Notes under the pieces: model-generated | What the model was told of the DNA's origin: nothing | The model's database searches: none | What the model saw: only the letters and a program-made list of their open reading frames with translations | In this document: positions 1 to 64,000 of the stretch, piece after piece | Position numbering within the stretch: the stretch's first letter is position 1 | Layout of the letters: every line of letters begins with the position of its first letter | Position numbers and translations under genes: made by a program | Assembly: GCF_022809715.1 (NCBI RefSeq) | Contig: NZ_CP094459.1 | Coordinates: 1,054,001-1,118,000, forward strand | Length of the DNA stretch: 64,000 bases | Source of the DNA: Burkholderia pyrrocinia | GTDB taxonomy: Bacteria > Pseudomonadota > Gammaproteobacteria > Burkholderiales > Burkholderiaceae | Direction: 5' to 3'

Positions 1-1
1 A

Positions 2-241
2 CGGCTGCAGCTCGTCGATACGCAGGACGTCGCCGTGACGGGTGCGGACGCGCTCGTGATCGTGACCGAATGGAAGGAATTCCGGAGCCCCGATTTCACG
101 CGCCTGAAGGCCGAACTGAAGGCGCCGGTGATTTTCGACGGGCGCAACCTGTACGAGCCGGACGCGATGGCCGAACTGGGCATCGACTACTATGCGATCG
201 GCCGGCCGTATGTCGATCCCCAGTCGTTCTCCCGTGGCTGA
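2..241 (+). CDS. ugd: UDP-glucose 6-dehydrogenase, C-terminal fragment (cut by window edge)
   Basis: Only the last 79 residues are inside the window; the reading frame is open from base 2 and stops with TGA at 239-241. The segment has the hallmarks of the C-terminal UDP-binding domain of UDP-glucose/GDP-mannose dehydrogenases: [15 protein letters not shown] followed by a FDGRNLY block and the typical ending IDYYAIGRP. The enzyme oxidises UDP-glucose to UDP-glucuronate with two NAD, in the cytoplasm. In Burkholderia this feeds exopolysaccharide and the Ara4N modification of lipid A. The next gene starts 7 bp downstream, so it is co-transcribed with the LPS heptose genes. The family assignment is firm; the exact paralogue cannot be judged from the fragment. 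Confidence 0.9.
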
Positions 242-248
242 TCACACG

Positions 249-1199
249 ATGAATACTCTCCGCGAAGTCGTTCCGGTGCCGCGCGCGCAGCTCGCGCGCT
301 CGCGTGTGCTTGTCGTCGGCGACGTGATGCTCGACCGTTACTGGTTCGGCAACGTCGATCGAATTTCGCCGGAAGCGCCGGTGCCGGTCGTGCACGTGCA
401 GCGTCAGGAAGAGCGGCTCGGGGGTGCGGCCAACGTCGCGCGCAATGCCGTGACGCTCGGCGGCCAGGCCGGATTGCTGTGCGTCGTCGGTTGCGACGAA
501 CCCGGCGAGCGGATCGTCGAGATGCTCGGCAGCAGCGGCGTGACGCCGTATCTCGAGCGCGACCCGACGCTGCCGACCACGATCAAGCTGCGCGTGCTCG
601 CACGCCAGCAGCAACTGCTGCGCGTCGACTTCGAGGCGATGCCTACGCACGAGGTGCTGCTCGCGGGGCTCGCGCGCTTCGACGCGCTGCTGCCGCAGCA
701 CGACGTCGTGCTGATGTCGGATTACGCGAAGGGCGGCCTGACGCACGTCACGACGATGATCGAGAAAGCGCGGGCGGCCGGCAAGGCCGTCCTCGTCGAC
801 CCGAAGGGCGACGACTGGGCGCGCTACCGCGGCGCCTCGCTGATCACGCCGAATCGCGCGGAGTTGCGCGAAGTGGTCGGGCAGTGGAAATCGGAAGATG
901 ATCTGCGCGCGCGCGTTGCGAATCTGCGTGCGGAACTCGGCATCGACGCGCTGCTGCTCACGCGTTCCGAAGAGGGCATGACGCTCTTTTCCGCCACCGG
1001 CGAACTGCACGCACCGGCGCTTGCGCGCGAGGTGTACGACGTGTCGGGCGCGGGCGATACCGTGATCGCGACGGTCGCGACGATGCTCGGCGCAGGCGTG
1101 CCGCTCGTCGACGCGGTCGTGCTCGCGAATCGCGCGGCAGGCATCGTGGTCGGCAAGCTCGGCACGGCCACGGTGGACTACGACGAACTGTTTCACTGA
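249..1199 (+). CDS. hldA: D-glycero-beta-D-manno-heptose-7-phosphate kinase (single-domain HldA)
   Basis: A 316-residue PfkB/ribokinase-family protein that phosphorylates heptose 7-phosphate at C1 on the ADP-heptose route to the LPS inner core. Visible landmarks are the N-terminal VVGDVMLDRYW strand, the substrate-loop GGAANVA, and the C-terminal anion-hole motif VSGAGDT (residues 265-271) with the catalytic Asp270. Enterobacterial HldE fuses this kinase to an adenylyltransferase; here the protein ends after the kinase, so the adenylyltransferase (HldC) must be encoded elsewhere. I chose the ATG at 249 because the upstream in-frame start at 192 lies inside the preceding gene. hldD follows after 63 bp on the same strand. 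Confidence 0.93.
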   Translation: MNTLREVVPVPRAQLARSRVLVVGDVMLDRYWFGNVDRISPEAPVPVVHVQRQEERLGGAANVARNAVTLGGQAGLLCVVGCDEPGERIVEMLGSSGVTPYLERDPTLPTTIKLRVLARQQQLLRVDFEAMPTHEVLLAGLARFDALLPQHDVVLMSDYAKGGLTHVTTMIEKARAAGKAVLVDPKGDDWARYRGASLITPNRAELREVVGQWKSEDDLRARVANLRAELGIDALLLTRSEEGMTLFSATGELHAPALAREVYDVSGAGDTVIATVATMLGAGVPLVDAVVLANRAAGIVVGKLGTATVDYDELFH

Positions 1200-1262
1200 G
1201 CGCATTCGGCGGCGCGACGAGCGCGTCGCACGAGTGGCTCGCACTTTTCAGGCAGGACGATC

Positions 1263-2255
1263 ATGACCCTCATCGTCACCGGCGCAGCCGGTTTTATCGG
1301 CGCGAACATCGTCAAGGCGCTCAACGAGCGCGGCGAGACGCGCATCATCGCGGTCGACAACCTGACGCGCGCGGACAAGTTCCGCAATCTCGTCGATTGC
1401 GAGATCGACGACTATCTCGACAAGACGGAATTCGTCGAACGCTTCGCGCGCGGCGACTTCGGCAAGGTGCGCGCGGTGTTCCACGAAGGCGCCTGTTCGG
1501 ACACGATGGAAACCGACGGCCGCTACATGATGGACAACAACTTCCGCTACAGCCGCGCGGTGCTCGACGCGTGCCTCGCGCAAGGCGCGCAGTTCCTGTA
1601 CGCGTCGTCGGCCGCGATCTACGGCGGCTCGACGCGTTTCGTCGAGGAGCGCGACGTCGAGGCGCCGCTGAACGTGTACGGCTATTCGAAGTTCCTGTTC
1701 GACCAGGTGATCCGTCGCGTGCTGCCGACCGCGAAGAGCCAGATCGCCGGCTTCCGCTATTTCAACGTGTACGGCGCGCGCGAAACGCACAAGGGCCGCA
1801 TGGCGTCGGTTGCGTTCCACAACTTCAACCAGTTCCGCGCGGAAGGCAAGGTGAAGCTGTTCGGCGAGTACAACGGCTATGCACCGGGCGAGCAGACGCG
1901 CGATTTCGTGTCGGTCGAGGACGTCGCGAAGGTGAACCTGTTCTTCTTCGATCATCCGGAGAAGTCGGGCATCTTCAACCTCGGCACGGGCCGTGCGCAG
2001 CCGTTCAACGATATCGCGTCGACGGTCGTGAACACGCTGCGTGCGCTCGACAACCTGCCGCCGCTGACACTCGCGCAGCAGGTCGAGCAGGGGCTGATCG
2101 AATACGTGCCGTTCCCCGATGCGTTGCGCGGCAAGTACCAGTGCTTCACGCAGGCCGACCAGACGAAACTGCGCGCCGCCGGCTACGATGCACCGTTCCT
2201 GACCGTGCAGGAAGGCGTCGACCGCTACGTTCGTTGGCTGTCCGGCCAGGTTTAA
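1263..2255 (+). CDS. hldD: ADP-L-glycero-D-manno-heptose-6-epimerase
   Basis: A 330-residue extended short-chain dehydrogenase/reductase that inverts C6 of ADP-D-glycero-D-manno-heptose, the last step before heptose is put on lipid A-Kdo. The N-terminus has the Rossmann motif [11 protein letters not shown]. The active-site YxxxK is Tyr139-Lys143 (YGYSK), close to Tyr140/Lys144 of the E. coli enzyme. The family-specific stretch [16 protein letters not shown] follows. Length matches the family. The gene directly follows hldA, giving a kinase-epimerase pair, and a small exported HhH protein gene lies 73 bp downstream. Confidence 0.95.
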
Positions 2256-2328
2256 GCGGAAGCGTTGTATCGATAGACTGGGTCTCACGGTCGGCAGCCG
2301 CCGGCCGTTTTCAACGGAGATCCAGCAC

Positions 2329-2691
2329 ATGATCAGAAAATGGTTTGCCGCAGCGGTCATGCTCGGCGCAGTCGCGTCGGCCTGGGCGGCCGTCGACGTC
2401 AACACCGCGAACGAGGATGCGCTCGTCGGCATCAAGGGCATCGGCCCGGCGCGGGCGAAGGCGATTCTGGACGAACGCGGCGCGCGCGGTCCGTTCAGGA
2501 GTGCGGAAGATCTCGCGTCACGCGTGAAAGGCATGGGCGGCCATACCGTCGAGCGACTTCAGCAGGAAGGGCTGACGGTAGGCGCGGCCGGCGCGGGCGC
2601 GACCGGCTCGGGCACTGCAGCCGCGCCGGTCGCGGGCAAGGCGGCAGCAGCAAAGCCCGCCGCGGCACCTGCCCGCACCGCGCAGAAGTAA
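2329..2691 (+). CDS. ComEA-like exported helix-hairpin-helix protein
   Basis: A 120-residue protein with a Sec signal peptide (about residues 1-21, ending SAWA), a double helix-hairpin-helix DNA-binding unit (about 22-75) and a low-complexity Ala/Gly/Thr tail. The HhH unit carries VDVNTANEDAL and IKGIGPARAKAIL, the signature of ComEA, which binds incoming transforming DNA in the periplasm. It follows hldD by 73 bp and is closed by a terminator at 2747-2770. Many betaproteobacteria have such a gene without proven competence, so a DNA-uptake role is inferred from the family only. Confidence 0.85.
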   Translation: MIRKWFAAAVMLGAVASAWAAVDVNTANEDALVGIKGIGPARAKAILDERGARGPFRSAEDLASRVKGMGGHTVERLQQEGLTVGAAGAGATGSGTAAAPVAGKAAAAKPAAAPARTAQK

Positions 2692-2746
2692 CGCGTCGCG
2701 CGCGACCGACAAAGAGCTCCTTCAGTCGCCGTCATTGCGACGGCTT

Positions 2747-2770
2747 CCCGCGGCATGCCGCGGGTTTTTT
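2747..2770 (+). terminator. Rho-independent terminator after the comEA-like gene
   Basis: An 18-bp perfect palindrome (CCCGCGGCATGCCGCGGG) is followed at once by TTTTTT. It lies 56 bp after the stop codon and separates the LPS operon from cysM. Confidence 0.85.
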
Positions 2771-2905
2771 GCGTGCGCACTGCGTGCGCAGCGATCGCGA
2801 ATCGCGCGGCATGCGTATTCCATCGTCGCAAAGGGGTTGCCGGCGCGAGCGGCGGCGCTGGTTTACAATCGACCGATTGATCGGCCTCGTACTCACGGCA
2901 TACCC

Positions 2906-3808
2906 ATGGCTTACAAAACTATCGAAGACACGATCGGCAATACGCCGCTCGTGCAACTGGTCCGCTTGCCGGACGACGAGATTCGCGCGCGCAACAACGT
3001 GGTGCTCGCGAAGCTCGAAGGCAACAATCCGGCCGGTTCCGTGAAGGATCGCCCGGCGCTGTCGATGATCAGCAAGGCCGAGGCGCGCGGGCGCATCAAG
3101 CCGGGCGATACGCTGATCGAGGCGACGAGCGGCAACACGGGCATCGCGCTCGCGATGGCAGCGGCGATCCGCGGCTACAAGATGGTGCTGATCATGCCGG
3201 AGGACCTGTCGGTCGAGCGCCGCCAGAGCATGGCGGCCTATGGCGCCGAGATCATCCTCACGCCGGTGAAGGGCGGGATGGAGCTGGCGCGTGACCTGGC
3301 GGACCAGATGCAGCGCGAAGGCAAGGGCGTGATCCTCGATCAGTTCGCCAACCCCGACAACCCGGTCGCGCACTACGAAGCGACCGGCCCGGAGATCTGG
3401 CGCGACACCGACGGGCGCGTGACGCACTTCGTGTCGGCGATGGGCACGACCGGCACGATCATGGGCGTGTCGCAGTATCTGAAGGAACGGAATCCCGCGA
3501 TCGAGATCGTCGGTGCGCAGCCGGAAGAAGGTTCGCGCATTCCCGGCATCCGCAAATGGCCGGAAGCCTATTTGCCGACGATCTTCGATCGCAGCCGCGT
3601 CGACCGCGTCGAGAACGTGAGCCAGGCCGCCTCCGAAACGATGGCGCGCCGGCTGGCGGCTGTCGAAGGCATCTTCGCGGGCATTTCGTCGGGCGGCGCG
3701 TGCGAAGTCGCGATGCGCATCGCGCGTCAGGTCGAGAACGCGACGATCGTGTTCATCGTTTGCGATCGCGGCGACCGCTATTTGTCCACGGGCGTGTTCC
3801 CGGCCTGA
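2906..3808 (+). CDS. cysM: Cysteine synthase B (O-acetylserine sulfhydrylase)
   Basis: A 300-residue fold-type II PLP enzyme making cysteine from O-acetylserine and sulfide (or thiosulfate for CysM). The PLP lysine is Lys47 in AGSVKDRPAL, and the phosphate loop TSGNTG is at residues 74-79. The late GTTGTIMGV and GISSGGA loops are also present. The sequence resembles CysM more than CysK over its whole length, and CysM enzymes are about 300 residues. The ATG at 2906 opens the conserved MAYKTIEDTIGNTPL; upstream in-frame codons are not conserved-looking. A TACAAT hexamer at 2863-2868 could be its -10 element. The gene converges on mltB with a shared terminator. Confidence 0.94.
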   Translation: MAYKTIEDTIGNTPLVQLVRLPDDEIRARNNVVLAKLEGNNPAGSVKDRPALSMISKAEARGRIKPGDTLIEATSGNTGIALAMAAAIRGYKMVLIMPEDLSVERRQSMAAYGAEIILTPVKGGMELARDLADQMQREGKGVILDQFANPDNPVAHYEATGPEIWRDTDGRVTHFVSAMGTTGTIMGVSQYLKERNPAIEIVGAQPEEGSRIPGIRKWPEAYLPTIFDRSRVDRVENVSQAASETMARRLAAVEGIFAGISSGGACEVAMRIARQVENATIVFIVCDRGDRYLSTGVFPA

Positions 3809-3826
3809 GCCCGTCCCGCACGCGAT

Positions 3827-3857
3827 AAAAAAAACGCCGCAGTTGCGGCGTTTTTTT
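3827..3857. terminator. Bidirectional terminator between cysM and mltB
   Basis: AACGCCGC-AGTT-GCGGCGTT is flanked by an A-run on the left and a T-run on the right, so it can act on both converging genes. Confidence 0.9.
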
Positions 3858-3876
3858 GTTTGGGCGGGTGCGTTGC

Positions 3877-5094
3877 CTACTGCGCTTGCTCGTCCGCGTT
3901 GCCCGGCGTCAGCGCGCCGCTCGCTTCCATCTGCGCCTTCACGGCCTCGCCGAGCTGATACACGGTGAGTGCGTAGAAGAAGCTGCGGTTGTAGCGCGTC
4001 AGCACGTAGAAATTCTTCAGCCCGAGCATGTATTCGGTCGCGCGCCCCGGCGACGGCAGATCGACCACGGTCACCGGCGTGGCGGCTTCGGTGGTGATGT
4101 TGACCGCCGGTTCGTTCAGCGTCATGCCCGCGCGCATCAGTTGCGACAGCGCCCAGTGCGGTTCGGGCTGGCCGTCGGCGGCGGCCTGTGCGATCCCCAG
4201 GCTGCCCGTATCGGGCGTGATCTGCCAGACCACCGGGCGGTCGGTTTCCCAGCCGTGCTGCTTCAGGTAGTTAGCGACGCTGCCGATCGCGTCGACAGGA
4301 CTGCTGCGCAGATCGACATGGCCCGTGCCGTCGAAGTCGACTGCATATTCGCGGATGCTGCTCGGCAGAAACTGCGGAATCCCGATCGCACCCGTATACG
4401 AGCCGAGCACGGTGGTCGGGTCGAGCTGGTTGTCACGGGTCCAGACCAGGAAATCCTCGAGGTTCTTGCGGAACGTTGCCTGGCGGCTGTCGCGATTCGG
4501 CGTGTCCGGATAGTCGAACGTGAGCGTCGTCAGCGCGTCGAGCACGCGGAAACTGCCCATGTAGCGGCCATAGATCGTCTCGACGCCGATGATGCCGACG
4601 ATCACCTCGGGCGGCACGCCGAACTCCCGGGATGCGCGCTGCAGCGTTGCCTGGTTGGCCTTCCAGAACTTCACGCCCGCGTTGATGCGGATCGGCTCGA
4701 TGAAGCGCGAGCGATAGACGCGCCAGTTCTTGACCGTCGGCGACGCGGCGGGCTTCACGAGCTTGACTGCCGTCGCCGAATAGCTGATGCGCGAGAACAG
4801 CGCATGCAGGCTCGCGGAGTCGAAGCCGTTGCGGCTCACCATCTCGTCGATGAACGCGTCGACCTTCGCGTTGCTCGCGTAACGCTGCGGAACGATTTCC
4901 TCTTCGAAGGTCTGGCCTTGCGGCGCCGGCTGCTGGGGCTGGGCCTGTGCGACGCGCGTACCGGCAGGCTTCGCAGGCTGCGTCTGCGCGCCGGCAGGCG
5001 CGGCGCCGAGGGCTGCGGCGACGGCGGCAACGACGAGCGGAGCGCGAACACGGCGCAGCGCGGAGAGAAGGGCGGCAGGCTTGCTGGAATTCAT
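3877..5094 (-). CDS. mltB: Lytic murein transglycosylase B
   Basis: A 405-residue periplasmic lytic transglycosylase that cleaves the MurNAc-GlcNAc bond of peptidoglycan with 1,6-anhydro ring formation. A signal peptide ends near residue 36 (APAGAQ) with no lipobox Cys, so it is likely soluble, or anchored differently from E. coli MltB. A Pro/Gln-rich linker follows. The catalytic core has GVPPEVIVGIIGVETIYG with catalytic Glu172, then TFDYPDTPNRDSRQATFR and the GAIGIPQFLPSSIREYA motif of the SLT_2 (family 3) fold. It is convergent with cysM and divergent from the deacetylase gene. Confidence 0.93.
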   Translation of the reverse strand: MNSSKPAALLSALRRVRAPLVVAAVAAALGAAPAGAQTQPAKPAGTRVAQAQPQQPAPQGQTFEEEIVPQRYASNAKVDAFIDEMVSRNGFDSASLHALFSRISYSATAVKLVKPAASPTVKNWRVYRSRFIEPIRINAGVKFWKANQATLQRASREFGVPPEVIVGIIGVETIYGRYMGSFRVLDALTTLTFDYPDTPNRDSRQATFRKNLEDFLVWTRDNQLDPTTVLGSYTGAIGIPQFLPSSIREYAVDFDGTGHVDLRSSPVDAIGSVANYLKQHGWETDRPVVWQITPDTGSLGIAQAAADGQPEPHWALSQLMRAGMTLNEPAVNITTEAATPVTVVDLPSPGRATEYMLGLKNFYVLTRYNRSFFYALTVYQLGEAVKAQMEASGALTPGNADEQAQ

Positions 5095-5264
5095 GTCGAA
5101 GCGGGCGGACGGGGGCGATTGGGTTCGGCGCAGTATACCCGACGCATCCGGCGCGCCGGGGCGAAACCGGGCCCCGTTGTGGTAAGTTAGCGGCGAATTC
5201 GCGGCAGACGATGGACATCATTGATGGAGACCTGCGGCGCACCGCGCGCTGCGGATGACAGCTT

Positions 5265-6188
5265 ATGGCAACCGCTTTCTATACGCACCCCGACTGCATG
5301 TTGCACGAGATGGGGGAATGGCATCCGGAATGCCCGGCCCGATTGTCGGCGATCCAGGATCAACTGATCGCGAGCCGCATCGACGACCTGATCGTGCACG
5401 AAACCGCGCCGTTCGCGAGCGAGGTGGCGTTGGGCCGTGTGCATACGCAGGCGCACATCGACTACATCCGGAGCATGACGCCGGTCGACGGCTACGTCGA
5501 GATCGATCCCGATACGCTGATGAACCGCGACACGTGGCGCGCGGCGCTGCGTGCAGCCGGTGCCGCGATCGCGGCGACCGACGCGGTGATCGAAGGCCGC
5601 TACGCGAATGCGTTCTGCGGCGTCCGGCCGCCCGGCCACCACGCGGAGCCGGCGCGCGCGATGGGTTTCTGCTTCTTCAACAACGTCGCGATCGCCGCGC
5701 GGCATGCGCTCGACGTGCACGGTCTCGAACGTGTCGCGATCATCGATTTCGACGTGCACCACGGCAACGGCACCGAGGCTGCATTCGCCAACGACGAGCG
5801 CGTGCTGATGTGCAGTTTCTTCCAGCATCCGCTGTACCCGTTCTCGGGCGTCGATCACCAGGCGCCGAACATGGTCAACCTGCCGATGCCCGCGCGCAGC
5901 AACGGGATGGCGATCCGCGAAGCCGTCGACATGTTCTGGCTGCCGCGTCTCGACGCGTTCAAGCCGCAGATGCTGTTCGTGTCGGCGGGCTTCGATGCGC
6001 ATCGCGAGGACGACATCGGCAACCTCGGCCTCGTCGAGACCGACTTCGAATGGCTGACCGCGCAGATCGTCGACGTCGCGCGTCGTCATGCGCAGGGCCG
6101 CATCGTGAGCTGTCTCGAAGGCGGCTACAACCTGTCCGCACTCGGGCGCAGCGTCGTCGCGCACCTGCGCGTGCTGGCCGGTATCTGA
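5265..6188 (+). CDS. Histone-deacetylase-family amidohydrolase (acetylpolyamine/acetoin-utilisation type)
   Basis: A 307-residue zinc hydrolase of the class II arginase/deacetylase fold. The active-site block is intact: PPGHHAEP with the catalytic pair His125-His126, then DFDVHHGNGT, where Asp163 and His165 are zinc ligands, and SAGFDAHRED with the third ligand Asp244. Bacterial members remove acetyl groups from acetylpolyamines or from acetylated proteins such as acetyl-CoA synthetase; the substrate cannot be told from the sequence. The gene stands alone between two minus-strand genes. Confidence 0.9.
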   Translation: MATAFYTHPDCMLHEMGEWHPECPARLSAIQDQLIASRIDDLIVHETAPFASEVALGRVHTQAHIDYIRSMTPVDGYVEIDPDTLMNRDTWRAALRAAGAAIAATDAVIEGRYANAFCGVRPPGHHAEPARAMGFCFFNNVAIAARHALDVHGLERVAIIDFDVHHGNGTEAAFANDERVLMCSFFQHPLYPFSGVDHQAPNMVNLPMPARSNGMAIREAVDMFWLPRLDAFKPQMLFVSAGFDAHREDDIGNLGLVETDFEWLTAQIVDVARRHAQGRIVSCLEGGYNLSALGRSVVAHLRVLAGI

Positions 6189-6219
6189 CCGTCCGTCCGC
6201 CGCCAGCATGTGCGCTTGA

Positions 6220-7140
6220 TCAGCGCGCCGGCACGCGCGCGTGAATCCACGCGATCAGCGCATCGATCACGCGGTCGCGTTCGAGATCGTTCATCGTTTC
6301 GTGGAAACCACCTTCGTATAGCGTCAGCGTGCGATCGGGCGAGCCGACGCGCGCGCCGAACGCACGGCTGCCGTCGGGTTCGGTCAGCTTGTCGTCGGTG
6401 CCGTGATAGACGAGCACCGGGACGCGCAGCGCGCCGCGGCCGCGTTCGATGCGCGCCATCGCGTCGAGAATCTCCGCGCCGGTGCGCGCGGGCACCGCGC
6501 CGTGATGCACGAGCGGGTCGGCGCGATTGGCCGCGACGATGGCCGGATCGCGCGACAGCAGCGCCGCGTCGATCCGGATCGCGGGAAAGGTCGGCCACGC
6601 GCGGCTGATGACGCGGCTTACCGCGAGCATCCAGCGCGGCACGTCGCGCCCCGGTGCGAGCGCCGGGCTCGACAGCACGAGGCCCGTGAGCGCATGGCCG
6701 CTGGCCGGCGCGCGTTCTATCGCGTACAGCGCGGCGACCGCGCCGCCCATGCTGTGTCCCATCAGGAACAGCGGCGTATTGCCGCGCGCGGCTTCGGCGA
6801 CCAGCGCATCCGCATCGTTCAGGTAATCGTCGAAACGCTCGACCCAGGCTCGCTTGCCGGGCGACTGGCCGTGCCCGCGCAGATCGATCGCGAGCACGTC
6901 GATGCCGGCCGCGTTCAGCCGGCCGGCGAGCGCGGCATAACGGCCCGCGTGTTCGGCGAGGCCATGCACGAGCGCGATCGTCGCGCGCGGCGGCGCGGTG
7001 CCGCTGCCGGCCGGCCAGCGGTACGATGCCAGTTCGAGCCCGTCCGCAGCGCGTAGCCGGCCCATTTTCGGCGCGGGCGGCGACGAAGGCGCCGATCCGG
7101 CAGTGGCGGGCGCGGCGGCCGGCGTGGTGGTGGCGGTCAT
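6220..7140 (-). CDS. Alpha/beta hydrolase, monoacylglycerol-lipase-like
   Basis: A 306-residue serine hydrolase of the Hydrolase_4 (lysophospholipase/monoacylglycerol lipase) type. The N-terminal 25 residues are low-complexity Ala/Pro/Thr. The fold starts with TIALVHGLAEHAGRY, followed by DLRGHGQSPGKR. The nucleophile elbow GHSMGG has Ser130; the triad is completed by the Asp in YHGTDDKLTEP and the His in GGFHETMND. I chose the ATG at 7140, which has AGGGA upstream, over an in-frame start 13 codons earlier. It ends 31 bp from the convergent deacetylase gene. It is divergent from metN. Confidence 0.88.
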   Translation of the reverse strand: MTATTTPAAAPATAGSAPSSPPAPKMGRLRAADGLELASYRWPAGSGTAPPRATIALVHGLAEHAGRYAALAGRLNAAGIDVLAIDLRGHGQSPGKRAWVERFDDYLNDADALVAEAARGNTPLFLMGHSMGGAVAALYAIERAPASGHALTGLVLSSPALAPGRDVPRWMLAVSRVISRAWPTFPAIRIDAALLSRDPAIVAANRADPLVHHGAVPARTGAEILDAMARIERGRGALRVPVLVYHGTDDKLTEPDGSRAFGARVGSPDRTLTLYEGGFHETMNDLERDRVIDALIAWIHARVPAR

Positions 7141-7305
7141 CTGGCGTGTCCCTGTTCGTTGGTCGGTGTTCCGGATCATAGTCGCGGCATTGTCGCGACG
7201 GGCCAGCGGCGCTCCTCTAATTTCGTGAGGTTATGAAAAGATCGAAATCGATTATTAAGGGGAATGAGGGGTTTGCGGTAAAATCGCCGACTATTCCAGA
7301 TGCAT

Positions 7306-7349
7306 CGGTGGCCGACTGGCGGGCCTGCGCGCCGGCCGGCCACCGTTTT
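7306..7349 (+). promoter_or_regulatory. Terminator-like hairpin directly before the metN start codon
   Basis: CGGTGGCCG (7306-7314) and CGGCCACCG (7337-7345) are perfect 9-bp arms. A further GGCG/CGCC pairing (7318-7321/7330-7333) lies inside the loop, and TTTTGTTT follows at 7346-7353. The metN ATG is at 7356, and no Shine-Dalgarno sequence is visible between hairpin and start. The geometry fits an intrinsic terminator or translation-blocking hairpin in the metNIQ leader; regulation is inferred. Confidence 0.55.
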
Positions 7350-7355
7350 GTTTAC

Positions 7356-8390
7356 ATGATCGAATTACGCAATCTTTCGCAGCGTTTCCCCGGGCCGAGC
7401 GGCTGGGTCGAGGCGCTGCACAACGTCAACCTGACGATTCCGCAGGGCGAGGTGTTCGGCATCATCGGCCGAAGCGGCGCCGGCAAGAGCACGCTCGTGC
7501 GCACCATCAACCTGCTCACGCGGCCGACCGAAGGCAATGTCGTCGTCGGCGGGCGCGATCTCACGCTGCTGCCGGCCGGCGCGCTGCGCGAGGCGCGCCG
7601 CGAGATCGGCATGATCTTCCAGCACTTCAACCTGCTGTCGTCGCGCACGGTGTTCGACAACGTCGCACTGCCGCTGGAGCTGGCCGGCGCAAGCCGTGCC
7701 GACATCGAGGCCGCCGTGCTGCCGCTGCTCGACCTCGTCGGGCTGTCCGCGCAGAAGGATCGTTACCCGGCGCAGATCAGCGGCGGACAGAAGCAGCGCG
7801 TCGGCATCGCACGCGCGCTCGCGAGCCAGCCGAAGGTGCTGTTGTCGGACGAAGCGACGTCCGCGCTCGATCCCGAGACCACACGTTCGATCCTCGACCT
7901 GCTGAAGCGCATCAACCGCGAACTCGGCCTGACGATCGTGCTGATCACGCACCAGATGGAAGTGATCAAGCAGGTGTGCGATCGCGTCGCGGTGCTCGAT
8001 GCGGGGCGGGTGGTCGAGGAGGGCCGCGTGATCGACGTGTTCCTGCAGCCGCATCACGAAGTGACGCGCGCGCTGATCGGCGACGTGATCGCGCAGGAAC
8101 TGCCGCCCGCGCTGAAGGTGCGCGTGGCCGAGCGGCTGAAGACAGGTAGCGGGCATCTGCTGCGGCTCGCGTTCACGGGCTCGGGTGTCGACCAGCCGAT
8201 CCTGTCGGAGACGATCCGCCGATACGAACTCGATTTCAACATCCTGCACGGCCAGATCGACGAGATTCAGGGGCAGGCATTCGGTTCGCTCGCGGTGCTC
8301 GCGGGCGGCGAGCCGGGCAAGGTCGGGCAGGCGCTCGCGTTCCTGCGCGAGCAAGGTGTGGTGGTAGAGGAGCTTTCGTATGTTGAGTGA
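7356..8390 (+). CDS. metN: Methionine ABC transporter, ATP-binding subunit
   Basis: A 344-residue ABC ATPase energising D/L-methionine uptake. Walker A is GRSGAGKST (residues 38-46), the signature is [15 protein letters not shown], and Walker B is [13 protein letters not shown] followed by the switch His in VLITHQM. The C-terminal 90 residues form the NIL (ACT-like) domain that binds methionine and trans-inhibits the pump. The length equals E. coli MetN. An in-frame ATG at 7233 would add 41 residues unlike any MetN N-terminus and of AT-richer composition, so I start at [11 protein letters not shown]. The last 11 bp overlap metI. Confidence 0.95.
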
Positions 8391-9033
8391 GATGTTCGAT
8401 ATGTTCGTGCAGTCGTTCTGGGAGACGCTGATCATGGTCGGCATCTCCGGGGCGGTCGGCGCGCTCGTCGGTCTGCCGCTCGGCGTGCTGCTCTACTTGA
8501 CCGATCGCCAGGGCGTGCTGCAGAACCTCGCGGTGAATCGCGTGCTCGGCGGCATCGTGAACGCCGTCCGCTCGACGCCGTTCATCATCCTGCTGGTCGC
8601 GGTGATTCCGTTTACGCGGCTCGTCACGGGGTCGTCGATCGGCACGGCCGCGGCGGTCGTGCCGCTGACGCTGGCGGCCGCGCCGTTCATCGCGCGTCTC
8701 GTCGAGACGGCGCTGCGCGAAGTCGACCGCGGGCTGATCGAAGCCGCGCAATCGATGGGCGCGACCACGTCGCAGATCGTATTCAAGGTGTTGCTGCCCG
8801 AATCGCTGCCGGGCGTGGTGGCGGGCCTGACGATCACGTTCGTGTCGTTGGTCGGCTATTCGGCGATGGCCGGTGCGATCGGCGGCGGCGGGCTCGGCGA
8901 TCTCGGGATTCGCTACGGCTACCAGCGCTATCTGCCGGAAGTGATGTGGACGGTCGTCGCGATCCTGATCGTGTTCGTGCAGATCGTGCAGTCGTTCGGC
9001 GACTGGCTCGTCCGCCGGCTGAGCCACAAATAA
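8380..9033 (+). CDS. metI: Methionine ABC transporter, permease subunit
   Basis: A 217-residue inner-membrane permease with about five transmembrane helices. The BPD_transp_1 coupling loop that docks on MetN is [22 protein letters not shown], of which the EAA...G core is intact. The start overlaps metN by 11 bp, so translation is probably coupled. The size and the ending ([16 protein letters not shown]) are typical of MetI. Confidence 0.95.
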
Positions 9034-9068
9034 GACGAAATTGATCCGTTAGTTAGGGGGAAGAGACG

Positions 9069-9863
9069 ATGCAACGACGCTTCATGCTGAAGTTCGCGGC
9101 GGCACTCGGCGCAGCCGCGCTGTTCGCGGGTGCGCACGCACAGGCCGAAACCATCAAGGTGGGCGTGACGGGCGGGCCGCACGCGCAGATCATGGAAGCG
9201 GTGAAGAAGGTCGCGGCGAAGAGCGGCCTCGAGATCCGCATCGTCGAATTCTCCGATTACGTGCAGCCGAACGCGGCGCTCGCGTCGGGCGACCTCGACG
9301 CGAACAGCTACCAGCACGATCCGTATCTGCAGGCGCAGGTGAAGGATCGCGGCTACAAGCTGATCAAGGTCGCGGAGACCGTCACGTTCCCGATGGGCAT
9401 CTATTCGAAGCGCGTGAAGTCGCTGGCCGAACTGAAGCCCGGCGCGCGCATCGCGGTCCCGAACGACCCGACCAACGGCGGCCGTGCGCTGCTGCTGCTG
9501 CAAAAGCAGGGCCTCCTGAAATTGCGCGCGGATGCGGGGCTGAAGGCGACGCCGCTCGATATCGTCGACAATCCGCGCAAGCTGAAGATCGTCGAACTCG
9601 ATGCGGCGCAGATTCCGCGCTCGCTCGGCGACGTCGACGCGGCCGCGATCAATACCAACTACGCGATGGAAGCAGGGTTGAAACCGAAACAGGACGCGAT
9701 CGCGATCGAGGGTCCGAACGGCCCGTACGCGAACATCCTCGCGATTCGCGACGCGGACCGGAACAAGCCGTGGGTCGCGAAACTGATCGCGGCCTATCAT
9801 TCGGCCGACGTGAAGCAGTTCATCGAAGGCAAGTTCGGCGGCGCGGTCATCGCCGCCTGGTAA
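9069..9863 (+). CDS. metQ: Methionine ABC transporter, substrate-binding protein
   Basis: A 264-residue NlpA-family periplasmic binding protein for methionine. The N-terminus (MQRRFMLKFAAALGAAALF) is a signal peptide ending AHAQA; there is no cysteine at the cleavage site, so this MetQ appears to be a free periplasmic protein rather than the lipoprotein known from E. coli. Family blocks IKVGVTGGPHAQIME, YVQPNAALASGDLDANSYQH and VAVPNDPTN-like IAVPNDPTNGGRALLLL are present. A good Shine-Dalgarno (GGGGGAAGAG) precedes the ATG. It is 35 bp downstream of metI and followed by a terminator. Confidence 0.94.
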   Translation: MQRRFMLKFAAALGAAALFAGAHAQAETIKVGVTGGPHAQIMEAVKKVAAKSGLEIRIVEFSDYVQPNAALASGDLDANSYQHDPYLQAQVKDRGYKLIKVAETVTFPMGIYSKRVKSLAELKPGARIAVPNDPTNGGRALLLLQKQGLLKLRADAGLKATPLDIVDNPRKLKIVELDAAQIPRSLGDVDAAAINTNYAMEAGLKPKQDAIAIEGPNGPYANILAIRDADRNKPWVAKLIAAYHSADVKQFIEGKFGGAVIAAW

Positions 9864-9907
9864 CGGGCAGAGCACGGGACGCCCGGCGGGATTAGAGTCG
9901 ATGATCG

Positions 9908-9936
9908 AAAACCCGGGCTTTGCGTCCGGGTTTTTT
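9908..9936 (+). terminator. Terminator of metNIQ
   Basis: AAAACCCGG...CCGGGTTTT with a 9-nt loop runs into TTTTTT, 45 bp after the metQ stop. Confidence 0.9.
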
Positions 9937-9949
9937 CTCTTTTAAAATA

Positions 9950-9961
9950 GAACGACCGTTC
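9950..9961. promoter_or_regulatory. Operator-like palindrome GAACG-AC-CGTTC upstream of etfBA
   Basis: A 12-bp inverted repeat, 131 bp before the etfB start codon, partly over a possible promoter (TTTAAA at 9941-9946 and TATCAT at 9964-9969, 17 bp apart). Short GAACG-type palindromes are typical of TetR-family regulators of acyl-CoA catabolism in proteobacteria, and etfBA belongs to such regulons. The named regulator is an inference. Confidence 0.5.
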
Positions 9962-10091
9962 GCTATCATTGGCGCGTCGCCAAGAAGCGGTATCCTCGAC
10001 AGCCACGATGGATGGGTCCGCTTGGCCGCGCAGTCATGAGGCCTCGCTATAGAATGGCCTCTGGTCGTATTCGTAACTTTGGAGCGTGTGC

Positions 10092-10841
10092 ATGAAAATC
10101 CTGGTGCCAGTGAAAAGAGTGGTCGATTACAACGTGAAGGTCCGCGTGAAGTCGGACAACACGGGCGTCGACATCGCGAACGTGAAGATGTCGATGAACC
10201 CGTTCGACGAGATCGCCGTTGAAGAGGCCGTGCGCCTGAAGGAAGCGGGCGTCGCGACCGAAGTGATCGCGGTGTCGGTGGGCGTCACGCAGGCGCAGGA
10301 AACGCTGCGCACGGCGCTGGCGATCGGTGCGGATCGCGCGATCCTGGTCGAGTCGACCGACAGCGTCGAGCCGCTGGCCGTCGCGAAGATCCTGAAGGCG
10401 CTGGTCGACAAGGAACAGCCGCAACTGGTGATCCTCGGCAAGCAGGCGATCGACGACGATTCGAACCAGACGGGCCAGATGCTGGCCGCGCTGGCCGGCC
10501 TGCCGCAAGCGACGTTCGCGTCGAAGGTGACGGTTGCCGACGGCAAGGCGACGGTTGCGCGTGAAGTCGACGGCGGCGCGGAAACGCTGTCGCTGACGCT
10601 GCCGGCGGTGATCACGACCGACCTGCGCCTGAACGAGCCGCGCTACGTGACGCTGCCGAACATCATGAAGGCGAAGAAGAAGCCGCTGGAAACCGTGAAG
10701 CCGGAAGACCTGGGCGTGGACGTCGCGCCGCGTCTGAAGACGCTGAAGGTGGTCGAGCCGCCGAAGCGTGCGGCCGGCGTGAAGGTGCCGGACGTGAAGA
10801 CGCTGGTCGAGAAGCTGAAGACCGAAGCCAAGGTGCTGTAA
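10092..10841 (+). CDS. etfB: Electron transfer flavoprotein beta subunit
   Basis: A 249-residue protein that with EtfA passes electrons from acyl-CoA and other dehydrogenases to ETF:quinone oxidoreductase. It starts [19 protein letters not shown] and contains the AMP-binding region typical of EtfB, plus [16 protein letters not shown] and the recognition-loop region [21 protein letters not shown] used the ATG at 10092, preceded by GGAG, not the GTG two codons earlier. etfA begins 16 bp later with its own GAGGGAG ribosome site. Codon use is strongly biased, as in highly expressed genes. Confidence 0.95.
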
Positions 10842-10857
10842 GAGGGAGCGGAAAGAA

Positions 10858-11793
10858 ATGACGATTCTGGTGATTGCAGAACACGACAACGCGTCGATCA
10901 AGGCCGCGACGCTGAACACGGTGGCAGCGGCGGCGAAGATCGGCGGTGACATTCACGTGCTGGTCGCGGGCCACAACGCGCAAGCGGCTGCAGACGCAGC
11001 AGCGAAGATTGCAGGTGTGTCGAAGGTGCTGCTGGCCGACGCGCCGCAGCTCGAAGCGGGCCTCGCGGAAAACGTCGAAGCGACCGCGCTGAACATCGCG
11101 AAGGACTACTCGCACATCCTCGCGCCGGCGACGGCGTACGGCAAGAACATCGCGCCGCGTATCGCGGCGAAGCTGGACGTCGCGCAGATTTCGGACATCA
11201 CGGCGGTCGATTCGGCCGATACGTTCGAGCGTCCGATCTACGCAGGCAACGCAATCGCGACGGTGCAGTCGAGCGACCCGATCAAGGTCATCACGGTGCG
11301 CGCGACGGGTTTCGATCCGGTTGCAGCGGAAGGCGGCAGCGCTTCGGTCGAGAAGATCGAAGCGGCAGCCGACGCAGGCAAGTCGCAGTTCGTGAGCCGT
11401 GAAGTGACGAAGCTGGACCGTCCGGAACTGACGTCGGCAAGCATCATCGTGTCGGGTGGCCGCGGTCTGGGCAGCGGCGAGAACTACACGAAGGTGCTCG
11501 AGCCGCTGGCGGACAAGCTGTCGGCCGCACTCGGCGCATCGCGCGCGGCAGTCGACGCGGGCTACGTACCGAACGACTACCAGGTCGGCCAGACCGGCAA
11601 GATCGTCGCACCGCAGCTGTACATCGCGGTCGGCATCTCGGGTGCGATCCAGCATCTGGCCGGCATGAAGGATTCGAAGGTGATCGTCGCGATCAACAAG
11701 GATCCGGAAGCGCCGATCTTCAGCGTGGCCGACTACGGCCTCGTCGGCGATCTGTTCACGCTCGTGCCGGAACTCGTGGCCGAGCTCGGCTGA
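10858..11793 (+). CDS. etfA: Electron transfer flavoprotein alpha subunit
   Basis: A 311-residue FAD-binding partner of EtfB. The C-terminal FAD domain shows [12 protein letters not shown], then [13 protein letters not shown] and the ETF-alpha signature around [20 protein letters not shown] with GAIQHLAGM. The N-terminal half (residues 1-190) is the less conserved EtfB-interacting domain. It is 16 bp behind etfB, and the operon ends in a strong terminator. Confidence 0.95.
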
Positions 11794-11825
11794 CGCGGCG
11801 TGCCGCTTCAGCGGTAAGCACACGG

Positions 11826-11858
11826 AAAAAGGGGGCGCTACGAGCGCCCCTTTTTTTT
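11826..11858. terminator. Bidirectional terminator between etfA and dadA
   Basis: AAAAAGGGGGCGCT-ACG-AGCGCCCC is followed by eight T residues. The A-run on the left lets it serve the converging dadA too. Confidence 0.9.
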
Positions 11859-11897
11859 CGATGCCGGCCGACCCGCATTGCTGCGGGCCGCCGCGGC

Positions 11898-13184
11898 TTA
11901 TGCGTATGCCGGGCGCGTCTGGCCGGTCACTTCCTTCAGGTAGCGATGCACCGACAGGTCGTCGGCCTGGATCGCCGGCTTCTTGCCCGAGATCAGGTCT
12001 GCGAGCAGTTGGCCCGAACCGCACGACATCGTCCAGCCGAGCGTGCCGTGGCCGGTGTTCAGGAACAGGTTCGACACCGGCGTGCGGCCGACGATCGGTG
12101 TGCCGTCCGGCGTCATCGGGCGCAGGCCCGTCCAGAACGTCGCCTTCGACGTATCGCCGCCGCCCGGGAACAGGTCGTTCACGCACATCTCGAGCGTTTC
12201 GCGGCGCGCGGCGCGCAGGTTCTTGTCGAAGCCGACGATTTCCGCCATGCCGCCGACGCGGATGCGCTGGTCGAAGCGCGTGATCGCGATCTTGTAGGTC
12301 TCGTCGAGCACGGTCGACACGGGCGCGGCCGCTTCGTTGACGATCGGCGCGGTGATCGAATAGCCCTTCAGCGGATAGACCGGGATCTTCATCAGGTTCG
12401 AGATGAAGCTGGTCGAGTACGAACCGAGCGCGACGACGTACGCGTCCGCGCGCACCATCTCGCTGCCGCATTGCACGCCGGCGATCTTGCCGCCGGCAAT
12501 CGCGAGCGCGTCGATCGGCGTGTTGTAGCGGAACTTGACGCCGAGCGATTCGGCGAGCGCCGCGAGGCGCGTCGTGAACAGCTGGCAATCGCCCGTTTCG
12601 TCGCCCGGCAGGCGCAGGCCGCCCGTCAGCTTGTGCGATACCGCGGCGAGTGCCGGTTCGGCATTCTTCAGGTCGTCCGGCGACAGCAGTTCGAACGGCA
12701 CGTTCGCTTCCTGCAGCACGGCGATGTCCTTCGCCGCGCCGTCGAGTTGCTGCTGCGTGCGGAACAGCTGCAGCGTGCCGCCCGTGCGCCCTTCGTACTG
12801 GATGCCGGTGTCGGCGCGTAGCGCCTGCAGGCAGTCGCGGCTGTATTCGGCGAGGCGGACCATGCGGCCCTTGTTGACTGCATAGCGCTCGGTCGTGCAG
12901 TTGCGCAGCATCTGCCACATCCACTGGAGCTGGAAGCGCGTGCCGTCGAGACGGATCGCGAGCGGCGCATGCTTTTCGAACATCCACTTGACGGCCTTCA
13001 GCGGCACGCCGGGCGCGGCCCAGGGCGCCGCATAGCCGGGGGAGATCTGGCCTGCGTTCGCGAAGCTCGTCTCGAGCGCCGGGCCGGCTTCCCGGTCGAT
13101 CACCGTGACTTCATGACCGGCGCGCGCGAGGTAATACGCGCTTGCCACGCCCACCACACCGCTGCCCAGAATGACGACTCGCAT
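11898..13184 (-). CDS. dadA: D-amino acid dehydrogenase (small subunit)
   Basis: A 428-residue membrane-associated flavoprotein that oxidises D-alanine and other D-amino acids to keto acids. The N-terminus [20 protein letters not shown] is the FAD-binding GxGxxG strand, and a DAO-family body runs to the C-terminal [16 protein letters not shown], also part of FAD binding. Features specific to DadA are [19 protein letters not shown] and [13 protein letters not shown]. The ATG has CTGGAG upstream. An Lrp-type gene is divergent 145 bp away, the usual arrangement in which the regulator controls dadA in response to alanine. Confidence 0.95.
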
Positions 13185-13329
13185 AGCTGCTCCAGATCGA
13201 AGGGATCAGATCGAGGCCGGACGCACCCGCGGCTCCGTGTAACCTCTAGCTGATCTAGTTTTTTGAGCTATGGTATTGTCGAATGTGCAGGTTTTGTTAT
13301 CGTATTTTTCAGGTTTTCAGCATAAACAA
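13185..13329. promoter_or_regulatory. Divergent control region between dadA and the Lrp-type gene
   Basis: A 145-bp AT-richer gap. It holds CTAG at 13246-13249 and again at 13255-13258 (CTAGCTGATCTAG, an imperfect dyad), followed by a T-run. Lrp-type proteins bind degenerate dyads in such gaps. No promoter is clear enough to place. Confidence 0.4.
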
Positions 13330-13818
13330 ATGAGAACGCAACGTCAGCCCGTACGCTCGCTCGACAAGCTCGACCGGCGCATCCTCAAACTGCTCCAGGA
13401 CGACGGCCGGATGGCGATGAAGGACCTCGCGGAACAGGTCGGATTGACCGTCACGCCGTGCATCGAGCGCGTGCGGCGCATGGAGCGGGACGGCGTGATC
13501 ACCGGCTATCACGCACGGGTCGACCCGGGCCAGCTGGGTGCCGCGCTGCTGGTGTTCGTCGAGATCACGCTCGGCCACAAGGGCGGCAACATGTTCGAGC
13601 AATTTCGTCGGGAAGTGATGAAGATCGACGAGGTACTCGAATGCCACCTCGTATCCGGCGATTTCGACTATCTGATCAAGGCGCGGATCGGCGAGATGGC
13701 CGACTACCGTAAGCTGCTCGGCGACATCCTGCTGCAGTTGCCCGGCGCCGTGCAGTCGAAGAGCTATGTCGTGATGGAGGAAATCAAGGAGACGCTGACG
13801 ATCGCGGTCGGCGAGTGA
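13330..13818 (+). CDS. Lrp/AsnC-family transcriptional regulator (probable dadA regulator)
   Basis: A 162-residue feast/famine regulator. The winged helix is near the N-terminus (LDKLDRRILKLLQDDGRMA, then VGLTVTPCIERVRRM as recognition helix), and the RAM/AsnC effector domain fills residues 75-155 (GQLGAALLVFVEITLG and later HLVSGDFDYLIKARI). It is divergent from dadA, which points to alanine-responsive control as for DadR/Lrp in other proteobacteria. The ATG at 13330 gives the normal family length; an upstream start at 13270 would add 20 unlikely residues. A perfect dyad GGCCCGTTAACGGGCC lies just after the stop but lacks a T-run. Confidence 0.88.
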   Translation: MRTQRQPVRSLDKLDRRILKLLQDDGRMAMKDLAEQVGLTVTPCIERVRRMERDGVITGYHARVDPGQLGAALLVFVEITLGHKGGNMFEQFRREVMKIDEVLECHLVSGDFDYLIKARIGEMADYRKLLGDILLQLPGAVQSKSYVVMEEIKETLTIAVGE

Positions 13819-13859
13819 CGACGCGCCGGCGGCCCGTTAACGGGCCCCTTATCCCGCCC

Positions 13860-13888
13860 TTGGCATGCTGCGCCCAATACTGTATAAA
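13860..13888 (+). promoter_or_regulatory. Sigma-70 promoter of the radical SAM gene
   Basis: TTGGCA (13860-13865), a 17-bp spacer and TATAAA (13883-13888). Predicted transcription start is near 13895. The -10 hexamer lies inside the LexA box, the arrangement expected for repression. Confidence 0.7.
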
Positions 13889-13907
13889 TGTACAGTATTG
13901 GGCGCAG
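13868..13907. promoter_or_regulatory. LexA (SOS) box inside a long perfect palindrome
   Basis: CTGT-N8-ACAG at 13880-13895 matches the LexA consensus exactly. It sits at the centre of a larger perfect inverted repeat: arms 13868-13884 (CTGCGCCCAATACTGTA) and 13891-13907, separated by six bases. LexA control of PA0069-type genes is, to my knowledge, known in Pseudomonas. Confidence 0.85.
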
Positions 13908-13911
13908 GCGA

Positions 13912-15090
13912 ATGGGTGGGCACATGGACGATCGGTCCGACAACGAATTTCCGGTAGCGCCGCCCGTGCCCCGCAAGGGGCGCGGTGCGGTCGACAACTT
14001 GCAGGGGCGGTACGAGCTCGCGCAGCGCGAAGCGGTCGACGACGGCTGGACGCACGAGTCGGACGACGCCGACTTCCCCGCGCCGCTGCGCACGCAGGTG
14101 TTCGAGGAGCGTGCGAAGAGCATCCTGACGCATAACCAGTCGCCAGATATTCCGTTCAGCGTATCGCTCAATCCGTATCGCGGTTGCGAGCACGGCTGCA
14201 TCTACTGCTTCGCGCGGCCGACGCACAGCTATCTCGGCCTGTCGCCGGGGCTCGATTTCGAAAGCCGCATCTACGCGAAGGTCAATGCGGCCGAACTGCT
14301 CGAGCGCGAGATTTCGCGCAAGCGCTACGTGCCTGAGCCGATCGCGCTCGGCGTCAACACCGACGCCTACCAGCCGGTCGAGCGCGACCTGCGCATCACG
14401 CGCAGCGTGATCCAGGTGATGCACGATCGCGGGTTGCCGTTCGCCGCGATCACGAAATCGTCGCTGATCGAGCGCGATCTCGACCTGCTTGCACCGATGG
14501 CGGAGCGTAGGCAGGTGATGGCGGCAGTCACGATCACGACGCTCGATGCCGATCTCTCGCGCACGCTCGAGCCGCGGGCGGCGACGCCGGCGCGCCGGTT
14601 GCGCACGATCCGCGCGCTGCGCGATGCGGGCGTGCCGGTCGGCGTGAGCATTGCACCGGTGATTCCGTTCGTCACCGAGCCCGACATGGAGCGCGTGCTC
14701 GAAGCGTGCGCGGAAGCGGGCGCGACGCACGCGAGCTACATCATCCTGCGGTTGCCGTGGGAGGTCGCGCCGCTGTTCAAGAACTGGCTCGCCGCGCATT
14801 TTCCCGATCGCGCGGAACGCGTGATGAACCGCGTGCGCGACATGCGCGGCGGGAAAGACTACGACTCGGATTTCTCGAAACGGATGAAGGGCGAGGGGAT
14901 CTGGGCCGACCTGTTGCGGCAGCGTTTCCGCCAGGCCGTCAAGCGGCTCGGGCTGAACGAGCGCACGAACGGCATCCTCGATCTGTCGCAGTTTCGCGGC
15001 GCGCCGGCCGCCGCAGTGCCGGCGCCGCGCGTAGCAGTGCGCACCGCCGGCGCGAAGTTGCGCGACGACATGCAGTTGAACCTGTTCTGA
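13912..15090 (+). CDS. PA0069-family radical SAM protein (SplB/COG1533-like), SOS-controlled
   Basis: A protein of 392 residues with a radical SAM core. The [4Fe-4S] motif is C92-EHG-C96-IY-C99 in NPYRGCEHGCIYCFARP, preceded by SVSLNPYRG as in spore-photoproduct-lyase-like proteins. Later blocks are ALGVNTDAYQPVERDL, ITKSSLIERDLDLL and PVGVSIAPVIPF. No member of this family has a settled reaction; a DNA-repair role is inferred from similarity to photoproduct lyase and from the LexA box in its promoter. The ATG at 13912 is 17 bp after the predicted transcription start; the ATG at 13924 is an alternative. An ATG at 13888 is within the operator and cannot be used. Confidence 0.88.
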   Translation: MGGHMDDRSDNEFPVAPPVPRKGRGAVDNLQGRYELAQREAVDDGWTHESDDADFPAPLRTQVFEERAKSILTHNQSPDIPFSVSLNPYRGCEHGCIYCFARPTHSYLGLSPGLDFESRIYAKVNAAELLEREISRKRYVPEPIALGVNTDAYQPVERDLRITRSVIQVMHDRGLPFAAITKSSLIERDLDLLAPMAERRQVMAAVTITTLDADLSRTLEPRAATPARRLRTIRALRDAGVPVGVSIAPVIPFVTEPDMERVLEACAEAGATHASYIILRLPWEVAPLFKNWLAAHFPDRAERVMNRVRDMRGGKDYDSDFSKRMKGEGIWADLLRQRFRQAVKRLGLNERTNGILDLSQFRGAPAAAVPAPRVAVRTAGAKLRDDMQLNLF

Positions 15091-15142
15091 CTGGCGCGCA
15101 ATACCGGTGCTCGTCGGCGCCGGTGCGTCGCGCTCGTTGCGC

Positions 15143-15610
15143 TTACTGCGAAATCTGCTTCGCTGCTTCGACCTGCGATTCGAAATACGTCTGGAACGAC
15201 AGCGCGAGCGCGGTCATCAGCAGGAACGCACCGATCAGCAGCGAGAAGATCACGACAAAGATCACGGTCCAGCCCGACCGGCTGTGCTTGCCTGTCTCCG
15301 CATTGAATTGCGCGTCCCACTTTTCGTCGGGGCGCAGCCCGTAGACGAGTGCGGCGAGGAACGCCGCCAGCAGCGAGATTGCGCCGGGTACCGCGAGCCA
15401 CCAGCCGAGGCCGGCGCTGCGCTGGGTCGCCGCGAGCAGCAGGAAGCCAGGGATGCCGACGATCGTCGCGAGCAGGTGTGCCCAGCCGTACACGTCGCGA
15501 AAGCCGTACAGATAGAAGCGGTGCGCGCCGAGCGATCCGAACAGGAATGCGAGGGCGGCGGTGAGCGTCTTGGAACGGAAGCGGCGGGACGGTGCGGTGC
15601 TGCTGGACAT
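15143..15610 (-). CDS. TM2-domain membrane protein
   Basis: A 155-residue inner-membrane protein. A TM2 unit (about residues 13-75) contains KTLTAALAFLFGSLGAHRFYLYG, of which the FGSLGAHRFYLG-like core is diagnostic, followed by two hydrophobic helices. Another two helices follow near residues 85-110 and 125-150. TM2 proteins have no defined biochemical role in bacteria. The ATG at 15610 starts MSSSTAPSRRF; an in-frame start 23 codons upstream lies in Ala/Pro/Arg-rich non-conserved sequence. It converges on the radical SAM gene and is 109 bp downstream of the dehydrogenase gene. Confidence 0.8.
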   Translation of the reverse strand: MSSSTAPSRRFRSKTLTAALAFLFGSLGAHRFYLYGFRDVYGWAHLLATIVGIPGFLLLAATQRSAGLGWWLAVPGAISLLAAFLAALVYGLRPDEKWDAQFNAETGKHSRSGWTVIFVVIFSLLIGAFLLMTALALSFQTYFESQVEAAKQISQ

Positions 15611-15719
15611 GGATGGCGGCGTATTGTCGTTGGCATGGGCGGCCGGCGGGCCGGCGCGGGCGCGCGGCCCGGCACGCATTCTACGATGCCCGGTCGGGCC
15701 CGGTCACCCCCGGCCTGCG

Positions 15720-16859
15720 TCAAGGTGCCGCATAGGTCACGCGATAGATTGCACCTGCGTAGTCGTCGCTGACGAGCAGCGAACCGTCCGGCAGCGGCAG
15801 CACGTCGGCCGGGCGTCCCCACACTGTGCCGTCGGGCCGCAGCCAGCCCGTGACGAACGGGGTCTGGCGCGCCTGGCTGCCGTTTGCCGATACGACGACG
15901 CGCATTACGCGGTAGCCGACCTTCGTGCTGCGGTTCCACGAACCGTGTTCGGCAATGAACATGTTATTGCGATACGACGCGGGAAACATCGGCCCGGTAT
16001 AGAAGCGCATGCCGAGCGCCGCGACGTGTGCGCCGAGTTTCAATACGGGCGGCACATAACGGCGGCATACGTCGGCGCTGCCGAATTCGGGGTCGGGCGT
16101 ATCGCCGCCATGGCAGTACGGAAAACCGAAGTCGAGGCCGGCGCGCGGCGCGCGGTTCAGCTTGTCATCGGGCACGTCGTCGCCCATCATGTCGCGCCCG
16201 TTGTCGGTAAACCAGAGCTCGCCCGAATCGGGGTGCCATGCGAAGCCGGCCGTATTGCGCACGCCGCGGGCGACGACCTCGCTTCCGCTGCCGTCGGCCT
16301 TCATGCGTGCGATGATCGCGTAGCGGCTGCGATCGGCGAGGCAGACGTTGCACGGTGCGCCGGTCGGCACGTAAAGCTTGCCGTCGGGGCCGAACGCGAT
16401 GAATTTCCAGCCGTGATGGTGGTCGGTCGGCAGCGCGTCGGTCACGACGACAGGGGGCGGTGGCTTGGCGAGCCGGTCGTCGATGCGATCGAGGCGCAGG
16501 ATGCGCGACACGGCTGATATATAGAGCGCACCGTCGCGGTAGGCTACGCCGACGGGCATGTCGAGTCCGGACGCGATCACGTGGCGCGCGCTGATCCGGC
16601 CCTCGTGCATCTCGAACGCATGCACGCGGCCTTCCCGCGTGCCGACATACAGGATGCCGCGCGGCGACCACGCCATTTCGCGTGCGGTCGGTACTGCGTC
16701 GGTCAGCACTTGCACGTGGAAGCCGGGCGGCACGACCAGTTCATCGACCGGCAACGTTGCGGCGAACGCCGTAGCGGACGCGAGGCAGGCAAGGCCGGCG
16801 AGCAGCGTGATGAAACGGTGCTGAGCGCGGCGCGTCGGGGCGGCGCGAAGGAGCGGCAT
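15720..16859 (-). CDS. PQQ-dependent sugar dehydrogenase-like beta-propeller protein, exported
   Basis: About 379 residues with a signal peptide (residues 1-34, ending ATAFAA) and a six-bladed beta-propeller of the soluble glucose/sorbosone dehydrogenase type (GSDH, COG2133). Repeated strands such as GILYVGTREGRVHAF, WKFIAFGPDGKLYVPTGAP, SGELWFTDNGRDMMGDD and NMFIAEHGSWNR are typical. Cysteine pairs (CNVC; YCHGG with DVCRRY) suggest disulfides in the periplasm. The substrate and the actual use of PQQ are not established by sequence. The ATG at 16859 is preferred; a GTG eight codons upstream is possible. Confidence 0.8.
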   Translation of the reverse strand: MPLLRAAPTRRAQHRFITLLAGLACLASATAFAATLPVDELVVPPGFHVQVLTDAVPTAREMAWSPRGILYVGTREGRVHAFEMHEGRISARHVIASGLDMPVGVAYRDGALYISAVSRILRLDRIDDRLAKPPPPVVVTDALPTDHHHGWKFIAFGPDGKLYVPTGAPCNVCLADRSRYAIIARMKADGSGSEVVARGVRNTAGFAWHPDSGELWFTDNGRDMMGDDVPDDKLNRAPRAGLDFGFPYCHGGDTPDPEFGSADVCRRYVPPVLKLGAHVAALGMRFYTGPMFPASYRNNMFIAEHGSWNRSTKVGYRVMRVVVSANGSQARQTPFVTGWLRPDGTVWGRPADVLPLPDGSLLVSDDYAGAIYRVTYAAP

Positions 16860-16937
16860 GACGGTCGGGAGCGTCCTGGACACGACGATTGTATGCCCGG
16901 CTGGCAGGCCGTCCGCGGATTTTTTGCGCGTAAGTGT

Positions 16938-16966
16938 TTGTTGTGCCTCTGGTTTCCGGCTATAAT
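16938..16966 (+). promoter_or_regulatory. Sigma-70 promoter of the rpsP operon
   Basis: TTGTTG (16938-16943), a 17-bp spacer and a consensus TATAAT (16961-16966), 45 bp before the rpsP start codon. Confidence 0.7.
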
Positions 16967-17011
16967 CGCGTGTTTCAGTAGTTTCGAACCCGGTTTTCCG
17001 AAGGACATCAT

Positions 17012-17266
17012 ATGGTTATCATCCGTCTGGCTCGTGGCGGCTCGAAGAAGCGCCCGTTCTACAACATCGTTGCTACCGATTCGCGTAACCGTCGTGACGG
17101 CCGCTTCATCGAGCGCGTCGGCTTCTACAACCCGGTCGCTACGAAGGGCGAATCGCTGCGTATCGCTCAGGACCGCCTGACGTACTGGCAAGGTGTTGGC
17201 GCGCAACTGTCGCCGACCGTCCAGCGTCTCGTGAAGGAAGCGCAAAAGGCGCAACCGGCTGCCTAA
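17012..17266 (+). CDS. rpsP: 30S ribosomal protein S16
   Basis: An 84-residue ribosomal protein that helps assemble the 5' domain of the 30S subunit. It has the family opening [19 protein letters not shown] and the [14 protein letters not shown] block. A Shine-Dalgarno GAAGGA lies before the ATG, and the promoter is just upstream. First gene of rpsP-rimM-trmD-rplS. Codon use is highly biased. Confidence 0.97.
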
Positions 17267-17308
17267 CATGGCACGGTGTGCCGGTCGTGCCGGCTGTGAG
17301 GTGCATTG

Positions 17309-17986
17309 ATGGCGGGTCACGATTCCGGTAATGCAAGGCGCGGGCGTGCGTCATTCGGCGCATTCGTCCGCAAGCCGGTCGAGCGCGACGTTGTCGCGAA
17401 CGCCGGTCAGGCTGCCGAACAGGGTAGCCTCGAAGCGACGCAGGCCTGGCCCGACGATGCCGTCGAGGTCGGGGCGGTGGTCGACGCCTACGGCCTGAAG
17501 GGCTGGATCAAGGTGGCGACGCATGCCGATGCCGGTCGCGGCGGCGACGCGTTGCTCAACGCGCGCCGCTGGTGGCTGGAACGCGGTGCGGAGCGGCTTT
17601 CCGTCCGCATCATGCAGTCGAAGACGCACAGCGACACGGTCGTTGCGCAACCCGCGGGCGTCAGCGACCGCGATGCCGCGCTGGCCATGCGCGGCTTTCG
17701 CGTGTTCGTGCGCCGGGAAGATTTCCCGGCATTGGCCGCGGACGAATTCTATTGGGTCGACCTGATCGGTCTCGAAGTCGTCAACGAGCAATCGGTGGCG
17801 CTCGGGAAGGTGAGCGGGATGATCGACAACGGCGTGCATTCGATCATGCGTGTCGAGTATCCGGCGACCGGCAAAGACGGTCAGCCGACCACCGATGAAC
17901 GGTTGATTCCGTTTGTCGGCGTATACGTCAAAACGGTGGACCAGGCGGCGCGTCGCATCGTCGTCGACTGGGAAGCCGATTACTGA
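17309..17986 (+). CDS. rimM: Ribosome maturation factor RimM
   Basis: A 225-residue 16S-processing factor that binds S19 in the 30S head. The N-terminal RimM domain begins [18 protein letters not shown] (about residue 52) and the PRC-barrel follows, with [14 protein letters not shown] and [15 protein letters not shown]. Compared with E. coli RimM (182 residues) it has an extra ~45-residue N-terminal, Ala/Arg-rich stretch, common in Burkholderia. The ATG at 17309 follows GAGG; the TTG at 17306 overlaps it. trmD starts 1 bp after the stop. Confidence 0.94.
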
Positions 17987-17987
17987 A

Positions 17988-18782
17988 ATGAACCAGGTTA
18001 CCGAGAGCGCGGTGCAGTTCGACGTCGTCACGCTCTTTCCCGAGATGTTCCGCGCACTGACCGACTGGGGAATCACCAGCCGGGCCGTCAAGCAAGGGCG
18101 CTTCGGGCTGCGCACCTGGAACCCGCGTGATTTCACGACGGACAACTACCGCACGGTCGACGATCGTCCGTACGGCGGCGGTCCGGGCATGGTAATGCTG
18201 GCCAGGCCGCTCGAAGCTGCGATCGGCGCCGCGAAAGCAGCGCAGGCGGAGCAGGGCATCGCGAGCACGCGCGTCGTGATGATGTCGCCGCAGGGCGCGC
18301 CGCTCACGCACGAGCGAGCGGTGCGGATGGCACAGGAGCCGGGTGTCGTCGTGCTGTGCGGCCGCTATGAAGCGATCGACCAGCGCCTGCTCGACCGTTG
18401 CGTCGACGAGGAAATCAGCCTCGGCGATTTCGTGCTGTCCGGCGGGGAACTGCCGGCGATGGCGATGATGGATGCGGTCGTGCGGTTGCTGCCTGGTGTG
18501 CTGAACGATTCGCAGTCGGCCGTGCAGGACAGTTTCGTCGACGGCCTGCTCGATTGTCCGCACTACACGCGCCCCGAGGAATACGACGGCGTGCGCGTGC
18601 CGGACGTGCTGCTCGGCGGGCATCATGCCGAGATCGAGCGGTGGCGTCGCCAGGAAGCATTGCGGAATACGTTGCGGAAGCGGCCGGACCTGATCGTCCG
18701 GGCGCGTCGCGAAAAGTTGTTGAGCCGTGCTGACGAGGCATGGCTCGCGAACCTCGCACGCGAAGCGAAGGACGCCTCCTGA
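17988..18782 (+). CDS. trmD: tRNA (guanine-37-N1)-methyltransferase
   Basis: A 264-residue SPOUT methyltransferase that makes m1G37 in tRNAs reading CNN codons and so prevents +1 frameshifts. The trefoil-knot SAM site is visible as [27 protein letters not shown] and [30 protein letters not shown] is the conserved N-terminal block, and [10 protein letters not shown] lies in the C-terminal half. It follows rimM almost without a gap and precedes rplS by 132 bp. Confidence 0.96.
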
Positions 18783-18914
18783 GGCGGCGTCGCGGGCGGG
18801 AATTGGCGGTGCCGTGCATGCGTGCGCGGTGCCTGATGTGAATCCATCCTCTATCGGGGCCGGCCTGGGAGCAGGCAGGTGCAAACGCCGACACGATGGC
18901 AATAGGAGTCAGTG

Positions 18915-19307
18915 ATGAACCTCATCGCAAAACTTGAGCAGGAAGAAATCGAGCGCGCGCTCGCCGGCAAGACGATCCCCGAATTCGCCCCGGGCGACAC
19001 GGTGATCGTGAACGTGAACGTGGTTGAAGGTAACCGCAAGCGCGTTCAGGCTTACGAAGGCGTCGTGATCGCAATTCGCAACCGTGGCCTGAACTCGAAC
19101 TTCATCGTCCGCAAGATCTCGTCGGGCGAAGGCGTCGAGCGTACGTTCCAGACGTACTCGCCGCTGCTGGCAAGCATCGTCGTGAAGCGCCGCGGTGATG
19201 TGCGTCGCGCGAAGCTGTACTACCTGCGCGAGCGTTCGGGCAAGTCGGCTCGTATCAAGGAAAAGCTGGTGTCGAAGGATCGCACCGCAGCAGCTTCCCA
19301 AGAGTAA
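18915..19307 (+). CDS. rplS: 50S ribosomal protein L19
   Basis: A 130-residue protein at the 30S-50S interface. It shows the typical [12 protein letters not shown] opening, [16 protein letters not shown] and [28 protein letters not shown] at 18904-18908 sets the ATG at 18915 rather than the overlapping GTG one codon earlier. The operon is closed by the terminator at 19319-19345. Confidence 0.97.
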
Positions 19308-19318
19308 GAGCTGTAAGG

Positions 19319-19345
19319 AAAAAGCACCCGACCGGGTGCTTTTTT
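19319..19345 (+). terminator. Terminator of rpsP-rimM-trmD-rplS
   Basis: AAAAAGCACCCG-ACC-GGGTGCTTTTTT, directly after rplS. Confidence 0.9.
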
Positions 19346-19394
19346 CATTCTGGCGCGACAATATGCTCGATACGACACGAACCAGAGAGCCCCA

Positions 19395-20081
19395 TTGAAC
19401 CGCCGCCCCATCATCGATCCCGAAGTATTGCCGGTCGAAGGCACCGGCGCCGGCCTGCCCGCCATCGATCCCCGCCTGATGACGCCGTCCGGCTTGCGCG
19501 ATCGTTTCGCGCGCACGCTCGACTGGAACGTCGAGCCCGGAGAGGCGAGGCTGCAGGAAGGCGTCGATCCGCGCAGCGCGGCCGTTCTCGTGCCGCTCGT
19601 CACCCGCGAGTCGGGCCTCACCGTGCTGCTGACCCAGCGCGCCGATCACCTGAACGACCACGCCGGGCAGATCAGCTTTCCCGGCGGCCGTCGCGAACCG
19701 TTCGATCGCGACGCGACCGCCACCGCGTTGCGCGAAGCGAAGGAAGAGATCGGGCTGGCCGCCGAACGCGTCGAGATCCTCGGCGCGTTGCCCGACTACC
19801 TGACCGGCACCGGCTTCTGCGTGGCGCCGGTGGTTGGCCTCGTGCATCCGCCGTTCACCGTGCAGGCCGACACGTTCGAAGTCGCCGAGATCTTCGAGGT
19901 GCCGCTCGCGTTCCTGATGAATCCCGCGAACCATCAGGTCCGCGTGTTTCGCTGGGAAGGCGGCGAGCGTCGTTTTTTTGCGATGCCCTATCCGAACGGC
20001 GAACCGGGCGGGCATTACTTCATCTGGGGCGCAACTGCCGCCATGTTTCGCAATCTGTACCGCTTCTTGGCCGCTGCATAG
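19395..20081 (+). CDS. CoA pyrophosphatase-type Nudix hydrolase
   Basis: A 228-residue Nudix protein. The Nudix box reads GGRREPFDRDATATALREAKEEIGL (only its core GGR...REAKEEIGL is needed for the call), preceded by the LLTQRADHLNDHAGQISFP stretch that marks the CoA-diphosphatase (NudL/YeaB) subgroup, which splits CoA into phosphopantetheine and ADP. The first start in the frame is a TTG at 19395; the first ATG is at 19479 and would drop 28 residues that look coding (RRPIIDPEVLPVEGTG), so I keep the TTG with reserve. It lies 50 bp after the rplS terminator. Confidence 0.86.
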   Translation: MNRRPIIDPEVLPVEGTGAGLPAIDPRLMTPSGLRDRFARTLDWNVEPGEARLQEGVDPRSAAVLVPLVTRESGLTVLLTQRADHLNDHAGQISFPGGRREPFDRDATATALREAKEEIGLAAERVEILGALPDYLTGTGFCVAPVVGLVHPPFTVQADTFEVAEIFEVPLAFLMNPANHQVRVFRWEGGERRFFAMPYPNGEPGGHYFIWGATAAMFRNLYRFLAAA

Positions 20082-20201
20082 ACGCGCATACCGGCACATG
20101 CGCGCGGCCGGCCGCCGGGCGGCTGCGTCGGCAGCCATGCTCGGCTTACGCTGTGCTATCGTTATGCAAAAAATGACATAACTCCGAAGACGGCGCCACG
20201 C

Positions 20202-21140
20202 ATGACTTTCTTTTCGGTTCTCCTTGCCCTCATCATCGAACAGGTCCGCGCGTTGTCGCCGAACAATCCGGTGTTCGCGCTGTTCCAGTTTCATGCGGAA
20301 ACCGTCGCGCATGGCCTCGACGCCGGCAAGCAGAAGCACGGCATCCTCGCGTGGCTCGCGGTCGTGCTGCCCTGGGTGCTGGTCGTCGCACTGATCTATT
20401 TCCTGCTGTACAAGGTGAGCTTCGTGCTCGCGTTCCTGTGGAACGTGGTCGTCGTGTATTTCACGCTTGGCTTCCGACAGTTCAGCCATTACTTCACCGA
20501 CATCCATCTCGCGCTCAACAACGACGACGTGCCGCGCGCGCGCGAAATCCTGCGCGAGTGGACGGGCATCGACACGGTCGACATGCCGGTCGGCGAAATC
20601 GTCCGCCATACGCTGATTCACGCGGTTGTCGCATCGCATCGCCACGTGTTCGGCGTGTTCTTCTGGTATGTGCTGCCGATCGGGCCGGCCGGCGCCGTGC
20701 TGTACCGGATTTCCGAATACCTCGCGCGCAGCTGGTCGACGCCGGGCGACGAGCGCACGGCCGCTTTCTCGACGTTCGCGCAACGCGCGTTCTTCGTGAT
20801 CGACTGGATTCCCGCGCGACTGACCGCACTCGGCTTCGCGATCGTCGGCAATTTCGAGGATGCGATCTACGCGTGGCGCAACCACACGCGCCAGTGGCCC
20901 GACCCGAACGACGGCGTGCTGCTGGCAGCCGGCAGCGGGGCGCTCGGTGCGCGTCTCGCGGGGCCGCTCGCGGAACCGTCGAGCCTCGACGCGCTGGCGG
21001 TCGGCGACAGCGGTCCGTTGACGGTCGGTGACGATTGCACGCCGCGTACGCTGCAGTCGGCGGTCGGTCTCGTCTGGCGTGCGGTGATCCTGTGGATGAT
21101 CCTGCTGCTGATGCTGACGCTTGCCGTCTGGGTGTCGTGA
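20202..21140 (+). CDS. CobD/CbiB-family (AmpE-like) inner-membrane protein
   Basis: A 312-residue integral membrane protein with about four to five hydrophobic segments (near residues 1-12, 48-90, 145-170, 210-225 and 290-312). The opening MTFFSVLLALIIEQVRAL and the motif FRQFSHYFTDIHLALNNDD fit the CobD/CbiB-AmpE superfamily. True CobD makes adenosylcobinamide; AmpE senses cell-wall status. No cobalamin or ampicillin-resistance gene is next to it, so which role applies is open. It is single, with its own terminator. Confidence 0.75.
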   Translation: MTFFSVLLALIIEQVRALSPNNPVFALFQFHAETVAHGLDAGKQKHGILAWLAVVLPWVLVVALIYFLLYKVSFVLAFLWNVVVVYFTLGFRQFSHYFTDIHLALNNDDVPRAREILREWTGIDTVDMPVGEIVRHTLIHAVVASHRHVFGVFFWYVLPIGPAGAVLYRISEYLARSWSTPGDERTAAFSTFAQRAFFVIDWIPARLTALGFAIVGNFEDAIYAWRNHTRQWPDPNDGVLLAAGSGALGARLAGPLAEPSSLDALAVGDSGPLTVGDDCTPRTLQSAVGLVWRAVILWMILLLMLTLAVWVS

Positions 21141-21168
21141 CGGGGCCGCGCAGCGCCCGATGAAAGGC

Positions 21169-21195
21169 AAAGGCCGGCTTGATGCCGGCCTTTTT
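21169..21195. terminator. Bidirectional terminator after the CobD-like gene
   Basis: AAAGGCCGGC-TTGAT-GCCGGCCTTTTT lies between two converging transcription units. Confidence 0.88.
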
Positions 21196-21203
21196 GCTGT
21201 GGG

Positions 21204-21521
21204 TCAGTCGTCGAGCGGATCGCGCACGGCACCGCATTGCCAGCACGCCGTGAACTGGGCCTCGAGCGCTTCGCCGCACTGTCGGCAGCGCCACGGCGCG
21301 GCGCCGGCCGACGGGCCGTGCGACGCGGCATCGAGCAGCCGGCGAGCGAGCGCGTCGTCGCGTTCGTCGTCGAGCCACAGCTCGGGCGTGCACGCGTCGG
21401 CGGGCAGGCCGCCGAGTGCGCCGGTCGCGTAGCAGTTATGCAGCTCGCAACCGACGCCGGCCACCTGGAGCACGTTGGCCCAATGCTGCGCCGTCGCAAG
21501 ATCGGGTGCCTTGAAACGCAT
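21204..21521 (-). CDS. DUF2007-domain protein with C-terminal zinc-ribbon-like cysteines
   Basis: A 105-residue small cytoplasmic protein. The first 60 residues (MRFKAPDLATAQHWANVLQ, later LWLDDERDDALARRLL) look like the DUF2007 putative signal-transducing domain. The tail has two CxxC pairs (CRQCGEALEAQFTACWQCG), a zinc-ribbon layout. It is the last gene of the M48-rsgA-DUF2007 operon, 62 bp after rsgA. Function unknown. Confidence 0.7.
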   Translation of the reverse strand: MRFKAPDLATAQHWANVLQVAGVGCELHNCYATGALGGLPADACTPELWLDDERDDALARRLLDAASHGPSAGAAPWRCRQCGEALEAQFTACWQCGAVRDPLDD

Positions 21522-21583
21522 GGCGGCTCCTGTCGATGAAGGCCGGCCCGAACGGCATTGGCCGCCGCGCGCCTGTCGCGCGA

Positions 21584-22525
21584 TCAGCGGACGATCTGGC
21601 TCGCCTCGTGCACGAGCTGCGCATACAGCGCGTGCCGCGACGGCGCGATGCGGCCGTCGTCGACCGCTTCGAGAATCGCGCAGCCGGGCTCGTGCAGATG
21701 ATGACAATTATAGAAACGGCAGTCCGCGAGCAGAGGCCGGAACTCCGGAAATGCGCGCTCGAGACGGCCTTCCGTCAGATGGTAGAGGCCGAACTCCTGG
21801 AAGCCCGGCGAATCGATCAGCGCGCCGCCGCCCTCCAGCGGGTAGAGGCGCGTGAACGTCGTCGTGTGGCGGCCGCTGTTGAGCGCGGCCGAGATCTCGC
21901 GCGTCGCGGCTTCGGCGTCGGGAACCAGCAGGTTCACGAGCGTCGACTTGCCCATCCCGGACTGGCCGAGCAGGATCGTCGAATGGCCGGCGAGGTGCGG
22001 CATCAGTTGCGCGCGCGCGTCGTCGGGCGAGCCCTTTACCGACAGTTCGAGCACGTCGTAGCCGAGTGCGCGGTACGGCGCGAGGCGCTCGCGCGCGACC
22101 GGCAGCGCAGCTTCGACGTCGATCTTGTTCAGCACGACGAGCGGTTTCAGCTCGTTCGCCTCGGCGGCGATCAGCGCGCGGCCGAGCAGGTCTTCGCTGA
22201 AATAGGGTTCGGTCGCGAGCACGATCAGCAACTGGTCGAGGTTGGCCGCGAAGAGCTTCGACTTGAACTGGTCGGAACGGTACAGCAGGTTGCGCCGCTC
22301 GCCGATCTCGACGATCACGCCCTGGTCGGCCGACGCGTGTTCGTACACGACGCGGTCGCCGACCGCGATGTCGCTCTTCTTGCCGCGCGGGAAGCACTGC
22401 AGCATCGGGCCGCCGTCGTCGGGCGCGACGATGTAGTGGCGGCCGTGCGCCGCGATCACGCGGCCTTCGACACGTTGCGCGCCCGACGCGCGCGGGGCCG
22501 GCTTGCGGGAAGGCGGCCGGCTCAT
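21584..22525 (-). CDS. rsgA: Small ribosomal subunit biogenesis GTPase RsgA
   Basis: A 313-residue circularly permuted GTPase that releases factors from late 30S precursors. An OB-fold comes first (residues 20-85, [17 protein letters not shown]). The GTPase motifs appear in the permuted order: G4 LNKID, G1 [12 protein letters not shown], then G3 DSPGF. The C-terminal zinc knuckle is [14 protein letters not shown]. The start codon overlaps the stop of the M48 protease gene by four bases (ATGA), so the two are translationally coupled. Confidence 0.94.
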
Positions 22526-23781
22526 GCGAGCTGCAGCAGGCGGTCGATCCGCTGCGATGCGGGCGGATGCGAGTAGTAGAAGGCCGTGTAGACGGGGTCG
22601 GGCGTCAGCGTCGACGCGTTGTCCTCGTAGAGTTTCACGAGCGCGCTGACGAGATCCTGCGCGTCGGTCTGGCTGGCCGCGAACGCGTCGGCCTCGAATT
22701 CGTGCTTGCGCGACGTGAGGCTGCTGAACGGCGTCGCGAAGAACAGGAACACCGGAATGGCGAGGAAGAACAGCACGAGCGCGGCGCCTGCATTGCTCGT
22801 GTCGAGCGACGGCGTGACGCCGAGCCCCGTATAGAACCAGGTGCGCTGCGCCAGCCAGCCGAGCAGTGCGAGCAGCACGAGGCTCAGCACGAACGACACG
22901 AGCATCCGCTTCATCACGTGGCGGCGCTTGAAATGGCCGAGTTCGTGCGCGAGCACGGCTTCGATTTCCTGGCCGGACAGGCGCGCGAGCAGCGTGTCGA
23001 AGAACACGATCCGCTTCGATGCGCCAAAGCCCGTGAAGTACGCGTTGCCGTGCGCGGAGCGGCGGCTGCCGTCCATCACGAACAGCCCCTTCGCCGCGAA
23101 GCCGCAGCGCTTCATCAGCGACTCGATGCGCAAGCGCAGCGCGTCGTCCTTCAGCGGCTCGAACTTGTTGAAGAGCGGTGCGATGAAGGTCGGGTAGATC
23201 AGCAGCACGAGCATCTGGAACGCGACCCAGACGATCCAGGTCCACAGCCACCACAGGCTGCCGGCCTGGTTCATCAGCCACAGCACGGCGAACAGCAGCG
23301 GCAGGCCGAGCGCGGCGCCGAGCAGCGTGTTCTTCAGCATGTCGGTGAAGAACAGCCGCTTCGTCATCCGGTTGAAGCCGAAACGCTGCTCGATCCCGAA
23401 CTGGCGGTAATACTCGAACGGGACGTCGATCACGCTCGTGATCACGAGCACCGCGGCGACGAGCGCGACCTGCTGCCCGTAACCGCGGCCGAGCCAGCCG
23501 GTCAGCAGCGTGTCGAGCGCGCCGACGCCGCCGAGCAGCGTGAGGCCGACCAGCACGGCCGCGCTGACGACGATCTCGAGCATCGTCAGCCGGGTGCGCT
23601 CGACCGTATAGTCGGCCGCGCGCTGGTGGGCGGTCAGCGGGATGGTTGCGCTGAACTGCGCCGGCACGCCGTTGCGGTGCGCGGCGACGAAGCGAATCTG
23701 CCGCGACGCGAGCCACAGCTTGGTGACGACCATCGCGAGCACGGCGAGCGCGAACAACAGGGTGAACGAAAAGGGTGACAT
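22522..23781 (-). CDS. M48-family (Ste24-like) membrane metalloprotease
   Basis: A 419-residue integral membrane protease resembling CAAX prenyl protease 1. There are about seven hydrophobic segments. The zinc site is the HELGH at residues 279-283 in [14 protein letters not shown], with the third ligand in EFEADAFA (HEFEAD, near residue 355). The N-terminal [18 protein letters not shown] block is characteristic of Ste24. Bacteria lack prenylated CAAX proteins, so the physiological role is probably membrane protein quality control. The ATG at 23781 is preferred to a TTG four codons earlier. It is coupled to rsgA. Confidence 0.88.
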
Positions 23782-23899
23782 CGAAGGCGCCAAAGGGGTT
23801 CTATGCGAGAATTATATGTTCTTGCGGACCGGGCCCGCTGATGCGTTGCCGGCCGCCCGGGCGGCGCCGCGCGCCGTCCGCCATTTTCCAGGATGACTC

Positions 23900-24520
23900 A
23901 TGACCGATACCGCCGCTTCCGCCAGCCAGCCCGCGCTCGTGCGCAACGAGTTGAACCTCGTCTGGCTCGACATGGAGATGACGGGCCTCGACCCGGATAA
24001 CGACCGCATCATCGAGATCGCGGTCGTCGTGACCAATTCCACGCTCGACGTTGCCGTCGAAGGCCCCGTGTTCGCGATCCACCAGAGCGACGAAACGCTC
24101 GCGAAGATGGACGACTGGAACAAGTCGACGCACGGCCGCTCGGGCCTGATCGACCGCGTGCGCGCATCGACCGTGACCGAGGCGGAAGCCGCCGCGCAGC
24201 TGCAGGCGTTCCTCGCGCAGTACGTGTCGCCCGGCAAGTCGCCGATGTGCGGCAACTCGATCTGCCAGGACCGCCGTTTCATGGCGCGCTGGATGCCCGA
24301 ATTCGAGAAATTCTTCCACTACCGCAATCTCGACGTCAGCACGCTCAAGGAGCTGTGCCGCCGCTGGCAGCCCGCGATCTACAAGGGCTTCCAGAAGCGC
24401 GCGATGCACACGGCGCTCGCGGACATCCACGAGTCGATCGACGAGCTGAAGTACTACCGCGAGCATTTCCTGATTCCGGCCGCGCCGGCGTCGGCAGGCG
24501 AGTCCGCGCCGGCCGCCTGA
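23900..24520 (+). CDS. orn: Oligoribonuclease
   Basis: A 206-residue DEDDh 3'-5' exonuclease that degrades 2-5-mer RNAs and pGpG from c-di-GMP turnover. Exo motifs: DMEMTGLDP with the first Asp/Glu pair, [18 protein letters not shown] with the second Asp, and [18 protein letters not shown] with the catalytic His and last Asp. Length is slightly above E. coli Orn (181) because of short Ala-rich ends. Divergent from the M48 gene; converges on mog. Confidence 0.95.
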
Positions 24521-24554
24521 GCGGGCCGGCACGCGCTCAGCGCTCGGTACACGC

Positions 24555-25163
24555 TCAGCGCTGCGCGCTTTTCGGCCGGAACGCCGCGACCACCGCGGCG
24601 TCGGTCTCGATGTACGGGCCGCCGATCAGGTCGATGCAGTAGGGCACCGCGGCGAAGATGCCGGGCACGGTCGACTTGCCGTCGGCGTCGCGCAGCCCTT
24701 CGAGCGTTTCCCGGATCGACTTCGGCTGGCCGGGCAGGTTGATGATCAGCGCCGCATGGTCGGCCGTCTCGCGAATCACCGCGACCTGCCGCGACAGGAT
24801 CGCGGTCGGCACGAAATTCAGGCTGATCTGCCGCATCTGTTCGCCGAATCCCGGCATTTCCTTCGTCGCCACGGCCAGCGTGGCCTCGGGCGTCACGTCG
24901 CGGCGCGCGGGGCCCGTGCCGCCCGTCGTCAGCACGAGGTCGCAGCCTGCGACGTCGACGAGCTCGGCGAGCGTGGCGGAGATCGTCGGCGCGTCGTCCT
25001 GGATCAGCCGGGTTTCGGCGCGCCACGGCGAGACCAGCGCGCCGGCGAGCCACTCCTGCAGCGCCGGAATACCCTTGTCTTCATAGACACCCGTGCTGGC
25101 ACGGTCGCTGATCGATACGAGACCGACGACGAGCTCGTCCGGGTGGTTACGCTTCGTCGTCAT
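24555..25163 (-). CDS. mog: Molybdopterin adenylyltransferase
   Basis: A 202-residue protein that adenylylates molybdopterin before Mo insertion by MoeA. The MoCF fold has [19 protein letters not shown] at the N-terminus, the [16 protein letters not shown] substrate loop and [14 protein letters not shown] lies 7-10 bp before the ATG at 25163. It overlaps the end of darP by 17 bp and is transcribed after it. The other Mo cofactor genes of this window are 27 kb away (moeA, mobA, moaA). Confidence 0.92.
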
Positions 25164-25749
25164 GGTCGTCTCCGGCGTCGTCGGCCGCTTCGTCATCCCC
25201 GCCGGGCGTGCCGCTCGCGGTCTTGACCCACTGGAACAGCTCGCGGAAATAGCGCGGCGGCTTGCCTTGCTGCGCTTCCTTGCGCGCGTTGCGGATCAGC
25301 GTGCGGCCTTCCTGGATGTCGGCGTCGGGGTGCTGGCGCAGGAATTCGGTCAACGCGTCGTCGCTGGCGAGCAACTGTTCGCGGGTGCGTTCGATCCAGT
25401 GCAGGCGGGCCGTCGCGGCCTTGTTCACGCCGCGCTGCGCGTCGAGCGCGGTGCGCAGCGCGGCCGTCTCGTCGTCGGCCAGCGAGCGCATCACGCGGCC
25501 GACGTACTGGAGCTGGCGGCGCTTGCCTTCGTGATCGGTGATCCGGCGCGCCTCGCGAACGGCGTCCGCGAGGGCTTCCGGCATCGGCATGCGCTTGAGC
25601 GCGTCCTTCGGCAGGTCGACGAGCGCCTGGCCGAGCTCCTGCAGCGCGTGCATCTCGCGCTTCAACTGGGATTTGCTGGGGCGATCGTAGCCGTTGTCGT
25701 CGTCTTCGACGGCATGCTCGATCGGCTGAATTCGGGTTTTGCGTGTCAT
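25147..25749 (-). CDS. darP: Ribosome biogenesis factor DarP (DUF615, YjgA)
   Basis: About 200 residues of charged, mostly helical protein. The conserved DUF615 core runs from [18 protein letters not shown] to [18 protein letters not shown]. DarP acts in late 50S assembly at the peptidyl-transferase centre. The C-terminus is very acidic ([16 protein letters not shown]). The start is uncertain: ATG at 25749 (MTRKTRIQP) or three codons earlier at 25758. Divergent from pmbA, the same neighbour as in E. coli (yjgA-pmbA). Confidence 0.9.
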
Positions 25750-25876
25750 GGGCGGCATTGTATCGCGGCGCGGACACCCCAAGCTTGTCTGTGTCCGTCC
25801 CCGGACCTTGCTATGATCGCGGGATACGCAACATTTTGAACATGCGGGCGCCCGCCCGCCACCGGATACCAAGACG

Positions 25877-27247
25877 ATGGCAGCCAATCTCGACGTACAA
25901 GCGCGCTATTTCCCGCACACGCAGGACCAGCTCAAAGAAATCGCATCGGACATCCTTCGCCATGCGAAGGCACTCGGCGCGACGGACGCCGCGACCGAAA
26001 TCTCCGAGGGCGACGGCCTGTCGGTGTCGGTGCGCCGCGGCGAAGTCGAAACGATCGAGCACAACCGCGACAAGATGGTCGGCGTGACCGTGTTCATCGG
26101 CAAGAAGCGCGGCAACGCGAGCACGTCCGATTTTTCGCCGGCCGCGATCAAGGATACCGTCGCTGCCGCCTACAACATCGCACGTTTCACGGCCGAGGAC
26201 GAAGCGGCCGGCCTGGCCGAGGCCGAGCTGCTCGAAACCGACCCGCGCGACCTCGATCTCTATCATCCGTGGGCGCTGACGGCCGACGAGGCCGTCGAGC
26301 TCGCCCGCCGCGCGGAAGATGCCGCATTCGCGGTCAGCGCGCAGATCCGCAATTCGGAAGGCGCGAGCGTGTCGGCGCAGCATTCGCAGTTCGTGCTCGC
26401 GACGTCGCGCGGCTTCCTGTCCGGCTATCCGTACTCGCGCCACTACATCGCATGCGCGCCGATCGCGGGCAGCGGCCGTCAAATGCAGCGCGACGACTGG
26501 TATTCGTCGAAGCGCAGCGCGATCGATCTCGCGGCACCCGAAGCGGTGGGCCGTTACGCGGCCGAGCGTGCGCTCGCGCGGATGGGCGCGCGCCGTCTCG
26601 ACACCCGCAAGGTGCCCGTGCTGTTCGAGGCGCCGCTCGCGGCCGGCCTGCTCGGCGCATTCGTGCAGGCCGTGAGCGGCGGCGCGCTGTACCGCAAGAC
26701 GTCGTTCCTCGTCGACAGCCTCGGCAAGCCGGTGTTTGCGCCGCATATCCAGGTCGTCGAGGATCCGCACGTGCCGCGCGCGATGGGCAGCGCGCCGTTC
26801 GACGAGGAAGGCGTGCGTACGCGCGCGCGCAGCGTCGTCAAGGACGGCGTCGTCGAAGGCTACTTCCTGTCGACCTATTCGGCACGCAAGCTCGGCACGC
26901 AGACCACCGGCAACGCGGGCGGCTCGCACAACCTCGCGCTACGCAGCTCGAACACGCAGCCGGGCGACGATTTCGACGCGATGCTGAAGAAGCTCGGTAC
27001 GGGCCTGCTGCTGACCGAGCTGATGGGGCAGGGCGTGAACTACGTGACGGGCGACTATTCGCGCGGCGCGGCGGGTTTCTGGGTCGAGAACGGCGTGATC
27101 CAGTACCCGGTCGAGGAAATCACCGTCGCGAGCACGCTGCAGGAGATGTTCCGCCATATCGTCGCGATCGGCGCCGATTCGATCGTCCGCGGCACGAAGG
27201 AAACGGGCTCGGTGCTGATCGAGCAGATGACGATCGCAGGGCAGTAA
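25877..27247 (+). CDS. pmbA: PmbA/TldE, subunit of the TldD-TldE metalloprotease
   Basis: A 456-residue partner of TldD; the pair trims peptides such as microcin precursors and labile antitoxins. Blocks seen are [19 protein letters not shown] near the N-terminus, [30 protein letters not shown] and [21 protein letters not shown] near the end. TldE lacks the zinc-binding HExxxH of TldD, and none is found here, so this is the non-catalytic subunit. A TATGAT at 25812-25817 may be the -10 element. The gene ends at a terminator shared with folA. Confidence 0.94.
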
Positions 27248-27278
27248 GCCGCGCGCGGCGCAGGCCGCCACGAAACGA

Positions 27279-27310
27279 AAAAGCCCGACCGGCGCGAGCC
27301 GGTCGGGCTT
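27279..27310. terminator. Bidirectional terminator between pmbA and folA
   Basis: AAAGCCCGACCGGC-GCGA-GCCGGTCGGGCTT, a nearly perfect 13-bp stem. Confidence 0.88.
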
Positions 27311-27330
27311 TGCTCATTGTGCGCGACGCG

Positions 27331-27831
27331 TCAGATGCGCTTGCGCTCGTAGACGACGAACGCATAACCGAACGTGTTCGGCGCGGCAGCCTGGTGTGCA
27401 TCGCGCGAGACTTCCTGCCAGTGCGCGGCGTCGGGCGCAGGGAACGATGCATCGCCGTCGAAGTCGGCATCGATCTCGGTGACGACCAGTTTATCCGCGA
27501 GCACGAGGCCTTCCGCGTAGAGTTGCGCACCGCCGATCAGGAATGCTTCGGGCACGCCGTCACGTGCGGCGAGCGCCAGCGCGTCGGCGAGCGACGTGAC
27601 CGTATCGCAGCCATCGAAGCGGCGCGTTGCGTCGCGCGTGACGACGATGTTGCGGCGGCCCGGCAGCGGCCGGCCGATCGACTCGTGGGTCTTGCGGCCC
27701 ATCACGATCGGCGCGCCCATCGTCGTGCGCTTGAAGAACGCGAGATCCTCGGGAAGTTTCCAGGGCAACTGGTTGTCGCGGCCAATGATGCCGTTGCGGG
27801 CACGCGCGACGATCAGGGTCAACGTCGTCAT
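27331..27831 (-). CDS. folA: Dihydrofolate reductase
   Basis: A 166-residue NADPH-dependent enzyme that regenerates tetrahydrofolate after thymidylate synthesis. The active site is [21 protein letters not shown], where the Glu-Asp after LP supplies the acid. Further NADPH-binding blocks are [19 protein letters not shown] and [13 protein letters not shown]. thyA is 2.5 kb away on the other strand, so the usual thyA-folA partners stay near each other. ATG at 27831 gives the standard length. Confidence 0.95.
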
Positions 27832-27971
27832 GAAGGTCGGAGAAGAGGAAAGCCGGAATGGCGCCGATTCTACCGGAACGGCGGTGCATGCCGGATTCCT
27901 CGCACCTGCATCGGCTTTCCGGTGTTGCGCGCCGCGATGCGCGATGCAGTGGCGGCGCGGCGACGGACTGA

Positions 27972-28003
27972 GTAAAAAGAGTGCCCGCCGGGGGACGGAG
28001 CAC
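27972..28003 (-). terminator. Possible terminator for the small exported-protein gene
   Basis: On the minus strand GTGCTC...GGGCAC forms a short G-C-rich stem followed by TCTTTTTACT. The stem is imperfect, so this is tentative. The rest of the 275-bp gap 27832-28106 shows no gene. Confidence 0.35.
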
Positions 28004-28106
28004 AAAAAAACGTTTCGTGTCGCGGGGGCGGTGAGGGTGGTCGCGATCGATGCTGTCGGCCGATTCGGATAACTACGGAATCCTCATCGAATGGATTGGT
28101 GCATGC

Positions 28107-28433
28107 TCACTGGTGCGTGGTGCCTTGGGTGTTTTTTTCCATCGCATGCTGCACGTCGCGTGGCTGCGGTACCGGGAGCGGTGTCGGCAACTGGGGCGGA
28201 GGCGGGATCTCGTCCCACAGCGTCACCGAAGCCTTGCCGGCCGGCAGTGGTTGCGGTGCCGACACGGTCACGATGCCGAACCCGTTGCCGGGCTGCATGC
28301 CTGGCGCGTTTTCCGCAAGCAGCATCGCGCGATCCAGCTTCACGTTTTCATCCGCGTGCGCCGGCGCGGGCGGGCCGGCGGCCGAGAGCGAAATCGCCAT
28401 CGGCACGAAAGAAAGTAACAGATGTTTTCGCAT
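28107..28433 (-). CDS. Small exported proline-rich protein of unknown function, sigma-54 promoter
   Basis: A 108-residue protein I do not recognise. Residues 1-26 are a signal peptide (MRKHLLLSFVPMAISLSAAG...AHA); no cysteine follows, so it should be released to the periplasm or outside. The mature part is about 80 residues with VKLDRAMLLAENAPGMQPGNG, VTLWDEIPPPPQLP and a Pro/Gln tail. GGAGACA precedes the ATG. A sigma-54 promoter lies at 28462-28477, and the gene is divergent from a sigma-54 activator. Induction by that activator, and hence a role in surface or biofilm biology, is an inference from position. Confidence 0.75.
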   Translation of the reverse strand: MRKHLLLSFVPMAISLSAAGPPAPAHADENVKLDRAMLLAENAPGMQPGNGFGIVTVSAPQPLPAGKASVTLWDEIPPPPQLPTPLPVPQPRDVQHAMEKNTQGTTHQ

Positions 28434-28461
28434 GGTCGCTGTCTCCGATATATTCTTATTC

Positions 28462-28477
28462 AGCGAAATACATGCCA
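28462..28477 (-). promoter_or_regulatory. Sigma-54 (RpoN) promoter of the small exported-protein gene
   Basis: Read on the minus strand: TGGCATG-TATT-TCGCT against the consensus TGGCACG-N4-TTGCW. The invariant GG and GC are 10 bp apart as required. Transcription should start near 28451, about 18 bp before the ATG and just upstream of GGAGACA. Confidence 0.72.
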
Positions 28478-28542
28478 TCGCGCCGGAACCCTTGCCACGA
28501 CTGCGATTCACGCACACGCGTCGACACTTGCGGCGAAAAACG

Positions 28543-28567
28543 CCTGAAAATGTTTCAGGCCTGAAAC
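28543..28567. repeat. Overlapping CCTGAAA/TTTCAGG palindromes, candidate enhancer (UAS)
   Basis: CCTGAAA-ATG-TTTCAGG (28543-28559) overlaps the perfect 16-bp palindrome GTTTCAGGCCTGAAAC (28552-28567), so the half-site occurs three times. It is 92-116 bp upstream of the predicted sigma-54 start point, the usual distance for an enhancer-binding protein site. Confidence 0.65.
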
Positions 28568-28931
28568 GAGGGGGCTTGGGAATACTGCGGATTCAATCAA
28601 TACGCGTCAAGGATGAAAATCGACGCGTGTGTCGATGAAAGCACACTTCGCTGCGCAAGTGTTATGTGCAGATGATTGACATACGTCGACCTCCCGAGCG
28701 ATTCGACCGCATCGCTTGAGGCGCTGAAATCGATTTGTCGCATTCAGTGCCTATAACTAAGCTGTCTTGATCAAAAAACGGACGCGAGATAAGCGCCATC
28801 ATGCGAGGCATTGTCGTTGCCGCGCATCGGCATGGCGAATCGAGCCACCTTGGGCTGACCCGATTCGATCCTTTCGCACGCGACCTGGCGTGCGCGGCAA
28901 TCGTTAGATGGTTGATGAACGGGGTGGGCAT

Positions 28932-30329
28932 ATGGGAGCCGATCAGCGGCACGTGATCTATTACTCGCGCGAACCGAACGATGCGTTGCGCGGCCATTTC
29001 GACGAATGCGGTTGGCGCGTCGATCTCGCGGAGACCGTACGCGACGTACGACGCGTCGTGCAGCACGGTGTTGCAACGGCCGGCCTGCTCGATTTCTCGC
29101 CGGGCTTCAAGCCCTCGGACCTGCGCGAACTCGAATCCTGCCTGAGCATCCAGCACATCGGCTGGATCGCGGCGACGCGGCGCGGCCAGTTGCAGGACGC
29201 CACGCTGCGCCATCTCATTCGCGACTATTGCTTCGACTACGTGACGATGCCGTACGAGATGTCGCGGATCGTCGAGACCGTCGGTCATGCACATGGCATG
29301 GTCGCGCTGACCGAGCCCGTTGTGCCGCTCGCCGGTGCGGGTCGCAGCGAAGGCGAGATGGTCGGCACCTGCGATGCGATGCTCGGACTCTTCAGGACAA
29401 TCCGTCGCGTCGCATCGACCGACGCGCCGGTGTTCATCTCCGGCGAATCGGGCACGGGCAAGGAACTGACGGCGGTCGCGATTCACGAGCGTTCGTCGCG
29501 TGCGCAGGCGCCGTTCATCGCGATCAATTGCGGTGCGATCCCGTCGACGCTGCTGCAGGCCGAGTTGTTCGGTTATGAGCGCGGCGCGTTCACCGGTGCG
29601 AACCAGCGCAAGATCGGCCGCGTCGAGGCCGCCAACAGCGGCACGCTGTTTCTCGACGAGATCGGCGACCTGCCGCTCGAAAGCCAGGCAAGCCTGTTGC
29701 GTTTCCTGCAGGAAGGCAAGATCGAGCGGCTCGGTGCGCACGTATCGGTGCCGGTCGATGTGCGCGTGATCTGCGCGACGCACGTGGACATGGAAACGGC
29801 GTTGCGCGAAGGGCGGTTCCGCGAGGACCTGTTCCATCGCCTGTGCGTGCTGAAGATCGAGGAGCCGCCGCTGCGCGCGCGGGGCAAGGACATCGAGGTG
29901 CTCGCGCGCCACATGCTCGAGCGTTTCAAGGGCGACGCGCATCGGCGCCTGCGCGGCTTTTCCCCCGATGCGGTGGCCTCGCTGTACGGCTATTCGTGGC
30001 CGGGCAACGTGCGTGAGCTGATCAATCGCGTGCGCCGAGCGATCGTGATGTCGGAGGGCCGGATGATCACCGCGGCCGATCTCGAGCTGAACGACTACGC
30101 GACGCTTGCGCCCGTGTCGCTGCTGGAGGCGCGCGAGGCGGCCGAACGGCAGGCGATCGAGCAGGCGCTGCTGCGCCATCGCGGCCGTTTCGCGGACGCC
30201 GCGCGCGAACTCGGCGTGTCGCGCGTCACGCTCTACCGGCTGATGTGCGCGCACGGAATGCGCGATCGCGGCGACGCGCTGGCAGGGTTTCCGGCGTCGT
30301 TGCCGGAGCTTCCGCATCACGCTTGCTAA
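28932..30329 (+). CDS. Sigma-54-dependent transcriptional activator, VpsR-like
   Basis: About 465 residues in three parts. Residues 1-125 form a degenerate receiver-like domain similar to that of Vibrio VpsR, with Asp54 (GLLDF) at the expected phospho-acceptor place but without the usual acidic pocket. The AAA+ domain (about 140-380) has Walker A GESGTGKE (171-178), an intact GAFTGA loop (218-223) for sigma-54 contact, and Walker [12 protein letters not shown] (237-247). A Fis-type helix-turn-helix ends the protein ([16 protein letters not shown]). VpsR and the Burkholderia BerB-type activators respond to c-di-GMP; whether this one does is unknown. Start ATG 28932 (GGGGTGG upstream) is preferred over 28908. 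Confidence 0.88.
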
Positions 30330-30370
30330 AATTGGCGGGTACGGCCGCCCTCGCGGCCGAAGGAACCCGC

Positions 30371-31342
30371 ATGAAACAGTATCTCGACCTCGTTCGTACC
30401 ATTCTCGATACCGGCACCTGGCAGGAGAACCGCACGGGGATCCGCACCATCAGCATGCCGGGCGCGATGCTGCGCTTCGACCTGCAGCAAGGCTTCCCGG
30501 CGGTCACGACCAAGAAGCTCGCGTTCAAATCCGCGGTCGGAGAACTGGTCGGCTTCCTGCGCGCGTCGCGCAGCGCGGCCGATTTCCGCGCGCTAGGCTG
30601 CAAGGTGTGGGACGCGAACGCGAACGAGAACGCGCAGTGGCTCGCGAACCCGTATCGCCAGGGCGTCGACGATCTCGGCGACGTGTACGGCGTGCAATGG
30701 CGCCAGTGGCCGGGCTACAAGGTGCTCGATGCGGGCGCCGATGCGCAGATCGGCGACGCGACGCGCCGCGGCTTCCGGGTCGTCACGCGTTTCGACGAAG
30801 ACGGCGCACCGAAGGTGCTGCTGTACAAGGCGATCGACCAGCTACGCCAGTGCCTGGACACGATCATGGAGAATCCGGCCGACCGTCGTATCCTGTTTCA
30901 CGCGTGGAATCCGGCCGTGCTCGACCAGATCGCGCTGCCCGCATGCCATCTGCTGTACCAGTTCCTGCCGAATGCGACGAAGCGCGAGATCTCGCTGTGC
31001 CTGTACATCCGCAGCAACGACGTCGGGCTCGGCACGCCGTTCAACCTGACGGAAGGGGCCGCACTGCTGTCGCTCGTCGGCCGGCTGACGGGCTATACGC
31101 CGCGCTGGTTCACGTATTTCATCGGCGACGCGCACATCTACGAGAATCAGCTCGACATGCTGCAGCAGCAGCTCACACGTGAGCCGTACGAAAGCCCGCG
31201 GCTCGAGATCGCCGAGCGCGTGCCCGAATACGCGAAGACGGGTGTCTATGCGCCCGAGTGGCTCGAGCAGATCGAGCCGTCCGATTTCTCGCTCGTCGGC
31301 TATCGCCACCACGAGCCGCTGACCGCGCCGATGGCGGTCTGA
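30371..31342 (+). CDS. thyA: Thymidylate synthase
   Basis: A 323-residue enzyme converting dUMP to dTMP with methylene-tetrahydrofolate. The nucleophile is Cys192 in [21 protein letters not shown] binds phosphate, and [18 protein letters not shown] and [11 protein letters not shown] follow. It is about 60 residues longer than the E. coli enzyme because of an insertion around [16 protein letters not shown]...[12 protein letters not shown], a long form also known from Lactobacillus. AAGGAA precedes the ATG. It follows the activator gene by 41 bp, but the junction looks incidental. Confidence 0.95.
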
Positions 31343-31364
31343 TCGCGCAGCCCCCTCAGAATGA

Positions 31365-31398
31365 AGGCCTGACCGCCATCAGCCGGTCGGGCCTTTTT
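31365..31398. terminator. Terminator between thyA and the FecR-domain gene
   Basis: AGGCCTGACCG...CGGTCGGGCCT with one G-T pair, followed by TTTTT. Confidence 0.85.
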
Positions 31399-31416
31399 GC
31401 TGCACGTTTGCGGCAC

Positions 31417-33978
31417 TTACTGGCGGTGCCGCTCTTCGTGACCGCCTTGCGGCGGCGGGTTGCTCGGGCGCGGCGCCTCGACGTGCGGCGCCGGTTGCGG
31501 CCGCGGTTCCATCCGGGGCGCGGGCATCGACGGGCGCGGCTCCGCGTGCGGCGCGGGCATCGACGGCCGTGGCTCCATGCGCGGCGCCTGCGGCTGTGGG
31601 CGCGGCATTTCATGTGCGGCGGGGGCCGGCGGACGGTACTCGTTCACGCGCGGCGGTGCGACTTCGCGGTGTGGCGCCGGTTGCGCGAATTCGGGGCGCG
31701 GTTGCGGCGCGGGGGCGGCCCGTTCCGGTTGCGGCTGCGGCTGCCCATGCTGGGCCGGCGTCGGGAATTCGGGGCGCGGACGCGGCTGCGGGATTTGCGC
31801 CGTACTGTCGAACCTCGGTTGCGGCAGCGCGCGCGGCGCTTCGTTCCGGCCGCCGGGCTGCGCGCCCTGCGGAGCCGGCGCGCCGTCCGGATGCGGCGCC
31901 GGCACCGCGCTGCGCACGGGCGGCAGCGCATTCTGTCCTGCCGCGTGCAGCGCGGCCGGCGGGGTGGGGCGTTGACGCTCCATCGGCGTGTGCGGCTGCA
32001 TCCACGCAGGTGACGGCGCCTCGGCTGCGTGCGCGTTGCCGTTGCCCGACGGGAAATTGCCGGCCACCGGCGGATGCGGGACGCCGTTTCCGGGCACGAA
32101 CGCCTGGCGCGGCGCCGGGTTGCCCGGTGCCTGCGGCATGCCGCCGTTGGCGAAGCGCGGCGCATTGGGGTTCTCGCCGTTCGCCGGCCGCGCGATAGTC
32201 GGCGCGCCCGGCACCGGTGCGCCCGGACGTCCGGCCTGCGCGGCTGGCGGCTGGCCTTCGCGCGGCGCGCGTGACGGCTGCACGACGGGGCCGTGCGGAT
32301 TCACGAGCTGCACGTTGTGCATCGCCCATGCGCCGCCGTTCGGGTTGCCCGGAACGCGAACCGGGCGAGCCGTGTAGTCGGCCGGCACGTTCGTCTTCAC
32401 GACGGGGGCGCCGGCGCCCGGTACGCGTCCGCCTTGCTGCGCAAGGTGGGCGGCGGCCTGGTCGCGATACGCGGCCGGCACGGCAGGATTGCGCGTCGCG
32501 ACGTACGGGTGCTGCGCGATCGCCACCGGCGGACGGTAGCCGGCATTGCGCAGCCCGCCGGTAAAGCTCTGGCGCACGGGCGCGATACCGGGCGTACCCG
32601 GTGTCACGTGCGCATTGCGCCATTGCTGCGGATCGACATGCTGCGAGAAGTGCGCAACAGGCTGACCGTGCACGAACGCGGAGGCCGGCACGGCCGTGAT
32701 CGCGTGCGGCGCGTGGAAGTTCACGTACGTCTTGTTGATGTTGGTGATATTGGTGATGTTCGTCACGTTCACCGTCTTGTTCACGTTCACGTTGTTCACC
32801 ACGATGTTGCGGTTCACGCGATCGTAGTAGTGCGGGCTCCAGCCGCCCCAGCCGGGGTGCCACGGCTCACCAGGGCCGAGCGCGAACCATGCGCAGCCGG
32901 CCGCGGCGACGCCGCCGACGGTGAGCGCGACGCTCCAGTCGGGACCGCCGCCGCCGCCGCCACCGACGAACGCGACCAGCGCCGGCGCATAGACGGGCGG
33001 CTGGCTGACGACCATCGGGCCGGGCACCCATGCCCAGCTATCGTCCACGTACGCCCAGCGGCCGTAGTGATACGGCGCGAAGCCCCACGGTGCATCGTCG
33101 ACCCACGTCCAGCCCCATGGTGCCTGCCAGATCCAGTGGCCGTCGTGATACGGCGCCCAGTCGGCAGGCGTGTCGTTCGGCACCCATACCGAGCCGTAAT
33201 TCGGGGTTTCGCGCCACGTGCCGTTCGCGTCGAGATCCTGGTAGCCGGGAACGTCGCGGGACACATAGCGGGCCGACACCGAGCGCTCCTCGGCCGCGTC
33301 GCGGCTGGCGGCCCACTGGTCGAGCGCATCGGGGCCCGGCGCGGGCGATTGCTGCGCAACCTGCAGGTCGGTGCCCGTGAACACGACCTGCTGTCCGGGC
33401 GACAGCGGGTATTGTCCGTTGCTGCCGTACACGGTCGCGCTGCCGCTGCGCACCGTGACCGTCGTGCTTGCGCCGTCCGGCGCGACATCGACGCGATAGT
33501 CGCCGGGGCCCGTGATGCCGAGCGCGAGGTTCGGCGTGTCGATTTCGTACGATCCGCCGGCCGGCAGCTGGCGCACGTGCGTCGATACGGTGCCGAGGCC
33601 GACCTTCAGTTGCGTCGTCGTGTCGTCGAGGTTCAGCACCGACAGGCTCGTCGAATTGCCGAGCCGCACCGCGGTCGAGCCGATGTGCAGTTCCGAGCGC
33701 GCGCCGGCATCGTTCCAGAGCTGGTCGCCGGTCGTCAGCGGCCGGTTCACGGCGGCGTACGACCACGTATCGGTGCCGGCCGGTTCGGTCGTCACGGCGC
33801 CCGACAGGTAATTGAGCCGCGCGACGCGCCCCGGCGGATCGCCGCCCGGTTGCCGGGCCGCGGCCGTATACGGCGGGGCATCGGCCGATTGTGCGAATGC
33901 GGGGGGCAGCGTCGCAAGCGCGACGAACGCGAGCAGCGTATAGCGGGCGGATCGCTTGAGCGTGAACAGGGGGGCCAT
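31417..33978 (-). CDS. Large exported FecR/DUF6600-domain protein with proline-rich C-terminus
   Basis: An 853-residue secreted or surface protein. A signal peptide (1-29) precedes a FecR-like beta domain (about 50-200; GRVARLNYLSGAVTTEPAG ... LGITGPGDYRVDV). A Trp-rich DUF6600 region (about 230-335) has repeats of the form WVPNDTPADWAPYHDGHW and WGFAPYHYGRWAYVDD. After a Gly run comes an Asn/Val/Thr stretch (NVNKTVNVTNITNITNINK) and then a disordered Pro/Gln/Ala tail of nearly 300 residues that ends in near-repeats of RPSMPAPHAEP / RPSMPAPRMEP. No TonB-system partner genes are adjacent, so a sensor role like FecR is doubtful. Function unknown. Confidence 0.8.
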   Translation of the reverse strand: MAPLFTLKRSARYTLLAFVALATLPPAFAQSADAPPYTAAARQPGGDPPGRVARLNYLSGAVTTEPAGTDTWSYAAVNRPLTTGDQLWNDAGARSELHIGSTAVRLGNSTSLSVLNLDDTTTQLKVGLGTVSTHVRQLPAGGSYEIDTPNLALGITGPGDYRVDVAPDGASTTVTVRSGSATVYGSNGQYPLSPGQQVVFTGTDLQVAQQSPAPGPDALDQWAASRDAAEERSVSARYVSRDVPGYQDLDANGTWRETPNYGSVWVPNDTPADWAPYHDGHWIWQAPWGWTWVDDAPWGFAPYHYGRWAYVDDSWAWVPGPMVVSQPPVYAPALVAFVGGGGGGGPDWSVALTVGGVAAAGCAWFALGPGEPWHPGWGGWSPHYYDRVNRNIVVNNVNVNKTVNVTNITNITNINKTYVNFHAPHAITAVPASAFVHGQPVAHFSQHVDPQQWRNAHVTPGTPGIAPVRQSFTGGLRNAGYRPPVAIAQHPYVATRNPAVPAAYRDQAAAHLAQQGGRVPGAGAPVVKTNVPADYTARPVRVPGNPNGGAWAMHNVQLVNPHGPVVQPSRAPREGQPPAAQAGRPGAPVPGAPTIARPANGENPNAPRFANGGMPQAPGNPAPRQAFVPGNGVPHPPVAGNFPSGNGNAHAAEAPSPAWMQPHTPMERQRPTPPAALHAAGQNALPPVRSAVPAPHPDGAPAPQGAQPGGRNEAPRALPQPRFDSTAQIPQPRPRPEFPTPAQHGQPQPQPERAAPAPQPRPEFAQPAPHREVAPPRVNEYRPPAPAAHEMPRPQPQAPRMEPRPSMPAPHAEPRPSMPAPRMEPRPQPAPHVEAPRPSNPPPQGGHEERHRQ

Positions 33979-34140
33979 GGTGAGCGTCTTCGTCGTTATC
34001 GCGGCGCGTCGATTCGTGCCGTTGAGTTCACGATATCCGCTCGGTCTGTTTCAGTGCTCGGTGTTTTGTAAGCCGGATGGCACGCGATGTAACAAAACCT
34101 GTCCATCGCGCGCCGTTGTCGTGCAGCTGCAATGCAGGCG

Positions 34141-34848
34141 TCAAGCGGACGTAAGCCACCCGTCGAAAACCTGCTGCCCGGGCACGGTGACGCGCAGCAC
34201 GCGCGGTCGCGCGGAGCGCTCGATCCAGCCGTGCGCACAGAAGCTCTCGAGCAGTGCGGCGCCGAGCGCGCCGCCGAGATGCGAGCGCCGCTCGCTCCAG
34301 TCGAGACAGCCGCACGCGAAGCGGCGCCGGCGCGCGTGCTGCTGGGCGACGTCGATGCCCCATCGCGCGAGCGCCCGGGTGCCGAGTTCGGTGGTCTCGA
34401 TCTCATCACCGTTGGCAAGCAGCCAGCCGCGCGCGGTGAGCCCGTCGAAGATGCGCACTGCGAGTTCGCCGGCCATGTGGTCGTAGCAGGTGCGTGCGTA
34501 GCGCAGTTCGGCCGGCACCGTGCGCGACGGCGGTGGAACCGGGCGGTGCGGCGCGGCCGCGCGGGCGACGTTCGCGAGCGCCTCGAGCGATGCCGCGATG
34601 TCGGACGATGCGATCCGGTAATAGCGGTGCCGGCCGCGCACGTCGAGCGCGAGCAGGCCGCCTTCGGTCAGCCGCGCGAGATGCGCGCTTGCCGCGGACG
34701 GCGACAGCCCCGCGATCATCGTCAGTTCGCCGGCCGGTCGCGCGCTGCCGTCCATCAGCACCCACAGCATCGCGGCGCGTCCCGGGTCGGCGATCAGCGC
34801 GCCGATGCGGCTCAGGCCCGGAAAGTGGTGGTCGTCTTGATCGGTCAT
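34141..34848 (-). CDS. ArsR-family winged-helix transcriptional regulator
   Basis: A 235-residue regulator. The N-terminal 90 residues are an ArsR-type winged helix (IADPGRAAMLWVLMDGSARPAGEL, then GLSPSAASAHLARLTEGGLLALDVRGRHRYYRI). The C-terminal half has Cys residues and a second helical unit (FACGCLDWSERRSHLGGALG), of a kind found in long ArsR proteins of unknown ligand. No metal-resistance gene is adjacent. It is 162 bp from the FecR-type gene start, same strand. Confidence 0.83.
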   Translation of the reverse strand: MTDQDDHHFPGLSRIGALIADPGRAAMLWVLMDGSARPAGELTMIAGLSPSAASAHLARLTEGGLLALDVRGRHRYYRIASSDIAASLEALANVARAAAPHRPVPPPSRTVPAELRYARTCYDHMAGELAVRIFDGLTARGWLLANGDEIETTELGTRALARWGIDVAQQHARRRRFACGCLDWSERRSHLGGALGAALLESFCAHGWIERSARPRVLRVTVPGQQVFDGWLTSA

Positions 34849-35050
34849 CGTCGTGTCTCGTCAGGCGGGATGACTTGCAGTGTAGTGGGTGCGAGCATTC
34901 GATGTTTCGGATCCGGCTGAAATGTCGAATGCAGCGATGCCGGCGCGGGCACCGACCCTGCGGAAGACCGGACTGCGGCCCCCGTGCGGGGCACGCGTAG
35001 AATGGCCGGACGCGGCGGCAGCGGGCCGCCGCACGTGACACGATGCAACG

Positions 35051-35191
35051 ATGAAGACGATTTTCTGCCTGTTGGCGGCCGTGCTCGTCTGCGCGGCCTG
35101 TGCGCAGGGCGGCGCGGGCGCTGCCGGCGAGCGGGGCGGCAGCCTCGAGATGTACGGGACGATCGACCAGGGCATCACGATACGCCGCTGA
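35051..35191 (+). CDS. 46-residue exported peptide, possibly a small lipoprotein
   Basis: A short frame with a clean signal-peptide-like start (MKTIFCLLAAVLVCAAC) and the mature stretch GSLEMYGTIDQGITIRR. The cysteine at residue 17 follows C-A-A, a poor but possible lipobox. The ribosome-binding site is weak. The end resembles the first strand of outer-membrane porins in style, but no more follows. I consider it probably real because of the signal peptide and the in-frame stop; function unknown. Confidence 0.5.
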   Translation: MKTIFCLLAAVLVCAACAQGGAGAAGERGGSLEMYGTIDQGITIRR

Positions 35192-35321
35192 CGGGCGCCG
35201 ATCCGCGTACGTTTCAGGCGCGTCGGCGCCGCCGCGCGACATGGGGCGCCCCGCGGCGCGTTGCCGCAGTGCAACGTATAATGGCCCGATTACAGCGCCC
35301 CTGCCGCCTGGAGCCAACAAG

Positions 35322-35834
35322 ATGCCCCAACCGTCCCCCGTACCGGCCGCCCTCGACCGCACCGAAACCGTATTCCGCTTCCTCGCCGAGCCGTCGTCCG
35401 TGAACTTCGGCGGCAAGGTGCATGGCGGTGCGCTGATGAAGTGGATCGACGAGGTCGCGTATGCGTGCGCGGCCGTCTGGTCGAGCCGCTATTGCGTGAC
35501 GGTCAGCGTCGGCAACATCCGTTTCCAGCGTCCGATCCTGGTCGGCAATCTCGTCGAGCTGAAGGCGCGCGTCGTCGCGACGGGGCGCACCAGCATGCAC
35601 ATCCATGTATCCGTGCACGCCGGCGATCCGAAGGGCGGCGTGTTGCGCCAGACCACCGATTGCCTGGTCGTGTTCGTCGCGGTCGACGAGAACGGCAACC
35701 CGGTGCCGGTGCCGCCGTTCGTGCCCGAGACCGACGAGCAGAAGGTGCTCGCGAAATATGCGGCCGACGTGCGGGCCGCGCTCGACAAGATCGTCGAGAT
35801 GAAGCCGGAAGAGGTCGCGAAGGGCACGGTCTGA
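35322..35834 (+). CDS. Acyl-CoA thioesterase, YciA-type hotdog protein
   Basis: A 170-residue single-hotdog thioesterase hydrolysing acyl-CoA in the cytoplasm. The key block is NFGGKVHGGALMKWIDEVAYACAA, whose GG-HGG...D pattern marks the 4HBT/YciA active site, followed by SVGNIRFQRPILVGNLVELKARV and SMHIHVSVHAGDPKG. GGAG lies 8-11 bp before the ATG. It converges on fumC with a gap of 46 bp. Confidence 0.9.
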   Translation: MPQPSPVPAALDRTETVFRFLAEPSSVNFGGKVHGGALMKWIDEVAYACAAVWSSRYCVTVSVGNIRFQRPILVGNLVELKARVVATGRTSMHIHVSVHAGDPKGGVLRQTTDCLVVFVAVDENGNPVPVPPFVPETDEQKVLAKYAADVRAALDKIVEMKPEEVAKGTV

Positions 35835-35880
35835 CCGGCGCGGGCGCCGCGCCGTTTGCGCAGCGCCCGTCGTTCCGCCG

Positions 35881-37275
35881 TTACCGCGACCCGATCATCT
35901 GCTCGGGACGCACCCACGCATCGAATTCCGCCTCGGTCAGATAGCCGAGCGCGAGCGCGGCGGCCTTCAGCGTCGTGCCTTCCTTGTGCGCCTTCTTCGC
36001 GATCTGCGCGGACTTGTCGTAGCCGATATGCGGATTGAGCGCCGTCACGAGCATCAGCGATTCGTTCAGCAGCAGGTCGATGCGCGCGCGATTCGGCTCG
36101 ATGCCCACCGCGCAGTGGTCGTTGAAGCTCCGCGCGCCGTCGGCGAGCAGCCGCACCGATTGCAGCACGTTGTGCGCGATCATCGGCCGGAACACGTTCA
36201 GCTCGAAATTGCCGCTCGCGCCGCCGACGTTGACCGCGACGTCGTTGCCGAACACCTGGCAGCACAGCATCGTCACGGCCTCCGACTGCGTCGGGTTCAC
36301 CTTGCCCGGCATGATCGAGCTGCCCGGTTCGTTCTCCGGAATCGACAGCTCGCCGAGCCCGCAGCGCGGCCCGCTCGCGAGCCAGCGGACGTCGTTCGCG
36401 ATCTTCATCAGGCCGGCCGCGACGGTCTTCAGCGCGCCGTGCGCGAACACCAGCGCGTCGGCCGCCGCCATCACCTCGAACTTGCTCGGCGCCGTCACGA
36501 ACGGCAGCTTCGCCAGCCGGCCGATTTCGTCGGCGACGCGCACCGCGAACTCCGGATGCGCGTTCAGCCCGGTGCCGACCGCGGTGCCGCCGAGCGCGAG
36601 TTCGTACAGGTGCGGCAGCGCCGATTCGACGTGACGGATGCCCTGGTCGAGCTGCGCGACATAGCCGGAAAACTCCTGGCCGAGCGTGAGCGGTGTCGCG
36701 TCCTGCAGGTGCGTGCGGCCGATCTTCACGATGTCGGCAAACGCCTTCGATTTTGCGTCGAGCGTCGTGCGCAGCGTGCGCAGCGCCGGCAGCAGGTGAT
36801 TGACGATCGCGTACGCGGCCGCGACGTGCATCGCGGTCGGGAACACGTCGTTCGACGACTGGCCGCGGTTCACGTCGTCGTTCGGATGAACCTTGCGCGC
36901 TTCGCCGCGCTCGCCGCCCATCAGCTCGCTCGCGCGATTCGCGATCACCTCGTTGAGGTTCATGTTGGTCTGCGTGCCGGAGCCCGTCTGCCAGACCGCG
37001 AGCGGGAATTCGCGCGGATGCTTGCCGGCGATGATCTCGTCGGCCGCGTCGATGATCGCGCGCGCCTTGTCGTCGGCCAGCACGCCGAGCGACTGGTTCA
37101 CGGCCGCCGCGGCGCGCTTGACGATCGCCAGCGCGTGGATCAGCTCGGGCGACTGCTTCTCGGTCGAGATCCGGAAATTCTGCAGCGAGCGCTCGGTCTG
37201 TGCGCCCCAGAGCCGGTCGGCCGGCACGGCGATCTCGCCGAACGTGTCGCGTTCCATCCGAACTGCTTCGTTCAT
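35881..37275 (-). CDS. fumC: Fumarate hydratase, class II
   Basis: A 464-residue iron-independent fumarase of the TCA cycle. The superfamily signature [11 protein letters not shown] is present, along with [31 protein letters not shown] and the catalytic [22 protein letters not shown]. Length equals the family norm. GAGGAGT is a strong ribosome site before the ATG at 37275. Confidence 0.96.
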
Positions 37276-37425
37276 GATGCACTCCTCTTGGAAAGGGGAA
37301 AGGCCGCGCAATGCGCGGCGTCGGGCGTATCGTGAGGCAGTCGCGCCGCTCGCGCGGCGTCTTCGGGACTTCGGGCCTTCAGCCGACAAGCATAGCGTCG
37401 GCCGCGATTTCGTGTCGTGTCGCGC

Positions 37426-38814
37426 TCAATGCCGCGCCGCGATGAGCGACGCGGTCTTCAGATGAAAGCGCCATGCCATCAGCGCCGCGACGCTCGCGAG
37501 GCCGGCCGCGAGCCCCCACCACAGGCCGCGCGCGCCGAGGCCCGCATGGAACGCGAACCAGTAGCCGGTCGGGAAGCCGATGCCCCAGTAGCCGAAGGTC
37601 GCGGCGAGCATCGGGATGCGCGTGTCCTTCAGGCCGCGCAGCGCGCCCGACGCGACGGTCTGCATCCCGTCGACGATCTGGAACACCGCGGCGATGCCGA
37701 GCAGCGACGCCGCGAGCGACACCGTGGCCGCATTGGCCGGGTCGTCGAGATGAAGATACAGGCCGACGATCGTGTGCGGCGCGACGATCATCACGATGCC
37801 CGACAGTGACATGAACGCGACGCCGAGCGCGAGCGCGACGAAGCCCGCATGCCGCGCGGCGACGGGCGAACCCGCGCCGACCCAGTAGCCGACCCGGACG
37901 TTGGCGGCCTGGCCGATCGCGAGCGGCACCATGAACGACACCGACGCGACGTTCAGCGCGATCTGGTGCGCGGCCAGCGACGTCGCGCCGAGCACGCCGA
38001 CCGTGAGGCCGGTGCCGAGGAACAGCGTCGATTCGACGCCGTACGTGATCGCGACGGGCCAGCCGATGCCGATCAGCTCGCCCATCACGGGCAGCTTCGG
38101 GCGTGCCGCGGTCACGAAATGGCGGAAGCGCTGCCGGCCGTGCAGCAGCCAGATCAGCGCGAGCGCGGTGAGCCAGATCGTGATCGTCGTCGCGACCGCC
38201 GATCCGAGAAAGCCGAGGCGCGGCAGCCCGAATGCGCCGTGGATCAGCCCGTAGTTCAGCACGCCGTTGACGCCGACACCGCCGATCGACACCCACAGCA
38301 GCCGCCGTGCGGCGCCGATCGCCGGCAGGAACGCGCGCATCAGCCCGACGCCGATCAGGCTGCCGAGCGCCGCGAAGCGCAGGATGCCCGTGTATTCGCC
38401 GACGTGATGCGCGAGCAGCGGTGGCTCGTGGAACATCAGCAGGATCGGTTCGGCCAGCGACAGCGCGACGATCGCCGGAATCGCGAGCAGCACGGACAGC
38501 GCGAACCCGGTCCAGTAGATGTGCGGCACGCGGTCCTCGGCCTGGGCGCCGCGCGCATGCGCGACGCTCACGCTGACCGACGACAGCACGCCTTGCAGAA
38601 TGGTGACGATGACGAAGAAGAAGTTCGCGCCGAGACCGCCGGCCGCGAGCGAATCGGGGCCGAGCGAACCGAGCAGCACCGTGTCGGTGACGCTCATCGC
38701 CATCTGTGAAAGTTGCGCGATCGCGAGCGGTGCGGCGAGGCGCGCGGTATCGGCGGCGTGACTGGACAGGGACGGCGGCGCGGCGGCCGTCCGCGTGAGA
38801 CCGGAATGCGACAT
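37426..38814 (-). CDS. MATE-family multidrug efflux protein (NorM-like)
   Basis: A 462-residue inner-membrane antiporter with twelve predicted helices in two MATE halves. Family blocks include PLAIAQLSQMAMSVTDTVLLGSLG in helix 1-2, VGINGVLNYGLIHG-like GVGVNGVLNYGLIHGAFG and LAAHQIALNVASVSFMVPLAIGQAANVRVG. NorM proteins expel cationic drugs with Na+ or H+. It is 151 bp upstream of fumC on the same strand, with no evident coupling. Confidence 0.9.
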   Translation of the reverse strand: MSHSGLTRTAAAPPSLSSHAADTARLAAPLAIAQLSQMAMSVTDTVLLGSLGPDSLAAGGLGANFFFVIVTILQGVLSSVSVSVAHARGAQAEDRVPHIYWTGFALSVLLAIPAIVALSLAEPILLMFHEPPLLAHHVGEYTGILRFAALGSLIGVGLMRAFLPAIGAARRLLWVSIGGVGVNGVLNYGLIHGAFGLPRLGFLGSAVATTITIWLTALALIWLLHGRQRFRHFVTAARPKLPVMGELIGIGWPVAITYGVESTLFLGTGLTVGVLGATSLAAHQIALNVASVSFMVPLAIGQAANVRVGYWVGAGSPVAARHAGFVALALGVAFMSLSGIVMIVAPHTIVGLYLHLDDPANAATVSLAASLLGIAAVFQIVDGMQTVASGALRGLKDTRIPMLAATFGYWGIGFPTGYWFAFHAGLGARGLWWGLAAGLASVAALMAWRFHLKTASLIAARH

Positions 38815-38946
38815 GGAATGGGCGCTCGCGCGGGTGCGGGCCCGCGCTGTCTGTATTTATTTTGAGAGACGGCTAGCTTACGGCTTTATTCGTACGGTGT
38901 CGAACGCGCGCGCCGATGGCCATGTCGCGGACAGGGGGAACAGGCG

Positions 38947-39165
38947 CTAGGCTTCGCGCACCGCGATGCGCGTGTCGCCGAGCAGCACGACCTGGCCCGC
39001 GCGGATCTTGCAGGTCTTGCGAAGCTCGACCGCGCCGTCGACTTTCACCGCGCCGGACGCGACGATCAGCTTCGCGGTGCCGCCGCTGTCCGCGAGGCCG
39101 GTGATCTTCAGAAGGTTGTGCAGCTCGACGTATTCGCCGGTCAGCGTGAAATCCAGGTTGGGCAT
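38947..39165 (-). CDS. S4-domain RNA-binding protein (YbcJ-like)
   Basis: A 72-residue protein that is essentially one S4 domain: FTLTGEYVELHNLLKITGLADSGG, then AKLIVASGAVKVDGAVELRKTCKI and GQVVLLGDTRIAV. Small S4 proteins of the YbcJ group bind RNA, presumably ribosomal. The ribosome site is weak and the ATG at 39165 is chosen on family length. Confidence 0.85.
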   Translation of the reverse strand: MPNLDFTLTGEYVELHNLLKITGLADSGGTAKLIVASGAVKVDGAVELRKTCKIRAGQVVLLGDTRIAVREA

Positions 39166-39435
39166 GACGAAGAAGGTGCGCAATGCGCGGAAGGAATCGC
39201 CTCGCATCATACGGCACCGCGGGCCGGCGTGCGAGCGCGGGCGGTCGCGGCACGCAGTTGTTAAGGACTGTGAGCGATTCGTCAGCAAATGAAACGGTGG
39301 GTAACAGTCTGAGAGATTCGAGAACCTGCCGTGCGGGCCGCGGGTCTTTTGTCGTACCTGCTGCGTGTTGCGGCGGGGGACGCGACGGACCGCATCGCTG
39401 CGGTTCGCGCCCACAACTTCTTGAGGAGGATTGTC

Positions 39436-39837
39436 ATGTCCAAGATTCGTACGATGCTGATCGGTGCCGCGCTGACGGCGTTCGCCACTTCGGCCGCGTT
39501 TGCCCAGACGGGCACGGCGGCGCAGGGCGCGGCAGGTGCCGGCGTGCAGGCGCAGACCCCGGCAGCGGGTGTCGGCGCGGGCGTGCAGGGCAGCGCCGGC
39601 GCGAACGCGTCGGGCAACGCGGTCGGCGGCGCAACCGATGCGGTCGGCGCGGCAGCCGACGGCGCGAAGGATACGGCGTCGTCGGCCGTCCACTCGGCCA
39701 AGAAGCACACGAAGCACGCCGCGAAGTCGGCCAAGAGCCATGTCGGCTCGGCCAAGGCGAAGGCTGGCGAAGCGACCGAAGGCGGTGCATCGGTCGGCGC
39801 GGAGGGTGGTGCATCGGCTCAGGGCGCCACGCAGTAA
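39436..39837 (+). CDS. Exported Ala/Gly-rich protein with Lys/His-rich centre
   Basis: A 133-residue protein. Residues 1-23 are a signal peptide (MSKIRTMLIGAALTAFATSA, cleavage after AFA). The next 60 residues are Ala/Gly/Val-rich and disordered. Residues 84-115 are basic and helical (HSAKKHTKHAAKSAKSHVG), reminiscent of histone-H1-like or acid-shock-type repeats; the end is Gly/Ala/Glu. A perfect GAGGAGGA ribosome site lies upstream. I do not recognise a function. The DNA is strongly GC-biased as its neighbours. Confidence 0.75.
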   Translation: MSKIRTMLIGAALTAFATSAAFAQTGTAAQGAAGAGVQAQTPAAGVGAGVQGSAGANASGNAVGGATDAVGAAADGAKDTASSAVHSAKKHTKHAAKSAKSHVGSAKAKAGEATEGGASVGAEGGASAQGATQ

Positions 39838-39968
39838 GCGATGCCTGGCGCCGCGCGACGCTCGCCCCGGACGGCGCGTCGCGACGGCGGCCGTCCGGCG
39901 GCCCGGTTCGCTTTGCGCGAACCGGGCCGTTTTCATGTGTTCATGCTTTCGGCAGCGCGGGCGCGCGG

Positions 39969-40745
39969 TTACGGCCGACGCTGTCCTTGGCCTTGTCCCT
40001 GCGCGGGGCGCGCGGCAGCCGGCGTGAATACGCTGCGCAGCCACGCGGCGAGCCGCGCGAAGACGTCGTACGGCTCTTCGACGAAGATCTCCGGTTTCAG
40101 CAGCCGCAGGTATTCCATGATCTGCTGCGCTTCCTGTTTCTGGAACGAGCCATGTGCGAGCCCGAGCCGCAGCAACCCGCGCAGTTCGCCGAGCTTGTCG
40201 CGCGCGGTGCTGCCGACGCTCATCTCGCATGCGAGCTTGGCTTCGTAAACCCGTTGCCGCAGCGATTCCGCAAGCCGCCACGCGGGCGTCTGCATCAGTT
40301 CCTCGAGCGCCTGGATGTCCTGAGCCGCGCCCTTGATCTGCGACGCGAGCGGGTCGATTTGCGCCGGGTCGCCCTGCGCCTCGGCGACGATCGCCTTCGC
40401 CCAGTCGCGGCACGCCTTCGCGAGCTCGTCGGGCGTCCATTCGGAGCGCGACGCGAAGCCGAAGCCGAATTCGGCGGCCTGCCGCATCAGGATCGCGACG
40501 ACGTCCGGAAATTCCTTGTCGAGCGTGCGCTTGGCCCACGCGTACTGGCCGCCCTGCAGCATCCGCTGCACCGCGTGCTCGGTCAGCGGAACCATGTTGT
40601 CGAGCAGCTTCGCGCGCAGGAAATCCTCGAACGACGGCGTCGCGAACTGCGGGTCGAGTTTCAGCGACACGCGGACGAACGCGTCGTAGTCCTTGCGCAG
40701 GGACTCGAGCGTGTCGTCCTTGAGGGAAAGGGTGATCTGGCCCAT
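39969..40745 (-). CDS. Conserved hypothetical protein, helical, no known domain
   Basis: A 258-residue cytoplasmic protein without signal or membrane segment. It begins MGQITLSLKDDTLESLRKDY and is predicted mostly helical, with a cluster of charged residues and a low-complexity Gln/Gly end (AQGQGQGQRRP). I see no catalytic motif. Codon use is normal for the window, so it is likely a genuine gene; function unknown. Confidence 0.7.
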   Translation of the reverse strand: MGQITLSLKDDTLESLRKDYDAFVRVSLKLDPQFATPSFEDFLRAKLLDNMVPLTEHAVQRMLQGGQYAWAKRTLDKEFPDVVAILMRQAAEFGFGFASRSEWTPDELAKACRDWAKAIVAEAQGDPAQIDPLASQIKGAAQDIQALEELMQTPAWRLAESLRQRVYEAKLACEMSVGSTARDKLGELRGLLRLGLAHGSFQKQEAQQIMEYLRLLKPEIFVEEPYDVFARLAAWLRSVFTPAAARPAQGQGQGQRRP

Positions 40746-40906
40746 GAATCGTCTCGATGGCGGCCCGCGCAGGCCGGCGGTCGGCACGGCGCACCGGTGC
40801 GGGCGCAGCGTCGACTGACCGGTGCGCGCCGAGGCCGGTGGCGGGTTTTCACTTCCTATATCGGCGCGCCGCGCGGAAACTTGAGCGCGCGTGGTGGAGT
40901 GTCCGC

Positions 40907-41245
40907 TCAGGCGGGCAGCCAGTGCGGCAGCACGATCCCTTGCCAGAAAAAGAACACCGCGAGGCCCGCCGCGATCGTCACGAGCGGGCGACGGGTCGCC
41001 GCCGACACGAGCACGGCGGCGAGCGCGCCGACGAGCTGCGGATTGCGCCAGGTCAGTTCGGCCGTGCCGCCATGGGGCGAGACGGTCATCGGCACGATGA
41101 TCGCGGTCAGCACGGTGACGGGCACGAAGCCGAGCGCGGTCCGCACGAGCGGCGGAAAGGTCAGCCGCTCGCCGAACAGGAACAGCGTCGTGCGGATTGC
41201 GTAGGTGATGACGGCCATCCCGAGGATCAGCAGCGCGTAGCTCAC
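40907..41245 (-). CDS. azlD: AzlD-family branched-chain amino acid exporter small subunit
   Basis: A 112-residue protein with about four hydrophobic helices (SYALLILGMAVITYAIRTTLF, FVPVTVLTAIIVPM, LVGALAAVLVSA and TIAAGLAVFFFWQGI). It starts at a GTG that overlaps the azlC stop by four bases (GTGA), typical of translational coupling. AzlCD exports branched-chain amino acids and analogues such as azaleucine. Confidence 0.87.
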   Translation of the reverse strand: MSYALLILGMAVITYAIRTTLFLFGERLTFPPLVRTALGFVPVTVLTAIIVPMTVSPHGGTAELTWRNPQLVGALAAVLVSAATRRPLVTIAAGLAVFFFWQGIVLPHWLPA

Positions 41246-42009
41246 GATGCGGCCTCCGTGCGTGATCGTGCGCGCGAGCGCTCGTGCCGCAGTGTCAGCG
41301 CGACGCCGATCGCGACGCCGGCGGCAACCGCGCCGAGCAGCCCGAGCTTGTACGGCCAGCCCTGCCAGAAGTACGCGAGCGTGCCGGCCGTCGCGGCCGC
41401 CGCGAAATAGCGCAGCGTGCCGAGCTGCGGGACGACGATCGCGATGAAGGTCGCCGCCATCGCGAAATCGAGGCCGAGCGACTGCAGGCCCGGGAATGCC
41501 GCGCCGAAGCCGATGCCCGCGAGCGTCCAGACCTGCCAGTTCAGGTACATCGCGAGCCCGGAGCCGAAAAAGTAGTGGGGGCCGATCGTGCCGGGCGGGA
41601 AGTGCCGGTAGTGCCCATAGGCGACCGCGAACACTTCGTCGGTCATCAGCGCGCCGAGCGTGGCGCGCCAGCGCAGCGGCAGGTGCGCGACATAGGGCGC
41701 GAGCGTCGCGCTGTACAGCAGGTGGCGCAGGTTCACGATCAGCGTCGTCGCGAGTACGACGACGAAGCTCGCGCTGCCCGCGATCAGGCCGAGCGCGATG
41801 AACTGCGCGGAGCCTGCGAACACGGCGAGCGACATCAGCACGCCGTGCCACGCGGCGAGCGGGCCGCCGCCGACGAGCGTGCCGAAAATCACGCCGAACG
41901 GCGCCGCGCCGATCATCATCGGGATCGTGTCGCGCGCGCCGTCGAGCCATTCGTTGAGCGGCCGGCGAGGGGGTGATGCGGGTGTCGGGTTCAAAGCGCG
42001 CTCCTCCAT
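41242..42009 (-). CDS. azlC: AzlC-family branched-chain amino acid exporter large subunit
   Basis: A 255-residue integral membrane protein. The family signature is TIPMMIGAAPFGVIFGTLV, followed by SLAVFAGSAQFIALGLI, NLRHLLYSATLAPYV and DEVFAVAYGHYR. With AzlD (LIV-E family) it forms the exporter. The ATG at 42009 has only a weak ribosome site. An AraC-type regulator gene lies 124 bp upstream on the same strand. Confidence 0.9.
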   Translation of the reverse strand: MEERALNPTPASPPRRPLNEWLDGARDTIPMMIGAAPFGVIFGTLVGGGPLAAWHGVLMSLAVFAGSAQFIALGLIAGSASFVVVLATTLIVNLRHLLYSATLAPYVAHLPLRWRATLGALMTDEVFAVAYGHYRHFPPGTIGPHYFFGSGLAMYLNWQVWTLAGIGFGAAFPGLQSLGLDFAMAATFIAIVVPQLGTLRYFAAAATAGTLAYFWQGWPYKLGLLGAVAAGVAIGVALTLRHERSRARSRTEAAS

Positions 42010-42133
42010 GCGTTGGAGGATAGCGGGCCGGTGGTTTGCCGGCTTGTATGTTCTTGCGGTCGCGGGCGGGTTGGCTGCCCGGGCGTTTGCCGGCGCGGCG
42101 GCAAGCGAGCGGCCGGATGCGGGAAGCCGCGCG

Positions 42134-43048
42134 TCAGCTCGCCTGCCAGCGCCCGGGCGGCACGCCGAACATCCGTTTGAAATGCCGCGTGAAGTGACTC
42201 TGGTCGACGAAGCCGCTGGCCGCCGCGACGTCGGCGACGGGCACGCCTGCCCGCAGCGGTGCCAGCGCGCGCTGCAATCGCAGCTGGTTGCGCCAGGCAT
42301 GCGGCGGCATGCCGGTCGTACGCGTGAACAGGCGCGCCGCGTGGAACGGCGACAGGCCGGCCGCCTGCGCGACTTCGTCCAGCGTCACCGTGCACGTGAG
42401 ATCGGCGGCGAGCCGCTCGCGCATCGCGTCGACGCGCGGTTCGTCCGCTGCGAGCGGCGCCGGTCGCGGCTGCGCGTCGGCGTGGCGCACGATCAGCGTC
42501 GACAGCGCGTCGAGCATCGCCGTTTCGGCGGCGAGCGGATCATAGATGCGCGGTGCGCCGGAGGCCGGATCGCCGGCCGCCGCATCGTCGGCCGGCTGCC
42601 CGTGCGCATGGGACGACAGCGCGCGCTCGCTGCCGGCTTCCATCATCCGGTGCGCCAGCGCGAGCCGGGCCGCGAGGTCGGTGTCGCGAATCACGTCGGG
42701 GGCAAACCACGGTGCGTCCTGCGGGCGGCCGGCGATCGCGCTCGTGAGTTCGCGGATGAATTCGATCGGCATGTAGCTGACGCGATAGCACCAGCCTTCG
42801 TCCGCCGCGCGCGAGCCCGTATGCACCTCGCCGGGATTGATCACGGGCACGGTACCCGTTTCGGCGACATGGCCGCTGCCGCGATAGGTGAAGCGTTCCG
42901 CGCCTTCGAGAATCACGGGGATCGTGTACGCGTCGTGCCAGTGGGGCGCGAACGTGTGGTCGCGATAGGTGGCCGTGACCAGATCCGTGTCCGGCAGCAG
43001 CGGCGTGCGCCAGTAGCGTGCGGAGTCTGGAAGGCGGGTGGCGGACAT
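42134..43048 (-). CDS. AraC-family transcriptional regulator (probable azlCD regulator)
   Basis: A 304-residue protein. The N-terminal cupin (HWHDAYTIPVILEGAERFTYRG, PVINPGEVHTG) binds an unknown small ligand. A Ala-rich linker near residue 150 leads to two helix-turn-helix units at the C-terminus: TLDEVAQAAGLSPFHAARLF and VADVAAASGFVDQSHFTRHF, with FGVPPGRW at the end. Its position upstream of azlC in the same direction suggests it controls amino acid export; this is inference. Confidence 0.86.
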   Translation of the reverse strand: MSATRLPDSARYWRTPLLPDTDLVTATYRDHTFAPHWHDAYTIPVILEGAERFTYRGSGHVAETGTVPVINPGEVHTGSRAADEGWCYRVSYMPIEFIRELTSAIAGRPQDAPWFAPDVIRDTDLAARLALAHRMMEAGSERALSSHAHGQPADDAAAGDPASGAPRIYDPLAAETAMLDALSTLIVRHADAQPRPAPLAADEPRVDAMRERLAADLTCTVTLDEVAQAAGLSPFHAARLFTRTTGMPPHAWRNQLRLQRALAPLRAGVPVADVAAASGFVDQSHFTRHFKRMFGVPPGRWQAS

Positions 43049-43110
43049 GATCGGGCGCGGGAGCGGTCGAACCGACAGTGTATCGCTCGCGCGCCCGCCA
43101 GGTGCGGGCC

Positions 43111-43596
43111 TTACTTGACCGGAATCGTCGTGCCGGCCGGCATCGGCACCGCGGTGACGGCGTTCTTCGGGCTGCCGCTGACGATGCGGTCACTGTAGGT
43201 CAGGTAGACGATCGTGTTGCGCTTCCTGTCGACCACGCGCACGACGTGCAGCGTCTTGAAAATGAACGACATGCGTTCGCTGAACACGTCGGTCTGCTGC
43301 TTGAGCGGTTCCTTGAAGCTGATCGGGCCGACCTGCCGGCACGCGATCGATGCCTCGCTCGGATCCTCGGCGACGCCGAGCGTGCCCTTGATGCCGCCCG
43401 TGCGGGCGCGCGACACGTAGCAGGTCACGCCGTTCACGACCGGATCGTCGTACGCCTCGACGACGACGCGGTCGGAGCCCGTTACGCGGAAATGGGTGTT
43501 GACGCTGCCGACCTCCTCCGCGTGCGCGAGCGGCGCAGCGGCGAATGCGGAGAGCAGGAGGGCGAAGGGTGCGGCGCGCAGGAGGCGGTGCTTCAT
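43111..43596 (-). CDS. creA: CreA-family periplasmic protein
   Basis: A 161-residue exported protein: signal peptide 1-26 (ending AAPLAHA) and the CreA fold with the conserved [37 protein letters not shown] and [15 protein letters not shown]. CreA is widespread in proteobacteria, but its role is unknown. The two conserved cysteines (in TCYVS and IACRQ) may form a disulfide. Confidence 0.9.
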
Positions 43597-43676
43597 CGAC
43601 GGAACCGGATGCGAATGCGGGACATAGACTCTAGCATGCGCGGGACCGGGCCACGAAAACGCGAAAGGGCGGCCGG

Positions 43677-43709
43677 AAAAACAAAAGGCCCGTCGAATGA
43701 CGGGCCTTT
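43677..43709 (-). terminator. Terminator after the second tRNA-Asn
   Basis: On the minus strand AAAGGCCCGTC-ATTC-GACGGGCCTTT is followed by TTTGTTTTT. Confidence 0.85.
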
Positions 43710-43716
43710 CGCTGTC

Positions 43717-43792
43717 TGGCTCCCCGACCTGGGCTCGAACCAGGGACCTACGGATTAACAGTCCGGCGCTCTACCGACTGAGCTATCGGGGA
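43717..43792 (-). tRNA. tRNA-Asn (GUU), second copy
   Basis: A 76-nt cloverleaf with encoded CCA. Acceptor arms are TCCCCGA and TCGGGGA with discriminator G; the D arm has AGCTCAGTCGGTAGAGC, the anticodon loop CTGTTAA carries GTT at its centre, and the T arm has GGTTCGAGCCC. Identical to the copy at 43863-43938. Confidence 0.97.
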
Positions 43793-43823
43793 ATAAATCG
43801 GTACATCTGCGTTTGCGTCACCA

Positions 43824-43850
43824 ACAAAAAACCCGTTCACCTTCAACGGG
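43824..43850 (-). terminator. Terminator-like hairpin between the two tRNA-Asn genes
   Basis: On the minus strand CCCGTT-GAAGGTG-AACGGG is followed by TTTTTTGTT. It could end part of the transcription or serve as a processing site. Confidence 0.7.
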
Positions 43851-43862
43851 CCTTTGCGTTTT

Positions 43863-43938
43863 TGGCTCCCCGACCTGGGCTCGAACCAGGGACCTACGGA
43901 TTAACAGTCCGGCGCTCTACCGACTGAGCTATCGGGGA
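43863..43938 (-). tRNA. tRNA-Asn (GUU), first copy
   Basis: Same 76-nt sequence as the downstream copy, with encoded CCA and GTT anticodon. It is the promoter-proximal one; promoter at 43959-43987. Confidence 0.97.
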
Positions 43939-43958
43939 ACAAACAGCAGAGAAACGAG

Positions 43959-43987
43959 ATTGTATGGAGTGTCGGCTAACCTGTCAA
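43959..43987 (-). promoter_or_regulatory. Sigma-70 promoter of the tRNA-Asn pair
   Basis: Minus strand: TTGACA (43982-43987), 17-bp spacer, TACAAT (43959-43964), 21 bp before the first tRNA. Consensus -35 and near-consensus -10. Confidence 0.85.
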
Positions 43988-44034
43988 TACTTTTGGGCCG
44001 CAGCGCACAAAAAATTTCTGCGGCCGCCGCGCGA

Positions 44035-44358
44035 TCAGCGCTCGAGCAGGTGCAGCTTGTCCTGCACGTCCTTCCACTCGTCCGCGTCGGCCGGTGCCGG
44101 CTTGGTCTTCGTGATCGACGGCCAGCCCTTTGCCAGCTCGGCATTCAGCTCGGTGAACTGCTGCTGGTCGCCCGGAACGTCTTCTTCGGCATAGATCGCA
44201 TTGGTCGGGCACTCGGCAACGCACACGGCGCAGTCGATGCACTCGTCCGGATCGATGGCGAGAAAGTTGGGACCTTCACGGAAGCAATCCACCGGGCACA
44301 CATCCACGCAATCCGTGTATTTGCACTTGATGCAGCCTTCGGTCACAACGTGAGTCAT
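44035..44358 (-). CDS. fdxA: 7Fe ferredoxin (FdxA-type)
   Basis: A 107-residue Azotobacter-FdI-like ferredoxin. Cys9, Cys17 and Cys50 should hold the [3Fe-4S] cluster and Cys21, Cys40, Cys43 and Cys46 the [4Fe-4S] cluster ([19 protein letters not shown] and [13 protein letters not shown]). It carries the typical extended C-terminus ending HLLER. CAGGAGC precedes the ATG. A TACAAT (44413-44418, minus) may be the -10, and a perfect palindrome TTGGCGCCAA at 44396-44405 sits just downstream of it, a possible operator. Confidence 0.95.
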
Positions 44359-44657
44359 TAAAACGCTCCTGCTTGGCGGTATATATGGGGTGGCGTTGGC
44401 GCCAAAAGCGGCATTGTAACTGAAGCGCAAAACCCGCATGGCGTGGTCGGCTTTCCGGCTTATATCGTTTCGTGATTAGTTTATGGGGCCCGCCGAGGGG
44501 CGCGCAAAGAGGAACCCGGATACGGGCGTCGGCGCGACGGAGCGGGGCGGCAGGCGGTTTCGCGATGGTCGGGCCCGCATTCGGGTAACATGGCCGACAG
44601 ACCGGGCGGCGCGCTGTGCGCCGGGGCCCTGTCACGATATTGGCGGTGCCGCAAATC

Positions 44658-45857
44658 ATGATCATCACTTCGCTGCTCGACACGGATCTCTACAAGTTCA
44701 CGATGATGCAGGTCGTCCTGCATCACTTCCCGGCGGCAAACGTCGAATACCGTTTCAAGTGCCGCACGCAAGGCGTCGATCTCGTGCCGTACATCGACGA
44801 GATCCGCGACGAGGTGCGCGGCTTGTGCTCGCTGCGTTTTTCCGACGTCGAACTCGACTACCTGCGGCGGATGCGCTTCATCAAGAGCGATTTCGTCGAC
44901 TTCCTCGCGCTGTTCCACCTGAACGAGAAGTACATCTCGATCACGCCTTCGCCGAAGGGCAACGGCGAGATCGACATCGAGATCAAGGGGCCGTGGCTGC
45001 ATACGATCCTGTTCGAGATCCCGGTGCTCGCGATCGTCAACGAAGTCTATTTCCGCAACACGCAGCGCGAGCCCGACTATCGCGAAGGCCGCGAGCGGCT
45101 GCGCGAGAAGATCAAGCTGCTCGGCGCGAAGCCCGAGTTCGCCGACTGCAAGATCGCCGACTACGGCACGCGCCGGCGCTTCTCGAAGGTCTGGCACGAG
45201 GAAGTCGCGCTCACGCTGCGCGACGGCCTCGGCCCGCAGTTCGCGGGCACGAGCAACGTGCTGTACGCGATGAAGCACGACATCACGCCGCTCGGCACGA
45301 TGGCTCACGAGTACCTGCAGGCGTGCCAGGCGCTCGGCCCGCGGCTGCGCGACTCGCAGATCTACGGCTTCGAGATGTGGGCGAAGGAATATCGAGGCGA
45401 CCTCGGGATCGCGCTGTCTGACGTCTACGGGATGGATGCGTTCCTGAACGACTTCGACATGTACTTCTGCAAGCTGTTCGACGGCGCGCGCCACGATTCG
45501 GGCGATCCGTTCGACTGGGGCGAGCGGATGCTGCGCCATTACGAGGCGAACCGGTGCGACCCCCGCACGAAGGTGCTCGTGTTCTCGGACGCGCTCGACA
45601 TCCCGAAGGTCATGCAGTTGTACGAACGGTTCCGCGGCCGCTGCAAGCTCGCGTTCGGCGTCGGCACGAACCTCACCAACGACCTCGGCTACGTGCCGCT
45701 GCAGATCGTGATCAAGATGGTGCGCTGCAATGGCCAGCCGGTCGCGAAGCTGTCGGATTCGCCGGGCAAGAGCATGTGCGACGACAAGGCCTATCTCGCG
45801 TACCTGCGCCAGGTGTTCGGCATCGCGCAGCCGGTCGATGAAGACGCGTCGAAGTGA
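44658..45857 (+). CDS. pncB: Nicotinate phosphoribosyltransferase
   Basis: A 399-residue NAD-salvage enzyme joining nicotinate and PRPP with ATP hydrolysis. Blocks include [46 protein letters not shown] and the C-terminal [19 protein letters not shown]. The catalytic His is in [15 protein letters not shown]. The ATG at 44658 gives the standard length (E. coli 400). The 299-bp gap to fdxA contains only promoter-type sequence. Confidence 0.95.
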
Positions 45858-45902
45858 GCGTCGGCCGTTCGGTCGAAGGTGCGTGGCGGCAGGGGCGGCC
45901 GG

Positions 45903-45908
45903 TATAAT
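45903..45908 (+). promoter_or_regulatory. -10 element (TATAAT) upstream of lutC
   Basis: Consensus TATAAT 37 bp before the lutC ATG. No clear -35 hexamer at 17 bp (GTGCGT-like), so strength is uncertain. Confidence 0.5.
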
Positions 45909-45944
45909 CCGACGTATTGCACGCCAACGTCACGAGGACCGTTC

Positions 45945-46607
45945 ATGGACACTTCTGCTGCCCGTCGCCAGATCCTCGCGCGCATTCGCGCGGCGCAGGG
46001 GCGCGCGGCCGAGCCCGATGCAGCGGAGCGCGACGGCGTCGCCGATTATCTCGCCCGCCATCCGCAGGGCCCGCGCCCGCCGATGCCGGCCGATCTCGTC
46101 GCCGCATTCGTCGACGAAGCGGCACGCCTGTCGACGACGGTCGACGAAGTCGCGACGCTCGCCGACGCACCGGCCGCCGCTGCCCGCTATCTTTCCGCTC
46201 ACGGCCTGCCGACGCAGGCCGTCGCATGGCGCACGCTGGCCGATCTCGACTGGGCCGGCGCAGGCCTGTCGGTCGAGTGCCGCAAGCCGCGCGACGGCGA
46301 TCTCGTCGGCCTTACGGGCTGCTTTTGCGCGACCGCCGAAACGGGTTCGCTGGTGCTGCTGTCCGGTCCCGATACCTATGCATCGGCCGGCCTGCTGCCG
46401 GAGACGCACATCGCGATCGTGCCCGCGTCGCGGATCGTCGCCGGTCATGAAGACGCGTTCGCGCTGATCCGTGCGGAGCGCGGCGAGTTGCCGCGCGCGG
46501 TCAATTTCGTATCGGGCCCGTCGCGCACGGGCGACATCGAGCAGACCATCGTACTGGGCGCGCACGGCCCGTATCGCGTGCATGCGATCGTCGTCCGGGG
46601 CGCATGA
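45945..46607 (+). CDS. LutC/YkgG-family protein
   Basis: A 220-residue LUD-domain protein (DUF162). The C-terminal half has LTGCFCATAETGSLVLLSGP and later PRAVNFVSGPSRTGDIEQTIVLGAHGPY, which mark LutC. LutC normally works with LutA and LutB to oxidise L-lactate through iron-sulfur clusters. Here no lutA or lutB is adjacent; the next gene, 43 bp on, encodes an antiporter. GAGGA precedes the ATG. Confidence 0.88.
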   Translation: MDTSAARRQILARIRAAQGRAAEPDAAERDGVADYLARHPQGPRPPMPADLVAAFVDEAARLSTTVDEVATLADAPAAAARYLSAHGLPTQAVAWRTLADLDWAGAGLSVECRKPRDGDLVGLTGCFCATAETGSLVLLSGPDTYASAGLLPETHIAIVPASRIVAGHEDAFALIRAERGELPRAVNFVSGPSRTGDIEQTIVLGAHGPYRVHAIVVRGA

Positions 46608-46650
46608 CGCGCCCGCCGCATCCACTACCACTCGAACAAGGAAGTTCTGC

Positions 46651-48081
46651 ATGAAACGACATGCCGCCTGGGCGGGCATGGCGTCGGGAGTCGCGCTTGG
46701 CGCCGTTCCCGCGCTTGCATCGGCCGCAACGCTCGACGGTGCCACGCTGTCCGCACTCTGGGGCATCCCGTTTGCCGGGATCCTGCTGTCCATCGCACTG
46801 TTCCCGCTCGTTGCCCCGGTGTTCTGGCATCACCACTTCGGCAAGATTGCGGCCGGGTGGGCGGTCGTATTCCTGATCCCGTTCGCGTTCGCGTTCGGCG
46901 CGGGCACCGCGTTCGGCACGCTCGTGCATGCGCTGCTCGAGGAATACATTCCGTTCATCGTGCTGCTCACCGCACTCTATACGGTGGCAGGCGGCATCTA
47001 CGTGAACGGCAACCTGCACGGATCGCCGAAGCTGAACACCGCGATCCTCGCGCTCGGCACGCTGCTCGCGAGCGTGATGGGCACGACCGGCGCCGCGATG
47101 CTGCTGATCCGGCCGCTGCTGCGCGCGAACGACAACCGCAAGCATGTCGTGCACGTCGTGATTTTCTTCATCTTCCTCGTCGCGAACGCGGGCGGCTCGC
47201 TGTCGCCGCTCGGCGATCCGCCGCTGTTCCTCGGTTTCCTGAACGGCGTGAGCTTCTTCTGGACGACGACCCATCTCGCGCTGCCGATGCTGTTCATCTG
47301 CGTCGTGCTGCTGGCGCTGTTCTTCGTGCTCGACACGTATTTCTACCGGAAGGGCGGCGAGGAGCGGCCGGCCGCGCTCGACCCGACGCCCGACGGCGCG
47401 GCGCTGTCGATCGACGGCAAGATCAACTTCGTGCTGCTCGCGGCCGTGGTCGCGCTCGTGCTGATGAGCGGCATCTGGAAGCCGGACATCGCGTTCGACG
47501 TGTGGGGCACGCACGTCGCGCTGCAGAACCTCGCGCGCGACGTCGCGCTGGTGGTCGTGACGCTCGCGTCGCTCGCGCTGACGCCGCGTTCCGCGCGTGA
47601 AGGCAACGCGTTCAACTGGGCGCCGATCGAGGAGGTCGCGAAGCTGTTCGCGGGAATCTTCGTGACGATCGCGCCGGTGATCGTGATCCTGCGCGCGGGC
47701 GCGGACGGCGCGTTCGCGCAGATCGTCCATCTCGTCACGGGGCCGGACGGCAAGCCGATCGACGCGATGTATTTCTGGGCGACGGGCCTGCTTTCGTCGT
47801 TCCTCGACAATGCGCCGACCTATCTGGTGTTCTTCAATCTCGCGGGCGGCGATGCGCAGACGTTGATGACGACGGGCGCGTCGACGCTCGCCGCGATCTC
47901 CGCAGGCGCGGTGTTCATGGGCGCGAACAGCTATATCGGCAACGCGCCGAACTTCATGGTGAAGGCGATCGCGGAGTCGCGCGGCGTGAAGATGCCGAGC
48001 TTCTTCGCGTACCTCGGCTGGGCGCTCGTGATCCTGGTGCCCGTGTTCCTGCTGACGTCGCTGATTTTCTTCCCGGCGTAA
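46651..48081 (+). CDS. Na+/H+ antiporter-like membrane protein (ion-transporter superfamily)
   Basis: A 476-residue membrane protein with a cleavable-looking first segment and about eleven further helices. Motifs such as FLVANAGGSLSPLGDPPLFLGF and GLLSSFLDNAPTYLVFFN, with the NAG...GDPP and DNAPTY loops, are those of the NhaD/ArsB ion-transporter superfamily; GANSYIGNAPNFMVKAI follows. Substrate (sodium, or an organic acid) is uncertain. Its proximity to lutC could suggest an organic-acid or pH link, which is inference. AAGGAA precedes the ATG. Confidence 0.85.
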   Translation: MKRHAAWAGMASGVALGAVPALASAATLDGATLSALWGIPFAGILLSIALFPLVAPVFWHHHFGKIAAGWAVVFLIPFAFAFGAGTAFGTLVHALLEEYIPFIVLLTALYTVAGGIYVNGNLHGSPKLNTAILALGTLLASVMGTTGAAMLLIRPLLRANDNRKHVVHVVIFFIFLVANAGGSLSPLGDPPLFLGFLNGVSFFWTTTHLALPMLFICVVLLALFFVLDTYFYRKGGEERPAALDPTPDGAALSIDGKINFVLLAAVVALVLMSGIWKPDIAFDVWGTHVALQNLARDVALVVVTLASLALTPRSAREGNAFNWAPIEEVAKLFAGIFVTIAPVIVILRAGADGAFAQIVHLVTGPDGKPIDAMYFWATGLLSSFLDNAPTYLVFFNLAGGDAQTLMTTGASTLAAISAGAVFMGANSYIGNAPNFMVKAIAESRGVKMPSFFAYLGWALVILVPVFLLTSLIFFPA

Positions 48082-48162
48082 CCTGACAACTTTCAACCAA
48101 GCGCGGGCAGTCCCGGCGGCGCGATGCGCGCCCTGATCGGCCCGCGGCATACGGAGATGGCG

Positions 48163-49152
48163 ATGCAGAAGATTCTGGTCGCGCGTCCGATCTTTCCGGA
48201 CGTGATCGAACGCCTCAAGCAGTATTTCGAAGTCGACTGGAACGACGGCGACGCGCTCGCACCCGATGCGCTCGCCGCGCGTCTGGCCGACAAGGACGGC
48301 GCGCTGACGGCCGGCGATCCGGTCGGCGCGGCGGCGCTCGCGGCGGCGCCGCGCCTGCGTGTCGTGTCGAACATGGCGGTCGGCTACAACAACTTCGACA
48401 TGGCCGCGTTCAACGCGGCGAACGTGCTCGGCACCAACACGCCGGACGTGCTGAACGAGTCGACCGCCGATTTCGGCTGGGCGCTGATGATGGCCGCCGC
48501 GCGCCGGATCGCCGAATCCGAACACTGGCTGCGCGCCGGTCACTGGCAGAAGTGGGCGTACGACGGGTTCCTCGGCACCGACATTTACGGCTCGACGCTC
48601 GGCGTCATCGGGATGGGCCGCATCGGCCAGGCGCTCGCGCGCCGCGCGCGCGGTTTCGGGATGCAGGTGATCTATCACAACCGGTCGCGGGTCGCGCCCG
48701 AGATCGAGGCCGAGCTGAACGCCGAATACGTGTCGAAGGATGCGCTGCTCGCGCGCGCCGATCACGTCGTGCTCGTGCTGCCGTACACGAAGGAAAACCA
48801 TCACACGATCGGCGCGGCCGAACTCGCGAAGATGAAGCCCACCGCGACGCTGACCAACATCGCGCGCGGCGGGATCGTCGACGACGCGGCGTTGGCCGCC
48901 GCGCTGCGCGACGGGACGATCGCCGCGGCCGGCCTCGACGTATACGAAGGCGAACCGGCCGTGCATCCGGCGCTGCTCGAGGTGCCGAACGTCGTGTTGA
49001 CGCCGCATATCGCGAGCGCGACCGAAAAGACGCGCCGTGCGATGGCGAACCTCGCCGCCGACAACCTGATCGCCGCACTGGGCGAGGGGCCGCGCGCGGG
49101 ACAGCCGCCGAATCCGATCAACCCTGACGTGATCGGGAAGCCGCGCGCATGA
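48163..49152 (+). CDS. D-2-hydroxyacid dehydrogenase (glyoxylate/hydroxypyruvate reductase, GhrB-like)
   Basis: A 329-residue NAD(P)-dependent dehydrogenase. The Rossmann loop is GMGRIGQALARRARGFG; the catalytic Arg is in TNIARGGIVDD, the Glu in DVYEGEP and the His in TPHIASATEKTR. YHNRSRVAPEIE after the second beta strand suggests preference for NADPH (Arg-Ser at the cofactor pocket). GGAG at 48153-48156 favours the ATG at 48163. rmuC overlaps its stop by four bases. Confidence 0.9.
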   Translation: MQKILVARPIFPDVIERLKQYFEVDWNDGDALAPDALAARLADKDGALTAGDPVGAAALAAAPRLRVVSNMAVGYNNFDMAAFNAANVLGTNTPDVLNESTADFGWALMMAAARRIAESEHWLRAGHWQKWAYDGFLGTDIYGSTLGVIGMGRIGQALARRARGFGMQVIYHNRSRVAPEIEAELNAEYVSKDALLARADHVVLVLPYTKENHHTIGAAELAKMKPTATLTNIARGGIVDDAALAAALRDGTIAAAGLDVYEGEPAVHPALLEVPNVVLTPHIASATEKTRRAMANLAADNLIAALGEGPRAGQPPNPINPDVIGKPRA

Positions 49153-50627
49153 CGATGACGTTGTTGCTTGCGGCGGTCGTCGTGCTGGCCGTCGCGCTTG
49201 CGGTGGCGATCGTCGCGATCGTGCGCGGCGGCGGCCGTCACGACGATGCGGCGGTGCTCGGCGACCAGATCGAGGATGCCGCGCATGCGCAGGCGCGCGC
49301 GGTCGAGCGGCTCGAACGCGAATTGCGCGGCGAGATCGTCGAGAACGCGCGCGGTTCGCGCACCGAGCTGGCCGGCAGTTTCTCGCAGCTTCAGCAGACG
49401 CTCGCCGCGCAATTGACGAGCGTGGCGACCGTGCAGAACAACCAGATCGAGGGTTTCGCTCAGCAGCTCGGCAAGCTCGTCGCCGGCAATGCTCAGCAGT
49501 TCGACGCGATGCGCGAGAGCGTGCAGCGTCAGGCGCAGCAGGCGCGCGAGGAGCAGACGGCCGCGCTCAGGCTGTTCGGCGATACGTTGAACCGGCAGCT
49601 CACGCAACTGACCGAAGCGAACGATCGTCGGATCGGCGAAGTGCGCGCGACGCTCGAACAGCGGCTGAAGGAAATCGAGACGAACAACGCGGCGAAGCTC
49701 GAGGAGATGCGCCGCACCGTCGACGAGAAACTGCACGCGACGCTCGAACAGCGGCTCGGCGAATCGTTCAAGCTCGTGTCGGACCGGCTCGAGCAGGTCC
49801 ATCGCGGGCTCGGCGAGATGCAGACGCTCGCGGCGGGCGTCGGCGATCTGAAAAAGGTGCTGACCAACGTGAAGACGCGCGGCACCTGGGGCGAGGTGCA
49901 GCTCGAGGCGCTGCTCGAACAGATGCTGACGCCCGACCAGTACGCGAAGAACGTCGCGACGGTGCCGAAAAGTACCGAGCGCGTCGAATTTGCGATCCGG
50001 CTGCCGGGCCGCGATGCGGGCACGCGCGACGCACCGCCGGTGTGGCTGCCGATCGACGCGAAATTCCCGCGCGAAGACTACGAGCGGCTGATCGACGCGC
50101 AGGAGCGCGCCGATGCGGCGGCGGTCGAGGAAGCGGCACGTGCGCTCGAAGCGCGCGTGCGGCTGGAGGCGCGCACGATCGCCGAGAAGTACGTCGCGCC
50201 GCCGCACACGACCGATTTCGCGCTGCTGTTCCTGCCGACCGAAGGGCTTTATGCGGAAATTCTGCGCCGCCCGGGGCTGACCGACCTGCTGCAGCGTGAC
50301 TACCGCGTGACGGTCGCGGGGCCGACGACGCTCACCGCGTTGCTGAACAGCCTGCAGATGGGGTTCCGTACGCTCGCGATCGAGCAGCGCTCGAGCGAAG
50401 TATGGCAAGTGCTCGGCGCGGTGAAGACGGAGTTCGGCAAGTTCGGCGACGTGCTCGCGCGCACGAAGGCGCAGCTCGAAACGGTCACGCGCTCGATCGA
50501 GTCCGCCGAGCAGCGTACGCGTGTGATGAGCCGCAAGCTGAAGCAGGTCGAGGCGTTGCCGGGCGATACGGCGGCCGGCTTGCTCGGTTCGGACGGCGCG
50601 GACGGCGCCGATGCCGACGACGCTTGA
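49149..50627 (+). CDS. rmuC: RmuC-family DNA recombination protein
   Basis: A 492-residue protein. An N-terminal membrane anchor (LLLAAVVVLAVALAVAIVAIV) is followed by a long coiled coil (about 40-200) rich in Glu/Gln/Arg. The C-terminal PD-(D/E)XK-like domain has TRGTWGEVQLEALLEQML, PIDAKFPREDYERL and DFALLFLPTEGLYAEIL. RmuC limits inversions at short inverted repeats, probably as a nuclease. The start overlaps the dehydrogenase stop by four bases. Confidence 0.92.
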   Translation: MTMTLLLAAVVVLAVALAVAIVAIVRGGGRHDDAAVLGDQIEDAAHAQARAVERLERELRGEIVENARGSRTELAGSFSQLQQTLAAQLTSVATVQNNQIEGFAQQLGKLVAGNAQQFDAMRESVQRQAQQAREEQTAALRLFGDTLNRQLTQLTEANDRRIGEVRATLEQRLKEIETNNAAKLEEMRRTVDEKLHATLEQRLGESFKLVSDRLEQVHRGLGEMQTLAAGVGDLKKVLTNVKTRGTWGEVQLEALLEQMLTPDQYAKNVATVPKSTERVEFAIRLPGRDAGTRDAPPVWLPIDAKFPREDYERLIDAQERADAAAVEEAARALEARVRLEARTIAEKYVAPPHTTDFALLFLPTEGLYAEILRRPGLTDLLQRDYRVTVAGPTTLTALLNSLQMGFRTLAIEQRSSEVWQVLGAVKTEFGKFGDVLARTKAQLETVTRSIESAEQRTRVMSRKLKQVEALPGDTAAGLLGSDGADGADADDA

Positions 50628-50646
50628 TCGAGTGCGGATCGCAATG

Positions 50647-50673
50647 AAAACGGGCGCCGTCGGCGCCCGTTTC
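50647..50673. terminator. Terminator between rmuC and the acetyltransferase gene
   Basis: AAACGGGCGCC-GTC-GGCGCCCGTTT, a perfect 11-bp stem, followed by CCTTTT. Confidence 0.85.
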
Positions 50674-50718
50674 CTTTTGCAGCAGGGTAGTTCGGCCGCG
50701 GCTCGCGCGGGCCGACGC

Positions 50719-51204
50719 TCAGCGGCCTGCGAGCGTATCCAGCGCGTCGCCCGTTACGCGAACGATGCGCCATTCGGGCAGCACGGTCGCGCCCATCTTT
50801 TCGTAGAAATCGATCGCGGGCTGGTTCCAGTCGAGGACCGACCATTCGAAACGCCCGCAACGACGCTCGACGGCCAGTGCCGCGAGGTGGCGCAGCATCG
50901 CGGTGCCGAGGCCGGTGCCGCGCTGCGACGGCTGCACGTACAGATCCTCGAGATAGAGGCCGCGACGGCCGAGGAACGTCGAATAGTTGTGGAAGAACAG
51001 CGCATACGCGACGATCGCGCCGTTGCGCTCGGCCACGAGCGCTTCGGCGGCAGGCCGCTCGCCGAACAGCGCGTCGGCGAGATCCGCTTCGGTCGCGACG
51101 AACAGATGCGTGAGCTTCTCGAATTCGGCCAGCTCGCGCATCAGCGCGAGGATCGCGCCGACGTCGCGCGCTTCGGCCGCGCGGATCAGCGGCGCGTCGC
51201 TCAC
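50719..51204 (-). CDS. GNAT-family N-acetyltransferase
   Basis: A 161-residue acetyltransferase of the type similar to diamine acetyltransferases. LYLEDLYVQPSQRGTGLGTAML is the acetyl-CoA-binding motif A (QRGTGLG), and CGRFEWSVLDWNQPAIDFYEKMGA is motif B with the catalytic Tyr in FYEKMGA. The start is a GTG with a perfect GGAGGAA ribosome site, overlapping the stop of the preceding small membrane protein gene by four bases (GTGA). Substrate unknown; polyamines or thialysine-like amines are plausible. Confidence 0.86.
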   Translation of the reverse strand: MSDAPLIRAAEARDVGAILALMRELAEFEKLTHLFVATEADLADALFGERPAAEALVAERNGAIVAYALFFHNYSTFLGRRGLYLEDLYVQPSQRGTGLGTAMLRHLAALAVERRCGRFEWSVLDWNQPAIDFYEKMGATVLPEWRIVRVTGDALDTLAGR

Positions 51205-51476
51205 GCTTCCTCCGGCGGATCGGACAGCACGATCTCGATGCCGCCGAAGCGCGATGCGACCCAGTTGTATGCGTGACATGCGATCCACAGCAGCACGAAG
51301 CCGAGGATGGCGTTCAGCAGCAGCGCGCTCAGGATCGTGCTCAACTCGACCATCCCGTAACGGATGTACGCGACGAGAATGCCGAGCAGCACGATCGGCA
51401 CGCTGAACGTCAGGTAGACGAGGATCAGCGCCTTCGCGGTCTGCCCCGCGGCGATCGACGAAATTTGTTTCTTCAT
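51201..51476 (-). CDS. Small two-helix inner-membrane protein
   Basis: A 91-residue protein with two membrane helices (about 17-40, LILVYLTFSVPIVLLGILVAY, and 46-68, STILSALLLNAILGFVLLWIA). No known domain. It is translationally coupled to the acetyltransferase gene downstream (four-base overlap), so the two may act together. Confidence 0.7.
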   Translation of the reverse strand: MKKQISSIAAGQTAKALILVYLTFSVPIVLLGILVAYIRYGMVELSTILSALLLNAILGFVLLWIACHAYNWVASRFGGIEIVLSDPPEEA

Positions 51477-51515
51477 GTGCGGATTGCCCCCGTAGAGATA
51501 TATCGATAGTGGAAT

Positions 51516-52814
51516 TCAGATCAGGCCGTCGAGCGGCAGGATGTCGACCGGGGTGCCCGCGTCGATTGCCGCGGTATCGTGACCCAGGACGATGAAACAG
51601 TTGGCGGCCGCGAGGCCGCTCAGCGACGCAGAACTCTGCGAACCGGCCGGCGCGACGTGCCAGCGGCCGTCGACGGCGCGCGTCGCGATGCCGCGCAGGT
51701 ATTCGGTGCGGCCCGGACGCGTCTTCAGCGCATGCGTGCTGAGCGCCGTGTACATCGCCGGCGGCGGCGTCTGCGCGCCGGCCAGCGTCAGCAGTGCGGG
51801 GCGCACGATCGCGTAGAACGTCACGGCGGACGCGACCGGATTGCCGGGCAGCCCGAAGAACAGCGCGTGACCGGCGCCGCCGGGCGCACGTGCGAGCGTG
51901 CCGCACGCGAGCGGCCGGCCGGGCCGCAGCGCGAGGCTGGCGAACGTGACGTCGCCGAGCCGCGCCATCACGTCGTGCGTGAAGTCGGCTTCGCCGACGG
52001 ATACGCCGCCCGACGTGATCACCGCGTCGGCCTGCGCGGCGACGGCGTCGCGCAGTGCGGCTTCGAGCGCGGCCGGGTCGTCGCGGACAATCCCGAGATC
52101 GATCGCGTCGACGTGCAGCCTTTCGAGCATCGCGATCAGCATCCCGCGATTGCTGTCATACAGTGCGCCGCGACCGAGCGGTTCGCCGGGCTCGCGCAGT
52201 TCGTCGCCGGTCGAGAACACGGCGACGCGCACGCGCCGGCGCACCGTGACGTCGATGAAGCCGAATGACGCGAGCAGGCCGAGATCGGACGGCCGCAGGA
52301 TGCGGCCCGCGGCGAGCGCGCAGGCGCCGCGCGCGAGATCCTCGCCGGCCTTGCGGCAGTTCGCGCCGCGCGCGATGTCGTGCGCGGCGAAGCGGATCGT
52401 GTCGCCGTCGACGTGCACGCGTTCCTGCGGAATCACCGTATCGCATCCGGCCGGCATCGGCGCGCCCGTCATGATGCGCACGCATGAACCGGCCGCCACG
52501 GCGCCGTCGAACGGATGGCCCGCGAACGCGGTGCCGGCGACCGTCAGCGCGACGTCCCCCTGCGGCGACGGGGGCGCGCCGGTGCTGCCGTCGAACGCAT
52601 AACCGTCCATCGCCGAGTTGTCGTACGCGGGAATGTCGAACGGTGCGTTCACGTCGGCCGCAAGCACGCGGTCGAGCGCGTCGCGCAGCGTCACCGTGTC
52701 GCACGCGTCGACGGGCACCGCGAAGCGGCACGCGAGCGCCTGCGCGTCGGCAAGCGACAGCGGGGCATCGGAATCGGGTGCGGTTCGGGAGGCGGGCGAG
52801 GATTGCGTGATCAT
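51516..52814 (-). CDS. moeA: Molybdopterin molybdenumtransferase
   Basis: A 432-residue enzyme that inserts molybdate into adenylylated molybdopterin. Landmarks are PAYDNSAMDGYAF in domain III, CVRIMTGAPMPAGCDTVI, the MPT-binding TSGGVSVGEADFTHD and GLPGNPVASAVTF, and a C-terminal beta-barrel domain with RPGRTEYLRG. Start ATG at 52814. Third gene of the moaA-mobA-moeA cluster, read in that order on the minus strand. Confidence 0.95.
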   Translation of the reverse strand: MITQSSPASRTAPDSDAPLSLADAQALACRFAVPVDACDTVTLRDALDRVLAADVNAPFDIPAYDNSAMDGYAFDGSTGAPPSPQGDVALTVAGTAFAGHPFDGAVAAGSCVRIMTGAPMPAGCDTVIPQERVHVDGDTIRFAAHDIARGANCRKAGEDLARGACALAAGRILRPSDLGLLASFGFIDVTVRRRVRVAVFSTGDELREPGEPLGRGALYDSNRGMLIAMLERLHVDAIDLGIVRDDPAALEAALRDAVAAQADAVITSGGVSVGEADFTHDVMARLGDVTFASLALRPGRPLACGTLARAPGGAGHALFFGLPGNPVASAVTFYAIVRPALLTLAGAQTPPPAMYTALSTHALKTRPGRTEYLRGIATRAVDGRWHVAPAGSQSSASLSGLAAANCFIVLGHDTAAIDAGTPVDILPLDGLI

Positions 52815-52926
52815 CAGTCGGACTGCGCCGCGAGGCGTATCGGGTTCGTGGCCGGTGGCGCGAGGAGGGTGCCTGGGCGCGGGTTTCGCGTGCGGCGGGC
52901 GCCGGGCGGGAACGGCGCGGGCGCCG

Positions 52927-53544
52927 TCAGCGACGGGCCAGCGCGGCGAGTTCCTGCCAGGAGTTGGCATTGTAAAACGCACGCTCGTCGCGAAACTCGA
53001 CTTCGACCGTCTTGTGGCGTGCGTACCACGCACGCACCTTGCGGTCGCCGGCTGCAAGCCGCGCGGCGAGATCGTCGGCCAGCGCCGTGCGCAGCAGCGC
53101 GAACGTCGGCTGCGGCGAGCGCGCCTGCTGCGCGTCGACGGTTACCGCCATCGCGATGTCGGCCTGCTGCGCGTCGAGCGCCGCATGCAGCCGCGCGACC
53201 AGGTCGGCGGGCAGAAACGGCGTATCGCACGGCGAGCACGCGACGAGCGGTGCGCGCGCCGCCCGCATGCCGGCGAGCAGGCCCGCTAGCGGGCCGGGGA
53301 AATCGGGCGTTTCGTCCGCGACGATGCGCGCGTCGAACGGCGCACCGAGCTCCGCATAACGATCGGCATGGCGATTCGCACTGATCAGCGTCTCGCCGAC
53401 CTGTGGCGACAGCCGGCGCAGCACGTGCAGCGCGAGCGGCGTTCCGTCGAGCAGTTGCAGGCCCTTGTCGACGCCGTCCATGCGCGTGGCGCGCCCGCCT
53501 GCGAGCAGCAGGCCGGCGATCGAGGGAGAGGCGGAAACGGGCAT
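52927..53544 (-). CDS. mobA: Molybdenum cofactor guanylyltransferase
   Basis: A 205-residue nucleotidyltransferase that attaches GMP to Mo-molybdopterin to give the bis-MGD form for DMSO-reductase-family enzymes. The N-terminal GTP site is GLLLAGGRATRMDGVDKGLQ; the Mg-binding Asp is in CSPCDTPFLPADL. It sits between moaA (28 bp upstream) and moeA (112 bp downstream). Confidence 0.94.
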   Translation of the reverse strand: MPVSASPSIAGLLLAGGRATRMDGVDKGLQLLDGTPLALHVLRRLSPQVGETLISANRHADRYAELGAPFDARIVADETPDFPGPLAGLLAGMRAARAPLVACSPCDTPFLPADLVARLHAALDAQQADIAMAVTVDAQQARSPQPTFALLRTALADDLAARLAAGDRKVRAWYARHKTVEVEFRDERAFYNANSWQELAALARR

Positions 53545-53572
53545 CGTGCGAGGGTGGAAAGGGCGGCGTGCG

Positions 53573-54685
53573 TCAGCCGCCGATATACGACATTTCGACG
53601 CGCTTGCCGGCGCCGTCGGGCGAGGCTTCGGCCGACGCGCTGCCGCGCAGTTGCGAATAGCGGTCGGTGCGCGCCTGCCAGATGCGGGCGATCGCGGTCC
53701 CGATCTCGGCGTCGCTTGCGCCGCCGCGCACGAGCGCGCGCAGGTCGTGGCCCGTCGACGCGAACAGGCACAGGTACAGCTTGCCTTCGGTCGACAGCCG
53801 CGCGCGCGTACAGTCGCCGCAGAAGGCTTGCGTGACGCTCGAGATCACGCCGATCTCGCCGCTGCCGTCCGCATAGCCCCAGCGCTGCGCGGTTTCGGCC
53901 GCCGTGTGCGCGTCGAGCGGCACGAGCGGGAAATGTTCGGCGATCCGTGCAACGACGTCTGCCGACGGCAGTACCTCGGTCATGTTCCAGCCGTTCGACG
54001 TGCCGACGTCCATGTATTCGATGAAGCGCAGGATCACGCCGGTGCCGCGGAAACGCTCGGCCATCGGCAGGATCTCGCCGTCGTTGGTACCGCGCTTCAC
54101 GACCATGTTGACCTTGACCGGCGCGAGGCCGGCGGCCTGGGCCGCGAAGATGCCGTCGAGCACGTCGGCGCTCGCGAACTCGGCGTCGTTCATGCGCTTG
54201 AACAGCGTATCGTCGAGCGCGTCGAGGCTGACCGTCACGCGCGTGAGCCCGGCGTCCTTCAGCGCGCGCGCCTTGCGTGCGAGCAGCGAGCCGTTGGTCG
54301 TCAGCGTCAGGTCGAGCGGGCGGCCGTCAGGCGTCGTCAGGCGCGCGAGGCGCTCGATCAGGAATTCGAGGTTCTTGCGCAGCAGCGGCTCGCCGCCCGT
54401 GATGCGGATCTTCTCGACGCCGTGTGCGACAAAGAGTCGCGCCACGCGTTCGATTTCCTCGTGTGTGAGCAGCGCGCTGTGCGGCAGGAACGGGTAGTCC
54501 TTGTCGAAGACCGCGCGCGGCATGCAGTACACGCAGCGGAAATTGCAGCGGTCCGTCACCGAAATGCGCAGGTCGCGCAGCGGCCTGGCGAACGTGTCGG
54601 CCAGCGTGCCGTCGGGGGCATGCGCGACGCCGGAGACGTCCGGCACCCCGCTGACGTCGGCGAGAGGAATGATGCGTCGGGACAT
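53573..54685 (-). CDS. moaA: GTP 3',8-cyclase
   Basis: A 370-residue radical SAM enzyme for the first step of molybdopterin synthesis. The N-terminal cluster motif is CNFRC-VYC ([17 protein letters not shown]) and the C-terminal cluster is [18 protein letters not shown], that is CxxC-x13-C. The C-terminus ends YIGG, the conserved Gly-Gly tail needed for activity. [20 protein letters not shown] is also typical. First gene of the cluster. Confidence 0.96.
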
Positions 54686-54768
54686 GTTGAAAGAAGTGCG
54701 AGCCAGACTTGTATTTTAGCCGCAAGCGGCCGACCGGGCCGGTGGGCGGAAACCCGCGGTGCGGACGT

Positions 54769-54795
54769 GAAAAAGCCCGCCGGAGGCGGGCTTTT
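54769..54795 (-). terminator. Terminator of rne
   Basis: On the minus strand AAAAGCCCGCC-TCC-GGCGGGCTTTTT, 22 bp after the rne stop. Confidence 0.88.
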
Positions 54796-54816
54796 CCTGG
54801 TCGGGCGATGCGCCGA

Positions 54817-57800
54817 TTAGTGGTGCGTCGTTTCGACCTGCTGCATCGGGGCCGTATCGACCGGCGGCAGCACCTTGCGTTCGCGCGGCACGCGCGCCGG
54901 ACGCGGGAGGCGCGACGCGGCTTCCTGTGCAGCGGCGAACTTGTCTGCGTCCGTGTTCACCCAGACGAGACCGGCCTGCTCCAGCACGACATCCAGGCTC
55001 GCCGAAGCGGGCGCGGCTGCCGGTTGGACGGGCGCAGGAGCCGGTGCCGGTGCTGCAACGGCCTCGACCGGTGCCGCTTCGACACGTGCCGGCTCGATAG
55101 CCACCGGAGCGGCTTCGGTCGTCACGGCCGGTGCGGCCTGCTCGACGGGCGCGGACTGCGGCGCCTCGACAGCGGCCGGGGCCGCTGCCGGTACTGCCGG
55201 CACTTCGAACGCGTCGGTCGGCGAAACCGCGACCGGAGCCGGACCGGCTTCCGTGTCGACGGCCGGTGCGACCGGTGCCGGTTCTGCTGCTGCCGCGACG
55301 GCGACCGCGGGCTCGACCGGAGCGGCCGGAGCCGCTTCGGCGTGTGCCGGTGCCGATTGAGCTTCGACAGCGGCCGGCGCAGCATGCTGCTCGACGGATG
55401 CCTCGACGGCGACGGCGCTTGCCGCGGCGACGGCCGCGACGACTGCCGGTGCGGCCGTGTGGGCCGGTTCGACAGCGGCCGGTGCTTCCGGCGTCACGGT
55501 TTGCGCTGCGGCTTCGCCATTCGGGCCTTGCTCGGCCTGGTCGACGACTGCGCCGTCTTCGTCGCGCTCGCGACGACCGCCGCGGCGGCCGCGACGGCGG
55601 CGGCGACGTTCCTCGCCGTCACGCGCGCCGGCTTCCGCATCGGCTGCCAGCTCGGCGCCCGGCAGGGCTTCTGCAACGGCCTTGTCGGTTTCCGGTTCCG
55701 GATGGTTTTCGCCACGGGTGACGGTCTCGAGCGTGGCCGCATGCTGGGTCGGCTTGCGGCGTTCGCCGCGCTCGCGACGCTCGCCGCGTTCCTGGCGTTC
55801 GCCACGACTTGCTGCGTCGACGCCTTCCGGCTGCTCGGCACGCTCGCGCGGTTCGCGGTTCTCGCGCGGTTCGCGCGGCTCACGGCTTTCACGCGGCTCG
55901 CGCGGTTCGCGACCTTCGCGCTGGCCACGGCCCTCGCGACCTTCGCGGCCCTCACGACCTTCGCGGATTTCGCGACCTTCACGCGGCTCGCGACCCTCGC
56001 GCGGCTCACGGCCTTCACGCGGTTCGCGCGCTTCCTTGCCTTCGCGCTCCAGGCGTTGCGGCTGACCACGGCCTGCTGCTGCCTGGTCGCGGCCGCCTTG
56101 CGCCTGCTGGGCGCCGCCGCGACGGTTGCGGTTGCGATCGCCGCCGCGCTGCTCGGTCTTCTCGGTACGCTCGCGAGCCGGGCGGGCCGCCTGTTCCTTC
56201 GCCGGTGCCGGAGCAACCGGTGCGGGCGCCGGAGCCGGCGACATGCCGAACAGGCCCTTCAGCCAGCCGATGAAGCCGCCGCTTGCCGCGGCGACCGGTG
56301 CGGGGGCCGGAACGGGCTCGACCGGGCGCTGCGGCGCCGGGCTCGGGGCCGGGCGCTCGGGCGTGATGCCCTTGACCGCGGCTTCCTGCTTCGGCTTCAC
56401 TTCTGCGGTGCGCTTGCTGTAGCCGGTTTCCGACTCGAGTTCGCGGGCAGCTTCCTCGGCCATCTTCCAGGACGCGCGCGGATCGTCGAGGCGCGCGTCG
56501 TCGTGGCGCAGGCGCTCGAGCTTGTAGTGCGGCGTATCGAGGTGCTTGTTCGGGATCAGCACGATGCCGACCTTGAAGCGCGACTCGATCTTGTTGATTT
56601 CCTGACGCTTTTCGTTGAGCAGGAAGGCGGTCACCTCGACCGGCACCTGGCAGTGGATCGCCGCGGTGTTTTCCTTCATCGCTTCTTCCTGAATGATCCG
56701 CAGGACCTGCAGCGCGGACGATTCGGTGTCGCGGATGTGGCCGGTGCCGTTACAGCGCGGGCAGGTCACGTGGCTGCCTTCCGACAGGGCCGGGCGCAGG
56801 CGCTGGCGCGACAGTTCCATCAGGCCGAAGCGGGAGATCTTGCCCATCTGCACGCGTGCACGGTCGTGCTTGAGCGCGTCTTTCAGGCGCTGCTCGACTT
56901 CGCGCTGGCTCTTCGCCGATTCCATGTCGATGAAATCGATCACGATCAGGCCGCCGAGGTCGCGCAGGCGGAGCTGACGGGCGACTTCGTCGGCCGCTTC
57001 GAGGTTCGTGCGGGTCGCCGTTTCCTCGATGTCCGCGCCCTTGGTTGCGCGCGCCGAGTTCACGTCGATCGCGACGAGCGCTTCGGTGTGGTCGATCACG
57101 ATCGCGCCGCCGGACGGCAGCGGCACCGTGCGCGAGTAGGCCGTTTCGATCTGGTGCTCGATCTGGAAGCGGGAGAACAGCGGCACGTCGTCGTGGTAGC
57201 GCTTCACCTTCGACACGTTGTCCGGCATCACGATGTCCATGAACGCACGGGCCTGATCGTGGATCTCGGTCGTGTCGATCAGGATTTCGCCGATATCGGG
57301 CTGGAAATAGTCCCGGATCGCGCGGATCACGAGGCTCGATTCCAGGTAGATCAGCATCGGCTGGCCGGAGTTGCCGCTTTGCGACGCCGCTTCGATCGCG
57401 CGCCACAGCTGCAGCAGGTAGTTCAGGTCCCATTGCAGTTCCTCGGCGCTGCGGCCGATGCCCGCGGTACGGGCGATCATGCTCATGCCGTCCGGAATCT
57501 GCAGCTGCGACATCGTTTCGCGCAGTTCCTGGCGCTCGTCGCCCTCGATCCGACGCGACACACCGCCGCCGCGCGGATTGTTCGGCATCAGCACCAGGTA
57601 GCGGCCGGCGAGCGAGATGAAGGTCGTGAGGGCGGCACCCTTGTTGCCACGCTCTTCCTTCTCGACCTGGACGATCAGCTCCTGGCCTTCGCGCAGGGCA
57701 TCCTGGATGCGCGCGGAGCGCATGTCGATGCCTTCCTTGAAGTACTGGCGGGCGACTTCCTTGAACGGCAGGAAGCCGTGGCGGTCTTCGCCGTAGTTGA

Positions 57801-57972
57801 CGAAGCACGCTTCGAGCGACGGCTCGATGCGGGTGATGACACCCTTGTAGATATTGCCTTTGCGCTGTTCGCGCCCGGCTGTCTCGATGTCGATGTCGAT
57901 GAGCTTTTGCCCATCGACGATGGCGACGCGCAGCTCCTCCTGCTGCGTCGCATTGAACAGCATGCGTTTCAT
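54817..57972 (-). CDS. rne: Ribonuclease E
   Basis: A 1051-residue endoribonuclease that starts mRNA decay and matures rRNA and tRNA. The catalytic half (1-510) aligns closely with E. coli: S1 domain (about 36-125), the DNase-I-like site with Asp303 ([10 protein letters not shown]) and Asp346 (VIDFIDM), and the Zn-link Cys404/Cys407 (CPRCNGTG). The C-terminal half is disordered. It has a conserved [12 protein letters not shown] helix (near residue 570) that probably binds the membrane, an Arg/Glu repeat block (about 647-711; units of REGREP), then a long Ala/Val/Pro/Glu tail. It ends [14 protein letters not shown] ([10 protein letters not shown]). The leader is long. Confidence 0.96.
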
Positions 57973-58695
57973 GAACGACTCCAGGCGGCTCCGCGCCGGC
58001 GCTTCGCGGTTGTCAGTCGCGAGAGCGGGAACGACGGCAGGCCGCGCCTTGTTGTGTTGTCACGAGCACGCTGGAGCGGGAACGATGGCGGGGAGAATTG
58101 CCTGAAGAGGCGCTTGGGCCCGATAGACGGGGCCGGCGGCCGTAGGGCACCTGCGAATACGGCTTCAAAGCACGGCGTTCACACACCGCACGCTGCACAA
58201 AAGCGCGCTAAGCCTGAGTCCGGGCATTGCCACGGGCGCGCGCAATGCGTCGCGCGCGCCGACGGGCGGCAGATGCTGCGGCTTGGGCCGCAGCGGGGAG
58301 TATCGAATCCAGCCCGACTTTCCCGCTTGGGGTGTACTTCCCTGGTTTGACGTCGCCAAGCCCCGCACGCTTCGCGGGGCCAAATCGGGCGCAACGCCGT
58401 AATTTTCGCAACCGGCAGCCTGCGGACGCACTTCGCGCCGTCGGGCTGCCGATCAAATTCTTTTCAACCAACTTTCCGTTACCGCGGCGCCTTGCCGACC
58501 GAATCCGCCTGTGGGCGCGATCCTTGCCGACGGGCGGCGCCGTGCGTGCAACTTGCTGCATCTCTTTGATTAGGGGCGAGCAGCGGACCCCCGGCGCAAG
58601 TAAAATAATGGTTTCCGCTTGCACCTTGCCCGACTCGGTCGGGGCCGGCCGGTCAGGCCACCCTCAACGTCAGGCTGGGCAAAATTATATTCAGT
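57973..58695. other. 723-bp intergenic region: rne leader and rluC upstream region
   Basis: No gene found. It contains strong hairpins: GGCGCGCGC (58235-58243) with GCGCGCGCC (58252-58260), and GCCCCGC (58360-58366) with GCGGGGC (58374-58380). rne genes elsewhere carry a long structured 5' leader through which RNase E controls its own mRNA; this region may serve that purpose. Neither divergent promoter could be placed with confidence. Confidence 0.6.
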
Positions 58696-59700
58696 ATGAA
58701 TGAGTTAGGCAAAATATCCCAGAATTCGGTCGCAAGCGGCCAGGTATCGATGATCGAGATCGACGAAAACTCGGCCGGTCAGCGGATCGACAACTTCCTG
58801 TTGCGCGTCTGTAAAGGCGTGCCGAAAAGCCATATTTACCGGATCCTCCGCAGCGGCGAAGTGCGCGTGAACAAGGGCCGGATCGATGCGCAGTACCGTC
58901 TCGCCCTCGGCGACGTCGTCCGCGTGCCGCCCGTGCGCGTGGCGGCGGCGGACCTCGCGCGCGCCGACACGCCCATCGTGCCGTCCGCGAAGTTCGACGT
59001 GCTGTACGAGGATGACGCGATGCTCGTCATCGACAAGCCGGCCGGGGTCGCCGTGCACGGCGGCAGCGGCGTCGCGTTCGGCGTGATCGAGCAGATGCGC
59101 CAGGCGCACCCGCGCGCGAAATTCCTCGAACTCGTGCACCGGCTCGACCGCGAGACGTCCGGGATCCTGATGCTCGCGAAGAAACGCACGGCGCTCGTGG
59201 GCCTGCACGAACAGATCCGCGAGAACCGGATGGACAAACGTTACTTCGCATGCGTCCACGGCGAATGGCAGCCCGACTGGGGGCGCCGCCGCGCGGTGAA
59301 GGCACCGCTGTTCAAGTATTCGACCCCGGAAGGGGAGCGCCGCGTGCGCGTACAGGACGACGGGCTGCCGTCGCATACGGTGTTCAACCTCGTCGACCGC
59401 TGGCCCGACTACGCGCTCGTCGAAGCGGAACTCAAAACGGGTCGGACCCATCAGATCCGCGTGCACCTCGCGCATCTCGGCCTGCCGATCGCCGGCGACG
59501 CCAAGTATGGCGATTTCGCACTGAACAAGGCGCTGGCGCGCGCGAATGCGCAGCCGTCGTTGAAACGGATGTTCCTGCATGCGCACCGGCTGCGGCTCAA
59601 CCATCCGCTGACCGGCGAGGCGCTGCAGTTCGATGCGCCGCTGCCGGACGAATGCCGGCGCTTCCTCGACCAACTCAGCGCACTGCGCGATACCGCCTGA
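58696..59700 (+). CDS. rluC: 23S rRNA pseudouridine synthase RluC
   Basis: A 334-residue enzyme making pseudouridine at 23S positions 955, 2504 and 2580 (E. coli numbers). An S4 domain comes first (QRIDNFLLRVCKGVPKSHIYRILRSGEVRVNKGR, spanning about 28-62), then the synthase core with catalytic Asp151 in VHRLDRETSGILML, KRYFACVHG and KTGRTHQIRVHLAHLG. The start may be the ATG at 58696 or at 58750; the second gives the family-type MIEIDENSAGQRID opening. rluC next to rne is the usual arrangement. Confidence 0.94.
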   Translation: MNELGKISQNSVASGQVSMIEIDENSAGQRIDNFLLRVCKGVPKSHIYRILRSGEVRVNKGRIDAQYRLALGDVVRVPPVRVAAADLARADTPIVPSAKFDVLYEDDAMLVIDKPAGVAVHGGSGVAFGVIEQMRQAHPRAKFLELVHRLDRETSGILMLAKKRTALVGLHEQIRENRMDKRYFACVHGEWQPDWGRRRAVKAPLFKYSTPEGERRVRVQDDGLPSHTVFNLVDRWPDYALVEAELKTGRTHQIRVHLAHLGLPIAGDAKYGDFALNKALARANAQPSLKRMFLHAHRLRLNHPLTGEALQFDAPLPDECRRFLDQLSALRDTA

Positions 59701-59705
59701 ACCGC

Positions 59706-60365
59706 ATGGCTCGACAGCAATTTGACCTGATCGTCTTCGACTGGGACGGCACGCTGATGGATTCGACTGCGCACATCGCGCACAGCATCCAGGCCGCATG
59801 CCGCGATCTCGGCCTGCCCACGCCATCCGACGAGGCGTCGCGCTACGTGATCGGCCTCGGCCTGCGCGATGCGCTGCAGGTTACCGCTCCGACCCTCGAT
59901 CCGTCCGACTATCCGCGGCTGGCCGAGCGCTACCGTTATCACTATCTGCTCGACGACCAGCGCATCGAACTGTTCGCCGGCGTGCGCGAGCTGCTCGCCG
60001 AGTTGCGCGATACGGGCTACCTGCTCGCCGTTGCAACCGGCAAGGGGCGGGTCGGGCTGAATCGCGTGCTTGACCAGTCGAAGCTGACGAGTGTGTTCGA
60101 CGCGACGCGCTGCGCGGACGAGACGTTCTCGAAGCCGCATCCGGCGATGCTGCACGAGCTGTCCCGGGAATTGGGGCAGGACCTCGCGCGCACCGTGATG
60201 ATCGGCGACACGACGCATGACCTGCAGATGGCCGCGAGCGCCGGAGCGGCCGGCGTCGGTGTCGCATACGGCGCGCACACGGCCGACGCGCTGGCTGCGC
60301 TCGCGCCGCGCTTCGTCGCGCCGGACGTCGACGCGCTGGCCGCGTGGCTGCGGGAGCACGCATGA
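59706..60365 (+). CDS. HAD-family phosphatase (phosphoglycolate-phosphatase-like)
   Basis: A 219-residue HAD hydrolase. Motif I is FDWDGTLMDS with the nucleophile Asp, motif II is AVATGKGRVG, and motif IV is IGDTTHDLQMAASAGA with the Mg-binding Asp. It has a small helical cap between motifs I and II. It overlaps the Rieske gene by four bases (ATGA) and starts 6 bp after the rluC stop, so rluC, this gene, the Rieske gene and sppA appear to form an operon. The exact substrate is open. Confidence 0.88.
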   Translation: MARQQFDLIVFDWDGTLMDSTAHIAHSIQAACRDLGLPTPSDEASRYVIGLGLRDALQVTAPTLDPSDYPRLAERYRYHYLLDDQRIELFAGVRELLAELRDTGYLLAVATGKGRVGLNRVLDQSKLTSVFDATRCADETFSKPHPAMLHELSRELGQDLARTVMIGDTTHDLQMAASAGAAGVGVAYGAHTADALAALAPRFVAPDVDALAAWLREHA

Positions 60366-60763
60366 GCGCGGCGCCGGACGCCGTGCGCGTGTGCGCATCG
60401 GACGCGCTGGCCGACGGCGGCGCCGGCGTGCGCGTCGACGCGACGCTGCGCGGCGAGCAGGCCGTCGTGTTCTTCGTGCGCTACGACGGTCGCGCATACG
60501 GTTACCTGAATCGCTGCGCACACGTGCCGATGGAGCTCGACTGGTCCGAAGGGCAGTTCTTCGAGTCGTCGGGCCTGTACCTGATGTGCGCGACGCACGG
60601 CGCGATCTACGCGCCGGATACCGGCAAGTGCGTCGGCGGCCCGTGCCGCGGCGGCCGCCTGCGGCCGGTCGAGGTCGACGAACGCGACACGCCCGACGGG
60701 CGTGCGGTATTCTGGGTGCCCGACGCCGACCTGCGTCCTGCCGCTCCCGCCACGACCGACTGA
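60362..60763 (+). CDS. Rieske [2Fe-2S] protein
   Basis: A 133-residue single-domain Rieske protein. The cluster ligands are Cys52 and His54 (RCAHVPMELDW) and Cys76 and His79 (CATHGAIYAPDTGKC); the second loop ends with GGPC. No membrane anchor or export signal is seen, so it is a cytoplasmic redox protein of unknown partner. It overlaps the phosphatase gene and is 12 bp before sppA. The same gene order occurs widely in Burkholderia. Confidence 0.88.
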   Translation: MSAAPDAVRVCASDALADGGAGVRVDATLRGEQAVVFFVRYDGRAYGYLNRCAHVPMELDWSEGQFFESSGLYLMCATHGAIYAPDTGKCVGGPCRGGRLRPVEVDERDTPDGRAVFWVPDADLRPAAPATTD

Positions 60764-60775
60764 CGACAACACTGC

Positions 60776-61768
60776 ATGGCCGACCAACCGAATTCCCCCG
60801 ATTCCTCCCCCCGTCCCGACAGCCGTGAACCGAACTGGGAGCGCGCGGCGCTCGAGCGGATCGCGCTCGCGGCCGTGAAGGAACAGCGCGCGGCGCGGCG
60901 CTGGAAGATTTTCTTCCGCTTCGCGTTCCTGGGCGTGTTCGTGCTGCTCGCGTTCGCGCTGATCGATTTCTCGAGCGATTCGAAATTATCGTCGAGCGGG
61001 CGGCATACGGCGCTCGTGACGATCGACGGCGAGATCGCGGCCGGCGTCAATGCGAATGCCGAGGACATCAACACGGCGCTCGGCTCCGCGTTCGACGACG
61101 ACGGTACGGTCGGCGTCGTGCTGCGGATCAACAGCCCGGGCGGCAGCCCCGTGCAGGCCGGCATGGTCTACGACGAGATCCGGCGGCTGCGCGCGAAGCA
61201 TCCGGACAAGCCGCTGTACGTCGTCGTGACCGACATGTGCGCATCGGGCGGCTATTACATCGCGGCCGCGGCCGACAAGATCTTCGTCGACAAGGCAAGC
61301 ATTGTCGGGTCGATCGGCGTGCTGATGGACGGTTTCGGCTTCACCGGGCTGATGGGCAAGCTCGGTGTCGATCGGCGCCTGCACACGTCAGGCGAAAACA
61401 AGGGCTTCTACGATCCGTTCTCGCCGGAGACGCCGAAGATGGACGCGCATGCGCAGGCGCTGCTCGACCAGGTGCACGCGCAGTTCATCAAGGCCGTGAA
61501 GGAGGGCCGCGGCAAGCGTCTGCATGAGACGCCCGACATGTTCTCCGGCCTGTTCTGGACCGGCGAGAAGAGCGTCGAACTCGGGCTTGCCGACGGCTAC
61601 GGCACGACCGACACGGTCGCGCGCGACGTGCTGAAGGCGCCCGATCTCGTCGACTATACGGTGAAGGAAAGCCTGACGAACCGCGTCGCACGCAAGTTCG
61701 GCGCGGCCGTCGGCGGCGCCGCGATGAAGGCGCTGACGGCCGGCGGCGCGTCGTTCAGCCTGCGCTGA
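60776..61768 (+). CDS. sppA: Signal peptide peptidase SppA-type protease (S49)
   Basis: A 330-residue membrane-bound serine protease of the short, single-S49-domain type. One transmembrane helix lies near residues 46-64 (FFRFAFLGVFVLLAFALIDF). The catalytic dyad is Ser157 (MCASGGYYIA) with Lys209 (TSGENKG), and the INSPGGS loop is at residues 119-124. It digests cleaved signal peptides at the periplasmic side of the membrane. Last gene of the rluC operon. Confidence 0.93.
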   Translation: MADQPNSPDSSPRPDSREPNWERAALERIALAAVKEQRAARRWKIFFRFAFLGVFVLLAFALIDFSSDSKLSSSGRHTALVTIDGEIAAGVNANAEDINTALGSAFDDDGTVGVVLRINSPGGSPVQAGMVYDEIRRLRAKHPDKPLYVVVTDMCASGGYYIAAAADKIFVDKASIVGSIGVLMDGFGFTGLMGKLGVDRRLHTSGENKGFYDPFSPETPKMDAHAQALLDQVHAQFIKAVKEGRGKRLHETPDMFSGLFWTGEKSVELGLADGYGTTDTVARDVLKAPDLVDYTVKESLTNRVARKFGAAVGGAAMKALTAGGASFSLR

Positions 61769-61826
61769 CCGGCGACGGGCAAGGGGCGTCCGGCGGGCCA
61801 TGATGGCCCGCTGGCCGGCCGCGGCT

Positions 61827-62549
61827 TCAGTTCGCGAGCAGCAGGAAGATCGCAGGACGCTTGTGCAGATTCGGCGCAGGCGCCTTTTTCCAGTCCGCCA
61901 CGGTGCGGCTCGCGATCGTCTCGGTCGCGAGGGTCAGGTCGGCCGCGACGCAGATCTGCGTCGACGGCGCGCAGGTCGCAATCAGCGTATCGAGCATCGC
62001 GTGATTCCGGTACGGCGTCTCGATGAAGATCTGTGTCTGGCGCGCCTTGCGCGACAGCTGCTCAAGTTCGCGCAGGCGTTTCGCGCGCGCGGCCGCATCG
62101 ACCGGCAGGTAGCCGTTGAACGCGAAGCTCTGGCCGTTCAGGCCCGACGCCATCAGTGCGAGCAGGATCGAACTCGGTCCGACGAGCGGCACGACCTTCA
62201 CGCCGCGCTCGTGCGCGCGGCGTACCAGCAATGCGCCGGGATCGGCGACGGCCGGGCAGCCGGCCTCGGACACGAGGCCGGCGTCCGCGCCGGCCAGCAC
62301 GGGCGCGAGCAGCCGGTCGATTTCGCCGGCCGGCGTATTGACGTTCAGCTCGCGGATCTCGATTTCCTGGATCGGACGCGTCGTGCCGATCTTCTTCAGA
62401 AAGACGCGCGTCGTTTTCGCGTTCTCGCCGATGTAATAGCCGAGCGTGCCGGCGCGTGCCTGCACGGCCGCGGGCAGCACGGCGGCGAGCATCGATTCGT
62501 CGCCGTCGCCAAGCGTGTTCGGGACGAGATAAAGCGTGCCGGCCGTCAT
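61827..62549 (-). CDS. SAM-dependent methyltransferase of the RsmI/tetrapyrrole-methylase type
   Basis: A 240-residue TP-methylase-fold protein. It has [14 protein letters not shown] in place of the RsmI opening, then [23 protein letters not shown] and [18 protein letters not shown], which form the SAM pocket. It differs from true RsmI (about 285 residues) in lacking the C-terminal helical domain. It may act on rRNA or a small molecule. It overlaps maf by four bases, so both are co-translated. Confidence 0.82.
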
Positions 62550-63178
62550 GTGCGGTCTCCACAGGTGGTTGCAAACAGCGGATATTCGGCGGCGCGCAGC
62601 ATCCGCGTGAGCGCGATCAGCGGCAGGCCGACGAGCGCGGTCGGGTCGTCCGAGTCGATCGCGTCGAGCAGCGCGATGCCGAGCCCTTCGGATTTAGCGC
62701 TGCCGGCGACGTCGTACGGCGTTTCCGCGCGCAGGTACGCGTCGAGTTCGGCCTCGGGCAGCGAGCGGAAGCGCACGCGCGTGACGATGTCCTCGACCTG
62801 CGCCTCGCCCGTGCGGCTGTCGTACAGGCAGAGTGCGCTGTGGAATTCGACTTCGCGGCCCTGCATCGACACGAGCTGCGCGAGCGCGCGCTCGTGCGTG
62901 CCGGGCTTGCCGATCTGGAGCCCGTCGAAGGTCGCGACCTGGTCCGACCCGATCACGAGCACGCCGTCCGGCGCGTCGATCGTCGCGGCGACGGCGCGCG
63001 CTTTCGCGCCGGCGAGGCGCAGGGCGGTCGCGGCCGGAGTTTCGCCGTCGAGCGGGGTTTCGTCGAGGTCGGGCGACACGACGTCGAACGGCACGCCGAG
63101 GCGCTCGAGGAGCGTGCGGCGGTAGCGGGAACTGGAGGCAAGAATCAGCCGCGGCGGGCGGCAAACGGTATCCGGCAT
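62546..63178 (-). CDS. Maf-family nucleoside triphosphate pyrophosphatase (YceF-like)
   Basis: A 210-residue Maf protein that hydrolyses modified pyrimidine or 7-methyl-GTP nucleotides. The N-terminal [21 protein letters not shown] and the catalytic [11 protein letters not shown] (Asp) are clear; [13 protein letters not shown] and [13 protein letters not shown] follow. The YceF position, divergent from yceD-rpmF, matches E. coli and supports the 7-methyl-GTP subgroup. Translationally coupled to the downstream methyltransferase. Confidence 0.92.
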
Positions 63179-63231
63179 GGTCGGTTGGATCGGTGAGTCG
63201 TCGGGTGTTGTGCGGACGCAAGCTTAAGTGA

Positions 63232-63260
63232 TTGACCGCAAAAGGTAAAACAGGTATGCT
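63232..63260 (+). promoter_or_regulatory. Sigma-70 promoter of the yceD operon
   Basis: TTGACC (63232-63237), 17-bp spacer, TATGCT (63255-63260), leaving a leader of about 120 nt before yceD. Confidence 0.78.
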
Positions 63261-63275
63261 TTCCCGCTTTTCGTC

Positions 63276-63334
63276 GGCAGGCTTACGTGGTGGCGCCTGC
63301 CGGGTCTTCGGAAGTAAAGTACGTACCCGTACGT
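63276..63334 (+). promoter_or_regulatory. Two short hairpins in the yceD leader
   Basis: GGCAGGC (63276-63282) pairs with GCCTGCC (63295-63301); ACGTAC-CC-GTACGT is at 63321-63334. They lie between promoter and start codon. A regulatory role, for example in ribosomal protein L32 control, is only a possibility. Confidence 0.4.
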
Positions 63335-63388
63335 GAGTGAGCGGCGCCAAGCCGGATCCCGCAAGTCAGCCTGTAGGCAGGAGCGCAC

Positions 63389-64000
63389 ATGAACACTTCT
63401 TCTGGCAAACCTGCGGCGCCGCTTGATCCGCACGCGGTCGATCTGTTCGAGTTCGCCCGCAGCGGGCGACAGGCAGCAGGGGCGGTGCGCCTCTCGCAAC
63501 TGCCGCGCATGTTAAACGAAGTGCCGGCGGACGCGCCAGATCGCGACACGGTCTTCACGTGGCAGGCGGAAGGGTTCACGCAGAAGGAATTGCAGGACGA
63601 CGGCGCCGATGGGCAGCAGCCGTATCTGCGCCTCGCGGTGCATGGCCAGGCATGGCTCACGTGCCAGCGCTGCATGACCCCGTACGACCAGGCGTTCGGC
63701 GTCGACATGGTGTACCGCGTCGTCGCGACCGAAGAAGAAGCTGAAGAATTTCCGCTCGACGACGATGAAGCCGATGTGATCGTGGGCTCACGCCAGTTCG
63801 ATCTCGTCGACTTGATCGAAGAGGAGTTGCTGCTTTCGTTGCCGCTCGTGCCCAAGCACGAGGTTTGCCCGGCAGTTCACGAAAGCCTCGTGTCGGGTGC
63901 GAGCGGTCCTGAGGAAGAGGCGGGCGAAGAGTCCGACGAAGCCGCGGACGAAGGCAAACGGCCGAATCCGTTCGCAGCGCTGCAAGCGCTGAAGAAGGAC
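63389..64000 (+). CDS. yceD: YceD-family (DUF177) protein, cut by the window edge
   Basis: The frame is open for 204 codons from the ATG at 63389 to the last base, without a stop. It shows the DUF177 cysteine pair TCQRCMTPY, then VDMVYRVVATEEEAEEFPLDDDE, VDLIEEELLLSLPLVPKH and EVCP. DUF177 proteins affect 23S rRNA accumulation, and the gene normally precedes rpmF (L32), plsX and the fab genes, which would lie to the right. CAGGAG precedes the ATG. The visible end NPFAALQALKKD is close to the usual C-terminus. Confidence 0.92.
   Translation, partial: MNTSSGKPAAPLDPHAVDLFEFARSGRQAAGAVRLSQLPRMLNEVPADAPDRDTVFTWQAEGFTQKELQDDGADGQQPYLRLAVHGQAWLTCQRCMTPYDQAFGVDMVYRVVATEEEAEEFPLDDDEADVIVGSRQFDLVDLIEEELLLSLPLVPKHEVCPAVHESLVSGASGPEEEAGEESDEAADEGKRPNPFAALQALKKD

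Follow-up and report, generated by a model that had tools for sequence, protein, structure and literature searches.

The gene pair at positions 28107 to 30329 of the window (the whole 64,000-nucleotide stretch of Burkholderia pyrrocinia DNA that was analysed) most probably comprises a VpsR/BerB-type sigma-54 activator of several surface/matrix genes and, divergent from it, the gene of a small LWDE-motif protein as its adjacent target; the probability of this reading is put at about 0.8. The locus has the following features:

28107..28433, minus strand: gene of the small proline-rich protein, 108 aa, ATG to TGA
28353..28433, minus strand: putative Sec signal peptide (residues 1-27, ending in APAHA before DEN), predicted from sequence together with its cleavage site
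28197..28229, minus strand: conserved core SVTLWDEIPPP (residues 69-79), from alignment
28451, minus strand: predicted transcription start, by arithmetic (the -12 C lies 12 nt ahead of it and the ATG 18 nt past it)
28462..28477, minus strand: sigma-54 promoter TGGCATGTATTTCGCT (-24/-12; TGGCATG-N4-TCGCT; GG-N10-GC)
28543..28559, no strand: second overlapping palindrome CCTGAAA-ATG-TTTCAGG, present here, not conserved
28552..28567, no strand: predicted 16-bp activator box GTTTCAGGCCTGAAAC (GTTTCA-N4-TGAAAC), 74 bp from the promoter TGG
28604..28619, no strand: uncertain, possibly a second, weak site (3 mismatches), 52 bp upstream of the box
28908..30329, plus strand: gene of the VpsR/BerB-type sigma-54 enhancer-binding protein, 473 aa, divergent to the small gene; domains VpsR (9-126), AAA+ (152-318) with GAFTGA at 226-231, and HTH_8 (409-444)

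In the proposed mechanism the activator (28908-30329) would bind the 16-bp box, placed with its near edge 74-75 bp ahead of the -24 element, would loop to the RNA polymerase-sigma-54 held at TGG-N10-GC and would open the promoter by ATP hydrolysis, with the small LWDE-motif protein gene as its adjacent target. Through the same module elsewhere in the genome it would regulate several surface/matrix genes, the best-supported further target being an NfrB/NfrA-type exopolysaccharide operon together with the operon divergent to it, one of whose products is a DUF2334 protein. Activator binding, RpoN dependence and the direction of control we infer from the sequence, and the signal to the activator is probably c-di-GMP.

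The promoter carries GG-N10-GC at -24/-12, and both its position and that of the predicted start at 28451, as well as the small gene on the minus strand, were confirmed in the sequence as the preliminary description had placed them. The divergent sigma-54 activator with an intact GAFTGA motif was likewise borne out, since its three domains scored above the Pfam cut-offs: the VpsR N-terminal domain PF20161 (75.6 bits vs 23.7), Sigma54_activat PF00158 (227.7 bits) and the Fis-type HTH PF02954 (41.5 bits vs 22). The best NCBIfam score of the activator was to the PEP-CTERM response regulator TIGR02915, yet at 393.5 bits against a cut-off of 502.6 it is not a member of that family. The pair is flanked on one side by what we take to be a dihydrofolate reductase-like gene, contained in the minus-strand ORF 27331-28005, and on the other by a presumed thymidylate synthase-like gene, whose start at 30371 is 41 bases past the activator. 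Both members of the overlapping palindrome pair described earlier are present, but only the one at 28552-28567 is conserved; the other was exact in 7 of 54 and 12 of 30 loci, and was dropped on this conservation as a functional site, which it probably is not. The weak site at the 52-bp offset recurred with two to three mismatches at 27 of the 54 loci, 26 of them in Burkholderia.

Conservation was followed in three sets of loci (30, 20 and 54) which overlap in species and whose counts are inflated by shared inherited DNA. The 54 named loci, from Burkholderia, Paraburkholderia, Trinickia, Pararobbsia and metagenome bins, were found by the small protein alone in a protein-alignment scan, the box not being used to find them, and all of them combined a divergent activator with a perfect box set 74 or 75 bp from TGG-N10-GC. 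The check proposed in the preliminary description, that promoter and palindrome be conserved together with the gene pair, was thus passed in 54/54 with the box at 28552-28567, and the predicted activator-box-promoter link is for this reason strongly supported. The 30 aligned loci of the same genus, the window included, all had the promoter TGGCATG[CT]ATTTCGCT, with the box perfect in 29 and bearing one mismatch in the remaining one, and with a box-promoter gap of 74 in 29 and of 75 in one. Weaker small-protein matches yielded 20 further loci, in 19 of which a strong GG-N10-GC promoter followed a perfect box; G031 was the odd one out, its VpsR-type gene lying about 8 kb away and possibly not being orthologous.

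A genome-wide pattern for sigma-54 promoters, tried first, was uninformative (20 matches vs 38 control matches). The box itself was commoner than chance: perfect copies occurred 3 times in the 7.69 Mb genome vs 0.05-0.1 expected, and copies with at most one mismatch at 16 places, where base or dinucleotide composition predicts about 2.5-4.4, while the reversed control pattern had a single place in the same genome. TGG-N10-GC stood at gap 74/75 for 7 of these 16 near-boxes (0.13 expected, P ~1e-10) and, with the window as the source of the geometry removed, for 6 of 15 (P ~5e-9). Among 299 genomes of the family, 121 contained the exact module (gap 72-77) vs one match of the reversed control, and its distribution followed that of the activator: 112/126 genomes with a close activator orthologue had it vs 9/173 without (Fisher 2e-54, kinship ignored), a close orthologue being defined by the N-terminal domain with a best E of at most 2e-34, a threshold set after viewing the list. 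Within the genus the exact module was present in 39/41 genomes, and the two lacking it (G134 and G187) had neither a close orthologue (best E 3e-22) nor a small-protein match. Fourteen genomes had an orthologue but not the exact module; when gaps of 60-109 were allowed, 13 of these showed a promoter preceded by a box with no more than two mismatches, the gap being 75 in 11 genomes, 72 in one and 65 in another. The gap lengths 72-77 together gave 174 matches vs 31 over the thirty gaps 80-109, that is, about one match per gap length in the latter range, where the control gave 3. Against the main model stand the nine genomes with the module but no close orthologue, and G095, in which an activator orthologue was present yet no box was found in the stretch examined (L219, gaps 60-109).

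The circuit had been described as self-contained, and this proved wrong: the box-promoter module also precedes other genes in the genome, the modules with gap 74/75 being that of the window and those at C1:3464712, C1:2922953, C2:2656159, C2:2656417, C3:1052965 and C2:99166. Two of them, C2:2656159 and C2:2656417, are divergent, with nfrB/nfrA-like genes on one side vs a small exported protein and the DUF2334 protein on the other. When nfrB orthologues were chosen by protein similarity in 61 genomes of the genus, 24 matched, and the box was present in all 22 that were at least 84% identical and had upstream sequence, the own genome included (21 perfect, counting the partial L215, and one with one mismatch; gap 73-76). 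Two nfrB pieces with no usable upstream sequence (L212, L218), which are outside the 22, show no box, and none was found at four distant homologues of 45-50% identity (L213, L214, L216, L217). The module at C1:2922953 precedes a glycine-rich exported repeat protein, the one at C3:1052965 an ORF of unknown kind, and near C2:99166 and C2:9.5k there are only short ORFs. An exported protein with long GGGTSGGGTSG repeats was seen at L073 (5330-6763), with a one-mismatch box at gap 74, and a repeat-rich protein (GPSGPS) follows the module at L131.

Five relatives with the C1:3464712-type promoter (L118-L122) were fetched since they have the exact module, and in these a secreted protein gene lies about 590 bases past it; all three of the proteins tested matched PF05229, the Spore Coat U domain, at 110 bits vs a cut-off of 22.4; this domain marks Csu-type pili. 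No spore-coat-U-type gene was found by motif at the own-genome C1:3464712 site (L066), and the ORF of 110 aa that follows the L066 promoter matched no Pfam family. A short ORF (MSKIISAVTRLLS...) follows the L066-type promoter both there (8128-8370) and in L118-L122, with an in-frame length change between species, and it may be a microprotein. Some of the nine other near-boxes of the genome are probably due to chance: the one-mismatch boxes at L069, L070, L071, L072 and L077 are without TGG-N10-GC at gap 74/75 and were treated as such, and L076, a one-mismatch box with no promoter at the expected gap, was set aside. Flp-pilin-like ORFs were recognised by eye near the latter box (L076, 5846-6667).

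The box is not private to the activator, which also counts against the main model: it occurs perfectly beside a paralogue in two genomes (G126 and G268) and, as a near-box at gap 86, before a prpB-like gene. This last site (GTTTCAAAAATGAAAT; L075, C2:1979138) lies beside a PrpR gene (PrpR_N 155 bits) and was set aside as a PrpR-linked site rather than a target of the activator. Several gap 84-86 matches in other genomes (e.g. G252:C2:801994) look homologous to its layout, so that the box alone is not specific, and such matches would fit a box that serves a PrpR-type or other activator, or a repressor of the two divergent genes, something else then driving the sigma-54 promoter. The prp geometry, however, differs by about one helical turn, and where the ORFs downstream of gap 74-75 modules were read, no propionate gene was recognised, which makes this explanation very improbable.

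A stronger competitor is provided by the paralogues, as four activators with the VpsR domain and similar recognition helices are encoded in the genome; the box could be read mainly by the one at C2:7.6k or C2:1.20M, with the divergent neighbour a bystander, and the three paralogues could also share some distal targets with the activator under the main model. Related boxes do occur near these two, downstream of the C2:7.6k gene at a gap of exactly 74 (29 of the 30 loci given of 36 matches at least 91% identical) and at gap 75 for the C2:1.20M paralogue, and the perfect GTTTCA-N4-TGAAAC in the near-identical genomes G126 and G268 follows the C2:7.6k paralogue at a distance of about 235 bases. 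In most species, however, the C2:7.6k box differs from that of the window, reading exactly GTTTCAGTTTCG[CT]AAC in 21/29, as does the C2:1.20M box, which in the one genome is GATACATTCCTGAAAC (GATACA-N4-TGAAAC), and the divergent neighbour was present at 54/54 small-protein loci. We consider it unlikely that a paralogue is the main reader; the operators rather seem to have diverged between the paralogues, with the geometry kept in three of the four.

In G083, G205, G240 and G263 another VpsR-type activator gene, which shares 60-63% identity with the chromosome-2 paralogue, was seen a few kb from the small-protein locus. Upstream of the C2:1.20M VpsR-type activator there is a run of small exported Gly/Ser/Ala-rich proteins (L113, 9662-12795, on the own C2), sitting behind the variant box and a strong sigma-54 promoter, which looks like a matrix or fibre operon.

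The fourth VpsR-type activator, at C2:481k, was taken as BerB because the published berA promoter was found exactly at C2:490291, followed after 191 bases by the start of a Crp-type regulator gene, an arrangement that matches the published berA. BerB of B. cenocepacia, a known sigma-54 activator that binds c-di-GMP, acts in concert with RpoN and this second messenger (excerpts of PMC5552954), and with this gene near berA in the own genome it might itself regulate the small gene. Its target berA, however, has no GTTTCA-N4-TGAAAC within 260 bp upstream (4 mismatches at best), and BerB was rejected on this ground, its involvement being highly unlikely. The window activator itself is not the BerB orthologue, which should lie near berA and act at its promoter, since the berA promoter is near another VpsR-type gene and is without the box.

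The small LWDE protein belongs to an uncharacterised target family. A profile search with a limit of E 1 found no Pfam or NCBIfam family, none of the 115 relatives yielded by a search of predicted proteins bears a precomputed Pfam domain, and the AlphaFold2 model was of low confidence (mean pLDDT 60.6, pTM 0.16). The family search gave matches in 87/299 genomes, and in five pairwise comparisons dN was 0.09-0.14 vs a dS of 0.19-0.40. Its conserved portion consists of VTLWDE, invariant across 14 aligned sequences including that of the window, and of prolines. The protein had been described as exported and proline-rich, and in the window its N-terminus is MRKHLLLSFVPMAISLSAAGPPAPAHA followed by DEN, the 13-residue hydropathy maximum is 2.03 and a proline-rich tail occupies the C-terminal end, but export does not hold in general. 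A hydrophobic start was present in 16/16 homologues from other genera examined (1.59 or more), while in the sister genus g10 a signal-peptide-like start was absent in 9 of the 10 homologues examined (hydrophobicity maximum 1.11); export is therefore not a constant feature of the family. These sister-genus homologues (L125, L223, L224, L227-L232) keep the LWDE core without a signal-peptide-like start, and begin 33-163 nt past the promoter. For Burkholderia a surface role is favoured at modest odds; the protein may have a structural matrix role or exert feedback on the activator.

Taken with the regulator, these targets would likely form a c-di-GMP-linked surface or matrix programme, and the link to c-di-GMP, biofilm and matrix is better supported because of the NfrB/NfrA target and the published relatives of the activator. 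The pair looks like a local arm of a wider surface-coat control system. A broader reading is offered tentatively, as a possibility short of even odds: that a set of VpsR-type activators in the Burkholderiaceae reads variants of the 16-bp box at a nearly constant 74-75 bp from the promoter, switching separate surface modules (an exopolysaccharide synthase, Csu-like pili and repeat-rich exported proteins) in response to c-di-GMP, with the LWDE protein as a new family that some genera export and another apparently keeps in the cytosol, and that would act as a matrix component or in feedback on the activator. A concrete operator and geometry for VpsR/BerB-type activators would make Burkholderia and Paraburkholderia regulons predictable from sequence, and an exopolysaccharide locus and an uncharacterised protein family are named as testable targets.

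No description of a GTTTCA-N4-TGAAAC operator was found in the parts of the full-text literature covered, a scope that leaves aside figures and most subscription journals, nor were expression data for the window genes found in the available parts of PMC5979394, PMC5491218 and PMC5507470. Among the closest known systems is BerB of Burkholderia cenocepacia H111, a sigma-54 activator with GAFTGA (excerpts of PMC5552954 and PMC9684580): the paralogue taken as BerB also has the VpsR domain and can be aligned to the window activator, but it has a different locus and a target, berA, without the box, and c-di-GMP binding is known for BerB (PMC5552954, in part), not for the window activator. The VpsR domain family is also common to VpsR and BrpR of Vibrio. 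VpsR acts without RpoN (PMC5552954, in part), unlike the sigma-54 model proposed here. BrpR, the VpsR homologue of V. vulnificus, controls several exopolysaccharide loci and binds a palindrome in which the 5th C and the 12th G are critical (excerpts of PMC8268162); the window box has both C5 and G12, the likeness being one of these critical positions. NfrB of E. coli is a c-di-GMP-activated exopolysaccharide synthase (excerpts of PMC8669469), which the locus here resembles in its GT2 glycosyltransferase, its C-terminal MshEN-like region (MshEN score 22.4, just under the Pfam cut-off of 23.1) and its NfrA_C partner, and from which it differs in being preceded by the sigma-54 module. The sigma-54 module is real, strongly conserved and of a known kind; its operator is newly predicted, its regulon wider than the gene pair and its target family uncharacterised.
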